Source: a bacterium (GTDB lineage: Bacteria; JACRDZ01; JAQUKH01). From it: a stretch of 64,000 bases of DNA. The notes beneath the pieces are model-generated. The model did not search any database and was not told the DNA's origin. It was given only the letters and a program-made list of their open reading frames with translations. Within the stretch, counting starts at the first letter, position 1; every line of letters starts with the position of its first letter. Where the stretch lies: the NCBI GenBank assembly GCA_040754625.1, contig JBFMCF010000033.1:1-64000 (forward strand), given 5' to 3'. A program made the position numbers and the translations under genes. Positions 1-64,000 of the stretch are shown piece after piece.

Positions 1-42
1 TTGGCGTTTAAATTCGTTGGTAAAGGTTCGTTTCGGTTTCAT
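1..42 (-). CDS. IS3/IS911-type transposase OrfA, N-terminal 14 codons only
   Basis: The start codon is at 42-40 on the minus strand and the reading frame runs off the window. The visible residues MKPKRTFTNEFKRQ resemble the N-terminus of IS3-family OrfA proteins, which open with a basic R-x-F-T-x-E-F-K motif leading into a helix-turn-helix DNA-binding domain. An AAAGGA Shine-Dalgarno lies seven bases upstream of the ATG. Too little is present to name the IS. Confidence 0.6.
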   Translation of the reverse strand, partial: MKPKRTFTNEFKRQ

Positions 43-95
43 GATAGGTTCCTTTCTGCCCGTTTTGGGCTTTAGGTCCTATCAATAGTCTAACA
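1..95 (-). mobile_element. End of an IS3-family insertion sequence, cut by the window edge
   Basis: Read on the minus strand, the segment begins TGTTAGACTATTGATAGGAC, a 5'-TG terminus as expected of IS3-family ends, followed by an AAAGGA ribosome binding site and the start of an OrfA-like transposase gene. The flanking ATPase reading frame is open up to about position 96 and is stopped by the TAG formed by the first bases of this element. That suggests the insertion interrupted the ATPase. Only one end is visible, so the family assignment rests on the TG terminus and 14 codons of protein; the other inverted repeat and any target-site duplication lie outside the window. Confidence 0.65.
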
Positions 96-416
96 TATAA
101 TTACAGTTTTAGGGGTGCAGTCCATATCTAAGTTATCTGTAAGAACAAGTGTAATCAATACTTTATTATTTATAAGAAAATCTTTTACTAATTTGTATTC
201 ATTTCGCTTTGTTTCAGGGTCTATGTAAATGCTTTTGTGATCGGCTCCCAAACAAAAATCTATCAACTTTAAAACGGTTGTCTTGCCTACATTATTCCCA
301 GTTGCTCTTTCATTACTATCCGGTGTTTCATCAATAATCAAATTAATACCTTTTCTAAAATAAATTTCACGAATTATTCGCCCCCCACTTGAGATAGTTA
401 ATAACCTTAAGAACAT
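90..416 (-). pseudogene. ABC-3C system ATPase (DUF2326-type), truncated by the insertion sequence
   Basis: The 108-residue reading frame is the N-terminus of an ABC/SMC-like ATPase. A Walker A motif, GNNVGKTT, lies near residues 40-47 and is followed by LKLIDFCLGAD, as in DUF2326 ATPases of ABC-three-component systems. Full proteins of this type have several hundred residues with a coiled coil and a Walker B/signature half; here everything after residue 107 is missing and the stop codon is contributed by the insertion-sequence end. The start overlaps the end of the middle-component gene by 10 bases, so the two were translationally coupled. Without Walker B the product cannot hydrolyse ATP. 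Family identity is from motif recognition. Confidence 0.8.
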
Positions 417-634
417 AATTCAACATCTCCATTTTTATTTAAAACAGCAACATTTAATAAAAATAACCAATCTAGGCACAATATAAAAACAGGAAAAGTC
501 ATGTCCCGATTTTGTTTTACATTTTGATATAAATCCAAAAGATTCTGTGTCGCTTGTTTTTGTAAGGCTTGTAATACAAATGCTCCATTGTAGTAAACAC
601 TGTGTTCTGGATGTATATTATCAGGTAGTAACAT
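407..634 (-). CDS. ABC-3C system middle component, MC6-like
   Basis: A 75-residue protein starting MLLPDNIHPEHS and carrying YYNGAFVLQAL and FILCLDWLFLLNV segments, a layout I recognise from the small middle components (MC6 type) encoded between effector and ATPase in ABC-three-component systems. In that family the middle component is thought to link the ATPase sensor to the effector. The ATG at 634-632 is chosen because it gives the family's MLLP start; a longer frame exists upstream but lies inside the effector gene. It overlaps the effector gene by 14 bases and the ATPase gene by 10. The gene looks intact although both neighbours are damaged. Confidence 0.7.
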   Translation of the reverse strand: MLLPDNIHPEHSVYYNGAFVLQALQKQATQNLLDLYQNVKQNRDMTFPVFILCLDWLFLLNVAVLNKNGDVELCS

Positions 635-1590
635 AATTATAATCCTTAGGATTTTCAAAAATTTTGCATCGAATAAATGCATCTACAACAAGAATATTTA
701 CGCAAAGTTCCAATTCATCAATAGGAATTTGAACAAAATTTGCACTTTTTTCTATTATTTCTTTGATTTTATCTATTACGGCAAAAAATAATTCATCATC
801 TTTAAAAGTATTTTTTGCTTTTAAATACTCCTGCTTTATTTTAGCTAATACAGAACTGCTTTTATTTAATCCTTGGGTATCAAATTCTGCATATTTTTTA
901 TCAAGCCGGTTATAATGAATTGTATAATCTTCTATTATATATTTTGCACTGTTTAAATTATTATAGGTAATCTTACGCTCAATTTCAAAACTGTCCGTTG
1001 TGCTACATTGATCTTGATTGATCCAATCTTCTTTCGATAAAATATTTATAATTGCGGCTAGGTTTGAATCTAATTTAATAACGTTGACTTCATTACCCAA
1101 TTCTTCATAGATTAAACGATAAATATTTTTTTGCTTATTGATTTCTAAAGTTGAAATAAATTTTAATATCGATGTAGTATCAAATATATCATTTAAAGGG
1201 TTAAAAATAACATTATGCGGATTTTTGTAAGTCTTGTTCCTTAAATTGCTTGCGTCTTTTGAAATTGAAATGAATTTAAAATTGTAATCAGGATGTCTTT
1301 TTATAATTTCTTTCTCTATTGCAGCTTCTATTTTTTCTTTTGTATTAGTAGCTGAAACCTGTACAATAATTTTGTTTGAATTATCAATCAAATCAATAGC
1401 TTCTACATTTTGAAGCTTACTATTTAAATTATTGAGATTCCAGTTGTAGAGTTGGTTAAAAAAATACATATAAAAATTTTCAGAGTGAATATGAAAATCC
1501 AAAATATTCAATTTACCTCTGGAATTTATTCTTACAGCAAGTACAGTTTGGCTTTTCTTCAATATAATTATAATATTTTGATCGGTTCAT
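621..1590 (-). pseudogene. SMEK-domain effector of an ABC-3C system, frameshifted near its start
   Basis: The main frame encodes about 313 residues with the SMEK-domain signature: INSRGKLNILDFHIHSENF, then NWNLNNLN, AIDLIDNSNKIIVQVSATN and TKEKIEAAIEK. SMEK domains are predicted nuclease-like modules at the N-terminus of ABC-3C effectors. The expected N-terminus, MNRSKYYNYIEEK, is encoded from an ATG at 1590-1588 in a different frame. The two frames meet around 1550-1556, so one base has been gained or two lost there. Translation could only rescue the main frame from the TTG at 1562, which would lose the first helix. A sequencing error remains possible, but the truncated ATPase downstream fits a dying operon. 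Confidence 0.75.
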
Positions 1591-1655
1591 TATCTTATAT
1601 TTTTCTTATAACCATAAACATTTACTATAAATTAGTCCAGTTATAAACTGTGTCT

Positions 1656-1847
1656 TCATTTTATTAAATTATCAAGAGATATATCGAACACTTTAGCTAT
1701 TTTAATAAGTGTTTCAATTTTCGGGTTTTTAATCCCACCGTTTTCCAATTTTATAACCGTATGATAAGAAATATTTGCTTTTCTTGCCAGTCCTTCCTGG
1801 GTTAGATTCTTTTCTTTCCTTATTTTTGCCAAATTTTTAAGATACAT
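1656..1847 (-). CDS. Xre/Cro-type helix-turn-helix repressor
   Basis: This 63-residue single-domain protein is almost entirely an HTH_3 fold: LAKIRKEKNLTQEGLARKAN, then ISYHTVIKLENGG and a C-terminal helix ending DISLDNLIK. It lies just upstream of the ABC-3C genes on the same strand and diverges from the serine recombinase. The 91-base divergent gap holds two AT-rich palindromes that are plausible operators, so I infer autorepression and control of the flanking genes. A GAGAGAA ribosome binding site precedes the ATG. Confidence 0.85.
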   Translation of the reverse strand: MYLKNLAKIRKEKNLTQEGLARKANISYHTVIKLENGGIKNPKIETLIKIAKVFDISLDNLIK

Positions 1848-1873
1848 AAATTCTCTCGACTTATATTACAATA

Positions 1874-1918
1874 CATATTATTCTAATACATAGAATATGA
1901 TTTCCTAATATGCATATT
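1874..1918. promoter_or_regulatory. Two palindromes in the HTH/recombinase divergent gap, candidate operators
   Basis: CATATTATTC...AGAATATG at 1874-1899 is an imperfect dyad, and AATATGCATATT at 1907-1918 is a perfect 12-base dyad. Both lie between the divergent start codons of the Xre repressor (1847) and the serine recombinase (1939). Position and symmetry fit repressor binding, but no promoter element is clear enough to place precisely. Confidence 0.4.
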
Positions 1919-1938
1919 TTAATCTTAAAGGAGTTACT

Positions 1939-2535
1939 ATGCAAGATAAATCACCGAAAATAAAATGCGCAATTTATACAAGAGTGAGCACAGATAATCA
2001 AGCCGAAGTCGAATTTAATTCCTGCGAGGCTCAGGAAGCAAAAATCAAATCCTTTATTGCCAGCCAGGAAAATATGGAACTTTTTAAAGTCTATTCTGAT
2101 GCGGGTTGGACAGGGGCTAATATTAACCGTCCGGCATTAAGTGAATTGCTAAATGATATTAAACAAAATAAAATCAACCTTGTTGTCTCTTATAAAATTG
2201 ACCGTCTAACCCGTTCGCCAAAGGATTTTTATCAGCTTATAGAATTATTTGATAAACACGGTGTAGATTTTATTTCGGTTACTGAAAGGTTTGATACTTC
2301 GACACCATCAGGGAGATTACTCCGTAATATTATGCTTACGTTTGCTCAATTTGAAAGAGAGCTTACCAGCGAAAGAACAAAAGACAAAATGCTGGAGCGC
2401 GCCCAAAAAGGCATGTGGAACGGCGGGATTGTGCCCTTTGGCTATAAAGCTGAAAATAAGAAGCTGATAATCAATGGAGATGAAGCTAAAATTATCCGTT
2501 CAATTTATGAAAACTTAAAATGTATTCTAAATTAA
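1939..2535 (+). pseudogene. Large serine recombinase, truncated after the catalytic domain
   Basis: The 198-residue product starts with the resolvase/invertase catalytic domain: the nucleophile motif YTRVS (Ser17), DAGWTGANINRPAL, SYKIDRLTRSPKDF and FAQFERELTSERT. It then enters the recombinase domain of large serine integrases (GIVPFGYKAENKKLIING). The frame ends at 'IRSIYENLKCILN', where family members continue for another 250-350 residues with the recombinase domain, zinc ribbon and coiled coil. The missing part is not found in other frames downstream, so this is a deletion remnant rather than a simple frameshift. The catalytic core is intact, but without the DNA-binding part integration is unlikely. 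AAAGGAG precedes the ATG. Confidence 0.85.
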
Positions 2536-2556
2536 ACACCGATTACGTTCCTCAAT

Positions 2557-2817
2557 TTATAGCCGCTTTAGTAAAAATAAATCTCCATTAATCAATGCTA
2601 TTTTCTTTCTTCTTGTCCATCGTTTGATCTGTGCTTCACGCTTCAGAGCTTTTGATCTGGTTTGATAAGTTTCTTTATAGGCGAGTTTTACAGGGGCATT
2701 ATAGCTGGTATAATGCGCTTTTTTATTAAGATGCTCTTTGAAACGGCGTTCTATATTATTAGTTACACCTGTATATAAAGATTTATTCTTACATTCTAAA
2801 ATATAAACAAACCACAT
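2557..2817 (-). CDS. GIY-YIG family endonuclease (YhbQ/UvrC-like single domain)
   Basis: The 86-residue product starts MWFVYILECKNKSLYTGVT, the GIY-YIG motif, with the catalytic arginine and glutamate regions at ERRFKEH and KALKREAQIKRW. Small stand-alone GIY-YIG proteins of this size cut branched or damaged DNA in vitro, but their cellular role is largely unknown. The start at 2817 is chosen because the N-terminal extension in the same frame is a translation of the upstream palindromic repeat. The gene is followed by a convergent truncated recombinase and preceded by a repeat block linking it to tRNA-Asn. Confidence 0.85.
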   Translation of the reverse strand: MWFVYILECKNKSLYTGVTNNIERRFKEHLNKKAHYTSYNAPVKLAYKETYQTRSKALKREAQIKRWTRRKKIALINGDLFLLKRL

Positions 2818-2821
2818 AATT

Positions 2822-2970
2822 TTTGTCCCTCGACTGTGGTGAGAAAAATCGAACCACTTCGCTCGGGACACTTCTCCTCGCTTGTGGTGAGTGAAATCGA
2901 AACAGCCTGTGAATCAAAATGAAACGGCCTTCTAGCTTGCACTGAGCGAGGCCGGAAGGCCGAGTCGAAG
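2822..2970. repeat. Palindromic repeat block between tRNA-Asn and the GIY-YIG gene
   Basis: The block repeats two words: GTGGTGAG(T/A)(G/A)AAATCGAA, at about 2834 and 2886, and the pair CCACTTCGCTCG / CGAGTCGAAGTGG, at about 2855 and 2961. The second pair is mutually inverted. The inner part GAGGCCGGAAGGCCGAG around 2948-2964 forms a GC hairpin directly after the tRNA CCA end. Similar GAGCGAAGTCGA-type palindromes are often seen beside small GIY-YIG genes in other genomes, from memory. Confidence 0.6.
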
Positions 2971-3299
2971 TGGCTCCCCGGGCTGGGCTCGAACCAGCAA
3001 CCCTTCGGTTACAAGTATCCTTTGAATTTCTTCAAAGCTTGGACTATCTCATTCCCTTGTCCGCCTTGGGCGGGTTTAGGGAGTGGGCGCTTCCCCCGAT
3101 TTCCATCGGAGTACTCCCTTGCGGGATAGTCTCTGCACGTTTTCGCTTACGGACTCACATCAGCGAACTTCGCTCAGGATTACCTTACACCTTGGCGGCA
3201 ATCAGGTTTTCCTGAATTCACCCACTTTTTCAACCACGATTTCTCGCGGAAGCTGCAACTTTTTTACAGCCGAATGCTCCACCATTGAGCTACCGAGGA
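2971..3299 (-). tRNA. tRNA-Asn(GUU) interrupted by a group I intron
   Basis: Exon 1 (3299-3266) gives acceptor TCCTCGG, D arm GCTC/GAGC and anticodon arm TTCGG-CTGT. Exon 2 (3011-2971) supplies TAA-CCGAA, a five-base variable loop, T arm GCTGG-TTCGAGC-CCAGC, acceptor CCGGGGA, discriminator G and an encoded CCA. Joined, the anticodon loop is CTGTTAA, anticodon GUU. All seven acceptor pairs form (one T-G wobble). Read without splicing, the loop would start CTGTAAA and look like a tyrosine anticodon, but that leaves the 254-base insertion unexplained. The acceptor sequence matches bacterial tRNA-Asn. Confidence 0.88.
3012..3265 (-). ncRNA. Group I self-splicing intron in the tRNA-Asn anticodon loop
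   Basis: The conserved group I core elements occur in order on the minus strand: P/Q-like sequences AATTCAGGAAAACCTG (3218-3203) and AATCCTGAGCGAAG (about 3182-3169), R element GTGCAGAGACTATCCC (3138-3123) and S element GAGATAGTCC (3050-3041). GACTATC of R and GATAGTC of S form a seven-base P7. P1 is exon GGCUGU paired to intron GCAGCU with the obligatory U-G wobble at the 5' splice site. The last intron base is G (3012). The 254-nt intron has no internal protein gene, so it should self-splice or rely on host factors. It interrupts anticodon positions 35 and 36. Confidence 0.85.
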
Positions 3300-3367
3300 A
3301 TTATTTTTTTAACACAATTATTAATACTTATCCAATGGCAGGATAAGAATTAATAAAATATTCAAAT

Positions 3368-4312
3368 TTATTTTGTTTTATTTGCTTCTTCAGTAATAGA
3401 ACACAGTTTCAAAAGCCTGTCCCATTTTTTATCCACATATTCCTGCAGCTCCTGCAAAATATGTTCATTCGCAGGAGTAAAAAGATGGCGGAACCTGCCC
3501 TGTTTCTCCAGCCATTCTCTAATCGGCTTTCTTTCTTTAGGATTATAGTTCATCTTATACACGCCGTTTTCAACTTCATAAAGCTGCCAGAAACCTGTTT
3601 CCACCGCGAGCCTCGCGAGTTCAATGGATTCCTCTCCAGGATACCTCCACCCAAGCGGGCACGGGGATAGAACGTTAATAAAACTAGGGCCGTCTACTTC
3701 TAAAGCTTTCTCAACCTTTTTCATCAGGTCATTCCAATGGCTGGGAGATGCCTGCGCGGCATAAGGTATATCATGAGCCACAACACAGGCTGTTAAATCC
3801 TTCGGGTATTCCTTTTTACCATAGGCCTCTTTTCCCGCAGGCGACGTAGTCGTATCCGCGCCGCGCGGCGTAGCGCTTGAACGCTGAATCCCGGTATTCA
3901 TATACGCTCCGTTATCATAACAAATCACAAGCATTCTGTGCCCGCGTTCCAACGCGCCGGAAAGGCTCTGGAAACCAATATCATAAGTCCCGCCATCGCC
4001 TCCAAAGGATATAAACCTTATATCTTCCTTTATTTTTCCTTTTTTCTTTAACGCGCGGTAAGCGGCCTCAGTCCCGCTCAGGGAAGCCGCGGAATTTTCA
4101 AACGCGACATGAAGGAAAGAAGATTTCCACGATGTATAAGGATAAATAGTTGTAGAAACTTCCAGACACCCTGTGGCACACGCCACAACCAAAGGATTTT
4201 TAGCCGCTTTCGTGACCATACGGCTGACAATCGCCGCGCCGCAGCCCGGGCATAACCTATGCCCCGGTGCTACAATTTCTTCCCTGGCTGATAATTCTTT
4301 TAAAGAAGCCAT
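3368..4312 (-). CDS. porB: 2-oxoacid:ferredoxin oxidoreductase, beta (TPP-binding) subunit
   Basis: The 314-residue subunit binds thiamine diphosphate and a 4Fe-4S cluster in the enzyme that interconverts pyruvate (or a related 2-oxoacid) + CoA and acetyl-CoA + CO2 + reduced ferredoxin. Visible features are the cluster motif LCPGCG (Cys21, Cys24), further cysteines at ATGCLE and LSPCPLGW, and the TPP motif FGGDGGTYDIG with CYDNGAYMNTG. It is the last gene of the porG-D-A-B cluster, 54 bases after porA. GGGAGAA precedes the ATG. Pyruvate is the likely substrate because of the PorABDG architecture, but 2-oxoisovalerate enzymes look similar. Confidence 0.93.
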   Translation of the reverse strand: MASLKELSAREEIVAPGHRLCPGCGAAIVSRMVTKAAKNPLVVACATGCLEVSTTIYPYTSWKSSFLHVAFENSAASLSGTEAAYRALKKKGKIKEDIRFISFGGDGGTYDIGFQSLSGALERGHRMLVICYDNGAYMNTGIQRSSATPRGADTTTSPAGKEAYGKKEYPKDLTACVVAHDIPYAAQASPSHWNDLMKKVEKALEVDGPSFINVLSPCPLGWRYPGEESIELARLAVETGFWQLYEVENGVYKMNYNPKERKPIREWLEKQGRFRHLFTPANEHILQELQEYVDKKWDRLLKLCSITEEANKTK

Positions 4313-4320
4313 AATTCTCC

Positions 4321-4363
4321 CAAAATTTGTTTAAGCCGTTTAAACAGTTTGAACCGCTAAATT
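4321..4363. repeat. GTTTAAAC-word module between porA and porB
   Basis: The gap reads as overlapping variants of one word (GTTTAAGC, GTTTAAAC, GTTTGAAC), with complementary halves able to fold. It is one of several single-word intergenic modules in the window. Confidence 0.45.
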
Positions 4364-4366
4364 TAT

Positions 4367-5542
4367 TTATTCCCTCACTCCCACATAATTCACAGAACTC
4401 TGCACTTTCCCTGTAAGGTTAATATCCCTGATATTATTGCATATGTTCCATATATCATTAGGGGTTATTTCCCTGCCCCCCAAACCATATACATAATTTA
4501 CAACTTTTATCTCCGCGTTCCTTCCAAAAAGGGCCGCGCGGACATCATTAAATAAAGGCCCGCCCACTCCGTTAAATCCCAGGGATCTGTCCATTACCGC
4601 AAGGACCTTTATTCGTTTTAAAGCCTCGGCCAGTTCTTCCTCGGGAAACGGCCGGAAACATCTTATCTTAATAAGGCCTATCTTATACCCCTTCTCCCTG
4701 ACCATATCCACAACCGCTTTAGCTGTCCCGGCAGTTGAACCTAAAACTATCAAAGCCAGCTCGGCGTCCGCCATACGGTATTCTTCAAATAATCCATAAG
4801 AACGGTTAAATTCTTTTTCGAAAGCCCTGCCTACTTCCTGGATGACTTTTTTCGCGTTAACCATTCCCTCAGCCTGCTGTCTTTTATGTTCAAAATAATA
4901 ATCAAAAAAATCAAGAGGGCCATAAGTCACGGGCTGTGAAGGATTGATCAAAGGGTGTTTCGGAATGTAATTCCCTATAAATTTTTTGACCTTATCGTCT
5001 TCGTAAGTCGAAAGTGTTTCCAGCGCGTGGCTTATTATAAAACCATCCAGCGTAATCATTACCGGGAGCATCACATCGGGATGCTCCGCAATCCTTAAAG
5101 CCTGCACCGCGTTATCATAAGCTTCCTGCGAATTCTCGCTGAAAATCTGTATCCACCCGGAATCGCGGCAGCCCATCGTATCGCTGTGGTCGCAATGAAT
5201 ATTTATCGGGCCTGATAAAGCCCTGTTAACCACGGGCATAACAATAGGCAGGCGGTATGACGCCGCGATATAAACTATCTCCCACATATAAGCAAGACCG
5301 TTTGACGAAGTTGCTGTCATTGCCCGGACACCGGCGGCTGATGCCCCGATGGTAGCGCTCATGGCGCTGTGTTCACTGTCCATCGTGAGAAACTCAGTGT
5401 CCACCTGTCCATTAGCCACATAATCGGCGAATTTCTGCATTATACCGGTTTGAGGCGTAATCGGGTACGCGGCCACAACTTCCGGATTTATTTGTTTCAT
5501 TGCGTATGCCACGGCTTCATTACCCGTCATTGCTTGGCGCAT
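4367..5542 (-). CDS. porA: 2-oxoacid:ferredoxin oxidoreductase, alpha subunit
   Basis: The 391-residue subunit carries the pyrimidine-binding half of the TPP site (AAYPITPQTGIMQKFADYV near residues 24-42, then DSEHSAMSATIGASAAG) and a C-terminal transketolase-type domain (LIVLGSTAGTAKAVVDMVR). Length and motifs fit archaeal/bacterial four-subunit PorA rather than the fused clostridial enzyme. It pairs with PorB to form the catalytic core. The gene follows porD after a 108-base gap filled largely by an AT-rich repeat module. A GGAGAT ribosome binding site precedes the ATG. Confidence 0.93.
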   Translation of the reverse strand: MRQAMTGNEAVAYAMKQINPEVVAAYPITPQTGIMQKFADYVANGQVDTEFLTMDSEHSAMSATIGASAAGVRAMTATSSNGLAYMWEIVYIAASYRLPIVMPVVNRALSGPINIHCDHSDTMGCRDSGWIQIFSENSQEAYDNAVQALRIAEHPDVMLPVMITLDGFIISHALETLSTYEDDKVKKFIGNYIPKHPLINPSQPVTYGPLDFFDYYFEHKRQQAEGMVNAKKVIQEVGRAFEKEFNRSYGLFEEYRMADAELALIVLGSTAGTAKAVVDMVREKGYKIGLIKIRCFRPFPEEELAEALKRIKVLAVMDRSLGFNGVGGPLFNDVRAALFGRNAEIKVVNYVYGLGGREITPNDIWNICNNIRDINLTGKVQSSVNYVGVRE

Positions 5543-5569
5543 TATTTCATCTCCTATCTTTTTAAACCA

Positions 5570-5652
5570 AAAAAACTAAAAACGAAAAAACTAAAAAAAC
5601 CAATAAAGATTTCGGTTCTTAAGTTTTTCAGTTTTTGGTTCTTCAGTTTCTT
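5570..5652. repeat. CTAAAAAC/GTTTTTAG-word module between porD and porA
   Basis: The first half is A-rich (AAAACTAAAAACGAAAAAACT) and the second half T-rich (AAGTTTTTCAGTTTTTGG), so the transcript can form a long imperfect hairpin. It lies in the gap inside the por cluster and could moderate read-through into porA, though that is inference. Confidence 0.45.
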
Positions 5653-5935
5653 ACTCTTCTTTCACCATCTTAATCGCCTTTATCTTAGGCGGACACTCTC
5701 TGGCACAAATACCGCATCCTTTACAATGATCATAATCGAACTTTTCAATCTTACCGTTTTTCACAATAATCGATGAATCAGGACAATATATCCAGCAGAT
5801 AAGGCAATTAGAGCATTTTGTAGGGTCGTGGACCGGCCTGAACACACGCCATCCACCGGTTTTATATTTAACGGAATTACCAGGCTCGAGAATCAAACCG
5901 CCAATAGGTATTTCCTTCCATTTCTTATTGCTCAC
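5651..5935 (-). CDS. porD: 2-oxoacid:ferredoxin oxidoreductase, delta (2x4Fe-4S ferredoxin) subunit
   Basis: This 94-residue ferredoxin-like subunit has two cluster motifs, CSNCLICWIYCP and CKGCGICARECP, and passes electrons from the TPP centre to external ferredoxin. The start is GTG at 5935, supported by AGGAGG six bases upstream. It overlaps the end of porG by 11 bases, so the two are probably translationally coupled. The N-terminal PIGGLILEPGNS and RVFRP segments match PorD proteins. Confidence 0.93.
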   Translation of the reverse strand: MSNKKWKEIPIGGLILEPGNSVKYKTGGWRVFRPVHDPTKCSNCLICWIYCPDSSIIVKNGKIEKFDYDHCKGCGICARECPPKIKAIKMVKEE

Positions 5936-6491
5936 CTTTAACCTCCTGGTATGCCCGTCTTATGGATAAAATATTTCCCTCGATTATCTCAGGGCGGAAT
6001 TTCTTGGAATATTTTTCCTTGAAATCTTTCACAACAACCTCTATATTTAAAGTTCCTGTCGCCCGGACCAGCGCGCCGACCATCGGGGTGTTAGGGATCG
6101 GTTTTTTTATGGTCTCGATGGAAATTTTCGTTGCGTCGACAGTAAAAATCTTTTTTCCCTGTAATTTCAGTTTTTCCCGCATTTCTTTAGGGGAATGAGG
6201 CGTGTTGATAATAATAATCCCGTCTTCCTTCAGACCTTCCAGCACATCAATAGTACCAATCAGGGAAGGGTCTAAAATTACCACTACCTGAGGGTTTTCT
6301 ATATTGCTGTGTATATTAATGGGCACAGTATCAATGCGTGTAAAAGCCCTGATAGGCGCCCCCATTCGTTCAGCGCCGTACTCAGGGTTCGCCTGAACAT
6401 ATTTGCCGCCTGTAATTGCTGATTCAGCTAAAAGTTTAGCCGCTGTAACTACTCCCTGGCCGCCCCGCCCATGCCAACGAATTTCTAACAT
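5925..6491 (-). CDS. porG: 2-oxoacid:ferredoxin oxidoreductase, gamma subunit
   Basis: The 188-residue subunit begins MLEIRWHGRGGQGVVTAAKLLAE, the CoA-binding gamma-domain signature, and contains NPEYGAERMGAP and NTPMVGALVRATG. The start at 6491 is chosen over an in-frame upstream ATG because AGGAGA lies just upstream and the family starts at this residue; the longer frame translates the upstream repeat. It is the first gene of porGDAB, so the operon promoter should lie in or above the AATTGACAATT module at 6504-6593. Confidence 0.92.
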   Translation of the reverse strand: MLEIRWHGRGGQGVVTAAKLLAESAITGGKYVQANPEYGAERMGAPIRAFTRIDTVPINIHSNIENPQVVVILDPSLIGTIDVLEGLKEDGIIIINTPHSPKEMREKLKLQGKKIFTVDATKISIETIKKPIPNTPMVGALVRATGTLNIEVVVKDFKEKYSKKFRPEIIEGNILSIRRAYQEVKGEQ

Positions 6492-6503
6492 AAAACTTCT
6501 CCT

Positions 6504-6593
6504 GTTAACAATTGACAATTTAGCATTAACTATTGAGCATTTATTGTAAAACTAATTGTTAATTGTCAATACCCAATGCTCAATTGTCAATTA
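6504..6593. repeat. AATTGACAATT-word module upstream of porG / downstream of recR
   Basis: It contains TTAACAATTGACAATT, TTAATTGTCAATACCC and GCTCAATTGTCAATTAA, so direct and inverted copies of one 11-base word. The same module, differently permuted, lies on the other side of recR (7260-7351). Confidence 0.6.
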
Positions 6594-6627
6594 AAATGAT
6601 AATTATATTATACTTCCCAACATCATG

Positions 6628-7230
6628 TCAAGTTATTTCACTCCTGCCCTCCATAGCCCTCACGAGGGTCACCTCATCCGCATATTCAAGGTCCGCACCC
6701 ATCGGAAGACCATGTGCCAAACGCGTTATTTTTAGATTAAAAGGTCTTAACTGTTTCGCGATATACAGGGCCGTTGCCTCACCTTCCACATTAGGATTAA
6801 TTGCAAGAATTACCTCTTTAATCCCGCCTTTTTTAACTTTTTCCACTAAACTGTTAATTTTAATATCATCCGGGCCAAACCCGTCTAATGGTGAAATTCT
6901 ACCCAGTAAAATATGATAAACTCCGTGAAACCCCCTTGTTTTTTCAATCGCGATCAGATCACTTGGCTCTTCTACTACGCAAATAACTTTTGTATCCCTG
7001 TTTTGGTCGCTGCAGATATTACAAACATCAAATTCTGTCAGATTATTGCAAATCGAACAATAATGAATTTTATTTTTTACTTCCTGAATAGCATTTGCCA
7101 ATGCATAAGCTTCGTCTTTCTCCGTCTTTAATATAAAAAATGCCAGGCGCTGGGCAGTCTTCGGGCCGACTCCCGGAAGTTTATTCAATTCATTTATTAA
7201 TCTTTCAAAACTGTCTGAATAAAGTTTCAT
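6628..7230 (-). CDS. recR: Recombination mediator RecR
   Basis: The 200-residue product has the full RecR layout: helix-hairpin-helix LNKLPGVGPKTAQRLAFF, a four-cysteine zinc finger CSIC...CNIC around residues 57-72, a Toprim domain (VCVVEEP-type strand, GRISPLDGFGPDD) and the C-terminal LAHGLPMGADLEYADEVTL. RecR acts with RecF/RecO in loading RecA at gaps. The start at 7230 is chosen because AAGGAGGGG lies upstream; an upstream in-frame ATG would add residues not found in RecR. It is in the common dnaX-ybaB-recR order, all on the minus strand. Confidence 0.95.
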   Translation of the reverse strand: MKLYSDSFERLINELNKLPGVGPKTAQRLAFFILKTEKDEAYALANAIQEVKNKIHYCSICNNLTEFDVCNICSDQNRDTKVICVVEEPSDLIAIEKTRGFHGVYHILLGRISPLDGFGPDDIKINSLVEKVKKGGIKEVILAINPNVEGEATALYIAKQLRPFNLKITRLAHGLPMGADLEYADEVTLVRAMEGRSEIT

Positions 7231-7259
7231 TTTAAATACAACCCCTCCTTCTTTCATTA

Positions 7260-7351
7260 GCAATTAACAATTGGCTATTGACAATTGACAATTATATTTA
7301 TTTTACAATTAAAATTGTCAATTGCTAATTGTCAATGCTCAATTGTCAATT
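7260..7351. repeat. AATTGACAATT-word module between ybaB and recR
   Basis: It contains CAATTAACAATTGGC, GACAATTGACAATT, AATTGTCAATTGC, TAATTGTCAATGC and CAATTGTCAATTC. It is the same word family as at 6504-6593, with a central AT spacer and complementary halves that can fold into one hairpin in the transcript ahead of recR. Confidence 0.6.
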
Positions 7352-7361
7352 CAGAGCGGGG

Positions 7362-7682
7362 CTACATCATTCCGTTCAGTCCCGGTATATTCAATCCCCC
7401 GGTTAACTTGCTCATTTCAGAAGAAACCATCTCCTGCGATTTTTTTAAACCTTCGTTAATTGCCGCGAGAACTAAATCCTCGAGCATTTCCAAATCGTTC
7501 GGATTAACGACTTGCTGTTCAATTTTTATCTGGCGGAGATGCTGCCTGCCATCAAATATTACCTTTACCATACCGCCCCCGCTTGAAGCCTCCACAGTTT
7601 TATTTTCCAGTTCTTTCTGTATCCGTTTCATATCGGACTGCATTTTCTGAACCTGCGCAAGCATCGATGCCATTTTATTCAT
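7362..7682 (-). CDS. ybaB: YbaB/EbfC family nucleoid-associated protein
   Basis: This 106-residue protein has the YbaB/EbfC pattern: an N-terminal helix MASMLAQVQKMQSDMKRIQ, the strand KTVEASSGGGMVKVIFDGR, and the C-terminal LAAINEGLKKSQEMVSSEM plus a glycine-rich tail. The family binds DNA as a dimer and is usually co-encoded with dnaX and recR, as here. Its ATG abuts the end of a CCAGCCCTTCC repeat element, whose AAAGGAAGGG end serves as the ribosome binding site. Confidence 0.93.
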   Translation of the reverse strand: MNKMASMLAQVQKMQSDMKRIQKELENKTVEASSGGGMVKVIFDGRQHLRQIKIEQQVVNPNDLEMLEDLVLAAINEGLKKSQEMVSSEMSKLTGGLNIPGLNGMM

Positions 7683-7773
7683 CCAGCCCTTCCTTTCTTA
7701 ACATATTTTTTTTAATAAAACACTTATTATTTTTATCACCTAACTCTTTTTTTTACTTTTTAGGAAGGGCTGG
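7683..7773. repeat. CCAGCCCTTCC inverted-repeat element, copy 1 (91 bp)
   Basis: Ends are CCAGCCCTTCC and GGAAGGGCTGG, perfectly inverted, around an AT-rich core. The dnaX stop codon lies 26 bases to the right and the ybaB ATG is directly adjacent on the left. Copies 2 and 3 are at 19787-19880 and 20166-20254; ends are conserved and cores are not. Confidence 0.75.
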
Positions 7774-7798
7774 ATTCACCCCAATCCTTCCCATATAC

Positions 7799-9589
7799 TT
7801 ATGAGGGGCCGGGTTCATCCGGGACCCCTTTTTTATGTTTTGATTTTTTTATCTCAATAATCTCACCGCCGAAAGTGTCTAACGCCGATTTCAAAACAGG
7901 GTCTGATAAAATCATTTTTCGTTCACTTAAAAAATCCATTTCCTTTTTTTCTTCTTTTTTCGCCTTTCCTGTGTTTTCCCTGACAACACATTTAATCTGC
8001 ATACTTTTTCCCGTCAATTCATTAACCGCCATAGATATAAATTTAAGGTTGCTGTTTTCCTCCACACGTTCTTTGTAAAACACATTATCAGGATAAAAGC
8101 CCAAACTAAATTCATTGTTTTTTTCATCCACTACTTCACAATGATCCAGTAAGTTCCCGAGCATGACCTTTTTTTCTTTTACCAAATGCACAATTTCTCT
8201 CCAGCAAGATTTAATGGGGCGTTTTTCCCCGGATTGAGGCTTGACATCCGCAGTTTGTGACTCGTGATCCGTGATCCGTTGTTCGCTGTCCATCAACCGG
8301 GACTTACCCTTTACGATTTGCTCATCCTCCTGCTTTTTGGACGGTTCATGAACCGCCCCTGCAGTTTGGGCAGGCACAAGACCTGCCCCTGCATTGCTCT
8401 TGACTGGTGACTGGAAACTGGTGGTCCCTCTTTGCTCCATACCCTCTGCTCTCTGCCCTATGCTTTTCGCCTCTTGCCCCTTGACCCTTACCTCTCCTTC
8501 TGCCTGCGTTATCTTCACCAGTGCCATTTCCATAAGAATTCTGGGGTAACTGGAACGCCGGATTTCCAATTCTGTTTCATTTAAAATTTTCATTATCTCC
8601 AGCAATCTTTCTTTTGTAAAGGCGTCGCGGTATTTTGCAATATTTTTTACTTGAGCAGGGGACAAATCCGCCAGAACACCGGTATCAGAGCCCGGGACAA
8701 TAATTACCACCAGGATGTGCCTCAGATAATCAAGCATTGTTTTAATAAACTGGTTCAGATCATAACCTTTTCCCAAAAGCCGGTTCAAAAAAAACAACGC
8801 GCCTGGTGGGTCTCTTTTAACGATAATCTCACAAAATTCCTCCAAAATCTTTTCTTCTGTCAGCCCAAGAAAATCCTGGACATCTTTTTTTGTAATTTTT
8901 TTCCCGCTGTAAGACACTGCCTGGTCCAGAAGGCTTTGACTGTCACGCATACTCCCTTCTGACGCCTGCGCAATCATATAAAAAGCTTCTTCTTCAACAT
9001 CCATGCCTTCCTTTTCTGCAATATATTTTAAATGTTTGACAATTTCAGGCACATTTACCCTCCGGAAATCAAATCTCTGGCACCGGGAAAGAATTGTTAA
9101 AGGGACTTTGTAGGGTTCAGTTGTCGCAAAAATAAAAATAACATGGGGAGGCGGTTCTTCCAGCGTCTTTAAAAGGGCATTAAAAGCCTCTTTAGTCAGC
9201 ATATGGACTTCATCAATTATATAAATCCTGTATTTCCCGCTGACAGGCGCGAATTTAACATTTTCCCTTAAATTCCTGATTTCATCTATACCACGGTTTG
9301 AAGCGCCGTCAATTTCAATAACATCCATCGAGACACCCCTGGTAATTTCTTCACAGCTTATGCAGGTATTACAAGGGGAATAATCTTTTCTTTTTTCACA
9401 ATCAAGCGCTTTTGCTAAAATTCTTGCCGCGCTTGTCTTCCCGACTCCCCGCGGCCCTGAAAAAAGATAAGCGTGCGCGATTCTATTCAAAGCCAATGCG
9501 TTTTTTAAAGTAAGCGCGACATGGTTTTGGCCGATTAATTCATCAAAATTCTGCGGCCGGTATCGCCGGGCAAGTACTATGTATGACAT
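7799..9589 (-). CDS. dnaX: DNA polymerase III subunits gamma/tau
   Basis: The 596-residue clamp-loader ATPase starts MSYIVLARRYRPQNFDELIG. It shows Walker A GPRGVGKTSAARILA, a zinc site around CEKRK...CNTC.SC, Walker B IIDEVHMLTKEAFNALLKTLEE, sensor SRCQRFDFRR and the domain III helices to about residue 370. Residues from about 375 to 470 form an unconserved linker whose DNA consists of several intergenic repeat families, after which a tau-like C-terminal domain (about 480-580) resumes. An in-frame upstream ATG at 9634 would translate the adjacent GTAGGGGCGA palindrome and is rejected. It heads the dnaX-ybaB-recR set, just downstream of the SRP RNA. Confidence 0.95.
   Translation of the reverse strand: MSYIVLARRYRPQNFDELIGQNHVALTLKNALALNRIAHAYLFSGPRGVGKTSAARILAKALDCEKRKDYSPCNTCISCEEITRGVSMDVIEIDGASNRGIDEIRNLRENVKFAPVSGKYRIYIIDEVHMLTKEAFNALLKTLEEPPPHVIFIFATTEPYKVPLTILSRCQRFDFRRVNVPEIVKHLKYIAEKEGMDVEEEAFYMIAQASEGSMRDSQSLLDQAVSYSGKKITKKDVQDFLGLTEEKILEEFCEIIVKRDPPGALFFLNRLLGKGYDLNQFIKTMLDYLRHILVVIIVPGSDTGVLADLSPAQVKNIAKYRDAFTKERLLEIMKILNETELEIRRSSYPRILMEMALVKITQAEGEVRVKGQEAKSIGQRAEGMEQRGTTSFQSPVKSNAGAGLVPAQTAGAVHEPSKKQEDEQIVKGKSRLMDSEQRITDHESQTADVKPQSGEKRPIKSCWREIVHLVKEKKVMLGNLLDHCEVVDEKNNEFSLGFYPDNVFYKERVEENSNLKFISMAVNELTGKSMQIKCVVRENTGKAKKEEKKEMDFLSERKMILSDPVLKSALDTFGGEIIEIKKSKHKKGVPDEPGPS
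8260..8480. repeat. Cluster of repeat modules inside the dnaX linker
   Basis: On the minus strand the linker DNA runs through a GGGCAGAGAGCAGAGGGTATG-type purine module, CCAGTTTCCAGTCACCAGTC, GCAGGGGCAGGTCTTGTGCC with its inverted half, GCAGGGGCGGTTCATGAACCG, and GGATCACGGATCACGAGTCAC. Each word type matches intergenic repeats, two of them elsewhere in this window (24245-24268 and 57908-57988). All are in frame and stop-free. Confidence 0.6.
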
Positions 9590-9607
9590 GTCGCTCCAAT
9601 AATTAAT

Positions 9608-9663
9608 GTAGGGGCGAGCCGTTGGCTCGCCCAAATAGGGCGATTCACCGAATCGCCCCTACA
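9608..9663. repeat. GTAGGGGCGA double-hairpin (REP-like) element
   Basis: GTAGGGGCGAGCC-GTT-GGCTCGCCC forms one hairpin and GGGCGATT-CACCG-AATCGCCC a second; the outer ends GTAGGGGCGA and TCGCCCCTAC are also inverted. It lies between dnaX and the SRP RNA gene. A GTAG-initiated hairpin pair resembles REP/BIME units mobilised by RAYT transposases, but none is encoded in the window. Confidence 0.6.
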
Positions 9664-9698
9664 CAAAATGGCATTGCCATGCACCTTATATGGTGCAT

Positions 9699-9799
9699 GG
9701 CGGCGCAAGGTCAAAACACATAAAATCTCTATTTATCGCTGCTTCCTTCCGGACCTGGCGAGGTTCATAAATATTTTATCGCCTTTTCCAGGCGCCGCC
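9699..9799 (-). ncRNA. ffs: Signal recognition particle RNA, small bacterial type (4.5S)
   Basis: The minus strand carries the SRP domain IV signature CCAGGTCCGGAAGGAAGCAG (about 9758-9739), with the symmetric loop and GGAA tetraloop context, inside a stem closed by GGCGGCGCC at the 5' end (9799) and GGCGCCGCC-complementary GCGCCGCC at the 3' end. The length of about 101 nt fits the 4.5S class lacking an Alu domain. It sits upstream of dnaX, a common location. Confidence 0.9.
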
Positions 9800-9825
9800 A
9801 AAAATTTTTGCTTCTCAAAAATTTT

Positions 9826-9945
9826 GTGTAATTAGTAATTTGCATTTTGTAATTTGTTCAAAGTAAGATTAATTGTATCGGAAACATCAGTGAAAATTTT
9901 TCCCAAAATACAAATTACACACACAAAATACAAATTTAAAACAAA
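9826..9945. repeat. CAAATTAC-word module between the SRP RNA and cyclophilin genes
   Basis: GTAATTAGTAATTTGC, TTTTGTAATTTG and the complementary AAATACAAATTACAC, AAAATACAAATTT form inverted copies of one word around a unique centre. A related fragment occurs at about 18948-18990. Confidence 0.45.
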
Positions 9946-9947
9946 TT

Positions 9948-10481
9948 TTATTTCTTCTCAATTGTAACTTTTTCCATAACATCGCCAACCGCGATTTTGT
10001 GGACAACGTCAATACCCTCTATCACCTGCCCGAAAACTGTATATTGGCCGTCCAAAAAAGGCGCCGGCGCAAGACATATATAAAATTGGCTGCCCGCGCT
10101 GTCAGGGGCATTGCTTCTTGCCATCGCGACTGTTCCTTCAAGATGCGGCTTCATATTAAATTCAGCCTTAATAGTATAGCCGGGCCCGCCTGTCCCGTTT
10201 CCTTTCGGGTCTCCCCCCTGGATAACAAAACCGGGTTCTCTTCTATGGAATTTTAGCCCATTGTAAAAACCCTTATTTGCAAGCTTCTTAAAGTTATCAA
10301 CAGTGTTTGGCGCGTCGTCCGGGAAAAATTTAAAAATAATATTTCCTTTTTTTGTCTGGATTACTGCCACCTCCATAGTTTTTTCCTGGGCTTTACTTTC
10401 CACTTTACCTCCTTCTTCTGCTGATATCAGATTGGTTGTTAAAAAAATCCCAAACACCAATAACATAGCAATTTTTCTCAT
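9948..10481 (-). CDS. Exported cyclophilin-type peptidyl-prolyl isomerase
   Basis: The 177-residue product starts with a Sec signal peptide ([21 protein letters not shown]) followed by a short linker and a complete cyclophilin domain: [48 protein letters not shown], and [24 protein letters not shown] (split here from one run by conserved Gln-Phe). The catalytic Arg and Phe-Gln-Phe-type residues are kept. The start at 10481 has AAAGGAGGAG upstream; a longer in-frame start would translate the tRNA-linked repeat. It should assist folding in the periplasm. Confidence 0.92.
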
Positions 10482-10511
10482 GAAATGTTCTCCTCCTTTA
10501 AAATTTGAATA

Positions 10512-10611
10512 ACTGAAAATCGATAATCGAAATTTGACCGAATCGAAGATTTGTTCTAATCTATTCTCAACTTTCGATTTTCGATTCTCCGCCATTTTTG
10601 CTTCGCAAAAA
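10512..10611 (-). repeat. tRNA 3'-trailer module, copy A (after tRNA-Ser GGA)
   Basis: On the minus strand the tRNA end CCGCCA continues into TTTTTGC-GAA-GCAAAAATGGCGG, a hairpin that also engages the tRNA 3' end, and then into GAATCGAAAATCGAAAG...GATTCGGTCAAATTTCGATTATCGATTTTC. The module runs up to the ribosome binding site of the cyclophilin gene. Confidence 0.7.
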
Positions 10612-10702
10612 TGGCGGAGAGGCAGGGATTTGAACCCTGGGACCCCTTTAGGAGGTCACACACTTTCCAGGCGTGCCGATTAAACCGCTCTCGCACCTCT
10701 CC
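10612..10702 (-). tRNA. tRNA-Ser(GGA)
   Basis: A 91-nt class II tRNA with acceptor GGAGAGG/CCTCTCC, discriminator G and encoded CCA, a long variable arm (GACCTCC-TAAA-GGGGTC), and anticodon stem CACGC/GTGTG closing the loop CTGGAAA, anticodon GGA. The T arm is CAGGG-TTCAAAT-CCCTG. Confidence 0.93.
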
Positions 10703-10707
10703 GAATT

Positions 10708-11094
10708 TTATCCTATAATCGCCTTAATTTTATCCATTAACTGTTCCTTTGTGACAGGTTTCTGGGCAAAATCCACATGATTTATCTTTTTCAACTGCCT
10801 CAGGATGCTTGGGCTTAAAACACTTACCACGAGTATTGGAATATTTTTAATCTTTTCATCCTCTTCTTTTCTGACATGCATAAAAAAAGCGTCACCCGAC
10901 ATGGGCTCCATGATAATATCCAGTATTATTAAATCATATTTTTTCACCTTCAACTGTTTTAAAGCCTCTTCCGCGTTACTTTCAAAATCAAAATTATACT
11001 TATCTTTCTGGTCATTGAAAAAAATCTCATAGATTTCCCGCATATCTTTGTCATCTTCAATAATCAAAATGTTTCTTATGTTGTTTTTTGTCAT
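10708..11094 (-). CDS. Stand-alone response regulator receiver
   Basis: A 128-residue CheY-like receiver with acidic pair Asp14-Asp15, phospho-acceptor Asp59 in LIILDIIMEPMSG, the Ser/Thr-position region ILVVSVLSP and the conserved Lys in FAQKPVT. There is no output domain. It lies 27 bases downstream of a PAS histidine kinase, which is its probable partner. It could relay phosphate or act by protein contact. Confidence 0.92.
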   Translation of the reverse strand: MTKNNIRNILIIEDDKDMREIYEIFFNDQKDKYNFDFESNAEEALKQLKVKKYDLIILDIIMEPMSGDAFFMHVRKEEDEKIKNIPILVVSVLSPSILRQLKKINHVDFAQKPVTKEQLMDKIKAIIG

Positions 11095-11121
11095 AACCGC
11101 CTCCTGTAAGATATTTTTTTC

Positions 11122-12924
11122 TCAATTGTTTTTTTTATTTTTAGGCAATCTGACTATTACCGTAGTCCCATGGTTCCTGCCTTTTGATTCAATTTCAATC
11201 TGTCCCTTATTTATTTCAACAAGTTCCCTGCATATTGTAAGCCCCAATCCTGAACCTTCAACAGCCGCGTGGCGCTTGTAAAATTTATCAAACACCCGGG
11301 ATATGTCCTTTGCCTCTATGCCGCATCCCGTATCTTTTATACTTATTTCTATATAATCCTTTACAATCCTGCCTGAGACGAAGATTCCGCCTTTATTCGT
11401 AAATTTTATCGCGTTATCTATAATATTCTGCATTATAACCGATATATCATTTTTTTCCGCCCGGACAAAATTGGCGTATTGAGGTATATTTATCTCAAGC
11501 CCGATCTTTTTCTTATCAAGAAGATACCTGCTCCTTTTAATAATATTATCGAAAACAGATTTTAAAGAAACTTTAGTCTTTCTTTTTTTTAAAATCTTAT
11601 TGTCTTTTGTTTCAAGCGCAAATAGTTCCAGGATATTATCAATATCTTTATGTAATTTTTTAAGATTTTCCGAAATTATACGGTATGCTTTTTTAATCTG
11701 GTCAATCTTATTAAATTCCAGTCCCGCTTTAAACACATCCACGGCCATTTCTGCTATGGCAACCGGTGTTTTTAAATCATGGGAAATATCGCGGATTAAA
11801 GTGTTTTTTATATGTTCTATCTGTTTACGTTCCGTGATGTCTGTCATAATGCCGAGTATGGCCTTTTCTCTTTCATAGGTTATTAATTTTGTTGCCAATA
11901 TTGCTTCAATTCTTTTGCCTTCCTTTGTAATTAAAGAATATTCATAAGGCGGAACATTATAACCTTTCATATGCCTTATAAACGCCTTTTCCACAAGTTC
12001 CCTGGATTCCGGCGCGATTAATTTTCTAAAATCAAAACCAGGAGAATAAAATTCTTCTCTGCTATACCCCATGATTTTTTCACATATTTTATTAATATAA
12101 ACTATTTTCCCTTTTTTATTTATAAATATCTGGTTAGGTAATTGTTCTGTCAGGTTCCGGAACTTTTCTTCCGATTCCCTCAAGGCCCTTTCCGCCTTCT
12201 TGCGCCGGGTGATATCCAGCGCAATATCAAGAACACCCTTGACTTTTTCTTTTTCATCTTTTATGGGGATCCCTCTAATCAGCCATTCCCTGCCGTCAGG
12301 AGCAAACATTTCCCTTTCTCTAAACCGTCCGGTTTTTACCGCCTCTGTCACCGGGCAATTTTGACACGGCTTATCCAACTTATGAAAAGCCTCGTAACAA
12401 ATTTTACCCTTCAATTCATCCTGTGTATAGCCAAAAGATATGCATGTCGCTTTATTAGCCCATAAAATTCTATTTTTTGTATCCTGGTAAGCCACCAGGT
12501 CCACCATATTATCTAAAATGAGCAATTTATCATTTTCGCTCTTTTTTAAAGCCTGTACAACATTTTTCTGTTTTGTAATATCCGCTGATAAATGAATTGC
12601 CCCCACAAGGTTATTATTATCATCAAAAAGCGGCGTCGTCCTGATATAAAGCCATTTCTCCTGCCTGGGGATAAAGACCTCGGACATTTCAAATTTTTTA
12701 CTCTCAAGCATTCTTTTATGAGGGCATTCTTCTATCGGTTCATCTGTTTCATGAATAATTTCATAACATTTTCTGCCCTGGAAATAAGCCGCATCTTTCT
12801 TTTTTGCGGACAAGATAGCCTTATTCGCTTTGATTATGGTGAAGTTTTTGTCCAAAAGATACACAAATTCCGACATTGTGTCAAATGCCGGCGACCAGAA
12901 TTTCATATAATCTATCTGTTCCAT
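11122..12924 (-). CDS. Soluble PAS-PAS-PAS sensor histidine kinase
   Basis: The 600-residue kinase has three PAS domains (about 10-120, 130-242 and 250-368), then HisKA with H-box DISHDLKTPVA (His382) and HATPase with N-box NIIDNAIKF, G1 DTGCGIE and G2 GSGLGLTI. No membrane segment is seen, so the signal is cytoplasmic. PAS1 and PAS2 each contain CP-containing motifs (EECPHKRM, CQNCPV), common in PAS domains of this group. The neighbour upstream is a close paralogue with the same PAS1; the receiver at 10708 follows. The ATG is only 3 bases after the preceding stop codon. Confidence 0.92.
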   Translation of the reverse strand: MEQIDYMKFWSPAFDTMSEFVYLLDKNFTIIKANKAILSAKKKDAAYFQGRKCYEIIHETDEPIEECPHKRMLESKKFEMSEVFIPRQEKWLYIRTTPLFDDNNNLVGAIHLSADITKQKNVVQALKKSENDKLLILDNMVDLVAYQDTKNRILWANKATCISFGYTQDELKGKICYEAFHKLDKPCQNCPVTEAVKTGRFREREMFAPDGREWLIRGIPIKDEKEKVKGVLDIALDITRRKKAERALRESEEKFRNLTEQLPNQIFINKKGKIVYINKICEKIMGYSREEFYSPGFDFRKLIAPESRELVEKAFIRHMKGYNVPPYEYSLITKEGKRIEAILATKLITYEREKAILGIMTDITERKQIEHIKNTLIRDISHDLKTPVAIAEMAVDVFKAGLEFNKIDQIKKAYRIISENLKKLHKDIDNILELFALETKDNKILKKRKTKVSLKSVFDNIIKRSRYLLDKKKIGLEINIPQYANFVRAEKNDISVIMQNIIDNAIKFTNKGGIFVSGRIVKDYIEISIKDTGCGIEAKDISRVFDKFYKRHAAVEGSGLGLTICRELVEINKGQIEIESKGRNHGTTVIVRLPKNKKNN

Positions 12925-12927
12925 TTT

Positions 12928-14235
12928 CTATCCCTTTGGCAAATTAACTATTATTTTGGCCCCCTGCTTTTTGCCTTTTGACTTAACCTCTATTGTTCCT
13001 TTATATATATTAACAATTTCTTTACAGATTGCAAGCCCTAAACCCGTGCCTTCAACCGCAGGGTGCCGTTTATAAAACTTATCAAAAACCCTCTTTATAT
13101 CTATGTGGTCTATTCCACAACCTGTGTCTTTTACTGTTATCTCAATTTCACCTCCTTTCAACCTGCTTTTTATTGAAATACTGCCTTTGTCAGTAAATTT
13201 TACAGCATTATCCAAAAGATTACTCATTAAAATCAAAGCGTATTTTCTGTCTATTATAACATTTTTTGCGTTTTCCGGAACATCTATATTAACCTGGAGA
13301 TTTTTCCCCGATATAAGGTAAGTTAATCCTTTTAATATTTCATTAATCACGGATACCAATGAAACTTTTCGTTTTTTCTTCTTTTTATGCGCTATTCTCC
13401 CGGTTTCAAAATCAGCCCAGAAAATGGCGTCCTTTGCGTTTTCAAATGTTATCCGGAATTCTTCCTCCGATTTTCTTAAAGCGTCCTCGGCTTTTTTCCG
13501 CCCGGTGATATCATGCTGTGTCGCAATTGAGCCTGTTATTTTACCTCTGTTATCTTTAATTGTACTTATTGTTACAAAAGATAAAAATTCTGTGCCGTTC
13601 TTTTTTATATTCGGGATCTCCCCTTCCCATAATCCTTCTTTCATAAGGGCAGTCGTTATCTCCCTGGTTAATTCATCCCTTTTTGATACCGCGTTAAGCA
13701 GGGTCACATCCTTTCCTATCAACTCGCCCTTTTTACATCCAAACAGTTTATCAAAAGCGTTATTCGTATATATTATTCTGAAAACATCTTCCAGCGAAGT
13801 AATAGATACAGCTTCTCTTGCATGTTCAACCGCTTTTAGCAATTTTTCTCTTTCTTCTTCTATTTTCTTGTGTTCTGTTATATCTTCCGAAAAGGTTATA
13901 CCCCCGATTAAATCATTTTTTTCATCAAAAACCGGGTTTGTTCTTATATTAAGCCACTTCCCCTTACCTGGAATAAATAACTCCAGTGTTTCAAATTTCC
14001 TGCTTTTAAGCATTCTTTTATACGGACAATCTTTGGCAATGGGCGTATTTACTCCGTATATGGCCTTATAACATTTTCTGCCTGTTAATGAACTTTCCTT
14101 TTTTCTTGTAAAATCAACAACAGCTTTATTGACTTTTATTACATTAAAATCTTTGTCCAAAAGATATACAAATTCCGACATAGTGTCAAATACAGGAGAC
14201 CAGTATTTATTAAAATCGATTTTACTTTTTAACAT
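12928..14235 (-). CDS. PAS sensor kinase-like protein lacking the phospho-accepting histidine domain
   Basis: This 435-residue paralogue of the neighbouring kinase has PAS1 (about 8-125) and PAS2 (about 130-250), then the start of a third PAS (FENAKDAIFWADFETGRI). The sequence jumps at about residue 285 straight into the linker that precedes HATPase (KKKKKRKVSLVSVINEIL). The ATPase domain keeps NLLDNAVKF, DTGCGID and GTGLGLAI. Compared with the paralogue, most of PAS3 and the whole H-box helix are absent, so autophosphorylation in the usual way is impossible. The deletion is in frame, and it may act as an ATP-binding decoy or be decaying. Confidence 0.85.
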   Translation of the reverse strand: MLKSKIDFNKYWSPVFDTMSEFVYLLDKDFNVIKVNKAVVDFTRKKESSLTGRKCYKAIYGVNTPIAKDCPYKRMLKSRKFETLELFIPGKGKWLNIRTNPVFDEKNDLIGGITFSEDITEHKKIEEEREKLLKAVEHAREAVSITSLEDVFRIIYTNNAFDKLFGCKKGELIGKDVTLLNAVSKRDELTREITTALMKEGLWEGEIPNIKKNGTEFLSFVTISTIKDNRGKITGSIATQHDITGRKKAEDALRKSEEEFRITFENAKDAIFWADFETGRIAHKKKKKRKVSLVSVINEILKGLTYLISGKNLQVNIDVPENAKNVIIDRKYALILMSNLLDNAVKFTDKGSISIKSRLKGGEIEITVKDTGCGIDHIDIKRVFDKFYKRHPAVEGTGLGLAICKEIVNIYKGTIEVKSKGKKQGAKIIVNLPKG

Positions 14236-14259
14236 AATTTGATTTTTTTAATGTTCCAT

Positions 14260-14357
14260 TGAAAATAGAAAATCGAAAAGAGACCGCAATCTTTAACTTT
14301 CCTGTCAAATCTCGATTCTCTATTTTCGATTGCTCTGTCCCGATGTTACATCGGGAC
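14260..14357 (-). repeat. tRNA 3'-trailer module, copy B (after tRNA-Arg UCG)
   Basis: The encoded CCA is followed by hairpin GTCCCGATG-TAA-CATCGGGAC, then AGAGCAATCGAAAATAGAGAA, GATTTGACAGG and GATTGCGGTCTCTTTTCGATT. Confidence 0.75.
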
Positions 14358-14434
14358 TGGTGCGCCTGGCCCGATTCGAACGGGCTACCTTCAGATTCGA
14401 AGTCTGCCGCTCTATCCAGCTGAGCTACAGGCGC
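14358..14434 (-). tRNA. tRNA-Arg(UCG)
   Basis: A 77-nt tRNA with acceptor GCGCCTG/CAGGCGC, discriminator A, encoded CCA, anticodon loop CTTCGAA (anticodon UCG, reading CGA/CGG) and T arm GCCCG-TTCGAAT-CGGGC. The outer anticodon-stem pair is a G-A mismatch. Confidence 0.93.
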
Positions 14435-14468
14435 AAAAAAAAGTAAAATTTTTCCTATTCACTAAATA

Positions 14469-15221
14469 CTACTCACCAATAACCAGCAATAGTACCATAA
14501 TGCCAACGCCCAAAACTATACCGATAAACTGCCAAATAGAACGTTTTAATTCAGTTTCTTTATGCAATTCAGGGATTAAATCCGAACCTGCCAAATAAAT
14601 AAATCCGCCTGCAGTCAAAGGCATCAATAAGGCCGAATACGCTTCAACTTTCGGGCCGATGACAAGAGAAATTATCGCTCCTAAAACAGCCACCGAAGCT
14701 GATAAAAAATTAGCGAGCATTGCCTTCTTTCTGGAGTATCCGCCGTAAATCAAGATACTATAATCACCTATCTCCTGCGGTATTTCATGAATAATAACCG
14801 CCAGAGTCGTGCTAAAACCTATTGAAGGGCTGACCAGATAACCCGCGCCTATCATCATTCCGTCAATCAGATTATGCAGGCCGTCACCGATAATATTCAT
14901 CATCGCGATGGGATGGGGATGATGTTCAGAAGTCGGCAAGTGACAGTGTCTCCATGAAAAAAATTTTTCCAGAACGAAAAATATTAAAATCCCGAGAATA
15001 ATAAAAATTGAAACCAGCAAATTGTTGCTGCTGTTCCTGAATGATTCGGGGACGAGATGGATCAAGGCATCGCCGAACAATCCGCCCACAGAAAAGCTTA
15101 CTAAAAAAAGCAGTATCAGCTTTAATTTTTCCGTATTAACAAAAACAAAAATAATACCCAGCAAAGATATTAAACTGACAGTTGAAACACTAAGTATGGT
15201 ATAAATCCAAATATTATTCAA
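14469..15221 (-). CDS. ZIP family divalent metal transporter
   Basis: The 250-residue membrane protein has about seven or eight hydrophobic segments and the ZIP metal-site helices HNLIDGMMIGAGY and IHEIPQEIGDYSILI, plus a histidine-rich cytoplasmic loop (RHCHLPTSEHHPHP) between segments 3 and 4. ZIP proteins import Zn2+, Fe2+ or Mn2+ into the cytoplasm. The start appears to be TTG at 15221, with AAGGGA upstream. It stands alone between tRNA-Arg and a signalling gene set, and no metal-responsive regulator is adjacent. Substrate cannot be assigned. Confidence 0.9.
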   Translation of the reverse strand: MNNIWIYTILSVSTVSLISLLGIIFVFVNTEKLKLILLFLVSFSVGGLFGDALIHLVPESFRNSSNNLLVSIFIILGILIFFVLEKFFSWRHCHLPTSEHHPHPIAMMNIIGDGLHNLIDGMMIGAGYLVSPSIGFSTTLAVIIHEIPQEIGDYSILIYGGYSRKKAMLANFLSASVAVLGAIISLVIGPKVEAYSALLMPLTAGGFIYLAGSDLIPELHKETELKRSIWQFIGIVLGVGIMVLLLVIGE

Positions 15222-15373
15222 AAATAATCCCTTAATCTTCTGTTAATATTATATAAGTCACGATGTAATACATGGAATTTGGTTTTAAGGTAATTAAGTA
15301 TACTAGAATATTGTCCCTTTTTCAAGAAAAACCGTTTTTAAGAATTTGGAGGATGGTAATAAATAACAGAGCA

Positions 15374-15745
15374 CTATGCCCCGCCGATATATTTTTTTAC
15401 TAATTCCGGCAATTGTCTTGTATCTATTGGTTTGGAAATATAATCATCTGCTCCCATCTGGAGAATTTTTTCTCTATCACCTTTCATCGCAAAACTTGTT
15501 ACTGCAATAATTTTTATGGTCCTTAACTCAGGGCGGTTTTTGAGCTCTTTTACAACGGAAAAACCATTCATAACAGGCATTTGTATATCTAAAAGTATTA
15601 AATCAGGTTTATTCTCACCCGCCATCTTTATTCCCTTTTCCCCGTCCTTCGACTCCAATATTTCATAACCATGAAATTTCAATATATCGCTTATTAACAG
15701 CCGGTTCTTTTCGTTATCTTCTATAATCAAAATCTTTTTTGCCAT
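15374..15745 (-). CDS. Stand-alone response regulator receiver (DivK-like)
   Basis: A 123-residue receiver with IIEDNEKNR (acidic pocket), phospho-acceptor Asp53 in LILLDIQMPVMNG, TSFAM and the Lys in DDYISKPID. The DNEKN-type pocket and lack of an output domain resemble DivK-type receivers. The start at 15745 has a strong AAAGGGGGG site upstream and lies 32 bases inside the end of the HD-GYP gene, so the pair are probably co-translated. Confidence 0.92.
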   Translation of the reverse strand: MAKKILIIEDNEKNRLLISDILKFHGYEILESKDGEKGIKMAGENKPDLILLDIQMPVMNGFSVVKELKNRPELRTIKIIAVTSFAMKGDREKILQMGADDYISKPIDTRQLPELVKKYIGGA

Positions 15746-16787
15746 TATATCCCCCCCTTTTCCCTTTTGAATATCTGAATTCATTATAAACGGAATACAT
15801 ATCATCAATATTTTCAAAAAGAATATTTACGACCCGCGGATCAAAAGTTTTTCCGCTTTCACTTTTTATTATGCTGACAGACTTTTCCCACGAGAACGCG
15901 GGTTTATAAGGCCTCTGGGTAGTCAGCGCGTCTAAAATATCCGACAATGCCGCAATCCTGCCCGATACGGGAATTTCATTTTCTTTCTTCCCATGAGGAT
16001 AGCCTAAACCATTCCATTTTTCATGATGCGTCAATGCAATTTCGTAAGCCATCATAATTAAAGGGAATTTGCTGCCCTGTAAGATACTTGCGCCAATCAA
16101 AGAATGCTGCTTGATAACCTCAAATTCTTCAGGTGTAAGTTTGCCGGGTTTTAACAATATTCTGTCGGGAACAGCAATTTTACCTATATCATGCATAGGA
16201 GTCGCTATTTCCATAGACTCAGCAAATTCTGTTCCAAAATTCATATTTTCCGCTATAATATAACTATATTTACCCACACGAATAACATGATTTCCGGTCT
16301 CGTCATCTCTATATTCTGAAGCCAATAAAAGCCGGGATAATACTTCTTTATTCAACTGTTTCAGGTCTTTTAAAACCTCCCATAATTCATTAGTCCGTTT
16401 CAGCACTTCTTTTTCAAGTGAATTCTGGTATTTTTTAAGCTTCAACAAATTATTTATCCGCAATAACATTTCCTCTTTTAAAATCGGCTTGGTTAAAAAT
16501 TCATCCGCACCACTTTTAAATCCCCTGATAATATCTTCTTCTTCCCCCAGGGATGTTAAAAGCACAACCGGGATTTCGTATTCCTCTTTAATCTTTTTTA
16601 CCATGTCAAACCCCGATATCCCAGGCATTATTACATCGGATATGACCAAATCCACTTTTTCTCTTTTTAAAATATCCAAAACAGATCCGCCGTCAAAGCA
16701 TTTCAGGATTTCATAACCATGCGGTTCCAGTATGGCCTCTAAAAGCTCCAGGTCACTTTTATTATCATCGGCTATAAGAATTTTCAT
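15714..16787 (-). CDS. Response regulator with HD-GYP cyclic-di-GMP phosphodiesterase output
   Basis: The 357-residue protein has a receiver (residues 1-120, phospho-acceptor Asp51 in VISDVIMPG, Lys in FLTKPI), a coiled-coil linker (about 125-165), and an HD-GYP domain with GNHVIRVGKYS, MHDIGKIAVPD, LTHHEKWNGLGYPHG and ALSDILDALTT. HD-GYP domains hydrolyse c-di-GMP; the metal-binding HD and the GYP signature are both intact. It sits between a sensor kinase and a DivK-like receiver, suggesting a kinase-controlled second-messenger circuit. Confidence 0.93.
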   Translation of the reverse strand: MKILIADDNKSDLELLEAILEPHGYEILKCFDGGSVLDILKREKVDLVISDVIMPGISGFDMVKKIKEEYEIPVVLLTSLGEEEDIIRGFKSGADEFLTKPILKEEMLLRINNLLKLKKYQNSLEKEVLKRTNELWEVLKDLKQLNKEVLSRLLLASEYRDDETGNHVIRVGKYSYIIAENMNFGTEFAESMEIATPMHDIGKIAVPDRILLKPGKLTPEEFEVIKQHSLIGASILQGSKFPLIMMAYEIALTHHEKWNGLGYPHGKKENEIPVSGRIAALSDILDALTTQRPYKPAFSWEKSVSIIKSESGKTFDPRVVNILFENIDDMYSVYNEFRYSKGKRGGYNGKKDFDYRR

Positions 16788-16852
16788 TTTTTTAACACCT
16801 CTTTCTCACCCTCAAAACCATACCATTTATTTTCATCTTTAAAATTCTAGAC

Positions 16853-18517
16853 TTACGCCTTTGTATCTAAATCCCGAATCGGTATATTAATAATAAATCT
16901 TGAGCCTTTGCCAAATTCACTCTCCACCCGGATTTTTCCGCCATGGGCATCAACCAATCTCTTGCTTATTGCGAGGCCTAAACCTGTGCCCTCGTGGTTT
17001 TTTGAATCCACGGATTCAATCTGGGAAAATGTTTTAAAGAGTTTATGTATGTCCCCGGGTTTTATTCCAATACCTGTATCTTCTACTGAAATCTCTATTT
17101 CATCCTGCTTTATTTTTGCAGCCACATTTATTTTCCCGCCGTCAGGTGTAAATTTCAACGCATTGCTCAGAAGATTATACATCACCTGCTTTAATTTCTT
17201 CAAATCAGCTTTTACCCGGATATCTTCATGAAAGAGGGTTTCGAGAGCAAGGGTAATATTATGCTTTACGGCTTTTTCCCGGAACATCAGCAGGGACGGT
17301 TCAAGTATATTTCTTTTTAAAAATACGTCTTCTAAATCCATTTCCATTTTACCTGATTCTATCTTTGAAAGGTCAAGTATATCATTAATCAGGCTTAATA
17401 AATGTTTGCCGCTTGTGTTAATATTATCCATATATTGTTTCTGCTTTTCATTCAATTTACCAAAAAGTTCATCCTGTAAAACTTCAGCAAAACCAATTAT
17501 AGAGTTTAGCGGGGTTCTTAATTCGTGCGACATGTTCGCCAAAAAGTCGGACTTGGATTTATTCGCATTATCAGCTAATCTCCTGGCAATTTGTGCCTCC
17601 TCTTCCGCGTATTTACGCTGAATATCCGAGCGATGCAAAATAAGAGAGGTAAACCAGATAAGAACCACAAAAATAATGACTTTTATTACTGTAAAAAATG
17701 ATACCCCAAAAAGAGAATTATAGAGTCCAAGCCGTTCTCCCATTATCGATAACCAGCCAAGTATCAATAAAATGGAAATTGCAGGAAGAAGCAGCCGCCT
17801 GAGCATCACACCGCCCAGGGTTTTACTCGAAACCAAAAACATCAGGCCGGATTCCGGACGGCTCAAAAGAACAGTGACAAAAATAAGATTAAACAGCAAT
17901 GATGTATTTACCGCCATTACTGTCCAGTTAACAACAGGGCCGTAAAAAATTCTTAGTCCATAGGCATAACCGACAAGCGACTGCAAAGAAATAACACCTT
18001 CGATAAGAATAAATAACTGGCTGGGACGATAACCCTTTTTCGTCTCTATATCCAGCAGTAACAGACTAAGACCGATAAGAAAGAAATTTACTGCCGTATT
18101 AGGCGCCATGCGGCCGGGATGAGACGTTCCGACAGCTCCCGGCGGTTCCCTGAATAAAAGCTGGTCTATCCCAATGTCATATTTAAATATATATTCAATA
18201 AGCGTGATTAATCCTGTCAAGGTGACAATAGCGGCACATATTTGAGCAAAAAGGCGTTTATTTTTTGACTGGACCACCGGCATTTTTGTCTGCAAAAACC
18301 ATAATGATATACCAATAAGCAGGAAACTGACCGCTGTATTGGCCTTCATTTCCACTAATCCCGGGTATCCGCTTTTAAGCAGCGGAATATCAAATATCCA
18401 GCCGGTAATTACTACTATGCCGCTGAAGGCAATTATGACACATGCAATTTTGGAAAACAACCTGCAGCCAAGGATAAAATTATCAGCACTTTCATTATTC
18501 ATAACATATCCGTTCAT
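16853..18517 (-). CDS. Membrane sensor histidine kinase
   Basis: About 554 residues: an N-terminal membrane domain with about eight hydrophobic segments (to about residue 295), a short coiled coil, HisKA with [16 protein letters not shown], and HATPase with [16 protein letters not shown] and GTGLGLAI. The membrane part is not a family I recognise. The start at 18517 has GCAGGG upstream; an ATG 30 bases further upstream is also possible but lacks a good site. It is followed by the receiver-HD-GYP gene, which is its likely target. Confidence 0.9.
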
Positions 18518-18715
18518 TATGCCCTGCAAAATATTATTTTGACACATTCAGGATAGTTATCATATGCTGTATATAACTTTCTGAATTAATTACCGGCCAG
18601 CACGTTTAATTATATCATTTACTTTTTTATTTTAAAACATAAATATCGAAAAAACAAGTCAAATGAGCCAGCGAAGTTTTTTGTTTTCCCGTTCAAATCC
18701 CAACTTTTTTTCTTT

Positions 18716-18786
18716 TAAAAATCGAGAATCTCTCTGATCAAATCTCGATTTTCTATTTTCGATTGCTCTGTCCGCCTAAGGCGGAC
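18716..18786 (-). repeat. tRNA 3'-trailer module, copy C (after tRNA-Ser CGA)
   Basis: After the CCA comes hairpin GTCCGCC-TTA-GGCGGAC, then AGAGCAATCGAAAATAGAAA, ATCGAGATTTGATC and AGAGAGATTCTCGAT. The GCGGTC part of the module is missing in this copy. Confidence 0.7.
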
Positions 18787-18876
18787 TGGCGGAGAGACTG
18801 GGATTTGAACCCAGGAGGCCCTTGCGAGCCTACCGGTTTTCGAGACCGGCTCCTTCAACCACTCGGACATCTCTCC
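18787..18876 (-). tRNA. tRNA-Ser(CGA)
   Basis: A 90-nt class II tRNA with acceptor GGAGAGA/TCTCTCC, discriminator G, encoded CCA, long variable arm (GGCTCGCAAGGGCC) and anticodon loop CTCGAAA, anticodon CGA. The T arm is CTGGG-TTCAAAT-CCCAG. Confidence 0.93.
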
Positions 18877-19000
18877 TAATAATTAATCATTTGTCAGAAA
18901 TAACAATGGGAAAAACATAAGTTTTTCCCATTATTATATAACTGTAATTTGTGTGTCTTTTTTGCATTTTGGGAAATACAAAGTACAACTACACTAATTT

Positions 19001-19104
19001 CTGAAAATCGAGAATCGAAATTTGACCGCAATCGAGAATCTCTCTGATCAAATCTCGATTCTCTATTTTCGATTGCTCAGTTTTTCTGCCTGTGGCAGAA
19101 AAAC
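19001..19104 (-). repeat. tRNA 3'-trailer module, copy D (after tRNA-Arg GCG)
   Basis: After the CCA comes hairpin GTTTTTCTGCC-ACA-GGCAGAAAAAC, then TGAGCAATCGAAAATAGAGAA, GAGATTTGATCAGAG, GATTCTCGATTGCGGTCAAA and TTTCGATTCTCGATTTTC. This is the fullest copy. Confidence 0.75.
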
Positions 19105-19181
19105 TGGTGCGCCTGGCCCGATTCGAACGGGCGGCCACCAGATCCGCAATCTGATGCTCTATCCATCTGAGCTACAGGCGC
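19105..19181 (-). tRNA. tRNA-Arg(GCG)
   Basis: A 77-nt tRNA with acceptor GCGCCTG/CAGGCGC, discriminator A and encoded CCA. The anticodon stem TCAGA/TCTGG closes the loop TTGCGGA, anticodon GCG. Most bacteria read CGU/CGC with an ACG anticodon edited to inosine, so an encoded G34 is noteworthy. The T arm is GCCCG-TTCGAAT-CGGGC. Confidence 0.92.
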
Positions 19182-19185
19182 ATAG

Positions 19186-19530
19186 TTACACGTTCATTAA
19201 GCCGGATAACATCCTGGAAATATCTTCGACTTCATTCTTTAGCGACTCATTCGCTTCGTCTGAAATCAGTTTCTTTCTCTTACATATCTCTAAAATAGGA
19301 ACGCATTCAAACGCTGAACCACGGGCTATTCTAAAGAAATTTATTCTGTCCGCTTTATGATATCTGCCATTACCTTCTGCTATGTTAGTCGAAATCGATA
19401 ACGAAGCTCTGTTAAGTTGATCAGCGAGATAATAATTCCCTTTCACAAAATCTTTCGTCAATTCGCAAATTTTATCAGCGAAATCTACAGCTTTTCTATA
19501 TACATCAAGTTTTTCGAATATGAATGCCAT
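19186..19530 (-). CDS. Four-helix-bundle protein, S23/'23S rRNA-intervening-sequence' family
   Basis: The 114-residue protein has the family signature LDVYRKAVDFADKI, YYLADQLNRASLSISTNIAEG and the RINFFRIARGSAFEC segment. These proteins form pentameric four-helix bundles, are often found inside 23S rRNA insertions or near mobile sequences, and have no established function. Here it starts 5 bases upstream of tRNA-Arg(GCG) and directly abuts a tRNA-trailer repeat. No clear ribosome binding site precedes the ATG. Confidence 0.88.
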   Translation of the reverse strand: MAFIFEKLDVYRKAVDFADKICELTKDFVKGNYYLADQLNRASLSISTNIAEGNGRYHKADRINFFRIARGSAFECVPILEICKRKKLISDEANESLKNEVEDISRMLSGLMNV

Positions 19531-19534
19531 GATT

Positions 19535-19640
19535 TTGAAAATTGATAATCGAAAATAGACCGCAATCGAGAATCTTTCCTGCGGTCAAATTTCGATTTTC
19601 GATTCTCGATTGCTCTGCCAAAATTTGCATTCGCAAATTT
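19535..19640 (-). repeat. tRNA 3'-trailer module, copy E (after tRNA-Ser GCU)
   Basis: The palindrome begins within the tRNA CCA: CCAAAATTTGC-GAAT-GCAAATTTTGG, then CAGAGCAATCGAGAATCG, AAATTTGACCGCAGG, GATTCTCGATTGCGGTC and TATTTTCGATTATCAATTTTC (split for length). GACCGCA and TGCGGTC form an inner stem. Confidence 0.75.
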
Positions 19641-19733
19641 TGGCGGAGAGGCCGGGATTTGAACCCGGGGTACCCCTTTGGGGGGTACAACTGCTTAGCA
19701 GGCAGCCGCCTTCGACCACTCGGCCACCTCTCC
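19641..19733 (-). tRNA. tRNA-Ser(GCU)
   Basis: A 93-nt class II tRNA with acceptor GGAGAGG/CCTCTCC, discriminator G and encoded CCA, a long variable arm (GTACCCCCCAAAGGGGTAC) and anticodon loop CTGCTAA, anticodon GCU. The T arm is CCGGG-TTCAAAT-CCCGG. Confidence 0.93.
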
Positions 19734-19786
19734 TTATATTTTTATATCTTATACCAAAATCCAGGCCAAAAAGCAAGTTTATTCAC

Positions 19787-19880
19787 CCAGCCCTTCCTTT
19801 TTTAACCTAATTATTCCATCTGCAATAAAAACTAATTGCTACCTCTATCTAATTCTTTCTTTTGTTTTAGGAAGGGCTGG
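19787..19880. repeat. CCAGCCCTTCC inverted-repeat element, copy 2 (94 bp)
   Basis: CCAGCCCTTCC at the left and GGAAGGGCTGG at the right bracket an AT-rich core unrelated to the other copies. The outer flanks are TTCACC on the left and GTTCA on the right. The right end lies just past the stop codon of the zinc-ribbon gene. Confidence 0.75.
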
Positions 19881-19885
19881 GTTCA

Positions 19886-20164
19886 CTATTTTCCCTGCCA
19901 TCTCTTAAGTTTCGGGATAAACTTTTCTACCGTCTTTTCCGCCTGAAACTCCATCATCTTCATTTGCGCAACCATATATTTAGTGACCTTTTCTATCATT
20001 TCATCCATGCTGATATTTGGCTCTATAAATTTCCCTTTTTGAAAACAGTAACAACAGTATTCATTATTTTTACTGCCGTCTGTATCAGTTCCATAATCAT
20101 CAACCCCTTCAAGAGGCATTCCGCAACTCTGGCAAAATGGTCCATCCGGCTGTGAAAATTTCAC
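19886..20164 (-). CDS. Small zinc-ribbon protein (putative Zn_ribbon_2 family)
   Basis: This 92-residue protein has CQSCGMPLEG near the start and YCCYCFQKGKF about 25 residues later, the two halves of a zinc ribbon with DYGTDTDGSKNNEY between them, followed by a helical tail (MDEMIEKVTKYMVAQMKMM). The family is found in many anaerobes and its function is unknown. The start is GTG at 20164, directly against the end of inverted-repeat copy 3, whose AAAGGAAGGG is the ribosome binding site. Element copies flank the gene on both sides. Confidence 0.88.
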   Translation of the reverse strand: MKFSQPDGPFCQSCGMPLEGVDDYGTDTDGSKNNEYCCYCFQKGKFIEPNISMDEMIEKVTKYMVAQMKMMEFQAEKTVEKFIPKLKRWQGK

Positions 20165-20165
20165 C

Positions 20166-20254
20166 CCGCCCTTCCTTTCTTTTTTAGTGTCAATAAGACA
20201 CTGATCATTTTTTATGTTCCCCGTTCTTTCTAATTTTATTTTTAGGAAGGGCGG
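20166..20254. repeat. CC(A/G)GCCCTTCC inverted-repeat element, copy 3 (about 90 bp)
   Basis: Ends are CCGCCCTTCC and GGAAGGGCGG, with matching T-to-G and A-to-C changes so that the ends remain complementary, extended by CC/GG. The core contains a small GTGTC-AATAA-GACAC hairpin absent from other copies. It lies between trpC and the zinc-ribbon gene. Confidence 0.75.
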
Positions 20255-20276
20255 GGTTCATTGTTTTAATCATAAT

Positions 20277-21044
20277 CTATAAAAAACTTTTAATTTTAGC
20301 TCCTATATCATTGCTTTCCATCAATGCCTCTCCGATTAAAAAGGCATTTACTCCCGCACGTTTCAGCATGGTAATATTATCTTTTGTCTTAATTCCGCTT
20401 TCGCTTACAACCACTTTTTCTTTTATCAAAGGGGCCAGTTTTAAAGTAGTATTCAAATCTATTTTAAAGGTATCAAGGTCACGGTTATTTATTCCAATAA
20501 TATCCGCGCCTGAATCTTCAGCAATTTTTAATTCCTCCGCATTATGAATTTCAACAAGGCAGTCTAAACATAAATCCCCGGCTAAATTTAAAAATCTTTG
20601 AAGGACCGGCGGAGTCAGGATCCTTGCAATAAGCAGGACAGCATCGGCCCCGTAAACCCTGGACTGGTAAATCTGGTATTCATCGACAATAAAATCTTTG
20701 CGGAGAACCGGGATATTCGTATTTTTTTTTACCAAAGGAATGAAATCAATCTCACCCTTAAAAAAGTCGCGTTCGGTCAGGACCGATATTGCAGACGCGT
20801 TATTTTTTTCATAAATTTTTGCGATTTCATCAGGATAAAAATCAGATTGTATTATTATCCCGCGCGAAGGAGACGCTTTTTTTATCTCCGCGACTATATT
20901 TGTTCTGCCTTTTGCGCTGATGGCCTTTTTGAAATCCCTGACAGGAAAAGAATCCAGGTTTTTCTTTAAGATTTCAAGAGGAAGTTCAAGTTTTTCTCTG
21001 TCTAATTCAATCTTTCTCTGCTGTAAAATTTTATCTAAAAACAT
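20277..21044 (-). CDS. trpC: Indole-3-glycerol-phosphate synthase
   Basis: The 255-residue TIM-barrel enzyme closes the indole ring in tryptophan synthesis. Conserved motifs are present: VAEIKKASPSRG (catalytic Lys), ISVLTERDFFKG, VLRKDFIVDEYQIY, VEIHNAEEL, IIGINNRDLDTF and VVSESGI...AFLIGEALM. The gene starts 1 base after the trpD stop region and is co-directional with it. No other trp genes are visible here, so the rest of the pathway must be elsewhere. Confidence 0.95.
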   Translation of the reverse strand: MFLDKILQQRKIELDREKLELPLEILKKNLDSFPVRDFKKAISAKGRTNIVAEIKKASPSRGIIIQSDFYPDEIAKIYEKNNASAISVLTERDFFKGEIDFIPLVKKNTNIPVLRKDFIVDEYQIYQSRVYGADAVLLIARILTPPVLQRFLNLAGDLCLDCLVEIHNAEELKIAEDSGADIIGINNRDLDTFKIDLNTTLKLAPLIKEKVVVSESGIKTKDNITMLKRAGVNAFLIGEALMESNDIGAKIKSFL

Positions 21045-21045
21045 A

Positions 21046-22059
21046 TTATTTCTTATGGCTTTTTTCTCTCAAACTTTCAAGTTTAGTTAGCGCCTTGCCG
21101 GAGTCAATACTTTCCGCGGCAATTTTTATGCCTTCTTTGATATCTTTCGACGTGCCGCCGGCGGTAACCGCAAACGCCGCATTTAATAAGACTATATCGC
21201 GGCGGGGGCCTTTTTCACCCTTTAAAACACTCAACAAAATCTCCGCATTCTCTTTTGCTGTTCCTCCTTTTAAATCACTCAATGCCGCCCTTTTCAATCC
21301 AAAATCTTCAGGCGTAACAAAATAGGTTGTTACTTTTCCATTTTTCAATTCCGAGACTTTGGTCTTTCCGGTAGTTGTTATTTCATCCATCCCGTCCTCC
21401 CCATGCACAACAAACACCCGGCTTGCACCCAATTTTCCAAGGACATCAGCCATAACCTCCGTTAATTTTTCATCATAAACGCCAAGAACCTGAAAACCCG
21501 CACCGGCCGGGTTAGTCAAGGGCCCCAAAATATTAAATACCGTGCGTATACCTATCTCCCTGCGCGGCCCTATCGCGAATTTCATTGCCGGATGAAAAAG
21601 CGGCGCAAAAAGGAAACCAATCCCCACAGAATTCAAACAATCTTCCACACATAAGGCATCCGCTTCGATATTTATTCCTAATTCCAAAAGGACATCCGCG
21701 CTCCCGCTTTTGCTTGAAACCGAACGGTTGCCGTGCTTGGCAACCGAAAGCCCCGCGCCCGCAACAACAAAGGCCGCAGTAGTTGATATATTAAAAGTTT
21801 GCATCCCATCCCCGCCTGTACCGCAGGTATCCACTATTGTTTTTGAGTTAACACTTATTTTTTTCGCGACATCACGCATTACCTCCGCGCAACCGGTTAT
21901 TTCATCCACAGTTTCACCCTTTAACCTGAGCGCGGTAATAAAACATGCTATCTGGGCAGGGGTGGCACTCCCTGTCATTATTTCCCGCATCACCTCAGTT
22001 ATTTCATGCCTGGACAAATTATTTTTTTCTACCACCTTCTTTATTGCTTCTTGTATCAT
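21046..22059 (-). CDS. trpD: Anthranilate phosphoribosyltransferase
   Basis: The 337-residue enzyme transfers phosphoribose from PRPP to anthranilate. It shows [18 protein letters not shown] (PRPP-binding GTGGD), [40 protein letters not shown] and [15 protein letters not shown]. Its ATG overlaps the stop of the O-antigen ligase gene by 4 bases and it is followed at once by trpC. Coupling tryptophan genes to an envelope gene string suggests a read-through operon rather than trp-specific control; no leader peptide is seen. Confidence 0.95.
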
Positions 22060-24233
22060 TTTTTTTCCCCTTTTTTATTCCTTATCCTGTCAATTTCTTC
22101 CATTTTTAAATCATATTTATCCAATTCATTATTAATTTTATAAGTATAAGCTAAATTCCTGTGAAATTCAACATTTTCCGGTTCAAGAGAAATTGCCTTG
22201 TTGAAAAACCCTTCTGCTTTTTTAAAGTCTTTCATTTCAAGGTATAAAACCCCAAGGTTATTAAAGGCCTCTCCTCTTTCCGGAAGACAACTGATTAATT
22301 TTTCATAAAAATATGCGCTTTTTTGCAATTTTTTCTTTTCATAATAAAATTTGTACATCAAATTGTAAATTTCTAAAATATTAGGATTGTTATTTTCGCT
22401 TTCTTTTGAAAGCCGGGAATAAAATTCGCTGTTTCTGTCCCCCTGTTCCATTTCATAAACCTGTTTATAAATCCCTGCGGCACGGTTTATGTCTTGTTTT
22501 ATTTCTGCCTGTTCAGCCTTTAAAAGATAGGCCATAATATGGGATGGATTCAAATCTGTAACTTTATCAAGCTCTTTATCAATTTCTTTTTCTAAACCCG
22601 CCGGGTCTTCATTAAGATAGATTAACGCCATCTGGTAGCGGTAAACAGCGGAAAAGGGGTTCAACTCTGCTGCTTTTTGCATTTCCTCTTTTGCAAGCCA
22701 CAAATAATCATCGCTCCTTGTTTTTAAAAAGCTTGAAAAATACCGCATTGAAAGAGAATACCTGTAAATATCATTTTCCTCATCAATATAAGTTGCCCGC
22801 CGTAAATTATTCACTGCGTCGTCAGGCAGTCCCATGCCGGAAAACCTGTCAGCCTTTAAATTCCAGGTGTTTCCGCGATAGACTTTGATTTGGAAAAACA
22901 TACCCCAGGACAAAAACAGTAAAAGAACAACATACACCACGGCCCTTTTTATTTTTAAACCGGAAAAACCCTCTGAACTATTTTCTCTTAATCCCAGACC
23001 CAGTACCATCCAAAATAAACTTGCGGAAGGCATAATAAAATAATGAAAAATAAAAGATGTGTTAAAAAAGCCGGCGGCAAGCCCGGCGATTAAAATACAA
23101 TTTAATGTTAAATAAAACAGCGGGTCATTTTCCTTTAATATTTTGGTTGTATTTTTAAAAAAAACTATTATAAGAAGTGAAAAAAAACAGAAGCTTAATA
23201 TTCCCGTTTCAGAAATCATCTGCAGAAAATCATTGTGGGCATAAAGCCTGGGATGTTCAGAAGGTTCCAATTTGTTGAATTCCAAAGGCCTGTATTTAAT
23301 GAAAACATCTTTATATGTCCCCGGCCCCCATCCTAAAAAAGGTTTTGCCTCAATCATCCGCAGTGTCCCATACCAGTTTAATAATCTCCCTTTAACAGAC
23401 GGATTTCCTTCCTCAATTATTTGAGAGACCCTGCCAGGCAAAGTTTCTTGTTTATTGCGTGTAAAATTATAAAATGAAATATTCAAAATAATAATTACAA
23501 AAGTTATAATAATAAGATATATCTTGTCTTCTGTTTTAAGAATATTTTTTTTTATTAAAAAAAACAAAAAAGATGCACAAGATAATCCAAACGCGAGGAT
23601 ACCCCCCTGGGATGATGAAATAACAATGCCTGTCACAATAAAAACCAAAAATATACCGGAAACAGACTTAATTATATTTAGACCGCCCGAGCAAAAAAAG
23701 TAAATACTCAGGGGAAAAATCAATACGAGGTACCCTGCTAAATGGTTGGGATTAACCAGTGTGCCGAATCCCCGTGACCTGAAATTAACACTCCAGATGA
23801 AAACATCAATTCCGAACACCTGAAAAATGCTGTAAATTGATTCGAGAAAACCAAGTGCCAGTAAAAGCCAAAACATCTTCTGAAAGGGCGCATCTTTTCC
23901 CTTCCCGGCTAAAGCAAATGCCAGGCATACATAGGCTGTAATTTGTGAAAATTCAACCTTGCTGCCATAAGGATATTTACTAAAAAAAAAGGATATGAAA
24001 CAGGCAGAGAAAAAAAGAAAAAGCAGGGCCTCTCCAAACGTTAAAAAACCACCTGTTTTTTTATTATTGGAATACGCCTGGAGCGCAAAAAAAATAAAAA
24101 CACCAAGAAAAAAAAGCAGATTATAAGGAAGAATAAAACCTCTTACCGACTGGATTCCGATAAAAGGAAGGGTTATTAATAAAAATAAAAGCGATATCTC
24201 TTCAAAAAGATCAATAATGCGTTCTTTTTCCAT
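22056..24233 (-). CDS. O-antigen ligase-like membrane protein with C-terminal TPR repeats
   Basis: The 725-residue protein has about 11-12 membrane segments in residues 15-430, with the Wzy_C/WaaL-type periplasmic loop between about 280 and 345 ([21 protein letters not shown], then [12 protein letters not shown]). After that comes a soluble part with TPR repeats (for example [20 protein letters not shown] and [20 protein letters not shown]). Related proteins attach or polymerise surface glycans in the periplasm. It follows the RodZ-like gene and overlaps trpD by 4 bases. The precise glycan substrate cannot be inferred. Confidence 0.88.
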
Positions 24234-24244
24234 CTCATGTAAAA

Positions 24245-24268
24245 TGGGCAGGTTTAGAACCTGCCCCT
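24245..24268. repeat. Short GGGCAGGTT-TAG-AACCTGCCC hairpin
   Basis: A perfect nine-base-arm hairpin followed by CCTAC lies in the 36-base gap between the RodZ-like gene and the O-antigen ligase gene. Its CAGGT/ACCTGCCCC words match the GCAGGGGCAGGT unit inside the dnaX linker. Confidence 0.55.
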
Positions 24269-24269
24269 A

Positions 24270-25115
24270 CTATTCTTTTTTTTCCGGCGGGAAACTCAGC
24301 CCGGTTTTTGATTCACCCGGTGGCCCTAAAATCCCGAATCTTTCATCGTTAAATGTCCAGTCCAGCGCGCCTATGTTATCCGTGTTTATAAGAAATTTAT
24401 TTTTTGCAGTCCATATCCGGGATTCATCCTTTTTCATCACTTCTTTAATCGTAATCTTATCATCTACAATCATCTCCAGGTTTACATCTTCCGCAGCTTT
24501 AGCTTTAAGTACCAGTTTTTTGGGTTTATCTTTTTCCTCAGCCGGAGACAGACTTTCACTTTCCTGGTTCTTTGGCTCAACTTCTTTTTTCACCTCAGCC
24601 GCTGGTTTTGACTCTGCCGTCCCTGTTTTCAAAAATTCCTTTTCCTGAAAAGAAGTTTCTTCAAGGGGCTTTTTTTCGTCCCTCCCGCAAAACAGCCCCA
24701 CGAATATTATTACCGTCAATATGATTATTATGCATACTAATATTAAATTTGAATTAATCGGCACATTCTCCGCCCAATTTTTTGAATCAAACTTAATTTT
24801 ATATTTTTTCCCGGTATTTTGATTGGTTTTTACCTCTTTTTTCCCTGGCGAAAGAGCCTCAAAGCCTGTCATAACTTCTTTAACATCCCCGCCCAGATAT
24901 TCGGTATAAACCCTCAAAAATATTCTTGTATAAGTGTCCTTCGGTAAACTGTTAAAATTGCCGTCCTCAAAGGCTTTCAGATAGTCATAACTTATTTTAA
25001 GCGTATTAACCGCCTCCTCAAGGGAGACACCTTTTTTAACCCGTAGCTGTTTTAAATAATCCGAAATATTAAAAATATGTCCCTCTTTTTTGTGAATATT
25101 ATTTTCTGCAGTCAT
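24270..25115 (-). CDS. RodZ-like protein: HTH_25, one membrane segment, DUF4115
   Basis: The 281-residue protein has an N-terminal helix-turn-helix of the RodZ type (YLKQLRVKKGVSLEEAVNTL, then DYLKAFEDGNFNSLP), a single membrane helix around residues 122-142 (LILVCIIIILTVIIF), a charged low-complexity linker, and a C-terminal DUF4115-like beta domain (KAKAAEDVNLEMIVDD, GALDWTFNDERFG). RodZ links MreB to the cell-wall machinery. No MreB is in the window. It lies between lolA and the O-antigen ligase gene on the same strand. Confidence 0.88.
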   Translation of the reverse strand: MTAENNIHKKEGHIFNISDYLKQLRVKKGVSLEEAVNTLKISYDYLKAFEDGNFNSLPKDTYTRIFLRVYTEYLGGDVKEVMTGFEALSPGKKEVKTNQNTGKKYKIKFDSKNWAENVPINSNLILVCIIIILTVIIFVGLFCGRDEKKPLEETSFQEKEFLKTGTAESKPAAEVKKEVEPKNQESESLSPAEEKDKPKKLVLKAKAAEDVNLEMIVDDKITIKEVMKKDESRIWTAKNKFLINTDNIGALDWTFNDERFGILGPPGESKTGLSFPPEKKE

Positions 25116-25128
25116 AAAATCCTCTATT

Positions 25129-25803
25129 TTAGTCTATTTCCATTATCTGTGTCCCGGGTTTTGGTTTAAAAATAAATTCCTCGCCGGGTATTTCTTTAGT
25201 GAATATTGTGGAATCAAAAAACAAAGTTGTCCGGTTTTCCGCGGTATCAATAATTTCCACTTTTACCACATTCTGGTTGTTTTCACCAACCCAAAAAAAC
25301 ATACTTTTATATTCATCACTCCGTTCAGGCAGAATCTCAAGTTTATAAACATCCTTTCCTTTATATACCTCGGCATCTATATATTTGGTCCGCATGTCAT
25401 TCGAAATATTCAGCCATGGGATATACCTGTTTTTTAATTGTTTTTCAAAAGATCCTAAAATCTTTCTTTTCATCAATTGGTCCGTTTCAGTAAGGTATAT
25501 TAACATATCCTGCTTCGCAATAATAATAATCTGTCTGCGCCCTTCCGGGTCCACGCCTTCCCAGCGGAAATGGTCAGGTTTGGAAAAAACAATTTTCCCT
25601 TTAAATTTATCTGTTTTATCCAAACCTTTTACCTGGGTATGCTGTTGATAATAAATAATAAATGTATTCGAATTCTGGTATTTTTCCCTTAAAGGTTTGG
25701 TAATTTCTTCAACAGTTATTGCTATTGATGCAAAAGAATAAAAAACAAAAAATAGAAAAAACAAAATTATTTGTTTACGCCGCATTATTATAAACCTTCC
25801 CAA
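25129..25803 (-). CDS. lolA: Outer-membrane lipoprotein carrier protein LolA
   Basis: The 224-residue periplasmic protein has a signal peptide (QIILFFLFFVFYSFASIA) and the LolA fold features: FIIYYQQHTQVKGLDKTDKF, GKIVFSKPDHFRWEGVDPEG and ILPERSDEYKSMFFWVGE. LolA ferries lipoproteins from the LolCDE complex to the outer membrane. The ftsK-lolA order is common in bacteria. The gene overlaps the end of ftsK by 16 bases. Its N-terminal codons before the signal peptide may be shorter in reality, as a second ATG lies close by. Confidence 0.9.
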   Translation of the reverse strand: MGRFIIMRRKQIILFFLFFVFYSFASIAITVEEITKPLREKYQNSNTFIIYYQQHTQVKGLDKTDKFKGKIVFSKPDHFRWEGVDPEGRRQIIIIAKQDMLIYLTETDQLMKRKILGSFEKQLKNRYIPWLNISNDMRTKYIDAEVYKGKDVYKLEILPERSDEYKSMFFWVGENNQNVVKVEIIDTAENRTTLFFDSTIFTKEIPGEEFIFKPKPGTQIMEID

Positions 25804-28001
25804 TAATCCTGGGACACCAGTATTTCCCTGGAGCGCCCGACTTCATAAGGCCCGAGTATACCCTCTGCCTCCATCAATTCCACTAACCTTGCGGCCCGAT
25901 TATAACCTATTTTTAACCTTCTCTGCAACAAAGAAACTGATGCCTGCCCGCTTTCAAGAACAATCCTGACTGCGTCTTTAAATAAAACGTCGTCCTCCCC
26001 GTCTTCCATGGAAAAAGATTTCTGCGAAACCTTAAAAACATCCTCTTTATATTCCGGGCCGGCCTGCCCCCTGACAAAATCAGTAACACGTTCAACCTCT
26101 TTACTGCTTACATACGCTCCCTGCAGGCGGACAGGCTTGGACGCCCCGGGCGGCGAAAAAAGCATGTCTCCCCCGCCTAATAATTTTTCCGCGCCATTCT
26201 GGTCCAGTATCGTCCTCGAATCTATCTTTGAAGAAACCTGGAACGCTATTCTTGACGGGAAATTGGCCTTAATCAGTCCTGTAATAACATCCACAGACGG
26301 CCTCTGGGTGGCAAGAACAAGATGTATGCCTACGGCGCGCGCCATCTGCGCGAGGCGTGTAATGGTATCTTCTATTTCATTCCCGGCCGACATCATAAGG
26401 TCAGCCAGCTCATCAATAATGACAACAACATAAAATACTTTTTCAGGATAAGTTTTTTCTTCTTCGCCTTCTTTAACTTTCTTTTTATCAGCCGGCATAT
26501 TATTATAACTGTCTATGTCCCTGGCACCGACCGATGCAAAAATCTTATAGCGTTCCTCCATTTCAAATACCGCCCATTTCAAGGCAAGTATCGCGTCTTT
26601 CACGTCCGTAACAACAGGGGCCAGGAGGTGCGGTATATTCTCATAGCCTTTCATCTCCACTCTTTTGGGATCCACAATGATTAATTTAACATCAGATGGT
26701 TCAGCCTGGAAAAGAACACTCATAATTATTGAATTAATGCAAATGCTTTTCCCGGATCCCGTGGCGCCCGCGATAAGAAGATGGGGCATCCTGCACAAAT
26801 CAAAATAAAAAGGCGTCCCGGAAATATCTTTACCCAGGGACAAAACAAGCTTTGAATCCTCTTCCTGTGTCTTATTCTCCAGCAGTTCCCTTAAACCCAC
26901 CGTGACTGATTTCTTATTTGGTATCTCAACTCCGACCGCGGCTTTACCCGGGATAGGGGCAACTATTCTTATCGGCGATGCTTTCAAAACCAGCGAAATA
27001 TCGTCCGCCAAATTCACAATCTGGCTGACTTTCACGCCAACCGCCGGCTGCAACTCATACCTGGTTATAACCGGCCCCTGGTGCACTTGTATAACATTCG
27101 CTTCAACTCCGAAACTTCTCAGGGCCTCTTCCAAAACCTTCGATTTCCCCTCTATCTCCTCCTTTGTTTCATTAGGACTGCTTACTTTTGAATAATCCTC
27201 TAAAAATTCCAGGGACGGCAGGCTGTATTTTTTATTATCCTTTATTGTCCCGGTTTCTTTTTCCGTTTCCACCGCTTTTTCCTCTTTAGGTTTTTTAACG
27301 TGGATTTTCTTTGCCTTTTCAGGCTCGGCTTTTTCCTTTTCCTCTTTATCCATAACAAGTTTTGCTTCCGAAACGGCTTCCTTGCGGATAAGGTTAATTA
27401 CAGGCCTTGGTTTTTCCTTTAAAACTTCTTCCTGTTTTAACTCATTTAAAATCAGGCTTTTTTCCTTTTTTCCCGTTAAAAACGCCTTGATATTCAAAAT
27501 CACAGGGAAAAGCAATAAATTATCAAGTAATAAAAGCAAAGAAATCGCAAGCAGAGAAGAAAGGACAATATATGTTCCAAGCACTCCAAAGAATTTATGT
27601 AAAATACCCACCCCGATTATTCCAAGTTCCCCGCCGGAATTATAAGTTTTCCCCTCAACTCCAAGAATCCATAATAAACAGCAAAAAGTAAAAAGAAACC
27701 CGGCTGTCCCGCCGTATTTTAAATATTTTCTTTCCACCGTCTCACCTCTTAACTTATGCCACCCAAAATAAACAAAAATAAAAGGGATTAATAGGGCCCC
27801 CCAGCCGAAAACTTTAGCCGCGCCGTCAGCTAAATACGCGCCGATAATACCTACGTAATTGCTTACCTTTGGATTAGGCGGATAAGTGTTAAACGGCAGG
27901 TCATTCGGGTCATAAGAGAAAAGGCTTGCCGAAAGGATAATCGTGAAAGCGAGGATAATTATCCCAAAAATTTCATTTTTCTTTTCGTGAGATATGGACA
28001 T
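25788..28001 (-). CDS. ftsK: DNA translocase FtsK/SpoIIIE
   Basis: The 737-residue protein has four N-terminal membrane segments (about residues 10-165), a short charged linker, the alpha/beta motor with Walker A GATGSGKS (412-419), IIVDPKRVEM, VVIIDELADLMMSAG and LATQRPSVDVITG, and a C-terminal gamma winged helix (SLLQRRLKIGYNRAARLVE) that reads KOPS/SRS sites. FtsK pumps DNA through the septum and activates XerCD at dif. The linker is short compared with E. coli FtsK and closer to SpoIIIE. It heads the ftsK-lolA-rodZ string. Confidence 0.95.
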   Translation of the reverse strand: MSISHEKKNEIFGIIILAFTIILSASLFSYDPNDLPFNTYPPNPKVSNYVGIIGAYLADGAAKVFGWGALLIPFIFVYFGWHKLRGETVERKYLKYGGTAGFLFTFCCLLWILGVEGKTYNSGGELGIIGVGILHKFFGVLGTYIVLSSLLAISLLLLLDNLLLFPVILNIKAFLTGKKEKSLILNELKQEEVLKEKPRPVINLIRKEAVSEAKLVMDKEEKEKAEPEKAKKIHVKKPKEEKAVETEKETGTIKDNKKYSLPSLEFLEDYSKVSSPNETKEEIEGKSKVLEEALRSFGVEANVIQVHQGPVITRYELQPAVGVKVSQIVNLADDISLVLKASPIRIVAPIPGKAAVGVEIPNKKSVTVGLRELLENKTQEEDSKLVLSLGKDISGTPFYFDLCRMPHLLIAGATGSGKSICINSIIMSVLFQAEPSDVKLIIVDPKRVEMKGYENIPHLLAPVVTDVKDAILALKWAVFEMEERYKIFASVGARDIDSYNNMPADKKKVKEGEEEKTYPEKVFYVVVIIDELADLMMSAGNEIEDTITRLAQMARAVGIHLVLATQRPSVDVITGLIKANFPSRIAFQVSSKIDSRTILDQNGAEKLLGGGDMLFSPPGASKPVRLQGAYVSSKEVERVTDFVRGQAGPEYKEDVFKVSQKSFSMEDGEDDVLFKDAVRIVLESGQASVSLLQRRLKIGYNRAARLVELMEAEGILGPYEVGRSREILVSQDYWEGL

Positions 28002-28047
28002 ACGTATCTTTTCGGAAAAATCGGGGTTTTTCTTTAAATGTATCGGG

Positions 28048-28506
28048 TCATTTAGATATATCCAATTTCTTATAAAAAATCACAAGGGAATCGTCTTCCT
28101 TGTAAAAATCAGGAACCCGCCCCATCTCGATAAATCCTGTCTTTCTATAAAAATTTCGCGTCGCCTCATATTCAGGTTTTGAAGAAGTCTCAACCATTAA
28201 AATAGCCTTTTCCCCTTTTTTAAGGACATGTTTTTCAATTCGTTCCTGCAGCTTTTTTCCAATCCCTTTCCTCTGGAATTCCTTGCCCACAACCATCCAG
28301 TAAATGTCCCAGCTGAATTTTGTCATCGGTGACCTGCCAAACAAAGCAAACCCCAAAATTCTATCATTATTTCTTTCGTCAAAAAGTATATAAGTTGTTT
28401 TTGGGTTATCAAAATAGTCGGCCAGGACCTCATCCAGTATCTCTATTTCCGCGGGATTAAAAGCGGACGTCTCTTCGGCTATTTTTATATATATTTCTTT
28501 TTTCAT
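28048..28506 (-). CDS. GNAT family N-acetyltransferase
   Basis: This 152-residue enzyme has the acetyl-CoA loop VVGKEFQRKGIGKKLQERIEK and the terminal FYRKTGFIEMGRVPDFY motif. Its ATG overlaps the stop of the ATP-grasp ligase gene by 4 bases. ATP-grasp/GNAT gene pairs like this recur in bacteria and suggest a peptide- or amine-modifying pathway, but the substrate is not evident. The 46-base gap to ftsK permits co-transcription. Confidence 0.88.
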   Translation of the reverse strand: MKKEIYIKIAEETSAFNPAEIEILDEVLADYFDNPKTTYILFDERNNDRILGFALFGRSPMTKFSWDIYWMVVGKEFQRKGIGKKLQERIEKHVLKKGEKAILMVETSSKPEYEATRNFYRKTGFIEMGRVPDFYKEDDSLVIFYKKLDISK

Positions 28507-29510
28507 AATTTATTATCGCGTTCTTTTAAAGAATATTGTAAAATTTTTTCTATTATATCCCCATATTTGTAGCCCGCGCTGTACCCCTGCTTCATAAATC
28601 CGCTGTCCTCATTTATGTCAGGGTTAGGATTAACATCCAGGACAAATATTTTCCCGTCTTTTTCCCTTATATCCACTCTAAAATAGTTCCTGCATTTTAA
28701 AACCTTCCCCGCTTTTTTAGCCAGATTTACAAGCTTATTTTTAAAACCTCCTGCAATATCATAATCCAGTGACGGCAATATTCTTTTGAATTCATAACTG
28801 TTCTTTTTCCATTTTGATCTGTAAGTTAAAAAAGGACTGTATCCTTTAAATCTCTCGTAATCCAGAACGGATATCCCAAGCAATTTATACGGGTATTCTC
28901 CCAAAAAACCTATATTATATTCTTTACCCGGGATAAATTCCTCGAGTATTAATCCTTTTGGAAACTCTTCGAGTTTTTTCGATAAAATTTTGTGCAGCCG
29001 GTTTTTTTCAGTTACCAGGGAATCTTTATCAATACCTAAACTGGCATCCTCAAAACAGGGCTTTACAAAAACAGGAAGGTTAATATCGTATTCTTTCAAT
29101 TTTTTTACATTTTTCAGGAAAATACCTTTAGGAGAGGGGACATTGTTTTTGCTTAAAATTTTTTTTGTTTTTTCTTTATCTAAACAGGCATATAAAGAAA
29201 AGGACGGGCTGCCGGTAAAAGGAATATTTATATCTTCCAGTATCCGGACGAATTCCGCTTCTTTTTGGGAATCATCGCTGAATCCTTCAAAAAGATTAAA
29301 TACACAATCCGGCTGGTAATTTAAAACCGTTCTTTTGAGGTTTTCTGTTTTTTTAAAACTTTTTTTCCCCAGGAAAAGTGTTTTAAAAGTCAAACCTTTC
29401 TTTAACAAAACCTTTTCAAGGCAGGCTTTACATCTTAAAACATCCTGGACATCTTTCCTTCGAACCGCTTCTTTCCCTACAGCAATAAGTATCTTTTTAC
29501 CTTTAAACAT
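28503..29510 (-). CDS. ATP-grasp ligase, D-alanine-D-alanine ligase-like
   Basis: The 335-residue protein has the pre-ATP-grasp and ATP-grasp domains of the Ddl superfamily: FNLFEGFSDDSQ, PFTGSPSFSLYACLDKEKTK, PVFVKPCFEDASLGI, ILEEFIPGKEYNIGFLGE and the metal site VLDVNPNPDI. True Ddl enzymes have a conserved EG(x)5-S and H-G-x-x-GE motif near the start; these are altered here, so I infer a related amide-forming enzyme rather than the cell-wall Ddl. It is coupled to the downstream GNAT gene. Confidence 0.85.
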   Translation of the reverse strand: MFKGKKILIAVGKEAVRRKDVQDVLRCKACLEKVLLKKGLTFKTLFLGKKSFKKTENLKRTVLNYQPDCVFNLFEGFSDDSQKEAEFVRILEDINIPFTGSPSFSLYACLDKEKTKKILSKNNVPSPKGIFLKNVKKLKEYDINLPVFVKPCFEDASLGIDKDSLVTEKNRLHKILSKKLEEFPKGLILEEFIPGKEYNIGFLGEYPYKLLGISVLDYERFKGYSPFLTYRSKWKKNSYEFKRILPSLDYDIAGGFKNKLVNLAKKAGKVLKCRNYFRVDIREKDGKIFVLDVNPNPDINEDSGFMKQGYSAGYKYGDIIEKILQYSLKERDNKL

Positions 29511-29536
29511 TTATTTTATTCTAAAAAAAGGCTTTT

Positions 29537-30004
29537 TTATCTCTCCCCTGATAAATCTAAATCAAATTCATCAGGCGCGCTCAAATCTTCATCCAAACCC
29601 GATGTATCACTGCCCTCTTCATAAATATATTTATAATCCAGCGCTTTTAATCCTTCTTCAGTCTCTTCCGCTATAATCTCCACGTTATCCCCCATCGCTA
29701 TAAATGAATCATTTAAAAACACTTTGTCTGTAATAATTTTTTTATCCCCAATCTTCAGATACGTATCGTCCGCGGCAATCTCGGTTATTTTCCCTGTAAC
29801 TTTCTGCCTGGCCTTTTCTTTGCTGCCCGGCATATCCTCTTTTGCTGTAATATTAATTTCTTCTTTAACCGCTTCTTTCTTTTCTTCCGCGGCGGTTTCT
29901 TCATTAATTTCTGGTTCTTTAATCTCAGACTGCGCGGACAGGTTTGACGCAAAAATAAATTGCAAGGATATAATAAAGAACAAGATTATGCCTTTTTTTA
30001 ACAT
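29537..30004 (-). CDS. Secreted acidic protein of unknown function
   Basis: A 155-residue product with a signal peptide (GIILFFIISLQFIFASNLSA), a highly charged Glu/Lys segment (about residues 30-65), and a small beta-rich core (KVTGKITEIAADDTYLKIGD, FIAMGDNVEIIAEET) resembling an OB- or DUF5666-like barrel, then an acidic tail (DLSAPDEFDLDLSGER). I do not recognise a named family. AAAGGAG precedes the ATG, and it is the first gene of the run leading to ftsK. Confidence 0.75.
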   Translation of the reverse strand: MLKKGIILFFIISLQFIFASNLSAQSEIKEPEINEETAAEEKKEAVKEEINITAKEDMPGSKEKARQKVTGKITEIAADDTYLKIGDKKIITDKVFLNDSFIAMGDNVEIIAEETEEGLKALDYKYIYEEGSDTSGLDEDLSAPDEFDLDLSGER

Positions 30005-30101
30005 AAAATCTCCTTTTTAAAAATAAGCATATTTATAAAACATGTTTTATACTACTGTATCCGGATTTTGTCAATTAAAATATTGTTATAGTGCTCTGGC
30101 A

Positions 30102-30353
30102 CTAGTCTTCACCTATCCTAAAAACAGTTTCCACACCGATTATGCTGAAAAACAGGTCGGTATTGCTGACCTTTTCAACCGGTTTTACTTCTTTTAACAC
30201 TATCGGCATAAAAATACCGACCATAAGCCTACGAATGGATGAAATCAGCACAATGGTTAAAATTCTATATCCTAAAAGCCATTTTATGATTCTTTTACCA
30301 CGGCCTGGGTTTCCTGTTTGTTTTCCTGGCCCCGTATTTGTTAGCCGGAGCAT
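30102..30353 (-). CDS. Possible small membrane-associated protein overlapping the helicase 3' end
   Basis: An 83-codon frame overlaps the last 59 bases of the helicase gene in another frame. Only the part after residue 20 lies in free DNA; it has a hydrophobic stretch (ILTIVLISSIRRLMVGIF) and ends VETVFRIGED. Codon use in the free part looks protein-like, but there is only a weak AGGG ribosome site and no family match. It may equally be the end of a lost gene. Confidence 0.25.
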   Translation of the reverse strand: MLRLTNTGPGKQTGNPGRGKRIIKWLLGYRILTIVLISSIRRLMVGIFMPIVLKEVKPVEKVSNTDLFFSIIGVETVFRIGED

Positions 30354-31566
30354 TATACCCTGAACGATGGCTAAAACCCTGATACTTTTTGCGGTGAGAA
30401 TAACGCGATGAAACAGGCGGTTTCGGCATGGAGATAAATTGTTCAGCCGTGATCCCCGGGTGTGAAGATTTAGGGATTGTCGTTCTTATTATTTTTTCAA
30501 TGTTTTGCACGTCCCTTCCCTGTTCGGGAGTCGCAAAGGAAATAGCATGGCCTTCCCGGCCGGCCCTCCCCGTGCGGCCAATCCTGTGAACATAGTTCTC
30601 CAGATCATCCGGTAAATCATAATTAATGACAAGCTCAATCCCTCTTACATCAATCCCTCTTGCCGCGATATCCGTCGCGACCAAAATACGGTATTTGCCG
30701 ATTTTAAAACCATATAAAGCCTCTTTCCGCTGGAACTGGGACCTGTCCGAATGTATTTCCGCCGCGGGATATCCCATATGCCTTAAAAGCCGGGTAACTT
30801 TCTGCGCTCCAATTTTCGTCCTCACAAACATAAGGACCGAACCGGTATATTGTTTAAGCAGTTCGCCTAAAAGTTTGCCTTTTAAATCATTTTTGACAAT
30901 GAACATTTCCTGCGAAATAAGTTCAGCCGCGGTACCCTCAGGCGCGATTTCCGTGCGCACGGGCATGTGCATGCATGTTGACGCGATTTTTACGATACCC
31001 GGCGGCATTGTGGCTGAGAAAAGCATGGTCTGCCGGTCAGACGGAATAAGTTTAATAATTCGTTCAATCTGCGGGGCAAAGCCCATATCAAACATCCTGT
31101 CTGCTTCATCAAGCACGAGGATAGACACATCATCAAGCCGTATATGTTTCTGGCCCACATGGTCAATCAGCCTGCCCGGGGTGGCAATAATAATCCTGGG
31201 GTTATGTCTTAAAGACTGTGTCTGTAAATACATGGATTCCCCGCCTATAAGCACTGTTGTTTTCATCTTGAATATCGGGGTAAGTTTTGAAATGGCCTCG
31301 TTTACCTGTAAAGCAAGTTCACGGGTAGGAACAACCACAAGCCCCCGGCCCTGTTTCTGGGTAAGGCGCTGGACCATCGGTATGCCAAAAGCGAGTGTCT
31401 TGCCTGTGCCTGTCTGCGCGATACCCATAACATCCTTGCCTTCAATAGCAATTGGTATTGCTTTGTGCTGGATTGGCGTTGGAATTTTAAATTTCAGCCT
31501 GTCAAGCACATCAAGAAGCCCCGGCGCTATACCAAGGCCGTAAAAAGTATTTTGAGTTGAATTCAT
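30295..31566 (-). CDS. DEAD-box RNA helicase, RhlE-like
   Basis: The 423-residue helicase has all core motifs: Q motif FKIPTPIQHKAIP, motif I AQTGTGKT, Ia PTRELALQ, motif II DEAD, III SATMP, and the second RecA domain with ATDIAARGID and HRIGRTGRAGREG. A basic, Tyr/Arg-rich tail (residues 380-423, RYSHRKKYQGFSHRSGY) should bind RNA. Such helicases act in ribosome assembly or mRNA decay, often important in the cold. The tail differs from E. coli RhlE, so orthology is not certain. Confidence 0.93.
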   Translation of the reverse strand: MNSTQNTFYGLGIAPGLLDVLDRLKFKIPTPIQHKAIPIAIEGKDVMGIAQTGTGKTLAFGIPMVQRLTQKQGRGLVVVPTRELALQVNEAISKLTPIFKMKTTVLIGGESMYLQTQSLRHNPRIIIATPGRLIDHVGQKHIRLDDVSILVLDEADRMFDMGFAPQIERIIKLIPSDRQTMLFSATMPPGIVKIASTCMHMPVRTEIAPEGTAAELISQEMFIVKNDLKGKLLGELLKQYTGSVLMFVRTKIGAQKVTRLLRHMGYPAAEIHSDRSQFQRKEALYGFKIGKYRILVATDIAARGIDVRGIELVINYDLPDDLENYVHRIGRTGRAGREGHAISFATPEQGRDVQNIEKIIRTTIPKSSHPGITAEQFISMPKPPVSSRYSHRKKYQGFSHRSGYNAPANKYGARKTNRKPRPW

Positions 31567-31647
31567 TTTTGCCTTTCTTTTTTTTTAATTGTATTATAAC
31601 ACATAAAAGGAATAAAATTTTAAAATACTGCTTTCAGGGAAAATAGT

Positions 31648-31681
31648 AAAAAAGGCAGGGCTGACTTGCCTTGCCTTTTAA
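31648..31681 (-). terminator. Hairpin terminator after the secreted propeller gene
   Basis: AAAAGGCAGGGC and TTGCCTTGCCTTTT form a stem flanked by A and T runs, 30 bases after the stop codon of the 645-residue gene. Symmetry of the runs means it could also work in the other direction. Confidence 0.5.
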
Positions 31682-31710
31682 ACAATATTACTATTTCTAT
31701 GTTATTTCTT

Positions 31711-33648
31711 TTATTTTTTCCGCATATCATGAGGCACAATAATGCTCAAAACCGCACTGCTTGAATTGTTCGACGAATCGGCCGCGGTTACGGTAATTGT
31801 GTATTCCCTGCCGCTGCCGTTTCCTGAACGTTCGGCTCGGAGATCCAGATAAATGTTTCCGTTTTCATCTATCACAGGCTCAGTCCAATCCGGGGCCATG
31901 TCGCCGTCACCCAGGCCGTTTATCGGTTCGTTGCTTGTAACTACAGCCGTCAAAGTCACGGGCAGGCCGCTGTTGTCTCCCGCGTTTGCCCTGATAGTAA
32001 TTTCAGTCATCATATGATTAGGCGGCCACAGAATGGTCTTATCGGGCACGGGAGATAAAGTGGGGGCCGTGCTGTCAATTATATTAACAACGATATTACC
32101 CGTTACATCAAGATTTATACCATCATTAACACTCAGGGTCAGTGTATGGGTGCCAAGGCTTAAACCGTATAATAAATATTCCGGTAAAGCAACAGGGGCA
32201 CCTCCATAAATGGCTTGAATACTTCCGCTAAAAATCAAATTACCTCCCTCCAGCCATTTATAGGTAACCAAATCACCATCAAAATCAGAAATCTGGCCGC
32301 CGAGGGAAACCACACTTCCTATTTCATACGTTCCCGCGCCTACCGGGGCCGCGTGAGGAGATGAATTTTCTACAGTTAATATCATCTCCTCGGCAGTAAC
32401 AGCCTGGCCGTCGCTGACTTCCAGTGTGAGAATATGCTGACCAACAGAGAACGGAGAAATTGTGCCAAGGTCCAGATAAGCCTCGCCATTGGCCCCGACA
32501 TCCTGCGATGGGCAAAGTTCGGTTGTTCCCTCCAGCCATCTATAAGTAAGATGGTCATTATCGATATCACTGGCAGTGCCGTGTATGACTGTTACATTCT
32601 GATCCTCGCCGGCAATAGCCAGATTATCGCCCGCGTTGGCGGACGGGGCAGTATTGTGCCTCATGGGATTTGCTATCGCTATTCCCGCAGGCGCAGGTCC
32701 AATATTATCAATTCTTTGCATTAGGATAAGGGCTGAATTCCATATGGTTAAGTTTCTTTGCGTACATCCGCCGGTAACAAATACAAAACCTGTTGATTCA
32801 TCAATAGCAATACCCATACCGCCATGGCCCATATCGACAATTGTTTCGACACCTGTTGCAAGATCAATCTTGCTCAGGCGGGTATTGCTTGGGCCGGGTA
32901 CCACCGGACCGTATCCATCCGGAGCAGTGGTATATAAAAAACCTCTTACCCTGTCAACAGCAAGACCAACACATGGAAGGCTTGGCCTGATTCTCCCCAC
33001 CTCAGCTAACGTGTCCCGATCGAACACTCCCACATACGACCCTTGGCCGTGCGTCCCCTGCCCTGACGGATCAGGCTGTCCCCAAGGACTATGCGCAATA
33101 TAGAGCCGTCTGTTTATTTCATCCGTTACAATTCCAAATCCACCTTGAGCGGTACTCTGGAGAAAAGACGGACTTCCGGGCCTTTGTGTCATGGTTTTGG
33201 CAACAGGATCCAAGTTAAGAGTACCTAATTGAGGAACCGGCCGGCCAAACCTGTTACACGAATAAACAATATTAGTGGAATCATCTATATCAACACCGTC
33301 AAAAATAACGGAAGCATTTACGGTCCCGGCTAACAGCTTTGTTTGCGCGTCTACAATGGCAAAACCTGGATTGCCGCTCATTTCATAAGTAACAATCAGT
33401 ACTCTGTCATTCTCATCAACGGCTAAACCGCTTGTCCCAGTCATTGGCTGCGGGACAGTGAAAGGAAATTGAGGTTGAAGCACTAAACCGCTTGTGGAGT
33501 CAAGATCATAAGCCGCCAATATGCCGTTGTTTTGATCTGTAATCAAGTATACCTGTCTGGCGCTTGCTGTTTGCAGTTGAGCAATAGAAACGATAAATAA
33601 TGTAAAAAAGAAAATCGTGAATAAACTATTTTTAATTTTTCTAATCAT
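31711..33648 (-). CDS. Secreted beta-propeller protein with PKD/Ig-like repeats
   Basis: The 645-residue protein has a signal peptide (LFTIFFFTLFIVSIAQLQTA), then a YncE/NHL-like propeller region (about 30-320, with repeated AYDLDSTSGLV, DDSTNIVYSC, DEINRRLYIAHSP, VDRVRGFLYTT and DESTGFVFVTG blades). After that come two PKD-like domains (about 335-420 and 430-515) and a C-terminal Ig-like/HYR-type domain (about 520-640, with PNHMMTEITI). There is no sorting signal. It is probably an extracellular or periplasmic binding protein. The GGGAGGAAT ribosome site is strong. Confidence 0.85.
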   Translation of the reverse strand: MIRKIKNSLFTIFFFTLFIVSIAQLQTASARQVYLITDQNNGILAAYDLDSTSGLVLQPQFPFTVPQPMTGTSGLAVDENDRVLIVTYEMSGNPGFAIVDAQTKLLAGTVNASVIFDGVDIDDSTNIVYSCNRFGRPVPQLGTLNLDPVAKTMTQRPGSPSFLQSTAQGGFGIVTDEINRRLYIAHSPWGQPDPSGQGTHGQGSYVGVFDRDTLAEVGRIRPSLPCVGLAVDRVRGFLYTTAPDGYGPVVPGPSNTRLSKIDLATGVETIVDMGHGGMGIAIDESTGFVFVTGGCTQRNLTIWNSALILMQRIDNIGPAPAGIAIANPMRHNTAPSANAGDNLAIAGEDQNVTVIHGTASDIDNDHLTYRWLEGTTELCPSQDVGANGEAYLDLGTISPFSVGQHILTLEVSDGQAVTAEEMILTVENSSPHAAPVGAGTYEIGSVVSLGGQISDFDGDLVTYKWLEGGNLIFSGSIQAIYGGAPVALPEYLLYGLSLGTHTLTLSVNDGINLDVTGNIVVNIIDSTAPTLSPVPDKTILWPPNHMMTEITIRANAGDNSGLPVTLTAVVTSNEPINGLGDGDMAPDWTEPVIDENGNIYLDLRAERSGNGSGREYTITVTAADSSNNSSSAVLSIIVPHDMRKK

Positions 33649-33863
33649 TCACCATTCCTCCCTTTTTGTTTATCTATAGTTGTCTTATAGATAACTTGCT
33701 TACGGTTCACACTCACAAAGTTATTATAACTGCCTCCTTTCTCCATTGCCCCTCAAATTATTATTTTTTCAATATTTCAATATTTGTTTATTAACTTAAA
33801 TTCGGGTGAAAAAAATTATATCACCTTTATTTTTTTAATTCCATGTTTTCTTTTTTTTGTTTT
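33649..33863. other. AT-rich upstream region of the propeller gene
   Basis: About 215 bases between the propeller gene and the Ku fragment. I see the ribosome binding site of the former and an imperfect dyad (ATCTATAGTTGTCTTATAGAT around 33670-33690, 21 bases with mismatched centre), but no promoter I would place. Confidence 0.3.
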
Positions 33864-34139
33864 CTATTTTTGACCATGGCCGGGGAAAAATCCAGGCAGG
33901 CGGTCAAGGCAGGATTTCATATCAATGCCTTTTTCCAAAACGCCTTTCCACAAATCGCCTTTTTCACTTATTCGTTTATAAATCGTTTTTATTGTATAAT
34001 CAAGAGGGCTCAAATCTTTTTTGTGGAGGTATGAAAGTTCAAGGGGGCGTTCTTTTGATGCGGAATATAATTCAACAGGTATGTTCACAAGACCAAAGGA
34101 CACAAGTCCGGACCATATTGAATGGAATTTTTCAGTCAT
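33864..34139 (-). pseudogene. Ku-type end-joining protein, N-terminal fragment
   Basis: The frame starts MTEKFHSIWSGLVSFGLVNI, then PVELYSASKERPLELSYLHKK and SPLDYTIK, which is the opening of bacterial Ku (SIWxGxISFGLVNIPVxLY). Ku is normally 250-300 residues; here the resemblance stops after about 55 residues and a foreign 36-residue tail ends at 33864. The core ring and bridge are absent, so it cannot encircle DNA ends. No LigD is visible in the window. There is no ribosome binding site. It is most likely a deletion remnant. Confidence 0.75.
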
Positions 34140-34206
34140 GCTTAAGATTATCACAAAAGCGGCATCTTCCGGCAATTGCCGTTTTCTACTTTTTTCTGAC
34201 TTTTTT

Positions 34207-34944
34207 CTACTTCGACACCAACTTTTCCTGGGCTTCAATCCAGAGCACATCGCCAACTTCCTGCTTTACGAACTCATACGTGATTGTGTCATACGCGGCA
34301 ATCGCCGAATCCTTCACGAGGAAAATACCACCCCCTGGCTGCTGCAAGTCGTCACTGTATCCAACAATCAGATTGCTGTGAGTGGAACCAACGGCTACAG
34401 GGTATCCTTCGGCAAGCACTATTTTAATTCCCCAAAGCTGCTCGTCCGTCAAACCTTTTTGTGCCTTCCATGAATTGATCCAGTACACTTTAAGCCCGAT
34501 CGTCCGGACCTCCCTGGCTCGCCCCATCGCTTGTTCAGAGGGTCTTAAATTAGGATTGAAGTGATCTTGATATGGCATGTCCGCATCGAAGCAAATACCA
34601 TACCGTTCATAACCCCTTATCAGGTCGTAGAAGAACTGCCCGCGGTCCTCTGTCTGGTTGCCAATCACCTGGTTGCAGGCCCAGTTCAAGTACTCGATGC
34701 TCAGGGTAACCCCTCGTTGAAAATACCTGGAGACCGCAAATTCCAGCGCGCCCGCGGCCGCGAAGACCGAACAGGTTTTGCGCCCGCCCTGGCTGCGCGG
34801 CTTAAGCTGCCATTGTGTCAGCCTCTCCCGCAGATCTACCTGCTTTGGCAGAACCACTCTTTTGATCGTCTCATCCGCGCGCGCACATTCTGCCAGTGTG
34901 GCAGTAAAAATTAGAGCCAGGAGAAGTTTGGTAATACGGTACAT
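34207..34944 (-). CDS. Secreted papain-like (C1A family) cysteine protease
   Basis: The 245-residue protein has a signal peptide (MYRITKLLLALIFTATLA) and a short pro-region, then LKPRSQGGRKTCSVFAAAGALEF, which corresponds to the papain Q-G-x-C-x-S-F active-site block (split here: oxyanion Gln, nucleophile Cys). Further on are TLSIEYLNWACNQV, a histidine in VGSTHSNLIVGYSDD, and GGIFLVKDSAI in place of the usual N-S-W-G. The Cys and His are present; the third residue is Asp in VKDS. It is shorter than typical papains. The start at 34944 excludes a frame that translates tRNA-His. GC is higher than in the neighbours, hinting at transfer. Confidence 0.8.
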   Translation of the reverse strand: MYRITKLLLALIFTATLAECARADETIKRVVLPKQVDLRERLTQWQLKPRSQGGRKTCSVFAAAGALEFAVSRYFQRGVTLSIEYLNWACNQVIGNQTEDRGQFFYDLIRGYERYGICFDADMPYQDHFNPNLRPSEQAMGRAREVRTIGLKVYWINSWKAQKGLTDEQLWGIKIVLAEGYPVAVGSTHSNLIVGYSDDLQQPGGGIFLVKDSAIAAYDTITYEFVKQEVGDVLWIEAQEKLVSK

Positions 34945-34966
34945 AAACAACACTCCGCCGTCCGCC

Positions 34967-34983
34967 GTCCGCCTCAGGCGGAC
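34967..34983 (-). repeat. Hairpin directly 3' of tRNA-His
   Basis: After CCAT, the minus strand reads GTCCGCC-TGA-GGCGGAC, the same architecture as the other tRNA trailers, but it continues into GGCGGACGGCGGA tandem repeats rather than the AATCGA module. Confidence 0.65.
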
Positions 34984-34984
34984 A

Positions 34985-35062
34985 TGGGGTGGCTGACGGG
35001 ATTCGAACCCGCGGCAACAAGATCCACAATCTTGTACTCTAACCAGCTGAGCTACAGCCACC
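34985..35062 (-). tRNA. tRNA-His(GUG)
   Basis: A 78-nt tRNA with the extra G-1 encoded at 35062 opposite C73, acceptor GTGGCTG/CAGCCAC, encoded CCA, anticodon loop TTGTGGA (anticodon GUG) and T arm GCGGG-TTCGAAT-CCCGT. The genomically encoded G-1 is the bacterial histidine identity element. Confidence 0.93.
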
Positions 35063-35068
35063 GTTGTT

Positions 35069-35175
35069 TGAAAATAGAAAATCGAAATTAGACCGCAATC
35101 GAAATTCCAAATCTAATTTCTATTTTCGATTCTCGATTGCTCTGTTTTTTGCCCCGATTAATCGGGGCAAAAAAC
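35069..35175 (-). repeat. tRNA 3'-trailer module, copy F (after tRNA-Pro UGG)
   Basis: After the CCA comes hairpin GTTTTTTGCCCCGAT-TA-ATCGGGGCAAAAAAC (15-base arms), then AGAGCAATCGAGAATCGAAA, TAGAAATTAGATTTGG and TTTCGATTGCGGTCTAATTT. It fills the whole gap between tRNA-Pro and tRNA-His. Confidence 0.75.
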
Positions 35176-35253
35176 TGGTCGGGGCGCTCAGATTCGAACT
35201 GAGGACCCCCTGCGCCCAAGGCAGGTGCGCTAGCCAAACTGCGCTACGCCCCG
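35176..35253 (-). tRNA. tRNA-Pro(UGG)
   Basis: A 78-nt tRNA with acceptor CGGGGCG/CGCCCCG, discriminator A, encoded CCA, anticodon stem CCTGC/GCAGG with loop CTTGGGC (anticodon UGG) and T arm CTCAG-TTCGAAT-CTGAG. Confidence 0.93.
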
Positions 35254-35401
35254 AAATAATAAAATATATATTGTAACAAAAATTAATATTTCCGTCAATT
35301 TATTTTCTGCCAGTTGTCAAGTCAATATGGTAAAATCTTCAAAACTCTTCTGTTTTTTAAGAGAGGATTTACAATACGGGGATCAATTTTTAATATTCAC
35401 A

Positions 35402-36853
35402 TTATAAGTTCAGCGAATTATGTATAAACCGACGGACATCATCTTTAGTTAACCAATAAAGCCGCCCGCCTATTAATTCACGCATTATTTGCGGAATATT
35501 TTTAAGATAAAACGACATTAACAATTTTTTCTTTCTCCTGATTAAATCTGACCTGGTAAAGTCCTTCGTTTCAAATACCGGGCGGGAGAGCAAATCAATC
35601 TCAGGCTGAAATCCATCTTCTATAATTTTCATATTTATCAAATCGCTGTACAGTTTTGTCCCGGGATAAGGAATTGCATAACTTGCAATAATAAAACTAA
35701 GAGGCAATCTATTAATAAAATTCACTGTCTCTTTAAAATATTTTTCATTTTCACCCGGCATCCCAAGTATCAAAAAACCTCCAACTGGAATTTGCTCCTG
35801 ATGAAAACACTGCACGGCGCGAATTATTTGATCCGTGGATGTGTTTTTTTTCATAACTGTATTTCTTATATATTCGCTTCCGCTCTCAATAGCAAGACAC
35901 ACACTGGCGCAGCCCGATCTTTTCATCAACCGTACAAGTTCAATGTCTATTCCTCTGACTGATATGCCGTTTGGGGTATTCCAACGGATATTGTATTTTC
36001 GCCGGATTATCTCTTCACATAACTGTTTTACCCTGTCACCCCTGAGTAAAAAATTATCATCCATAATATATATGTGTTCGGCTTTATACTTATTTACCAT
36101 TCCATCAATTTCAGCCAGTATATTTTCCACACTCCTGAAACGCCATCCCACTCCATGCACCATCCACATATTGCAAAATGAACACAGGTTAGGACAAGAA
36201 CGGCTTGTTAATAAGGACAAACTTGGACGGTTTCCCAGCCCGTATAATCTCAGGTTATTATTCATATATTTCTCAATAGGGACCATATCCCTGGCCGGAA
36301 AAGGCAAAGAATCCAAATCTTTAATAAAATTTTTCTTGGAATTCTCCATGATTTTATTGCCATCCCTGTAAATTAAACCATCTATGCTGTTTAATGCGGG
36401 GGATTTCGAAGATATATAAGATAAAAGGTCAATCAATGAATTTTCAGATTCCCCTATCAATCCGTAATCAATAGCATCACAACCTGAAACAGACTTGGTT
36501 TTGTAAACCGAAACAAAAAGCCCGCCTATAACAGTTACAATATCGGGATCAATTCTTTTAGTTAATGAAAAAATATCATATGCCTCCTGTTTACTGGAAG
36601 CATAATGGCATGAAACACCCAGAACATCAGGTTTAAAAGACATTATTTTATTCTTGATAACATCTTCCGGAACACTGTATAAAAAGAGCCCATTTTCTTT
36701 TTTTATGGGGGATTCGAGTGTAAGGTCATAAATTATGACTTCATGGCCATGTTTCCGCAGATTCGCACCAAGATATAAAACACCAAGCAACTCTGTTTTA
36801 TAAGTTTTGGGATTTAAAGACTTAAACGGCGATACCAATAAAAGTATTTTCAT
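35402..36853 (-). CDS. B12-binding-domain radical SAM enzyme (BchE/class B-like)
   Basis: The 483-residue protein has an N-terminal cobalamin-binding-like domain (about 1-150: MKILLLVSPFKSLNPKTYKT, LGVSCHYASS, VIGGLFVS), then the radical SAM barrel with the cluster motif CPNLCSFC, HIYIMDDNFLL, and SGCASVCLAIESGSEYI...FLILGMPGE. Such enzymes perform methylations or rearrangements in lipid, hopanoid or cofactor synthesis. The DxHxxG cobalamin motif is not evident, so B12 binding is uncertain. It stands alone, with 89 bases to the next gene, so no substrate can be inferred. Confidence 0.88.
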   Translation of the reverse strand: MKILLLVSPFKSLNPKTYKTELLGVLYLGANLRKHGHEVIIYDLTLESPIKKENGLFLYSVPEDVIKNKIMSFKPDVLGVSCHYASSKQEAYDIFSLTKRIDPDIVTVIGGLFVSVYKTKSVSGCDAIDYGLIGESENSLIDLLSYISSKSPALNSIDGLIYRDGNKIMENSKKNFIKDLDSLPFPARDMVPIEKYMNNNLRLYGLGNRPSLSLLTSRSCPNLCSFCNMWMVHGVGWRFRSVENILAEIDGMVNKYKAEHIYIMDDNFLLRGDRVKQLCEEIIRRKYNIRWNTPNGISVRGIDIELVRLMKRSGCASVCLAIESGSEYIRNTVMKKNTSTDQIIRAVQCFHQEQIPVGGFLILGMPGENEKYFKETVNFINRLPLSFIIASYAIPYPGTKLYSDLINMKIIEDGFQPEIDLLSRPVFETKDFTRSDLIRRKKKLLMSFYLKNIPQIMRELIGGRLYWLTKDDVRRFIHNSLNL

Positions 36854-36942
36854 TTTTTTAAAAAATTCCCCGCCAATCCTGTTTTTCGCAGCACAATAAT
36901 ACTTTAATGCCCTGCATTAGTCAAGCGAAATTCAGGCCAAAA

Positions 36943-37770
36943 TCACTTCCCCCTCTTTAAAAACCTTATAGTAAATATTTCATCGTCAAGCGGTTCATCA
37001 ATGGTAATTTTCTTGTTTTCAATAATAGTTTTATGGCCCGTGGCAATTGTAAGCATTTCACGGTGGTTCCAGTAGTATGAATTTTTATATTTTTTCAAAC
37101 CGGAATTCACCAATATCTTTATCAATTCATTATTTTTATTATAAAGCTCCTGCTTTAAAATAACATATTTGCCTTCGTCAACCCACGCGATAATCTTCCC
37201 GTAACCGGATTCTTTCTTAAGGCGGTCCGAAACCGGAATGGAATTTATAATCGTACATTCCGTCCCCTGAAACTTTTCTTTTCCTGTAATTGTATATTCG
37301 TATTCCTCGGGCCTCGGGGTAATTATATCCTCGTAATAAAAATCCGTCCCCATATACTGGCTCCCGCGGCTGCTTGGAGGAATTCTCCGGACAGTATGGT
37401 ATGCCGGGACATATATCCACTGGTCATCCTCGCCCGAGATATTTTCAATTGTCAAAACCCCGCTTTTATCAAGATCGGGCGGTGAATGGAAAACAAAAAG
37501 GCGCATATCATCTTTTTGTGTCTTCTTTTTATTATAAAATGTTCCTGTGCGCAGCCACTGCCTGCCGTCTTTATCAACAAGGGTCATCTCAATTTCCTGG
37601 ACCTCTGTATCCGGCCTGAATTGGTCAACTACTCTCTGCATAATTTCACGCGGGGTTAAATTTTCATCTGAAAATATTTTTTTGGAACCAGGAACCAAAA
37701 ATACCAAACATAAAATTAAAACCGCTTCTGAAATTCTGGCTCCTGACTCCTGACTCTTGATTTTTTTCAT
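36943..37770 (-). CDS. LolA-like outer-membrane lipoprotein-sorting protein
   Basis: The 275-residue protein contains a hydrophobic export segment (AVLILCLVFLVPG) and the LolA_like family core (TPREIMQRVVDQFRPDTEVQ, QWLRTGTFYNKK, DQWIYVPAYHTVRRIPPSSR, GTDFYYEDIITPRPEEY, NKKITIDEPLDDEIFTIRFL). These proteins are usually encoded beside RND or MacB/FtsX-like transporters and probably handle a lipidic ligand. The first 15 codons (MKKIKSQESGARISE) are made of a GAGTCAGGAGTCAGGAGCC repeat and look like a repeat insertion into the signal peptide. The stop/start overlaps the FtsX permease gene by 4 bases. Confidence 0.85.
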   Translation of the reverse strand: MKKIKSQESGARISEAVLILCLVFLVPGSKKIFSDENLTPREIMQRVVDQFRPDTEVQEIEMTLVDKDGRQWLRTGTFYNKKKTQKDDMRLFVFHSPPDLDKSGVLTIENISGEDDQWIYVPAYHTVRRIPPSSRGSQYMGTDFYYEDIITPRPEEYEYTITGKEKFQGTECTIINSIPVSDRLKKESGYGKIIAWVDEGKYVILKQELYNKNNELIKILVNSGLKKYKNSYYWNHREMLTIATGHKTIIENKKITIDEPLDDEIFTIRFLKRGK

Positions 37771-40145
37771 TCAATTATTCTCACTTTCAATGCCTTTTGT
37801 ATATCAAGGTTGAATGCGTATTTTAAGCCCGGGATTATACTTAAAGGGCCGAGAAACAACAGGGGAAAGATTCCTTTCATGAAATCGAAAACATAAAAGT
37901 AATTTTCTATATCAAACCATGCATTGCTCATAATTTGATTAAGATAAATTGAAATAACAAAAGCTAACGGAACGGAAACAGCCCCTCCCATCACGGTTAA
38001 AGCAAGCGCTTCCGAAAAAATGCTTTTTGCGATATGCCGGTTATCATAACCAATGGCCTTTAACGCCGCGTATTCACCCTCCCTCTCCATTATTCCCATG
38101 TTTGAGCTTGTAAAAATAAAAAGAAGCGCGACAAAAACACTGACCCCTATCGCGATATTGACAATACCCGTAATTTCTCGGACAAGTTTAAGAAAATCCT
38201 CCACAAGTGTTTCTCTCTTTGTGATTTTTCCGACAAAAGTAAATTTATGAATCTTATCCAGCAATTCACCGGGAACAGGCTGGATTGAATTAATCATTAT
38301 GCCTGTTGCCTCGTCGGGAAATTCGAGAATTTCTCTCGCTTTATAAAAATCAATCACAGATTCCCCCTGGCTCACATCCGATTTTATTCCGCATACTGTG
38401 AAAGAATATATTTTTTTCTTGATTTTTAAATCAACTGCATCCCCGGTTTCAACTTTTAATTTCCTGGCAAGATCGCTGTTTAAAATAATTTCATTCTTTG
38501 CTTCGACCTTCCTTCCTTTTGTTATCGGGAAAACCTGGACACTGGATGGAAACCTGATTGCCAGAAGTCCGGTCCCTTCAAAATGGCCCTCCTTCCCCAC
38601 CTCAGCATAATATCTGAAATATGGTTCTATTAAATTCACCCCTTCAATTTTTTTTATTTCTTCGTAATCCTCAAAGTAAACAGGATAAAGAAAATCCACA
38701 ACCATAGACCATTTTTGCTTGTCAAAACGGCTTGTAATTGTCGACTCAAGCGAGGACATGCTCATCATATACGAAATTGCAACGCCGATAGAAAGAGCGA
38801 TAGAAGATATTGTCGCGAAGGAAAGGTATCTTTTTCTTAAAATATTCCTTATCCCGAGCTTGCACCCTATTGTTAATCCGGATGTCATGCCGGATAATTT
38901 ATTAAACAGCGCCTTCCCGACCCCCGCTTCCCTTTTCACTATGGGATGCATAATATCATGAGGGCTAAGCCTTAAAAGCCCATAAACAGGAATAAACGAC
39001 GCTATTGTGCTTGTGGATAGACCGAAAATGATTCCTTTTAAAATACTTGAAAAAAACGTGCGGTTGTAAACAAGAATCAACCCGTGCGCGTTTGCAAAAA
39101 TATATGTAAACGCGTTCCGTAAAATATATAAGAAAGGAATCCCGAAAATAATACCCAAAATCCCAAGCAGGACACCGCCTAAACAATATGAAAGTAAAAT
39201 ATCGCGGGAGTGGTAACCTATCGCAAGGACCGCCCCGATTTCTTTCCGTTCATGGATTATCAGCCTGCTGAAATTAATAAGCGCTATAATAAAAGAAAGT
39301 GACCCAAGAACCAGTACTATCGCGGGCACATAAACCTTAAACGCGAGCAAATCCAACTCGAGATATTTATAGGCAAAATGGTCTTTATAAGGCATAATTT
39401 TTTCAATATTTACGGCCCCTTCCAGCCTTTCGAGAACAGCCTTCTCGGCTTCTTTATGATTAACACCCGGCTTAAATTTAAAAATCAAATCATTTACCAT
39501 GGTGAAACCGATGTTTTCACTTACCCGTTTCAATGACGTGAAAATCACCCCGAGCGAACCTTTCTCAGGCAGGTAATATTCCGGATTCGCGGTAATCGTC
39601 ACATATTCCGGATTAATCCCAAAACCGGTTATCTTGTTAATATACTCTTTTTCGCCCACTTTAACTTTAATGATATCGCCCGGCCTAAGATTATAAAAAT
39701 CCCTTAATGTTTTTTCCGCGACAACCTCGTTGATATCGTCCCGGGAAGGGAACCTTCCTTCAATTAATTGTATCTTATTCACCTCCGGTTCCGGGTTTTC
39801 AAGAAACACCATATGGGAAACTATTTTTTTCCCTCCCGGAAGGGACATAATTCCCGGGAAAATTAATCTTCTTTCAACCTTTTCCACACCCGGGATACCT
39901 GAAAGGTCGGGAAGGTTATGAATATCCTCAGGTATAAAATGAACCTCCAGGTCGGCAAAATTAAGGTCGCTAAAAATTTTATCGCGGGTGTACATAAGGC
40001 TTTTCAGGGCCATATCCACGCCGCTGTAAATTCCGATACCGCACGCGATAGTCAAAGCAATACTTATTGCGTGGAGCTTCATCTTAATAAGGTTACGGAA
40101 AATTTTCAGGTTAATTTTTTTCATGTATTTTTGCCAGCCAATCAT
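37767..40145 (-). CDS. FtsX/LolC-like ABC transporter permease
   Basis: The 792-residue permease has two FtsX units: a membrane anchor near the N-terminus, a large MacB-type periplasmic domain (about 50-250), three membrane segments (about 270-400), a second anchor (about 425-455, FATISSIALSIGVAISYMMS), a second periplasmic domain and three C-terminal segments (about 660-780). This two-fold, eight-segment layout matches fused LolCE-type permeases that extract lipids or lipoproteins. No ATPase gene is adjacent; the LolD-like gene at 54.3 kb is a candidate partner. The true start may be the ATG seven codons in (MKKINLKIFRN). Confidence 0.88.
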   Translation of the reverse strand: MIGWQKYMKKINLKIFRNLIKMKLHAISIALTIACGIGIYSGVDMALKSLMYTRDKIFSDLNFADLEVHFIPEDIHNLPDLSGIPGVEKVERRLIFPGIMSLPGGKKIVSHMVFLENPEPEVNKIQLIEGRFPSRDDINEVVAEKTLRDFYNLRPGDIIKVKVGEKEYINKITGFGINPEYVTITANPEYYLPEKGSLGVIFTSLKRVSENIGFTMVNDLIFKFKPGVNHKEAEKAVLERLEGAVNIEKIMPYKDHFAYKYLELDLLAFKVYVPAIVLVLGSLSFIIALINFSRLIIHERKEIGAVLAIGYHSRDILLSYCLGGVLLGILGIIFGIPFLYILRNAFTYIFANAHGLILVYNRTFFSSILKGIIFGLSTSTIASFIPVYGLLRLSPHDIMHPIVKREAGVGKALFNKLSGMTSGLTIGCKLGIRNILRKRYLSFATISSIALSIGVAISYMMSMSSLESTITSRFDKQKWSMVVDFLYPVYFEDYEEIKKIEGVNLIEPYFRYYAEVGKEGHFEGTGLLAIRFPSSVQVFPITKGRKVEAKNEIILNSDLARKLKVETGDAVDLKIKKKIYSFTVCGIKSDVSQGESVIDFYKAREILEFPDEATGIMINSIQPVPGELLDKIHKFTFVGKITKRETLVEDFLKLVREITGIVNIAIGVSVFVALLFIFTSSNMGIMEREGEYAALKAIGYDNRHIAKSIFSEALALTVMGGAVSVPLAFVISIYLNQIMSNAWFDIENYFYVFDFMKGIFPLLFLGPLSIIPGLKYAFNLDIQKALKVRIIE

Positions 40146-40169
40146 ATCGGATTAGAAGCGGAGCGGTTA

Positions 40170-41321
40170 TTACACCTGCCACTCTCCATTCCACAACCTC
40201 TTAATAAAATCCTGATAAGGGATAATGATGATGCCTTGATCAGTTTCTCGCGCGGTCTGTTCAAGAGATACAACAATAAGATGTTTTACTTCAGGATGCT
40301 CCACTTTAAACTGAATTAAACCTTTTAAGTCGTCACTGGTAACTTTTGATTTTCCTTTAGCCTCTATAGCAGTGTGCGCGTTACCAAGAATAAAATCAAC
40401 TTCCACCCCTGTGGAAAGCCGCCAATAGGATATATCATAATATTTTTCACTGTATCTGCTATGTATGTATAGTTCGTTAAATATCCAATTCTCAAATGCT
40501 TTACCAAATAATTCGGAACCTTTCCGGATTTCTCCCCTGCCTGCAAGATTGTTAACAACTCCTACATCGTGAAAATAAAATTTAGGCGCTTGTATAATAC
40601 GCCTTTTAGGTTTTAATGTATATGCGGGTAAAAAGGTACCTATCAGGGTATCAACAAGTATTCCGTAATGGTCTCTTGCCGTTGTTACCGCTACACCGCA
40701 TTCCCTGGCTATATTTGAGAGATTAATTATCTCCGTATCGCTAATGGCGGATATGCGCAAAAAATCTGAGAAAATTGGAAGGTTTCGGATAAGGCCTTCC
40801 TGCAAAACTTCTTCACGCAGATAATCATCCACGTAGCTTCGAATAGCTTGCGCTGGTGATGGGTTATCATAATGATTCGGCAAAGGCCCTGCATTAAGCA
40901 TACGCTCCAAATTAAAGTCTTCACCTATTTCTTTGCTTGCTAACCCCATGAGTTCATAGCGAACCGCCCTGCCGCCTAAAAGATTGGCATGCCCTTTTTT
41001 TACTTTGCGCGCACTTGAACCGCATAAGACAAAGATACGCTTCTGTTCCTGGATAAGGTAATGAATTTCATCAAGCAGTACAGGCGCCTTTTGTATTTCA
41101 TCAACAACTACAATCTGAGAATGAGGAAGCGCTCTTATTTGTTCCCTGAAAAGAGCGGGTTCTTTTAAATACTTTATTAAAACATCGCTCATCAAAAGGT
41201 CAATACGAAAAGCATTAGGGTAGGTTTGCTTTAACAATGTGGTTTTTCCGGTTTGTCTTGGCCCCCACAAAAACAAGCTATTTATTGGATCCTTAGGTAG
41301 GTTTAACAGCCTTTTATACAT
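40170..41321 (-). CDS. AAA+ ATPase with DUF4143 C-terminal domain, copy 1
   Basis: The 383-residue protein has Walker A GPRQTGKTT near residue 20, Walker B IVVVDEIQKAPVLL, FVLCGSSARKV (sensor), and a C-terminal DUF4143/PD-(D/E)XK-like domain (YWRLSTGVEVDFILGNAHTAIEAKG). The family is common in archaea and anaerobes, spreads horizontally, and has no firm function. A homologue with similar domain order is at 45713-46852. The C-terminal D...EAK residues match a nuclease-type active site and are intact. Confidence 0.88.
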   Translation of the reverse strand: MYKRLLNLPKDPINSLFLWGPRQTGKTTLLKQTYPNAFRIDLLMSDVLIKYLKEPALFREQIRALPHSQIVVVDEIQKAPVLLDEIHYLIQEQKRIFVLCGSSARKVKKGHANLLGGRAVRYELMGLASKEIGEDFNLERMLNAGPLPNHYDNPSPAQAIRSYVDDYLREEVLQEGLIRNLPIFSDFLRISAISDTEIINLSNIARECGVAVTTARDHYGILVDTLIGTFLPAYTLKPKRRIIQAPKFYFHDVGVVNNLAGRGEIRKGSELFGKAFENWIFNELYIHSRYSEKYYDISYWRLSTGVEVDFILGNAHTAIEAKGKSKVTSDDLKGLIQFKVEHPEVKHLIVVSLEQTARETDQGIIIIPYQDFIKRLWNGEWQV

Positions 41322-41442
41322 TATATTTCCTCCACACTATAAATACATGTATTTATATTCCAATGGGATAAATATAACCAATTTTAAATTAAATGTCAAT
41401 AGTTATTATTTTTATATTTATTTGTAAAAAACATAACAGAGG

Positions 41443-42402
41443 TTATATATTTACCACTGCCCAGTAAACCCCTCTCACAACTTCAGTCATTTTATCAAAA
41501 TCCAGGGTTTCAATCGTATCAGTTGTAAAATGATAATTAGGGTTTCTGTAAAATGACGTATCTGTAATCATCACTGCCTTATATCCATACCGCCAATAAT
41601 TTAGATGGTCTGAAAAGTCAATACCCGGTAAAGAGGACGGGGCGGACAATGATTGGACATCAATATTTGATCCCTGTATCATGTATTTTTTGATCTTTTT
41701 AATAATTTTACCCTGTCCGTATTTTCCAACAACAGCAATAAAATTCGCTTTATCCGGATAAAACCATTTTAAGAAAAAAACGGGATATTGCTGGGACTTT
41801 GGCTTTTCTGAAAAGTAACCGAGCATCTCAAGGCTTATCATGACCTTAACTTTAACTTTTAAATCCACCAGCGATTTCGCGTGAACAGAGCTTCCCATGA
41901 ATTCAGTCCTGAAAAAAGGAGGCTCTTCCAAGCTGTAAGCAACGAGGTCTATCCGGTTCTTCATATCCGGTTTAAGCTCATTTATGAGCCTTGCTATTTC
42001 CAATAATCCCGCTACCCCGCTTGCGTTATCGTCCGCTCCGGGCTGCTCCCCGCAAACATCATAATGCGCACCAATAATAATCCGTTCCGAATCCATCGGC
42101 CCGAATGAACAGATTATATTTTTGTATTCTTTGTCACCAGCTTTATATTTTTGAATTTCCACATTACCGCTGAGCTTTTGAAATTGGTCATAAATATAGC
42201 CGGCCGCCTTATTTAAAGATTCAATGTTTTCATAATTCCTGGCGGGCTTGGTTGAAGTTATTTCTTTTACATCAGAATATAACCTTTCTTTTTTGACCGG
42301 TATATCAGATTTAATATTTGAATTATCCATTGAATTTGAATTAGTAAAACAACAACTTGTTAAAGATAAATTTAAAAATAACACAAAAATAAAATTTTTC
42401 AT
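41443..42402 (-). CDS. M28 family metallopeptidase, lipoprotein
   Basis: The 319-residue protein has a lipobox (LTSC, Cys17) after its signal peptide, so is probably membrane anchored. The M28 zinc site is visible as GAHYDVCGEQPGADDNASG (His, Asp), YSLEEPPFF (catalytic Glu pair) and the final HFTTDTIETLDF. These enzymes are aminopeptidases. Its ATG overlaps the stop of the alpha/beta hydrolase gene by 4 bases, so the two hydrolases form a pair. Confidence 0.9.
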   Translation of the reverse strand: MKNFIFVLFLNLSLTSCCFTNSNSMDNSNIKSDIPVKKERLYSDVKEITSTKPARNYENIESLNKAAGYIYDQFQKLSGNVEIQKYKAGDKEYKNIICSFGPMDSERIIIGAHYDVCGEQPGADDNASGVAGLLEIARLINELKPDMKNRIDLVAYSLEEPPFFRTEFMGSSVHAKSLVDLKVKVKVMISLEMLGYFSEKPKSQQYPVFFLKWFYPDKANFIAVVGKYGQGKIIKKIKKYMIQGSNIDVQSLSAPSSLPGIDFSDHLNYWRYGYKAVMITDTSFYRNPNYHFTTDTIETLDFDKMTEVVRGVYWAVVNI

Positions 42403-43196
42403 TTAGTATTTCCACTAACAAAACTCATTATATCTTTCCAATCCGGCGGTTTCATTACCATCGGCCAGTCATTATGCCCGGCGCCTTTAATTATCCACAT
42501 TTTCTTGCCACAGGATAATGTTTTATATAATTCCACGGCATGTTTTACCGGTATAACATCATCCTGTTCAGTCCCTATTATAGCAACCCTGCCTTGAAAA
42601 GACCTCAAATTATCGATGTTATTATATTTATCTTTCATAAACCATTTAACCGGAAGTAATGAAAAATGAGACCTGGCAACTGCAAGCAGCGTATCCCACG
42701 GTGTAACTAAAACTATTCCATTAATCTTAACTGATCCATCACTTACAAAATCCGACACCACACCGCACCCCAAAGATTCTCCTAAAAGAAATAACGGTTC
42801 CCCGAATTTTTCATAAGCTTGCCGTATGGTTTCTTTTGCGTCCCTCACAAACGACTTCTCACTTAATTTCCCCGCGCGCCCGCCATACGCCGGATATTCG
42901 GCAAGTATAACTTTATATCCAAGCGGTTCCAGAAAATTAATGTAATAGCCCCTGTGAACCGCAGAGCCCGCGTTCCCGTGAAAAACAATAACTACACCCT
43001 TCTTATTCTTAACTTCATTGGCGCTGGCCAGGCCTCTGTAATCTTTTTCAGAAGGCCAGAATTTTAAACCGCTTGCGTTCAGCTCATCATCCGTCAAGGC
43101 GCCTGGATAATATAACAATTTACGCTGGAGGCCGCATCCTGAAAATAGGATAACCGGTATTGTCAGCAAAAATATATATTTTAAAACTGTTAACAT
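42399..43196 (-). CDS. Alpha/beta hydrolase, probable lipoprotein
   Basis: The 265-residue protein has a signal/lipobox region (LTIPVILFSGCG), oxyanion-type HGNAGSAVHRG, nucleophile elbow GESLGCG, and an acid/His region (IGTEQDDVIPVKHA, IKGAGHNDWP). It resembles the BEM46/YfhR-type serine hydrolases. The second ATG (43196) is preferred because CAGGAA lies at a better distance. It is translationally coupled to the peptidase. Confidence 0.88.
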   Translation of the reverse strand: MLTVLKYIFLLTIPVILFSGCGLQRKLLYYPGALTDDELNASGLKFWPSEKDYRGLASANEVKNKKGVVIVFHGNAGSAVHRGYYINFLEPLGYKVILAEYPAYGGRAGKLSEKSFVRDAKETIRQAYEKFGEPLFLLGESLGCGVVSDFVSDGSVKINGIVLVTPWDTLLAVARSHFSLLPVKWFMKDKYNNIDNLRSFQGRVAIIGTEQDDVIPVKHAVELYKTLSCGKKMWIIKGAGHNDWPMVMKPPDWKDIMSFVSGNTK

Positions 43197-43217
43197 AAAC
43201 ATTTCCTGCTAATTCGT

Positions 43218-43460
43218 TCAGGCCAATTTTGCCCCTCTATCGCATCCGATATAAGAACCCTGATAATCATAATTATCTTTTATGTATTCCAATAACAACC
43301 CTGTTCCGCACCCGAAATCTAAGATTGCCTTATCTTTGAAATCTCCAAAATTGTCGACAATTGACTTCCTGAATCTATTATATTACCCGACCCAATGGAG
43401 TTTCATCCCGATATCATAATATTTCGCGTTATCGTCGTGTTTACGGTTTTGCGATTTCAT
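43218..43460 (-). pseudogene. SAM-dependent methyltransferase remnant
   Basis: On the minus strand, codons from 43460 read MKSQNRKHDDNAKYYDIGMK, LHWVG, then an in-frame TAA at 43384-43382, then YNRFRKSIVDNFGDFKDKAI, LDFGCGTGLLLEYIKDN and SYIGCDRGAKLA before a final TGA. LDFGCGTG is the SAM-binding motif I of class I methyltransferases. Only about 80 of the 200 or more residues remain, and an internal stop breaks them, so this is a dead fragment. Confidence 0.75.
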
Positions 43461-43487
43461 AAATTATTTCTCTCCATCACATATTTC

Positions 43488-43700
43488 TTATATAACTCCG
43501 GATGCGCCGCAATCCATGAAATATATCCGCTGATTAATGCTATAATCTTTTGGAAACCTTCCTTTTTCAACTTTATACCCTTCCTCATTCGTGCTTATTT
43601 CCCCCGGTTTTAAGCTTTTACCATAAAACGCGTTAAGCGCATTAGCATAAAATAAAATCACCAGCACAATAAATATTATACTAATCTTTTCCATTTTCAT
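43488..43700 (-). CDS. Small exported protein of unknown function
   Basis: A 70-residue product with an N-terminal hydrophobic export segment (ISIIFIVLVILFYANALNA) and a mature part of about 45 residues ending in IYFMDCGASGVI. A strong AAAGGAG ribosome site lies eight bases before the ATG, the best argument that it is real. No family is recognised. It sits next to a methyltransferase remnant in a decaying island. Confidence 0.55.
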   Translation of the reverse strand: MKMEKISIIFIVLVILFYANALNAFYGKSLKPGEISTNEEGYKVEKGRFPKDYSINQRIYFMDCGASGVI

Positions 43701-43732
43701 TATTCGCTCTCCTTTAAATATTCCGAACCCTT

Positions 43733-43759
43733 GATCCCCTCTTTAAAAAAAAGAGGGGA
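43733..43759 (-). terminator. CCCCTCTTT/AAAGAGGGG hairpin
   Basis: TCCCCTCTTT-AAAAA-AAAGAGGGGA forms a strong stem downstream of the cysteine-peptidase-like gene. The same CCCTC(C)TTTTT word occurs at 55025-55120, so it may be another repeat family doubling as a terminator. Confidence 0.5.
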
Positions 43760-43816
43760 AAATAGTAGGAAATTTCTACCTGGTATTTTTTACTCCTCAT
43801 TTATTTTCAATACCGT

Positions 43817-44803
43817 TTAATCATGCCTTATTACAACCACATCCCCGTCAAAATTGGTTTCATTTAAATATGATTTATGAAGAGGATAAGGACCCGCGTG
43901 AATTATAATATCATCTTCATCCAGCACCCCGTTTTTATTCTCGTCGGAGTATAAAGCGCCTATATGCTGATATTGTTTTCCTCCAAAATATTTCACAGCG
44001 ATAAAATCCCCTGGGATTATATCCTTCCCCCATTTGAGATTTACTGACGGTTTTCCTTCATTTATTTTGAATTTAACAACTGTTTTAAATTCGTTCATTA
44101 TCATTCCGATATTGTAATCCCTGTCTATTCTTTTGTTTTTCCATTTTCCATAACTTACCATTAAAACATCCGCGCAATCAACTCCGATATAATTATTACT
44201 CTGGTATGGAATTGAACCAAACAGGCCGGGAACATTTAAAAAAGTGGTTAAATAACCTAAATAGCTGTCTTTTTCCCTGATGGATATTCTAAATACTTTT
44301 GGAGAAAGCCCGTAGTTATCTGAATCTTCAATACCGGGGGTTTTGTATTTTATCCCGTTTTTTTCTATTTCAGCCTGGAACCAGAAACTGCCCGTGTTAT
44401 TATTGTAAATTGGATTATTAATAAATTTATCTTCATTATAATTTAGATTTTCGTACGGAATAATTTCCCATTTATTCCTGAATTGAGTTAATTCTTTTCT
44501 TTGATAATCTATTTTTGAAAAACCGATCCATTTATAAGGGTCATTTTCCCAGGGACGATTCGCGTTTTTATAAGTTTTAAACAGGTCTGTAACGATTTGA
44601 TACCATTTAATATTCGCGTTCTCTATTTTTTCAACCTTAAGTTTTATTATATCGCCTTTCAAAGGATAAATAGCGTCCGCTACAATCCATTCATTATTAT
44701 TTATACTTGAATAAATTTTAATACCTTCCGCTAAGGAATCAGATACTAATAAGAAAAATAGTATTGCCGGCAGGGAAAAACACAAAAATAATCTTTTAAA
44801 CAT
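43817..44803 (-). CDS. Secreted protein with NlpC/P60-like cysteine peptidase domain (putative)
   Basis: The 328-residue protein has a signal peptide (LFLCFSLPAILFFLLVSDSLA), an N-terminal beta domain (about 30-190), and a C-terminal segment with VDCADVLMVSYGKW, PGDFIAVKYFGGKQYQHIGALYSD and IIIHAGPY. The order Cys, then His followed by a strand, then His fits the NlpC/P60/CHAP amidase fold, but I do not match a named family. The start at 44803 gives a normal signal peptide; an ATG 18 codons upstream lies in the nitroreductase remnant. Confidence 0.6.
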   Translation of the reverse strand: MFKRLFLCFSLPAILFFLLVSDSLAEGIKIYSSINNNEWIVADAIYPLKGDIIKLKVEKIENANIKWYQIVTDLFKTYKNANRPWENDPYKWIGFSKIDYQRKELTQFRNKWEIIPYENLNYNEDKFINNPIYNNNTGSFWFQAEIEKNGIKYKTPGIEDSDNYGLSPKVFRISIREKDSYLGYLTTFLNVPGLFGSIPYQSNNYIGVDCADVLMVSYGKWKNKRIDRDYNIGMIMNEFKTVVKFKINEGKPSVNLKWGKDIIPGDFIAVKYFGGKQYQHIGALYSDENKNGVLDEDDIIIHAGPYPLHKSYLNETNFDGDVVVIRHD

Positions 44804-44850
44804 TTTTTTAGGATAAATATGTTTTTTCCAAAATATTATTGCTTTACTTG

Positions 44851-45033
44851 TTAACATTTAAACGAATCTTTAACATAAATAAATTTCCATGGCTGGTAAT
44901 TAGTGATGCTCGGTGCAAACCCTGACGCTTCAATCACCCGCCTGACATCTTCATCGAGAATGGCAATATCTTTGAATTTCCTTATACTCCTGCGGGACTT
45001 GATCATTTCTTCTAATATTTCAGTGTTTTTCAT
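44851..45033 (-). pseudogene. Nitroreductase N-terminal fragment
   Basis: MKNTEILEEMIKSRRSIRKF and SGFAPSITNYQPWKFIYVKD are the start of an FMN-dependent nitroreductase (SRRSxRxF, PSxxNxQPW). It stops at residue 60, where full proteins have 170-200. The ATG overlaps the SanA-like gene stop as ATGA. The fragment ends directly against the leader of the next gene, consistent with deletion. Confidence 0.75.
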
Positions 45034-45689
45034 TTTGATTCTCTATATTTTATATCTTGCTTCTCCCCAAGAAATTTTGGGTTTCTTTTTGTTATGTATA
45101 AATCAATGAATGTTTTAAATCTCGCGAAAATTTCGCGTATCCTGATTTTAAAACCATTTATTGTTTTAACATCCCCGGCACAATAACCTATGGCGTTATA
45201 TCCATATCTGTTCGCGATATAAACCGCCCTTTCGCAATGAAAGGCCTGGGATATAATAATATAATCATCAATGCCAAATATCTTGTTTGCCCTTATGATC
45301 GAGTCCAACGTGCTGAAGCCGGCGTAATCCAGATTAATAAATTCTTCAGGAACACCTCTTTTTTTCAGGTCTTCTTTCATTTCAGAAGGCTCATCATAAT
45401 TTTTTCTTGAATTATCTCCCGATATCAGGATCGCGCTGATTTTATTTTTTCTCCATAGTTCGGAAACCGCGTTTAATCTATTTTCATAAAAGGGGTTCGG
45501 ATTTCCATAAACATATTTGCCTGTCCCAAGCAGTAACCCGGACTTTTTGTCCGGTATGCTTTCGGATGAATAAAACAACTTATCTTTCGCGCTAATTGAA
45601 ATATATTTATCAATCGCAAGCGTAAAAATAATTAATACTGTTAAAAACGCTAAAAATGATTTAAATATGTTAATATTACTTTGTTTCAT
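45030..45689 (-). CDS. SanA/YdcF-like DUF218 membrane protein
   Basis: The 219-residue protein has one N-terminal membrane segment (SFLAFLTVLIIFTLAI) and a DUF218 domain: GLLLGTGKYVYGNPNPFYENR, AILISGDNSRKNYDEPSEMK and IIISQAFHCERAVYIANRYG. SanA-type proteins affect envelope permeability, and YdcF-like ones bind SAM; the activity is unknown. The nitroreductase remnant is coupled to its stop. The start at 45689 excludes a longer frame overlapping the DUF4143 gene. Confidence 0.85.
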   Translation of the reverse strand: MKQSNINIFKSFLAFLTVLIIFTLAIDKYISISAKDKLFYSSESIPDKKSGLLLGTGKYVYGNPNPFYENRLNAVSELWRKNKISAILISGDNSRKNYDEPSEMKEDLKKRGVPEEFINLDYAGFSTLDSIIRANKIFGIDDYIIISQAFHCERAVYIANRYGYNAIGYCAGDVKTINGFKIRIREIFARFKTFIDLYITKRNPKFLGEKQDIKYRESK

Positions 45690-45712
45690 CCAATTTTTAC
45701 GAAGCGAATTTT

Positions 45713-46852
45713 TTATAGAAATTCGCCATTCCACAATTGTTCAATAAACATCTGCCACGGCAGGACTTGGATATTTTTAGCAAGAGTACGGGGTTGTTTT
45801 TCCAGGCAGACCAGGCAAAGTTTTTTTACCGGGCCGTCTTCAACAAGAGCCTGGAGTGAACGTATATCTCCTTCGTGCACACGGGAAGAACCTTTAATTT
45901 CAACAGCCAATTCTTTTTCCCCCAGGATAAAATCCACTTCTCTTCCCGTACTTGTTCTCCAGAAAGTTATAGGCGCATCCGGATTTCTGTAGGCTTGATA
46001 GGCTTTTAATTCCATCAGTATGTAATGTTCAAATGCCTTGCCGAATTCAGAACTGCCGAGAAGAGGCTGACGCCTGGATAGATAATTTGCAACGCCGACG
46101 TCAAATAAATAAAATTTTTCAGTGATGATCATGCGCCGCTTTTTTGATTTTTTCCAGGGGGAAATCCGAAAACCCAGATAGGTATCCTCGAGAATATCAA
46201 AATAAGTGCGTATCACTTTATGAGAAACACCGGTTTCCCTGGCTATATTGACGTAATTTATAAGCTCGCTTGAGGTTATCGCGGCAACACGCAGGAATTC
46301 ATTGAAAGCCGGTATGTTTTGCGTAAGGGCTTCAGAAATAATTTCTTCTTTCAGATAATCAGCAACGTAAGCACGTAGTTCTTCAATGGGATTATTTGAT
46401 AAATAATGAGACGGCAACAGGCCGGAGATCATGACTTTTTCCAGGTCAAAACCTGTCACTTCCAGATAAGACAGCGGGGACATGGTCTTTCTCCATGCCC
46501 TCCCCCCTAATAGATTCGCGTGCCCGCGGCGTAGTTTCCGCACGCTTGACCCGGTAAGTAAAAAAGATAATTCTTTATTCTCAATAAGCCAGTGAACCTC
46601 ATCCAAAAGATTTGGGGCTTTTTGTACTTCATCTATGACAATTAGTCCTTTGTGATTTTGATAACGTTCGCGCAATAATGCCGGCCGTGAAACATACTCC
46701 GCTAAAGTATCGGTTTTAAGCAAATCAATAACCGTGTCGTTCTTTAACATGTGAGTAATCCAGTAAGTTTTACCGACTTTCCGAGGCCCCCATAAAAAGG
46801 CGGATTTCCCCGCGGGAAGATTAAGTTCAAACAGCCTTTTCTTAATTTTCAT
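45713..46852 (-). CDS. AAA+ ATPase with DUF4143 C-terminal domain, copy 2
   Basis: The 379-residue homologue of the protein at 40170 has Walker A GPRKVGKTY, Walker B LIVIDEVQKAPNLL, FLLTGSSVRKLRRG and the C-terminal FWRTSTGREVDFILGEKELAVEIKG. The E-x-K is intact. The two are clearly diverged rather than a recent duplication, and GC is higher here. Confidence 0.88.
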   Translation of the reverse strand: MKIKKRLFELNLPAGKSAFLWGPRKVGKTYWITHMLKNDTVIDLLKTDTLAEYVSRPALLRERYQNHKGLIVIDEVQKAPNLLDEVHWLIENKELSFLLTGSSVRKLRRGHANLLGGRAWRKTMSPLSYLEVTGFDLEKVMISGLLPSHYLSNNPIEELRAYVADYLKEEIISEALTQNIPAFNEFLRVAAITSSELINYVNIARETGVSHKVIRTYFDILEDTYLGFRISPWKKSKKRRMIITEKFYLFDVGVANYLSRRQPLLGSSEFGKAFEHYILMELKAYQAYRNPDAPITFWRTSTGREVDFILGEKELAVEIKGSSRVHEGDIRSLQALVEDGPVKKLCLVCLEKQPRTLAKNIQVLPWQMFIEQLWNGEFL

Positions 46853-46955
46853 ATTATTAAGGGAATTTTATCCGAATAAATTTTCCTTGTCAAGCAATTT
46901 ATTTGAATTCATGGCTTCTCTTATCCCTTTTTTATTTCTTAAACCTTTATTATTT

Positions 46956-47283
46956 TCAATTTTTTACCTTCTCCAGTGAAAACAATCCGTTATACCCCTG
47001 GTCATCTTTCCATGGTACTATTATTCTATTGCCGTTATTGATAAGTAAATTCTTAATATTTGTGGAATCGCAGAATATGGCATTTATCACATTTATTTTT
47101 TTCCAATGTGCCGTGTTCCGCGTGGGAAAAATGGTTTTGAAATACATGGCACTTATCAGTGATACATCCGGCATCCTGCCTTATTAATTCCCCACTACTT
47201 CCCAATATTTGGGCTTTTAACGGATTAATTAATATTCCAGCGTAAAACAACAAAACAAATAATGTTAAAAATATATTTTTCAT
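46956..47283 (-). pseudogene. Small c-type-cytochrome-like secreted protein, probably frameshifted
   Basis: From an ATG at 47283 a signal peptide (IFLTLFVLLFYAGILINPL) leads to CITDKCH and CDKCH, candidate haem c attachment motifs with free histidines (HFSHAEHG) between. The frame stops at 47053, while the frame shifted by one continues with NLLINNGNRIIVPWKDDQGY and ends at 46956. The shift near 47060 could be a mutation. If not, the 76-residue protein is complete. Confidence 0.4.
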
Positions 47284-47347
47284 TTTAGATTTTGAATATA
47301 TTCACAAAACAATTCTATTTTTTTTGCCTCACCAGGAATAAATAAAA

Positions 47348-47381
47348 ATTGGCTGACATCGTCAGCCAGATGTTTAAGTGT
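47348..47381. repeat. GGCTGAC-ATC-GTCAGCC hairpin upstream of the toxin-antitoxin pair
   Basis: A perfect seven-base-arm hairpin followed by AGATGTTTAAGTG and a T run. It could terminate a plus-strand transcript, but no plus-strand gene lies upstream; it resembles the short hairpins found after tRNAs. Confidence 0.4.
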
Positions 47382-47524
47382 TTTTTAATTGAATATAATG
47401 CATTATATTTCTCCAAAGTGCTTTTTTTTAGCACTAATACGAAATATAACATACGCAAATATGCCTTTATTGTCAAGAAATTAATAAGAACGGGATTGAG
47501 GTCCTATTATGCCACATAAATATC

Positions 47525-47552
47525 TTGACAATCGGTCAGAATATGATACTAT
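47525..47552 (+). promoter_or_regulatory. Sigma70-type promoter for the toxin-antitoxin operon
   Basis: TTGACA (47525-47530), a 16-base spacer and TACTAT (47547-47552) lie 22 bases before the antitoxin ATG. The -35 is a perfect consensus. The Phd-type antitoxin probably binds over it for autoregulation. Confidence 0.6.
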
Positions 47553-47574
47553 ATTAAGACTGGAGGAGACATAT

Positions 47575-47856
47575 ATGAATATTGTAAAGGATATAAAATC
47601 GGTAACTTATCTCAAATCAAAGGCGAAAGACCTTTTAGAGCAGATAAATACTACACACAGGCCTGTGATTATTACCCAAAACGGGGAACCAAAAGCGATA
47701 TTGCAGGACCCTGAAAGTTATGAAAATATGAGAAATTCCATTGGATTATTAAAATTAATTTCTCAGGGTGAAAGTGATATTCAATCAGGCAAAACAAAAA
47801 CGCAGAAGGAAGTTTTTGATAAGATCGAAATAAAATTAAAAGAGAAAACCTCATGA
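47575..47856 (+). CDS. Phd/YefM-type antitoxin
   Basis: The 93-residue product has the Phd/YefM fold: IVKDIKSVTYLKSKAKDLLE, RPVIITQNGEPKAILQDPESYENM and a C-terminal toxin-binding helix. The ATG at 47575 follows GGAGGAG and is preferred to an upstream in-frame ATG inside the promoter. The stop overlaps the toxin start by 4 bases, as usual for such pairs. Confidence 0.92.
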   Translation: MNIVKDIKSVTYLKSKAKDLLEQINTTHRPVIITQNGEPKAILQDPESYENMRNSIGLLKLISQGESDIQSGKTKTQKEVFDKIEIKLKEKTS

Positions 47857-48203
47857 GCAAGAAATATGAAGTAATCTGGTCAAATACTGCGGATGAGGAT
47901 TTAGATAAAATAATTGATTATATAGCACAAGACAGTATTGATAACGCGATAAATGTATTTAATAAAATAAAAAACAAGTGCGAAAATCTATACTTTTATC
48001 CAAATCGCGGGCGGGTAATTCCCGAACTAGAAGATTATGGCATCTTATGGTATCGCGAATTAATAATAAATCCATGGAGGATTATTTATAGAATTACGGA
48101 AAGTTATGTCTATGTATTATCCGTAATAGATTCCCGCCGGAATGTAGAAGATATATTATTAAGCAGATTTATAAATCAGCGACGAAGGGTCACTAACGAA
48201 TAG
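47853..48203 (+). CDS. RelE/ParE family toxin
   Basis: The 116-residue protein is a ParE/RelE fold: VIWSNTADEDLDKIIDYIA, NLYFYPNRGRVIPEL, ELIINPWRIIYRI and YVLSVIDSRRNVEDILL. ParE members inhibit gyrase and RelE members cut mRNA; the PWRIIYRI and DSRR segments resemble ParE/RelE-type plasmid-stabilisation toxins, but sequence alone does not decide. The operon is isolated, on the opposite strand to its left neighbours. Confidence 0.92.
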   Translation: MSKKYEVIWSNTADEDLDKIIDYIAQDSIDNAINVFNKIKNKCENLYFYPNRGRVIPELEDYGILWYRELIINPWRIIYRITESYVYVLSVIDSRRNVEDILLSRFINQRRRVTNE

Positions 48204-48248
48204 AAAAACTTAGAGCCTTTTAATCCATATTTTAAATGGAGGCAAACA

Positions 48249-51200
48249 ATGCGGACAAAATTTTCTGTTTTGCTGATTACAGCTTTTTTTATGTTTGCTG
48301 CTGTAAGTTTTTCCCAAACAACCAATAATGGACAACCTCTTGACTCTCAGAGAAAAAAAGCGGAAAAAACCATGCGTGAAGGGAATTATAAGGACGCGCT
48401 GGAAATTTACAGCAAACTTGCCCTTGATAAAGATAATGACCCTAAGCTTGTCGCAAATGACATGAAAATGGCTGTTTCATGTTTTGCTAATCTTAACCGC
48501 ATTGACGAAATTGATAAATTCAGGGAAGAAGTTATCAAAGCCCAGGAGAATAATTGGTATCTTTTATTTCAGGCGGCAAATAGCTACTTTGATTATTATC
48601 AGCATTACGGTCACGTTATAGCCGGAGAGTTTCATCGCGGCGGACACCGCGGGGGCGGGAAATATGTAAATTCTTTTGAACGCGACCGGATAAGAGCTCT
48701 TCAGCTTATGACAGATGCCCTGGGAAAATCGGGAAATGAAACAGATACAAATGAGTTATCGAATTTTTATCTCCGGTTCGCGAGTATACTTATGGGTTAC
48801 AGGGAATATAATGAAGCATGGCGACTGCAGTATCTGAGCGATCTTTCAAAACTTCCGGATTACGAAGACGGATGGAGACACGACAGCAGGGTCATGGGAG
48901 CGCCGGTCAATCCTGACGGGACCCCTGTTTATTATAATATTCCGGAGAAATATGAAGCATCAAAAAACGACGGCGAACGCTGGCGCTGGATGCTTGCCCG
49001 GTTAGTGAAAATCAATCCGGAAAAAACCAGCCAGGCCATTACAATGTTTGCCGATTTTTTGCTTCAGCAGTTTGGAGTTCAAACTATCAGTTATGACAGC
49101 CGTCTTTTCCAGACAAATTATGCCCTCCATACTCTAAATGAAAACGAAACCATTGCAAAACTTGCGTCAGGCATAAAACGCTTTACCCTGCCCGAAGAAT
49201 TTCAATACATAAAGTTATATCAAAAAATTGCTGAAAAATTTAAAGACAGTTACAGTGAGCAGGCATTGAATAAACTGGCCCAGATTTTTGAAAACCGCCG
49301 GCAATATGACAAAGCGGTTGATTACTGGAAAAAGAGCAAAGAATTATATGGTGACAACAGCGGAAAACAAAGCAGAATTGACCGGATACTGAACAACTGG
49401 GGGCAATTCGAACCTGCCGGGGCCCATCCCGCGGGAAAAAATGCTGTAGTAGATTACCGTTTCAGAAACGGGAAAAAGGTATATTTTGAGGCGCATATAA
49501 TAAATGTAAATCAAATACTTAAAGATGTTAAATCATACATAAAATCCAATCCCCGCCAATTAGATTGGAATAAAATTAATGTTGGGGATATTGGTTATAG
49601 ATTAGTTAATGCAGATGAAAAAAAATACATAGGGGAAAAAGTAACAGAGTGGGAACTCGATCTTAAACCAAATGAAATGCATTTTGATAAACGTGTAACG
49701 ATTAAAACTCCGCTAAAAGATGCCGGTGCATATTTGCTTACGGCAAGGATGGCTGACGGCAATATAACTAAAATCATTATCTGGATTAATGATACTGTTA
49801 TTGTTAATAAAAGACTTAATAATGAAAACTACTTTTTTGCCGCTGATGCCGTTACAGGCGAGCCTTTATCAAAAGTAAATGTTGAGTTTTTCGGGTATTT
49901 CCAAAAATACACGCAAAAGGGTAATTATTACGATATTCTTATAACGAATTTTGCTGAATTTACGGATGAAAATGGACAGGTTGTCCCGGGACCCGATGAT
50001 TTAAAAAGAGATTATCAATGGCTTATCACCGCAACAACTGAAAATGGCAGGTTCGCGTATCTTGGATTTTCAGGATACTGGTATAGCAGCTATTATGATA
50101 GTGAATACAATCAGACAAAAGTCTTTACTATTACCGACCGGCCGGTATACAGGCCAAACCAACCGGTAAAATTTAAGGTATGGATTAACCAGGCCCAATA
50201 TGATAAGGATGACGTTTCCGCATTTGCGAACAGGGACTTCCATTTAAAAATAAATAATTCAAAAGGTGAGAAGGTCTTTGAAAAAAATTTTAAAAGCGAT
50301 GCCTATGGCGGAATAGACGGTGAATATTTGTTGCCCGAAGATGCCTCGCTTGGAGTCTACAATATTGATTTAAACAGCTATGGCGGGGGCAGTTTTCGCG
50401 TTGAAGAATATAAAAAACCTGAATTTGAAGTTAATATAGAAGCTCCCGCTGAACCGGTCATGCTGGGAGAAAAAATTACTGCAAAAATCAATGCAAAATA
50501 CTATTTCGGCGCGCCAGTAACAAAAGCAAAGGTAAAATATAAAATCCTGCGTTCTGAATACAGCGAAAACTGGTATCCTTCAGGTGACTGGGACTGGTTT
50601 TACGGCCGGGGTTACTGGTGGTTCTCTTATGATTATAACTGGTATCCGGGATGGAATTTATGGGGATGCAGACGGCCGTTCATGTGGTGGTGGCGGAAAA
50701 GCAATATACCGCCCGAAGTCGTTGCGGAAGGAGAAGTGGAAATCGGGGAAGACGGGACAACCAAAATTGAAATTGATACGATACTCGCGAAAGAACTGCA
50801 TGGCAATGACACCAACCACAGATACGAAATTACCGCTGAAGTCACCGACCAATCCAGGCGGACCATTGTCGGAACAGGGACAGTCCTTGTCGCAAGCGCC
50901 CCGTTTAAAGTCTATGCGTGGGTTGATAAAGGGCATTACCGTGCAGGTGATGTTATTGCTGCAAATTTCTCGGCGCAAACACTGGATAACAAACCGGTCA
51001 AAGGAAAAGGGAAACTTGAGCTTTATAAAATAAGCTATAAAAATGATAAACCGGTTGAAAAATCCGTCCAGAAATGGAATCTTGATACAAATGACAGGGG
51101 TGTGTCACATATCCAGATAAAAGGTTCTGAGGCAGGGCAGTACCGCCTGTCATACAGGGTTACAGATTCAAAAAAACACACAATTGAAGGCGGGTATATA

Positions 51201-54200
51201 TTCTGTATAAGAGGGGAAGGATTCGAAGGGAAAGAATTCCGTTTTAATGAGATAGAGCTTATTCCCGATAAACGTGAATATTCACCCGGTGATAAAGTAA
51301 AATTGATGATAAATACTGACCGCAAAGGAAGCACGGTAGTCCTTTTTGTCCGGCCGGCAAACAGTATTTATCTCAAACCGAAGATAATCAGGATGACCGG
51401 TAAAAGTGTGGTGGAAGAAATTGAAATAACGAAAAAAGATATGCCGAACTTTTTTGTTGAAGCATTTACCATCAGCAATGGCAAAATCTTCAGCGAAACG
51501 AAAGAAATTATAGTTCCTCCTGAAAAACGCGTGCTCAATGTTGAAGTCATTCCGTCATCCAAATCATATAAACCCGGTGAAAAAGCAAAAATAAAAATCA
51601 GGCTGACAGACTTCTTCAATAAACCATTTGCCGGGTCAACTGTCATGAGTGTGTATGACAAGTCTGTTGAATATATCTCCGGAGGTTCAAACGTCCCTGA
51701 GATAAAGGCGTTCTTCTGGAAATGGCGCAGGCATCATTATCCGCAGACTTCGTCAAGCCTGGACAGATATTTTTACAACCTGATACCCAAAGGAGAAACC
51801 GGTATGCAGGATATCGGTGTGTTTGGCCGTTCAACAGCCGATGGATTTGCGGAAGGTGAAATCAATCAACCTAAAAATATACGTTATAGCGTCGGTAAGG
51901 CAAAATTTAAATCACTTTCATTTTCTATGACTAAAGAATCTGAAGAAGGGATGCCTGAAGAAGAATCAAAGGAAGACCAAACTGAACCTGAAACTGAAGT
52001 TATCCAGCCTTCCGTAAGAAAACAATTTGCTGACACCGCCTTCTGGACCGCGTCGCTTATGACAAATGAAGACGGTACTGCCGAAGTAGAATTTAACATG
52101 CCTGAAAATCTAACGGGATGGAAGATAAGAACATGGGCCATGGGGCAAGGAACAAAAGTTGGTGAAGGAACAGCAGAAGTTGTGACAACAAAAAATTTGA
52201 TTTTAAGGCTCCAGGCACCGCGGTTTTTTGTTGAAAAAGACGAGGTTGTTTTGTCTACCAACGTTCACAACTATCTTGAAAACAAGAAATCCGTCCAGGC
52301 GGTATTGGAACTTGACGGGCAGTGTCTTGAATCCATTGACAAATTATCACGGACAGATGAGATACCTGCCAATGGAGAAAAACGTTTTGACTGGCGCGTA
52401 AAAGTTATAAGTGAGGGAAAAGCGGTTATACGCATGAAAGCTTTAACTGACGAAGAATCCGATGCGATGGAAATGAGTTTTCCAGTCTATGTCCACGGCA
52501 TCCTGAAAACCGATTCATTTTGCGGTGTTATCCGGAGGGAGGAAAACAGCTCAAAATTTGATATTAATGTCCCTGCGGAAAGGAGAATTGACCAGTCGCG
52601 CCTTGAGGTCCGCTACTCCCCGACCCTTGCGGGAGCAATGGTTGATGCCCTGCCATATCTTGTGGAATATCAATATGGATGTACAGAACAAATACTGAAC
52701 CGTTTCTTGCCGACGGTAATAACCCAGAGGATACTTAACAAAATGGGAATTGACCTTAAAAGTGTTTATGATAAACAGACCAACCTGAACGCACAGGAAA
52801 TCGGTAATGACAAAGAACGGGCAAAACAATGGAAACGCTGGAATCGTAATCCGGTATTCGATAAAAATATAGTTAATGATATGGTTAAAAAAGGAGTAAA
52901 CCGTCTGGCTGAAATGCAGTTGTCCGACGGCGGGTGGGGATGGTTTTCGGGATGGGGCGAATATTCGTATCCGCATACAACCGCGTATGTTGTTCACGGC
53001 CTGCAGACAGCGAAAGAAAACCAGGTGGCAATCGTGCCCGGCGTGCTTGAAAACGGAATAAGATGGCTTGAAAATTATCAGAATGGAGAATTGACAAAAC
53101 TTAAAAATAATGAAGAACAAAAAAAACCCCGTAAATCAAGCGCTGATAATCTGGATGCGTTTGTCTACATGGTATTGGTTGACGCAAATGTCAGGAATGA
53201 CGAAATGCTCGGCTTTTTATACCGGGACCGCAATAACCTCGCGGTATACGCAAAATCAATGCTTGGAATAGCCCTTTATAAACAGCAGGAAAAGGCAAAA
53301 CTTGATATGATTATGCAAAATATCGAGCAATATCTTGTTCAGGATGAAGAAAACCAGACGGCATGGCTCAACCTTAACAACGGCGGTTACTGGTGGTACT
53401 GGTACGGCAGTGAATATGAAGCGCATGCCTATTACCTTAAACTACTGTCATATACCGATCCTTTGAGTAAAAAAGCTTCCGGGCTTGTTAAATACCTGCT
53501 CAATAACCGCAAAAATTCAACTTATTGGAACTCCACGCGGGACACAGGTTTATGTATTGAGGCGATGGCGGATTATCTAAAGGCAAGCGGGGAAGACAAT
53601 CCGGATATGACCGTTCAGATTTATATCGATACTCAAAAAATGAAGGAAGTAAAAATAACCGCGAAAGACCTTTTTGTGTTTGACAACAAACTTGTTATGC
53701 TTGGTGACGAGATTAAAGAAGGCAGGCGCACAATTGAAATAAAAAAGAAAGGTCCCGGCCCGCTATATTTTAATGCTTATCTCACAAATTTCTCGCTTGA
53801 AGATTTTATCTCCAAAACAGGACTGGAAATTAAAGTGGAAAGAAAATATTATAAACTCAATCGCGCCGATAAAACCGTTAAAGTTTCCGGTTCGCGCGGG
53901 CAGGCGGTTGATCAAAAAGTTGAAAAGTATGAACGTGAAAAACTTGAAAACCTTGATATGCTGAAAAGCGGAGATTTAGTAGAGATAGAGCTGGAAATAG
54001 ACAGTAAAAACGATTATGAATATATCGTATTTGAAGATTTAAAAGCCGCCGGATTCGAACCTGTCGAACTTAGAAGCGGTTATGGAGGGAACGATATGGG
54101 GGCTTATATGGAACTTCGCGATGAACGTGTGTGCTTTTTCGTCCGCGGTCTTGCGCGCGGCAAGCACAGTATCGCATACAGGATGCGGGCTGAAATCCCG

Positions 54201-54308
54201 GGCAGGTTCAGCGCATTGCCTGCAAAAGCTTTTGCAATGTATGCCCCTGAATTGAAAGCCAATTCAGATGAGATAAAATTGAAAATCGAAGATGTTGACG
54301 GATTCTGA
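48249..54308 (+). CDS. Alpha-2-macroglobulin family protein with thioester
   Basis: The 2,019-residue exported protein has a signal peptide ([20 protein letters not shown]), an unusual N-terminal TPR-like helical region (about 30-390), then macroglobulin domains (about 400-1100) and the A2M-family core ([20 protein letters not shown]). The thioester motif CTEQ begins at Cys1478 inside YQYGCTEQ, followed by an alpha/alpha thioester domain with [20 protein letters not shown]. The C-terminus has a receptor-binding-like beta domain. Bacterial members trap proteases in the periplasm. It is larger than E. coli YfhM (about 1,650) and lacks the usual penicillin-binding-protein 1C neighbour. There is no lipobox. 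Confidence 0.93.
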
Positions 54309-54312
54309 CACT

Positions 54313-54993
54313 TTATTTTTTTTCTGTGACCTTACCGTCCTCAATATGCACCACCCTGTCCGCGATCTCTCCGATTTTCGGGTTATGGGTGACAATTATA
54401 AGAGTTGTGTTATATTTTTTATTTAACTCTTTTAATGTGGAAATTATTTTGCCGCCGGTGTGTATATCAAGGTTGCCCGTCGGTTCATCGGCAAGGATTA
54501 GTTTTGGTTTTTTAGCCATGGCCCTCGCGATTGCCACCCTCTGTTGTTCGCCCCCGGAAAGCTGGGATGGGAATTTATTGCTTTTGTCTGAAAGTCCGAC
54601 TATGTCCAGATATTTTTCCGCGGCCGATTTAATTTCATTATGGTCCCACGGTAAAATTTCAAGGCCCGCCTCGACATTTTCCTTCGCGGTTAACGTGGGC
54701 AGTAAATTATAAAACTGAAAAATAAACCCTATTTTGTCCCGCCTGAAATAAGTTAATTTTTCACTGTCGAGTTTTGTCAATTCAACCCCGTCCACGGTTA
54801 TTTTACTTGAATTTGGATAATCCAGCCCGCCGATAAGGTTAAGTAATGTCGTTTTCCCGCTGCCCGAAACGCCCAGGATTACTACCAATTCACCTTCACC
54901 TGCCGAGAAATCCGCTCCATTAATTACATCTGTCCTGATTTCGTCAACGCAATAATATTTACTTATATTTTCAAGCTTAATAATTTCTTTCAT
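54313..54993 (-). CDS. LolD-like ABC transporter ATPase
   Basis: The 226-residue ATPase has Walker [11 protein letters not shown]-loop [18 protein letters not shown], signature [16 protein letters not shown] and Walker [13 protein letters not shown], the MacB/LolD subfamily pattern. It is convergent with the alpha-2-macroglobulin gene (4 bases apart) and has no permease adjacent. The FtsX-type permease at 37767 lacks an ATPase, so the two may form one transporter. The start at 54993 is chosen because the N-terminal extension translates a repeat. Confidence 0.9.
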
Positions 54994-55019
54994 AAATTTT
55001 TTTCTATTAGAACTCCCCT

Positions 55020-55125
55020 TCATCCCCTCTTTTAATTTAAAAAAAAGAGGAAAGTAACAGCAGAATTTCATTTTTTCTTACACCTCCTCTTTTTTCAAAG
55101 AGGAGGTTGGGAGGAGTTCATAATT
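55020..55125. repeat. CCCCTCTTTT/AAAGAGGAGG repeat pair
   Basis: TCATCCCCTCTTTTAATTT with AAAAAAAGAGGAAAG, and ACCTCCTCTTTTTTC with AAAGAGGAGGTTGGGAGGAG, form two adjacent hairpins. Similar to the 43733 hairpin. They fill the gap between the ABC ATPase and the UROD-like gene. Confidence 0.5.
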
Positions 55126-55138
55126 TCATTTTTCATGT

Positions 55139-56203
55139 TTATTTTGACATTATTTCAACTAACTCTTTTGTATGTTTTAAAAGGCCTAAAACATATTCCG
55201 CTTCTTTCTCGCTCTTTGTCCCTAACCCACAGCTTGGGGTAAAAATTGAGTTTTCAATCATTAATTCTCTGTCAATGCCTTTATTTGCTAAATTATTCAG
55301 GATTTCCTGAAATTTATTCTTTAAATCTTCAATTGATATTTTAAGCTCCATTGCGTTAGTCGGGACAATACCCCATGCCAGAATTCCGCCTTTTTCCAAA
55401 AATTTTTTTACTTCCGCAGGATAAAGCGTGAATTTTTCCGCATAGCTCCAGGCGTCAAAATTGACTATATCCACACCTGATTCAAAAAGCATCGGCCAAT
55501 CCGTGTTCCCGCAGCAATGGACGCCCGTCAGCGCATTGGATTTTTCTTTTACAATGGCAAAAATCTCCTCCAGGAGGGTTATAACTCTTTCTCTTGTCAG
55601 CGGGCAAAAAGCCGATCCGAAAGACGAAAGATACGGCTCATCAAAAAAGATAATTATATTTTTGCCGGATTTATTTTTAAGCTGTTCTGCCTGCCATACT
55701 GCTTTCATGGATAAAACTTTCGCGATTGCTTCAAGCATCGGTTCATCATATAATAAAGACTTCCCGAAGCTGTCAACGGCGGAAAACGCAAAAGTAAACG
55801 GGCCTGTAACATGCCCTTTAATCATAAGTGTTTTATTTAAATCTTTCTGCCCGGTATTTTCCAAAAAATAATATAAACCGCCCGCGCGTTCCCTGGTTAT
55901 TTTAAAAAAATCCAAATCCCCCTCGATAAACTTCTCATACATTTTTGTAAGCGCATTTTCTTTATCCTCACCGGGATTCAAAACAAGTTTGTCTTTTTTT
56001 GAATCATAGATAATTGCCGGCATCCCGTCCAGATACTGGAATATCATATCTTCTTTTTTATCTTTCTTTACCAACTGGGGCCAGAACGGTATCCCGGGGA
56101 CTGACGAGAATATTAAATCAACCGCTTTTTTAGGTGCTAAGTACGGCAGGCTCCCGATTCCCGTGGCTAGGCCGCTTATTGAAATTTTTTTATCAGATTT
56201 CAT
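55139..56203 (-). CDS. UROD/MetE-like superfamily protein
   Basis: The 354-residue TIM-barrel protein carries GLATGIGSLPYLAPKKAVDL, IKGHVTGPFTFAFS, FFDEPYLSSFGSAF, TGVHCCGNTDWPMLF, DAWSYAEKF and FTPSCGLGTKSEKEA. The His-Cys...Cys pattern (HCCGN, PSCGLG) is the zinc site of cobalamin-independent methionine synthase-like enzymes. It is shorter than MetE (about 750) and resembles the archaeal/anaerobe 'core' methyltransferases that act with corrinoid or an unknown methyl donor. The gene is not near other methionine genes. Confidence 0.85.
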   Translation of the reverse strand: MKSDKKISISGLATGIGSLPYLAPKKAVDLIFSSVPGIPFWPQLVKKDKKEDMIFQYLDGMPAIIYDSKKDKLVLNPGEDKENALTKMYEKFIEGDLDFFKITRERAGGLYYFLENTGQKDLNKTLMIKGHVTGPFTFAFSAVDSFGKSLLYDEPMLEAIAKVLSMKAVWQAEQLKNKSGKNIIIFFDEPYLSSFGSAFCPLTRERVITLLEEIFAIVKEKSNALTGVHCCGNTDWPMLFESGVDIVNFDAWSYAEKFTLYPAEVKKFLEKGGILAWGIVPTNAMELKISIEDLKNKFQEILNNLANKGIDRELMIENSIFTPSCGLGTKSEKEAEYVLGLLKHTKELVEIMSK

Positions 56204-56222
56204 TTTTTTCTCCCCAGTTAAG

Positions 56223-56253
56223 AATAGGTCTTATAAGACATATACGACCTATT
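56223..56253. promoter_or_regulatory. AATAGGTC...GACCTATT dyad in a divergent promoter region
   Basis: AATAGGTCTTATAAG and ATACGACCTATT form inverted arms about 20 bases upstream of the UROD-like gene and 85 bases upstream of the divergent unknown gene. The symmetry suggests an operator or a leader hairpin; no cognate regulator is adjacent. Confidence 0.35.
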
Positions 56254-56337
56254 AATTTTATTGTTAAAAAACTAAATAGTCAAGAAAAATAGGCATTTAG
56301 TCGATATATCTTCTGTCTTTAAAATTTGGAGGAAACC

Positions 56338-57252
56338 ATGCCGGAAAAAAACAACGAATACCCGATAATAGAAATGAAATTTACTTCAGAAGAAGACCTC
56401 ATATATCTTGTTAAACAAAAATTAGTGCAGGTCGAACCGGACATAAAAATCATAAAAGAAAAAAAATTATCGTTTGAAGATGAGGACAATTTTTACCTGC
56501 TGGCACATGATAAAAACAGCAAATTCGTCCTTATAGCGGTTAAAATATATGAAGATGAAAATTGGCTTTACCGTATTGTTGACCATTTTGAATGGTTCCA
56601 GCATTATCTCCAGAGATGGCACGATACGCTCCCGAAAAATGAACGAAAGGAACTTAACCTGAAAGACGCAAGGATAATCCTGATTGCCCCGTCTTTTTCA
56701 GACTCTTTAAAAAAATGCGTCCCTTACTTATCGCTGTCTTTAAACCTTTACGAGTATCGTTATCTCAAAATAGGCTACCAGCAGCAAGGCCTGCTTTTAA
56801 ATCCCGTTAAATGGAAAAATGTCCAAACGGAAAACCCGTCTGAATTAAATATCAATCCCCCGCTGAAGCCGATTCTTGACAATTTTCTTAAAAAACTTTC
56901 AAAACTGGATTCAAAAATAGTCTTAAACTATGAAAAAAACCATATTGATATATTGTTTAACGACCAATCTCTGGGACAGGTCCGTTTCGCAAAAAAGTTT
57001 TTCTGGATAGACACGGGATTGGGGTCATGGCAAAGCATATGCGTGGAAAATGAGGCATCTTCGGATATCGCGTGGGAAAAACTGAAATTAATATACCTGC
57101 ATCTTGGCGGCGAAAACGAGGAAGGGTTTGAAGAAGATACAGCACTCTTGCCTGAACATAGTTTGCCGGAAAAAACCCCGAATGAACTGACCCGGGAAGA
57201 AATTACGGAATTAAACAAAATAGACCAGGATGTAAGGAATATTCTTAACTAA
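56338..57252 (+). CDS. Unknown protein with a possible PD-(D/E)XK-like fold
   Basis: The 304-residue soluble protein contains FVLIAVKIYEDENWLYRIVD, HFEWFQHYLQRWHD and ARIILIAPSFSDSLKKC, YEYRYLKIGYQ. The pattern (strand with I-x-V-K, a helix, then IILIAPSFSxSLK and a strand) resembles NucS/DUF91-type nuclease folds, but the acidic residues are not convincingly conserved. The ATG at 56338 follows TGGAGGAA. Its stop overlaps the stop of the convergent EndoIII-like gene by 4 bases. I assign no function. Confidence 0.6.
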   Translation: MPEKNNEYPIIEMKFTSEEDLIYLVKQKLVQVEPDIKIIKEKKLSFEDEDNFYLLAHDKNSKFVLIAVKIYEDENWLYRIVDHFEWFQHYLQRWHDTLPKNERKELNLKDARIILIAPSFSDSLKKCVPYLSLSLNLYEYRYLKIGYQQQGLLLNPVKWKNVQTENPSELNINPPLKPILDNFLKKLSKLDSKIVLNYEKNHIDILFNDQSLGQVRFAKKFFWIDTGLGSWQSICVENEASSDIAWEKLKLIYLHLGGENEEGFEEDTALLPEHSLPEKTPNELTREEITELNKIDQDVRNILN

Positions 57253-57890
57253 ATCCCTTTGATTGGGCATAAAGAACACTTCGGGTTTTTCTTTAAACAA
57301 AATTCCTTCCCCAGCTTTACAATCAATGCATGGTATTCGTTATATAATTTAATGTCCGGCGGCAGGTTTTTTTCAAAAAATCCTTTTATTTCATCATAAG
57401 ACAAATCATCTTTAATGAATTTATGCCTTGTGAAAATCCTGCGGGTATAAGCATCAACAACAAACGATAATTTCCCGCCCGCGTAAAGCATTATACTATC
57501 CGCGGTTTCCGGGCCGATTCCTGAAATACCGAGAAGGATTCTACGTAAAATATTTTCCTCACAGCCTAACATTTTTCGAAGGCCTCCTTTATATTCGGAG
57601 AAAAGACATTCCAGAAAATTTTTCAGCCGTTTTGCCTTTAAATTATAATACCCGCTCGATTTTATCAACAGGCCCAGTTTTTCCGGAGGAACAATATAAA
57701 GCTTGCGCGGGGTCAGGACTTTATTTTTTTTAAGATTTTGAATGGATATCGAAACATTTTTCCATGAGGTATTCTGGGTAAGTATCGCTCCAACAATCAC
57801 TTCAAAAGGTGTGTCTCCCGGCCACCAATGTTGAGGGCCGAAACAAGAATACAATTTATCGTAAATTAATCTGATCCTTTTATCATTCAT
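57249..57890 (-). CDS. Endonuclease III-like DNA glycosylase
   Basis: The 213-residue HhH-GPD protein has the hairpin GISGIGPETADSIMLYAG, catalytic Asp in FVVDAYTRRIF and a partial iron-sulfur loop CLKKNPKCSLCPIKGI. EndoIII enzymes remove oxidised pyrimidines; the TQNTSWKNV motif points to the MIG/'DNA endonuclease III-related' archaeal-like subgroup. The usual fourth cluster cysteine five residues after the third is missing, because the protein stops after GI. The usual catalytic Lys position is occupied by Tyr/Glu (GPETADS rather than GRKTAN), as in monofunctional glycosylases. Confidence 0.87.
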   Translation of the reverse strand: MNDKRIRLIYDKLYSCFGPQHWWPGDTPFEVIVGAILTQNTSWKNVSISIQNLKKNKVLTPRKLYIVPPEKLGLLIKSSGYYNLKAKRLKNFLECLFSEYKGGLRKMLGCEENILRRILLGISGIGPETADSIMLYAGGKLSFVVDAYTRRIFTRHKFIKDDLSYDEIKGFFEKNLPPDIKLYNEYHALIVKLGKEFCLKKNPKCSLCPIKGI

Positions 57891-57907
57891 TATCTACTGT
57901 CTTGACC

Positions 57908-57988
57908 TGCAAAGCTGCTTCCGTGAATCGTTATACGTGATTCGTGTTCCGTTTACGGATCACGGTCCATGAACCACGAGTCACGTTT
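57908..57988. repeat. GTGATTCGTG/GGATCACG-word module
   Basis: TCCGTGAATCGTTATACGTG, ATTCGTGTTCCGTTTACGGA and TCACGGTCCATGAACCACGA (adjacent windows) are variants of one word, with inverted halves. GGATCACG and ACGAGTCACG match the last unit of the dnaX linker. Confidence 0.55.
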
Positions 57989-57990
57989 TT

Positions 57991-58587
57991 TTATTTAGAG
58001 ACAACCTTTTCCACACCGGATGCTTCAACAATTACATAACCGAATTCCTCGCTGTTCGATTTGTCCCCGGCGCCGAGAATTTTCGCGGTTATCATCACCC
58101 AGTCCCCGGGTGAATATTTTTTTAGTTCTCTTTCCATTTTTTTTTCAAAATACGCAAAAAATAATCCATCTCTTCTGGTTACCAGGTCTTTCGAACTTAA
58201 ATTTCTCGCCAACAAATACCATTTTATCCTGCCGTCATCAGCAACCCCAATTTTATCTAAATAACAAATCCATGTAATCTTCCTGTCCTGGTATACAATC
58301 GGCGACTTGTGGACTTCATCCCATGTCAAATCGCCTTTTTCTTCCAGGTATATTTTGTCGACCATATTTTTCGGGACCCAGAATGTAATTTTGGCCTGGA
58401 CCCACTGCCCTCTTTCATCCACCTGTTCGATAATTATATTATTAAAAAGCATTCCCGCCGCGGGACCGTCAGGGTCGGTATAAATCTCTGTCGATTTATC
58501 TTTTATTTTAAGTTCAACGGCATTTATGGAATTCCCTCCTAAAAAAACCAACAAACTAAACAGGATAATTTTTTTCTTCATAATCAT
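57991..58587 (-). CDS. Exported protein of unknown function with SH3-like N-terminal part
   Basis: A 198-residue product with a signal peptide (IILFSLLVFLGGNSINA), then a bacterial-SH3-like segment (STEIYTDPDGPAAGMLFNNI, RGQWVQAKITFWVPKNMVD) and a C-terminal OB-like part (KKYSPGDWVMITAKILG). No catalytic motif is visible. It is transcribed towards the EndoIII-like gene and diverges from the TatD-radical SAM gene. Confidence 0.75.
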   Translation of the reverse strand: MIMKKKIILFSLLVFLGGNSINAVELKIKDKSTEIYTDPDGPAAGMLFNNIIIEQVDERGQWVQAKITFWVPKNMVDKIYLEEKGDLTWDEVHKSPIVYQDRKITWICYLDKIGVADDGRIKWYLLARNLSSKDLVTRRDGLFFAYFEKKMERELKKYSPGDWVMITAKILGAGDKSNSEEFGYVIVEASGVEKVVSK

Positions 58588-58688
58588 ACCCCTTATATAT
58601 TTGTTATTTTACAGGATTAGTGATAAAATATTGTAAATTTTTGAATATTATAATACCAATTTTTAATAAAAATAACAACAGCCAAATT

Positions 58689-60062
58689 ATGTTTATTGAT
58701 TCCCATTGTCATTTAAGCTTTCCGCAATACAAACAAGACCGTGAAGAACTGATCAGCCGCCTTCAAAAAGAAGGCATAGATTACATCATCGATATAGGCA
58801 CGGAAGAAGATAACTGGGCGGATGTTTTGGCTTTATCACAAAAATACGATTTCATATATTCAGCCCTTGGCGTGCATCCCCATGAGGCGGAAAAGGCGAA
58901 TATCCGGACATGGGAACATCTTAAAAAACTTTCCGACAATAGTAAAATAACCGCTATCGGCGAAACCGGCCTGGATTTTTTCCGCAATCTTTCTCCCAAA
59001 GAAATTCAGATTAATGTTTTCCGCGGACATATCCGTGCGGCGAAAGAAATCAAAAAACCGCTGATAGTCCATATCCGTGACGCTTACGAGGACGCTATCT
59101 CAATAATGAAGGAGGAAAACGCCTTTGAATGCGGCGGGGTAATACATTGTTTTTCAGGCGACTATGAGTCCGCGAAAATCCTCATGGACAGCGGTTTCTT
59201 TATATCCTTTGCCGGGCAGATAACTTTCCCAAAAAATAACTACCCGGAACTTATTAAAAAAATACCAGTTGAAAAAATTTTGATTGAGACCGACGCGCCG
59301 TACCTTGCGCCTGTCCCGAAAAGGGGGCACAGAAACGAGCCGTCTTTTATAAGGTTTACCGCGCAAAAAATAGCCGAGATAAAGGGTCTTTCGCTTGAAG
59401 ACATTGCAAGAATAACCAGTCTGAACGCAAAAAATCTTTTTGCGATCGGAAGTACTAACCACCCATCCGGCGGCGGGATTGCTTATCCAATCCGGAACTC
59501 CATATATCTTAATATAACCAACCGCTGCACAAGCGAATGTACCTTTTGCATCCGTTACAAAACGGATTTTGTCAAAGGCCATAACCTCAAACTTAAAAAA
59601 GAACCGGGATTAGAAGAGATTTTAAACAGTCTTGAAAATGCGGAAAATTACAGCGAGGTTGTTTTCTGCGGATATGGTGAACCCCTGCTCCGGCTGGAGT
59701 TAATCAAAAAAATCGCCGGAAATCTTAAAGCGCGGGGACTAAAAGTGAGAATCGACACAAACGGCCACGGCAATCTTATTTATAAGCGGAACATACTGCC
59801 GGAATTAAAGGGGCTTGTTGATGCCATGTCAATCAGTTTAAACACGGAAAATGAGGATAAATATTTCAAACTTTGCAAGCCCATATTCGGCAAAGAAACT
59901 TATCTCGAGGTCATAGAATTTATCAAAGAGGCAAAAAAATATATACCTGAAGTAAATGTAAGCGTTGTAGCCCTGCCTGAAGTGAATGTTGAAAAATGCA
60001 GAGAAATTGCGAAAAACCTGGGAGTCGGTTTCAGGTTAAGGGAATACGACGAGGTGGGGTAG
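58689..60062 (+). CDS. TatD-type metal-dependent hydrolase fused to a radical SAM domain
   Basis: The 457-residue protein joins a TatD barrel (residues 1-255: MFIDSHCHLSFPQY, ALGVHPHEA, IGETGLDFFR, VHIRDA, IHCFSGDYESA, ETDAPYLAPVP) to a compact radical SAM domain (about 265-457) with cluster motif CTSECTFC, VVFCGYGEPLLR and RIDTNGHG. TatD proteins are DNases; the radical SAM part matches the TatD-linked rSAM family, usually encoded as a neighbour. The single polypeptide keeps all metal ligands of both halves. The start at 58689 gives the normal TatD N-terminus. The substrate is unknown. Confidence 0.9.
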   Translation: MFIDSHCHLSFPQYKQDREELISRLQKEGIDYIIDIGTEEDNWADVLALSQKYDFIYSALGVHPHEAEKANIRTWEHLKKLSDNSKITAIGETGLDFFRNLSPKEIQINVFRGHIRAAKEIKKPLIVHIRDAYEDAISIMKEENAFECGGVIHCFSGDYESAKILMDSGFFISFAGQITFPKNNYPELIKKIPVEKILIETDAPYLAPVPKRGHRNEPSFIRFTAQKIAEIKGLSLEDIARITSLNAKNLFAIGSTNHPSGGGIAYPIRNSIYLNITNRCTSECTFCIRYKTDFVKGHNLKLKKEPGLEEILNSLENAENYSEVVFCGYGEPLLRLELIKKIAGNLKARGLKVRIDTNGHGNLIYKRNILPELKGLVDAMSISLNTENEDKYFKLCKPIFGKETYLEVIEFIKEAKKYIPEVNVSVVALPEVNVEKCREIAKNLGVGFRLREYDEVG

Positions 60063-60081
60063 GTGTTTAAAATTATCCGCC

Positions 60082-61740
60082 TTATTTTTTTATTTTAGAT
60101 AACTTCTCATTGATGTTTATAATCGACGGAACCAGTCCATTTTTTTGAAGGCAGTTGAGAAAAATATAAACAATCTCCGGGTCAAATTGGGTCCCTGAAT
60201 TTTCGACCAAATCATCAATAATTTTCTCCATCGGCATTGACTCCCTGTAAGGCCGTATTGAGCGCATGGCGTCATAACTGTCGGCCACAGCCATAATCCT
60301 TGCCCCCAGGGGAATGCTCTTGCCGTTCAACTTATTCGGGTAACCCCTGCCGTCAAAACGTTCATGATGATGTAAAATTATGTCCAGTTCCCTCCTGATG
60401 TAATGGCCGCTTTTCAGGATATTCACCGCGATCACCGGGTGCCTTTTTATTATTTCATATTCAGTCTCCGTGAGCTTCCCGCTCTTTAAAATAATAGTGT
60501 CGGATATCGCTATTTTCCCCAGGTCATGCAAAACAGCGGCGTTACAAATAATTTGGATTTCATTTTCCGGCAGTCTCATTTCCCTGGCCACCATATTGGA
60601 ATACCTCAAAACATTTATGGAATGCTCCCTTGTGCTGATGTCTCTTTCTTCGAACGCGGTAATCAGTGTTTTTATCATGTCCACATAAGACTGTTTTGAG
60701 ACCTCATTTAACCCGAGTATTTTATCCTCCAGTTCTTTCTGGCGCGTATTTTCAAAATAGTTCGTGTCAATAATATCTTTATACATAACAACGGCGTTCC
60801 GTCCCTGCGTTTTTGCCGCGTAAAGAGCGGAATCCGCCAAGTTTAAAAATTTGTCTCTTTCCAGAACACCGTCTTCAAACAATGAAGATATTCCGATGCT
60901 GACGGTTAATTTCACGGAAAAGCTTTCACCTTCGAAAATATATCCTTCAATAATATTTTTTAATTTCTGCGCGACATTAAAACCGCCTTTATAATCCTCA
61001 TTGTATAACAAAATAACAAATTCTTCACCTCCGTACCGCGCCAAGAAGTCAATGTCCCTGATGTTTTTCTTCAAACAGTTCGCTATTTCAACCAGGACCT
61101 TGTCCCCGAATAAATGGCCGTAACTGTCATTTATTTTCTTAAAATAATCGATATCTATCATCAGGCAGCAGATGTTCTGTTTATACCTTATAGCCCGCAG
61201 GAACTCATTATTCAATATTTTAAAAAAATATCCATGATGATAAAGCATCGTCAAACTGTCCCTTACCGAAATTTCTTTCAATTCAAGGACCGCCTTATCG
61301 AGCTTTTCCAAAATTTTTGTCTTTGTTTCATTGGCTTCTATCAGCTCATCACGTATTTTTTTAACCCGCAGGGCTGTGTTTAACCTCGCGATAATAATTT
61401 CGGGACTGCTTGATTTCCCAAGATAGTCCTCGGCGCCGGCTGACAGGCCTTCCAGTATATGTTCTTCCTGTTCAAGCCCCGTCAGTATGATAACAGGGAT
61501 AAATTTTAATTTCTGGTCCGCCTTTATTTTTCGAAGCATGTCAATGCCGCTCATGCCCGGCATCTGATAATCGACCAGTATGCAGCTGATTTCTTTTTTT
61601 GAAGCAGCTTCAATGCCTTCCAGGACATTGGATGCCATTTCCACATTAAAACCCGCCTGCTTTAAATACCTGTCAAGAACCTTCCTGTCGTCAGGATTAT
61701 CATCAACTATCAAAATTGTTTTCTTTGCTTCTTCCGGCAT
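60082..61740 (-). CDS. Response regulator with GGDEF and HD-GYP domains
   Basis: The 552-residue protein has a receiver (1-125, acidic DDNPDDR, phospho-acceptor Asp57), a coiled coil, a GGDEF domain (RYGGEEFVILLYNED, active-type GGEEF) at about 170-320, a linker, and HD-GYP (HDLGKIAISD, HHHERFDGRGYPNKL) at about 360-530. Such a protein could both make and degrade cyclic di-GMP, or use one domain as a sensor. It is downstream of the sensor kinase and receiver at 61.8-64 kb. The HD-GYP half resembles that at 15714. Confidence 0.93.
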   Translation of the reverse strand: MPEEAKKTILIVDDNPDDRKVLDRYLKQAGFNVEMASNVLEGIEAASKKEISCILVDYQMPGMSGIDMLRKIKADQKLKFIPVIILTGLEQEEHILEGLSAGAEDYLGKSSSPEIIIARLNTALRVKKIRDELIEANETKTKILEKLDKAVLELKEISVRDSLTMLYHHGYFFKILNNEFLRAIRYKQNICCLMIDIDYFKKINDSYGHLFGDKVLVEIANCLKKNIRDIDFLARYGGEEFVILLYNEDYKGGFNVAQKLKNIIEGYIFEGESFSVKLTVSIGISSLFEDGVLERDKFLNLADSALYAAKTQGRNAVVMYKDIIDTNYFENTRQKELEDKILGLNEVSKQSYVDMIKTLITAFEERDISTREHSINVLRYSNMVAREMRLPENEIQIICNAAVLHDLGKIAISDTIILKSGKLTETEYEIIKRHPVIAVNILKSGHYIRRELDIILHHHERFDGRGYPNKLNGKSIPLGARIMAVADSYDAMRSIRPYRESMPMEKIIDDLVENSGTQFDPEIVYIFLNCLQKNGLVPSIININEKLSKIKK

Positions 61741-61789
61741 GTTATTACCTTTATATTTTTGTGTGGCTTTTGTTCATCATAATACTCCC

Positions 61790-62233
61790 TTATGCAGGGA
61801 AAGGGACATTATGAATTCCCCAGTAAAGGCCTATTTCCTTGACAAGCGTGACAAAACTATCAAAATCAACCGGTTTCTGGAGAAAACTGTTGCACCCATA
61901 ATTATAACTTTTGATTATGTCTTCTTCCCTTCGTGAGACCGTGAGCATAATTACCGGTATTTTCTTTAACGATTCATCTTCTTTTATTTTTTTCAAAACC
62001 TCTATCCCGTTCATCTTGGGCATATTAATATCAAGGAGTATCAGGCCGGGGCGCGGGGCTTTCGATTCATCCTTATAGGCGTTATTATGAAAAAGGAAAT
62101 CCACCGCTTCCTGGCCGTCACGGGCGATAAATAGACGGTTTATAAGCTTCGCTTCCTTAAAGGCCCTTTTTGTTATTTCAATATCATCGGGATTGTCTTC
62201 CGCAAGCAGAATGTCGACTATTTTGTTTTGCAT
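61790..62233 (-). CDS. Rcp1-like response regulator receiver
   Basis: The 147-residue receiver opens ILLAEDNPDDIEITKRAF, has phospho-acceptor Asp68 in LILLDINMPKMNG, the T87-type MLTVSRREED and Lys in FLQKPVD. The 15-residue insertion before the phospho-acceptor strand (NNAYKDESKAPRPG) is typical of Rcp1/phytochrome-associated receivers. AAGGAGC precedes the ATG. It lies 16 bases after the sensor kinase gene and is its probable partner. Confidence 0.92.
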   Translation of the reverse strand: MQNKIVDILLAEDNPDDIEITKRAFKEAKLINRLFIARDGQEAVDFLFHNNAYKDESKAPRPGLILLDINMPKMNGIEVLKKIKEDESLKKIPVIMLTVSRREEDIIKSYNYGCNSFLQKPVDFDSFVTLVKEIGLYWGIHNVPFPA

Positions 62234-62248
62234 ATATTGCTCCTTTTT

Positions 62249-64000
62249 TTATCCCGGAATTTCCCCCGCCCTTTTGCTATTTAGTATTATATGCCTGTTT
62301 TCCGGGATTGTAAAATAAAACACTGCTCCTTCTCCGACCTTCGATTCCACCCATATCCTGCCTTTATGAATTTCTATTATTTTTTTTGCTATCGCAAGGC
62401 CCACCCCTGTTCCCCTTTTTTCTTCCCGTCTTATAAGCCTCTGGAATATCCTGAATATTTTTTCAAAATACTTCTCTTCTATCCCAGGGCCGTTATCTTT
62501 CACGTAAAATTTATAAAACCCGTTTTCTTTTACCCCACCTATTTCTATTTTAACCGTGTCCTTGTCGGCGAATTTGACCGCGTTGGAAATAAGGTGGGCA
62601 AAAACGTCGGTTAAACCTGCCCGGTCGCAAAATATCACAGGCATTTTCCCGCTGATTTTTAATTCTCCGTTTTTACTTTTTATTTTTTCATCCCATGTTA
62701 ATTTTATGTCATCCATAATTTTATTAACATCAACATCGTCGAAATTAATTATTTTCCTTTCTATATTCGAAAATTCAAGGAAATCCTCAACTATACTCTG
62801 GATCCTTATCGAATTTATTTTTATGCGTTCAAGATAATCCCTGCCGGATTCATCCAGCTTATCCGCATAATCATCTTGAATAAACTTTGAAAATGCGTTA
62901 ATGGACCGCAGCGGTTCCTTTAAGTCATGAGAAACTATATACGTGTAGGTGTCCAGTTCCCTGTTTATATATTCAACCTTTTTGGTATATTCCCTTAATT
63001 CTTCTTCCGCTTTTTTACGCGCTGTAATGTCTTTTGCCGTACATATAAAATACTGCGTTTTACCCTTATTATTTTTTACCGCTGAAGTGCTGAAAAGACA
63101 AGGGGCGCTTTTCTTCCCTTTTCTTTTAATATTCAGCTCAAAATTTTTAAATTCGTCGCTTGTTACAATCACCGCGTTCGCGGAATCGGAAAGTTCATTT
63201 TTTTCAATAAGATCAAACAACGGCCTGCCCGTAATTTCATCCATGCCGTAACCAAAAAATTCTATCCCCGCTTTATTAACTGTCCTTATCTTTAAATCTT
63301 TGTCTGTCACAATTAAAATGTCGCTCATATTTTTAATAATGCTGTCAAAATAATCTTTTGAAACCGTAATTTTTTCCAGATTCTCAGTCATAATATTAAA
63401 AGATTTACTGAGTAATCCTATTTCATCTCTCGATATTATTTCCGCCCTTTTGGAAAAATTTCCTGTTGCCACGTCAAAAGTGATAGAAACAAGTTGTTTT
63501 ATCGGTTTGGTGATATTATGGGACAAGAATAAAGATATTTGAGCTCCAGCCAGAAAAATAAACACGGAGATCAGGATTATAATGTTCCTCAGGGAATGCG
63601 GGAGAATCATAAATTCATCATAAGGCATAACCACCATTAACGACCATTCCATGCCGCCGACCGGTGAATAAGCGATTAAGCTGTCCCGTCCCATTATTTT
63701 CGCCCGTTCAAAACCGCTCTGCAAAGCCTTCGCTTTTTCAATAAGACTTTCTGCTTTTGCTCCTTTTCCTTTTATTGTTTCCAGGGCTTCCCCTTTACCC
63801 GGACGGGACAATATACTTCCTTTTGAATCGATTAAAACTGCGAAACCTGTTTCCCCTACTTTAAGGTCTGAAATATTTTTCGCAATATCGCTGACAGGCA
63901 CACTGCCCGAAAGAATAAAATTCAATTCATCCCCGAAATATTCATATTTTGCCACAATAAATTCTAATACATGCGTTTTCAGGTCCTCATTGTATTTTAC
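62249..64000 (-). CDS. Membrane sensor histidine kinase, 5' end outside the window
   Basis: The frame is open to the window edge (codons before the internal GTG at 63955 are uninterrupted), so the N-terminus is missing. Visible are a dCache-like extracellular sensor (IAKNISDLKVGETGFAVLID, GGMEWSLMVVMP), a membrane helix (NIIILISVFIFLAGAQISLF), HAMP (ITKPIKQLVSITFDVATGNF), one PAS domain, HisKA (YIVSHDLKEPLRSIN) and HATPase (ISNAVKFAD, DNGPGIE, GTGVGLAIAKKI). The HisKA/receiver pairing with an Rcp1-like partner is common. The ligand is not predictable. Confidence 0.9.
   Translation of the reverse strand, partial: VKYNEDLKTHVLEFIVAKYEYFGDELNFILSGSVPVSDIAKNISDLKVGETGFAVLIDSKGSILSRPGKGEALETIKGKGAKAESLIEKAKALQSGFERAKIMGRDSLIAYSPVGGMEWSLMVVMPYDEFMILPHSLRNIIILISVFIFLAGAQISLFLSHNITKPIKQLVSITFDVATGNFSKRAEIISRDEIGLLSKSFNIMTENLEKITVSKDYFDSIIKNMSDILIVTDKDLKIRTVNKAGIEFFGYGMDEITGRPLFDLIEKNELSDSANAVIVTSDEFKNFELNIKRKGKKSAPCLFSTSAVKNNKGKTQYFICTAKDITARKKAEEELREYTKKVEYINRELDTYTYIVSHDLKEPLRSINAFSKFIQDDYADKLDESGRDYLERIKINSIRIQSIVEDFLEFSNIERKIINFDDVDVNKIMDDIKLTWDEKIKSKNGELKISGKMPVIFCDRAGLTDVFAHLISNAVKFADKDTVKIEIGGVKENGFYKFYVKDNGPGIEEKYFEKIFRIFQRLIRREEKRGTGVGLAIAKKIIEIHKGRIWVESKVGEGAVFYFTIPENRHIILNSKRAGEIPG

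Follow-up and report, generated by a model that had tools for sequence, protein, structure and literature searches.

A group I intron splits tRNA-Asn(GUU) between positions 35 and 36

We analysed a stretch of bacterial DNA of 64,000 nucleotides (the window), in which a tRNA-Asn(GUU) gene on the minus strand (3299-2971) carries a group I intron of 254 nt between tRNA positions 35 and 36. The locus comprises the following features:

3368-4312, minus strand: porB-like subunit of a TPP-binding ferredoxin oxidoreductase (Pfam PF02775), directly upstream of the split tRNA-Asn
3266-3299, minus strand: tRNA-Asn(GUU) 5' exon, positions 1-35, TCCTCGGTAGCTCAATGGTGGAGCATTCGGCTGT (ARAGORN intron mode)
3012-3265, minus strand: group I intron, 254 nt, with its terminal G (omega-G) at 3012 (RF00028 and ARAGORN)
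2971-3011, minus strand: tRNA-Asn 3' exon, positions 36-76, CCA encoded, discriminator G73 (exon reading and ARAGORN)

The split gene and its intron are real. A covariance search with the Rfam group I model, RF00028, matched 3275-3020 of the minus strand over the full model (1-253) with 79.9 bits, far over the threshold of 50 bits (E = 1.1e-18). ARAGORN in intron mode reported a tRNA-Asn(gtt) whose 254-nt intron follows gene base 34, giving the same boundaries. The D loop is short by one base, so that the 5' exon has 34 bases and gene base 34 corresponds to tRNA position 35. The exons pair with each other at 7/7 positions of the acceptor stem (one G.U) and 5/5 of the anticodon stem, and the spliced 75-mer was read by ARAGORN as a complete cloverleaf with a GUU anticodon, G73 and CCA, whereas minimum-energy folding of the spliced tRNA did not yield a cloverleaf. 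The folding energy of the precursor lies below that of shuffled sequences (z = -4.1). Host, insertion site, P1 helix, catalytic core and intron ends all agree with the original prediction, made by reading the DNA. That prediction also held that the unspliced gene would be missed or miscalled as tRNA-Tyr; in the window it was indeed undetected by ARAGORN at default settings and by the Rfam tRNA model, and no tRNA-Tyr call was made.

Covariation supports the ribozyme fold

An alignment was made of the window intron and 10 relatives in tRNA-Asn genes (n = 11); the structure was drawn from the window sequence, and pairs were then counted. The intron is laid out as follows:

3257-3259, minus strand: candidate P10 strand GUU; a weak three-pair P10 (3259-3257 with 3'-exon AAC 3010-3008) is possible, judged from sequence only
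3251-3256, minus strand: internal guide sequence GCAGCU, forming P1 with exon GGCUGU (3271-3266), U.G at the splice site
3234-3249, minus strand: P2 hairpin, 6/6 pairs covarying
3219-3225, minus strand: P3 5' strand GUGGGUG, partner 3089-3083
3173-3216, minus strand: P4-P5 domain, P4 3216-3211/3178-3173 and P5 3207-3204/3185-3182 (RF00028 and alignment)
3138-3172, minus strand: P6/P6a domain, 5/5 P6a pairs covarying
3127-3131, minus strand: P7 5' strand GACUA (R element) of the guanosine-binding helix, partner 3046-3042
3094-3126, minus strand: two extra hairpins, P7.1- and P7.2-like, between P7 and P3
3083-3089, minus strand: P3 3' strand CGCCCAC (11-intron alignment)
3053-3082, minus strand: P8 and its extension (RF00028 and alignment), the extension only 64% paired across the alignment
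3042-3046, minus strand: P7 3' strand UAGUC (S element; alignment)
3020-3037, minus strand: P9 hairpin, 6/7 pairs covarying

Across helices P1-P9, standard pairs account for 94.3% of 733 cells in the 11 introns, and two-sided changes occur in 41 of the 69 pairs; in a slid control, with partners moved by 1-3 columns, paired cells fall to 33-49%. P1 is 98.5% paired, with U.G at the 5' splice site in 11/11 introns, and the window sequence shows the GGCUGU/GCAGCU pairing, its U-G at the splice site and the terminal G, as predicted. Among the matches listed, 98 of 125 related introns have the guide tetramer GCAG close to the 5' end. P3 is 98.6% paired with two-sided changes at 3 pairs (11 introns), whilst P7 is 98.2% paired and scarcely varies among the aligned introns; its last A-U pair is replaced by U-A in 12 introns of the wider family. 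The GACUA/UAGUC pairing can be extended to 7 bp, in keeping with the seven-base P7 originally proposed. In the 11 introns, 4/4 pairs of one extra hairpin between P7 and P3 and 5/7 of the other covary. Comparison of the aligned introns shows the predicted fold, with covariation supporting the P3-P8 and P4-P6 domains together with the P7 helix, and from this fold we infer the splicing chemistry.

Extra hairpins between P7 and P3 are not known to be usual for the classical bacterial tRNA introns (subgroup IC3), and the two found here recall subgroup IA. The P4-P5 region of the window intron, on the other hand, resembles that of tRNA-Leu introns (e.g. L234).

The same intron recurs across bacterial phyla and on viral contigs

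Species genomes and viral contigs were scanned with a pattern in which the 3' end of a group I intron runs directly into the 3' exon of tRNA-Asn. Species genomes gave at least 118 matches, at least 108 of them with both exons, and virus-classified contigs gave 26, of which 17 had a matching 5' exon; real genomic 5' exons score 19-21, and shuffled or foreign DNA reaches 17 at most. Matches without a good 5' exon (10/118 genomic, 9/26 viral), some of which are contig ends and some ordinary contiguous tRNAs, were not counted. RF00028 scored over its cut-off at the site in 16/20 genomic and 7/11 viral loci tested. Judging by record titles, hosts among the matches listed are mostly Patescibacteria, with further hosts titled as Omnitrophota, Elusimicrobia, Nitrospira, Acidobacteria/Aminicenantes, Bacteroidetes, Burkholderiales, Clostridia, Cyanobacteria and Planctomycetes.

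A sample of 386 genomes from across Bacteria gave pattern matches in 10 and matches to a reversed control in none. RF00028 exceeded its cut-off in 28 of the 386, a figure that includes some introns outside tRNAs or of unassigned host; 13 were tRNA-Asn by exon reading, which also corrected several ARAGORN labels (Thr, Asp, Ser). The other readable hosts in the sample were Leu(UAA), a CAU tRNA, Arg(UCU) and one tRNA-Tyr(GUA). Asn is thus the commonest tRNA host among the recognised group I introns with readable exons in these genomes, even though the published host lists consulted omit it. Known bacterial hosts are tRNA-Leu(UAA), tRNA-Arg, tRNA-Ile(CAU) and tRNA-fMet (Paquin 1997; Biniszkiewicz 1994; PMC3984707, PMC4033280), and lists naming Leu, fMet, Ile and Arg, with Gly and Lys also in cyanobacteria, do not include Asn (PMC8450103, PMC4033280, PMC5733544, PMC4853749). 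The original prediction placed Asn outside the known hosts, in line with these lists; the rarity that this implied does not stand, the arrangement being common across many phyla.

We claim no priority for Asn as a host. Nakagawa et al. (2025; bioRxiv 10.1101/2025.07.03.662931) are cited in PMC12641178 for group I introns at a 'novel insertion site' in Patescibacteria tRNA genes, and because Patescibacteria dominate the matches listed here, this may be the same site as Asn 35/36. The window intron is one member of a widespread family that has probably already been described. Since split tRNA-Asn genes are missed by standard annotation, the genomes that carry them seem to be without an essential tRNA.

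At one locus (L229, 1477-1782), a tRNA-Tyr(GUA) gene is interrupted by a group I intron, likewise at 35/36. This intron is placed among the Asn introns, at a support of 0.96, in an intron tree of moderate support, which suggests jumps between GUN tRNAs. Group I introns were also seen in a CAU tRNA, there with a long ORF, and in a tRNA-Arg(UCU) (L242, L247).

The same split tRNA-Asn was observed on virus-classified contigs (L182, L185, L186, L189, L191, L195, L197, L200, L206), several of which bear long tRNA arrays. A 2014 review knew phage group I introns only in protein genes at that time (PMC3984707). A BLAST search of the intron against phages returned partial matches only, and the one region inspected was a ribonucleotide reductase intron with no tRNA. 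The 35/36 site may link bacteria and phages via intron homing.

Mosaic exons and long relatives point to horizontal arrival

In a genome of the same genus (G001, L043), the same oxidoreductase gene (489-1424) is followed directly by an intact intronless tRNA-Asn, so that an intron-minus allele occupies the same locus in a close relative, as expected of a mobile intron. The survey of related genomes suggested alongside the original prediction also found an intact tRNA-Asn in G003, another genome of the phylum. The window exons are identical to an Elusimicrobia tRNA-Asn (L101) at 68/72 positions, compared with only 57 positions for the same-genus gene, yet the L101 intron is not the closest to that of the window. 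From the T arm through CCA, in turn, all 28 bases are those of G001. The host exons therefore look mosaic, with foreign D and anticodon arms and a native T arm, a reading drawn from short sequences and a small number of genomes in the phylum.

The intron closest to that of the window, L232, shares 81.6% identity with it along its full length (255 positions) and lies in another phylum, which together with the mosaic exons suggests horizontal arrival from another phylum with co-conversion. Transfer direction and donor are deduced. Had the intron instead been inherited vertically and lost from the same-genus relative, no homing would be needed; group I introns can be lost precisely, and only four genomes of the phylum were compared. 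We nevertheless regard this as improbable, given that the exons of the same-genus relative and of a genome from another family are of one type (64 of about 73 positions identical) whilst those of the window gene are of another, that the closest intron is outside the phylum, and that RF00028 matches none of the other genomes compared from the phylum.

The tRNA-Asn introns at 35/36 in Elusimicrobia, Aminicenantes, Nitrospira, Omnitrophota, Cyanobacteria and others share host, site, fold and the guide GCAG with the window intron. They differ in that, among the matches listed in a first survey, 20 of the 24 introns longer than 450 nt carry an HNH-type ORF near the 5' end, whereas the 254-nt window intron has no endonuclease ORF inside and so lacks the endonuclease of its own that is looked for in a homing intron. 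Most of these ORFs have CxxC, HH and CxxCH motifs, and 1 of 3 tested passed the Pfam HNH cut-off. Examples of about 100-140 codons lie inside long tRNA-Asn introns of L063, L068, L072, L086, L130, L157 and others. A search of the source genome for a relative of the intron HNH gene found none.

About 200 bp downstream of the intronless gene in the same-genus genome, 20 bp of the tRNA-Asn 3' end are repeated (L043, 1779-1798), like the attachment site of an integrated element.

The split gene is the only tRNA-Asn found in the genome

The source genome comprises 2.75 Mb in 138 contigs, is 98.3% complete with an estimated contamination of 0.05%, and carries 44 contiguous tRNA genes that score over the cut-off, unlike a typical Patescibacterium in both size and tRNA number. 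These tRNAs supply anticodons for every amino acid except asparagine. A second intact tRNA-Asn, named at the outset as an observation that would speak against the prediction, was not found in this 98%-complete genome: a DNA search with the spliced tRNA matched only the two halves as tRNA-Asn. Since the only tRNA-Asn found is split, the intron should be spliced in life.

A small chance remains that a second tRNA-Asn lies in the missing part of the assembly. The gene could then be a pseudogene whose intron no longer splices, the cell being served by the other copy, and the division of the assembly into 138 contigs leaves some room for this. We consider it very unlikely, as all stems and splice-site features are intact and covarying, no second copy occurs in 98% of the genome and the same arrangement recurs widely. 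That the split is an artefact of a metagenome-like draft assembly or a contaminant is scarcely credible, given that the intron sits inside an 85-kb contig beside the gene that adjoins tRNA-Asn in the same-genus genome, and that estimated contamination is so low.

A model for splicing and homing

Taken together, we hold with high confidence that the window carries a group I ribozyme, predicted to splice itself, in the sole tRNA-Asn(GUU) found, and that this intron belongs to a family spread across phyla and phage contigs and most likely arrived by HNH-mediated homing with co-converted exons. Intron removal would be needed for reading AAU and AAC codons. The precursor would fold so that the last bases of the 5' strand of the anticodon stem and C32-U33-G34-U35 form P1 with the intron guide. 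A guanosine held by P7 would attack after U35, and the freed U35 would then attack after the terminal G, joining the exons as GU|U and restoring the anticodon. Arrival would have been horizontal, most likely by homing with an HNH-type endonuclease, lost from the window copy but still present in relatives; the exon arms flanking the site would have been co-converted, leaving a mosaic tRNA gene.

Like the classical introns of tRNA-Leu, tRNA-Arg, tRNA-Ile and tRNA-fMet, this is a small group I ribozyme in the anticodon loop whose P1 involves the anticodon arm; unlike them, it has a tRNA-Asn host, a 35/36 site and the two additional hairpins. More tentatively, and with somewhat less than even confidence, we propose that a single HNH-homing family has specialised on the C32-U33-G34-U35 loop of GUN tRNAs (mostly Asn, once Tyr), and moves between phyla and tailed phages, overwriting part of the sole tRNA-Asn to leave chimeric genes. 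The intron-minus allele in the genus, the HNH-bearing relatives and the mosaic exons offer a way of testing homing into an essential tRNA gene that is present as a single copy.

Genes adjoining the split tRNA

A GIY-YIG gene (2557-2871) adjoins the tRNA and was considered as a free-standing homing endonuclease. This role is unsupported: the genome has 7 GIY-YIG matches, and such a gene lies within 2 kb at only 9 of 108 related loci among the matches listed. A second group I match in the genome (L002, 23.3 bits) falls under the cut-off and was taken as chance. Beside the tRNA, window positions 621-2871 hold the GIY-YIG gene together with genes for a resolvase, an HTH protein and a protein of SMEK/ABC-3C type, which may form a small island with a mobile or defence role. 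Two direct repeats of 29 nt that are 83% alike lie at 2828-2904, between the GIY-YIG gene and the tRNA.
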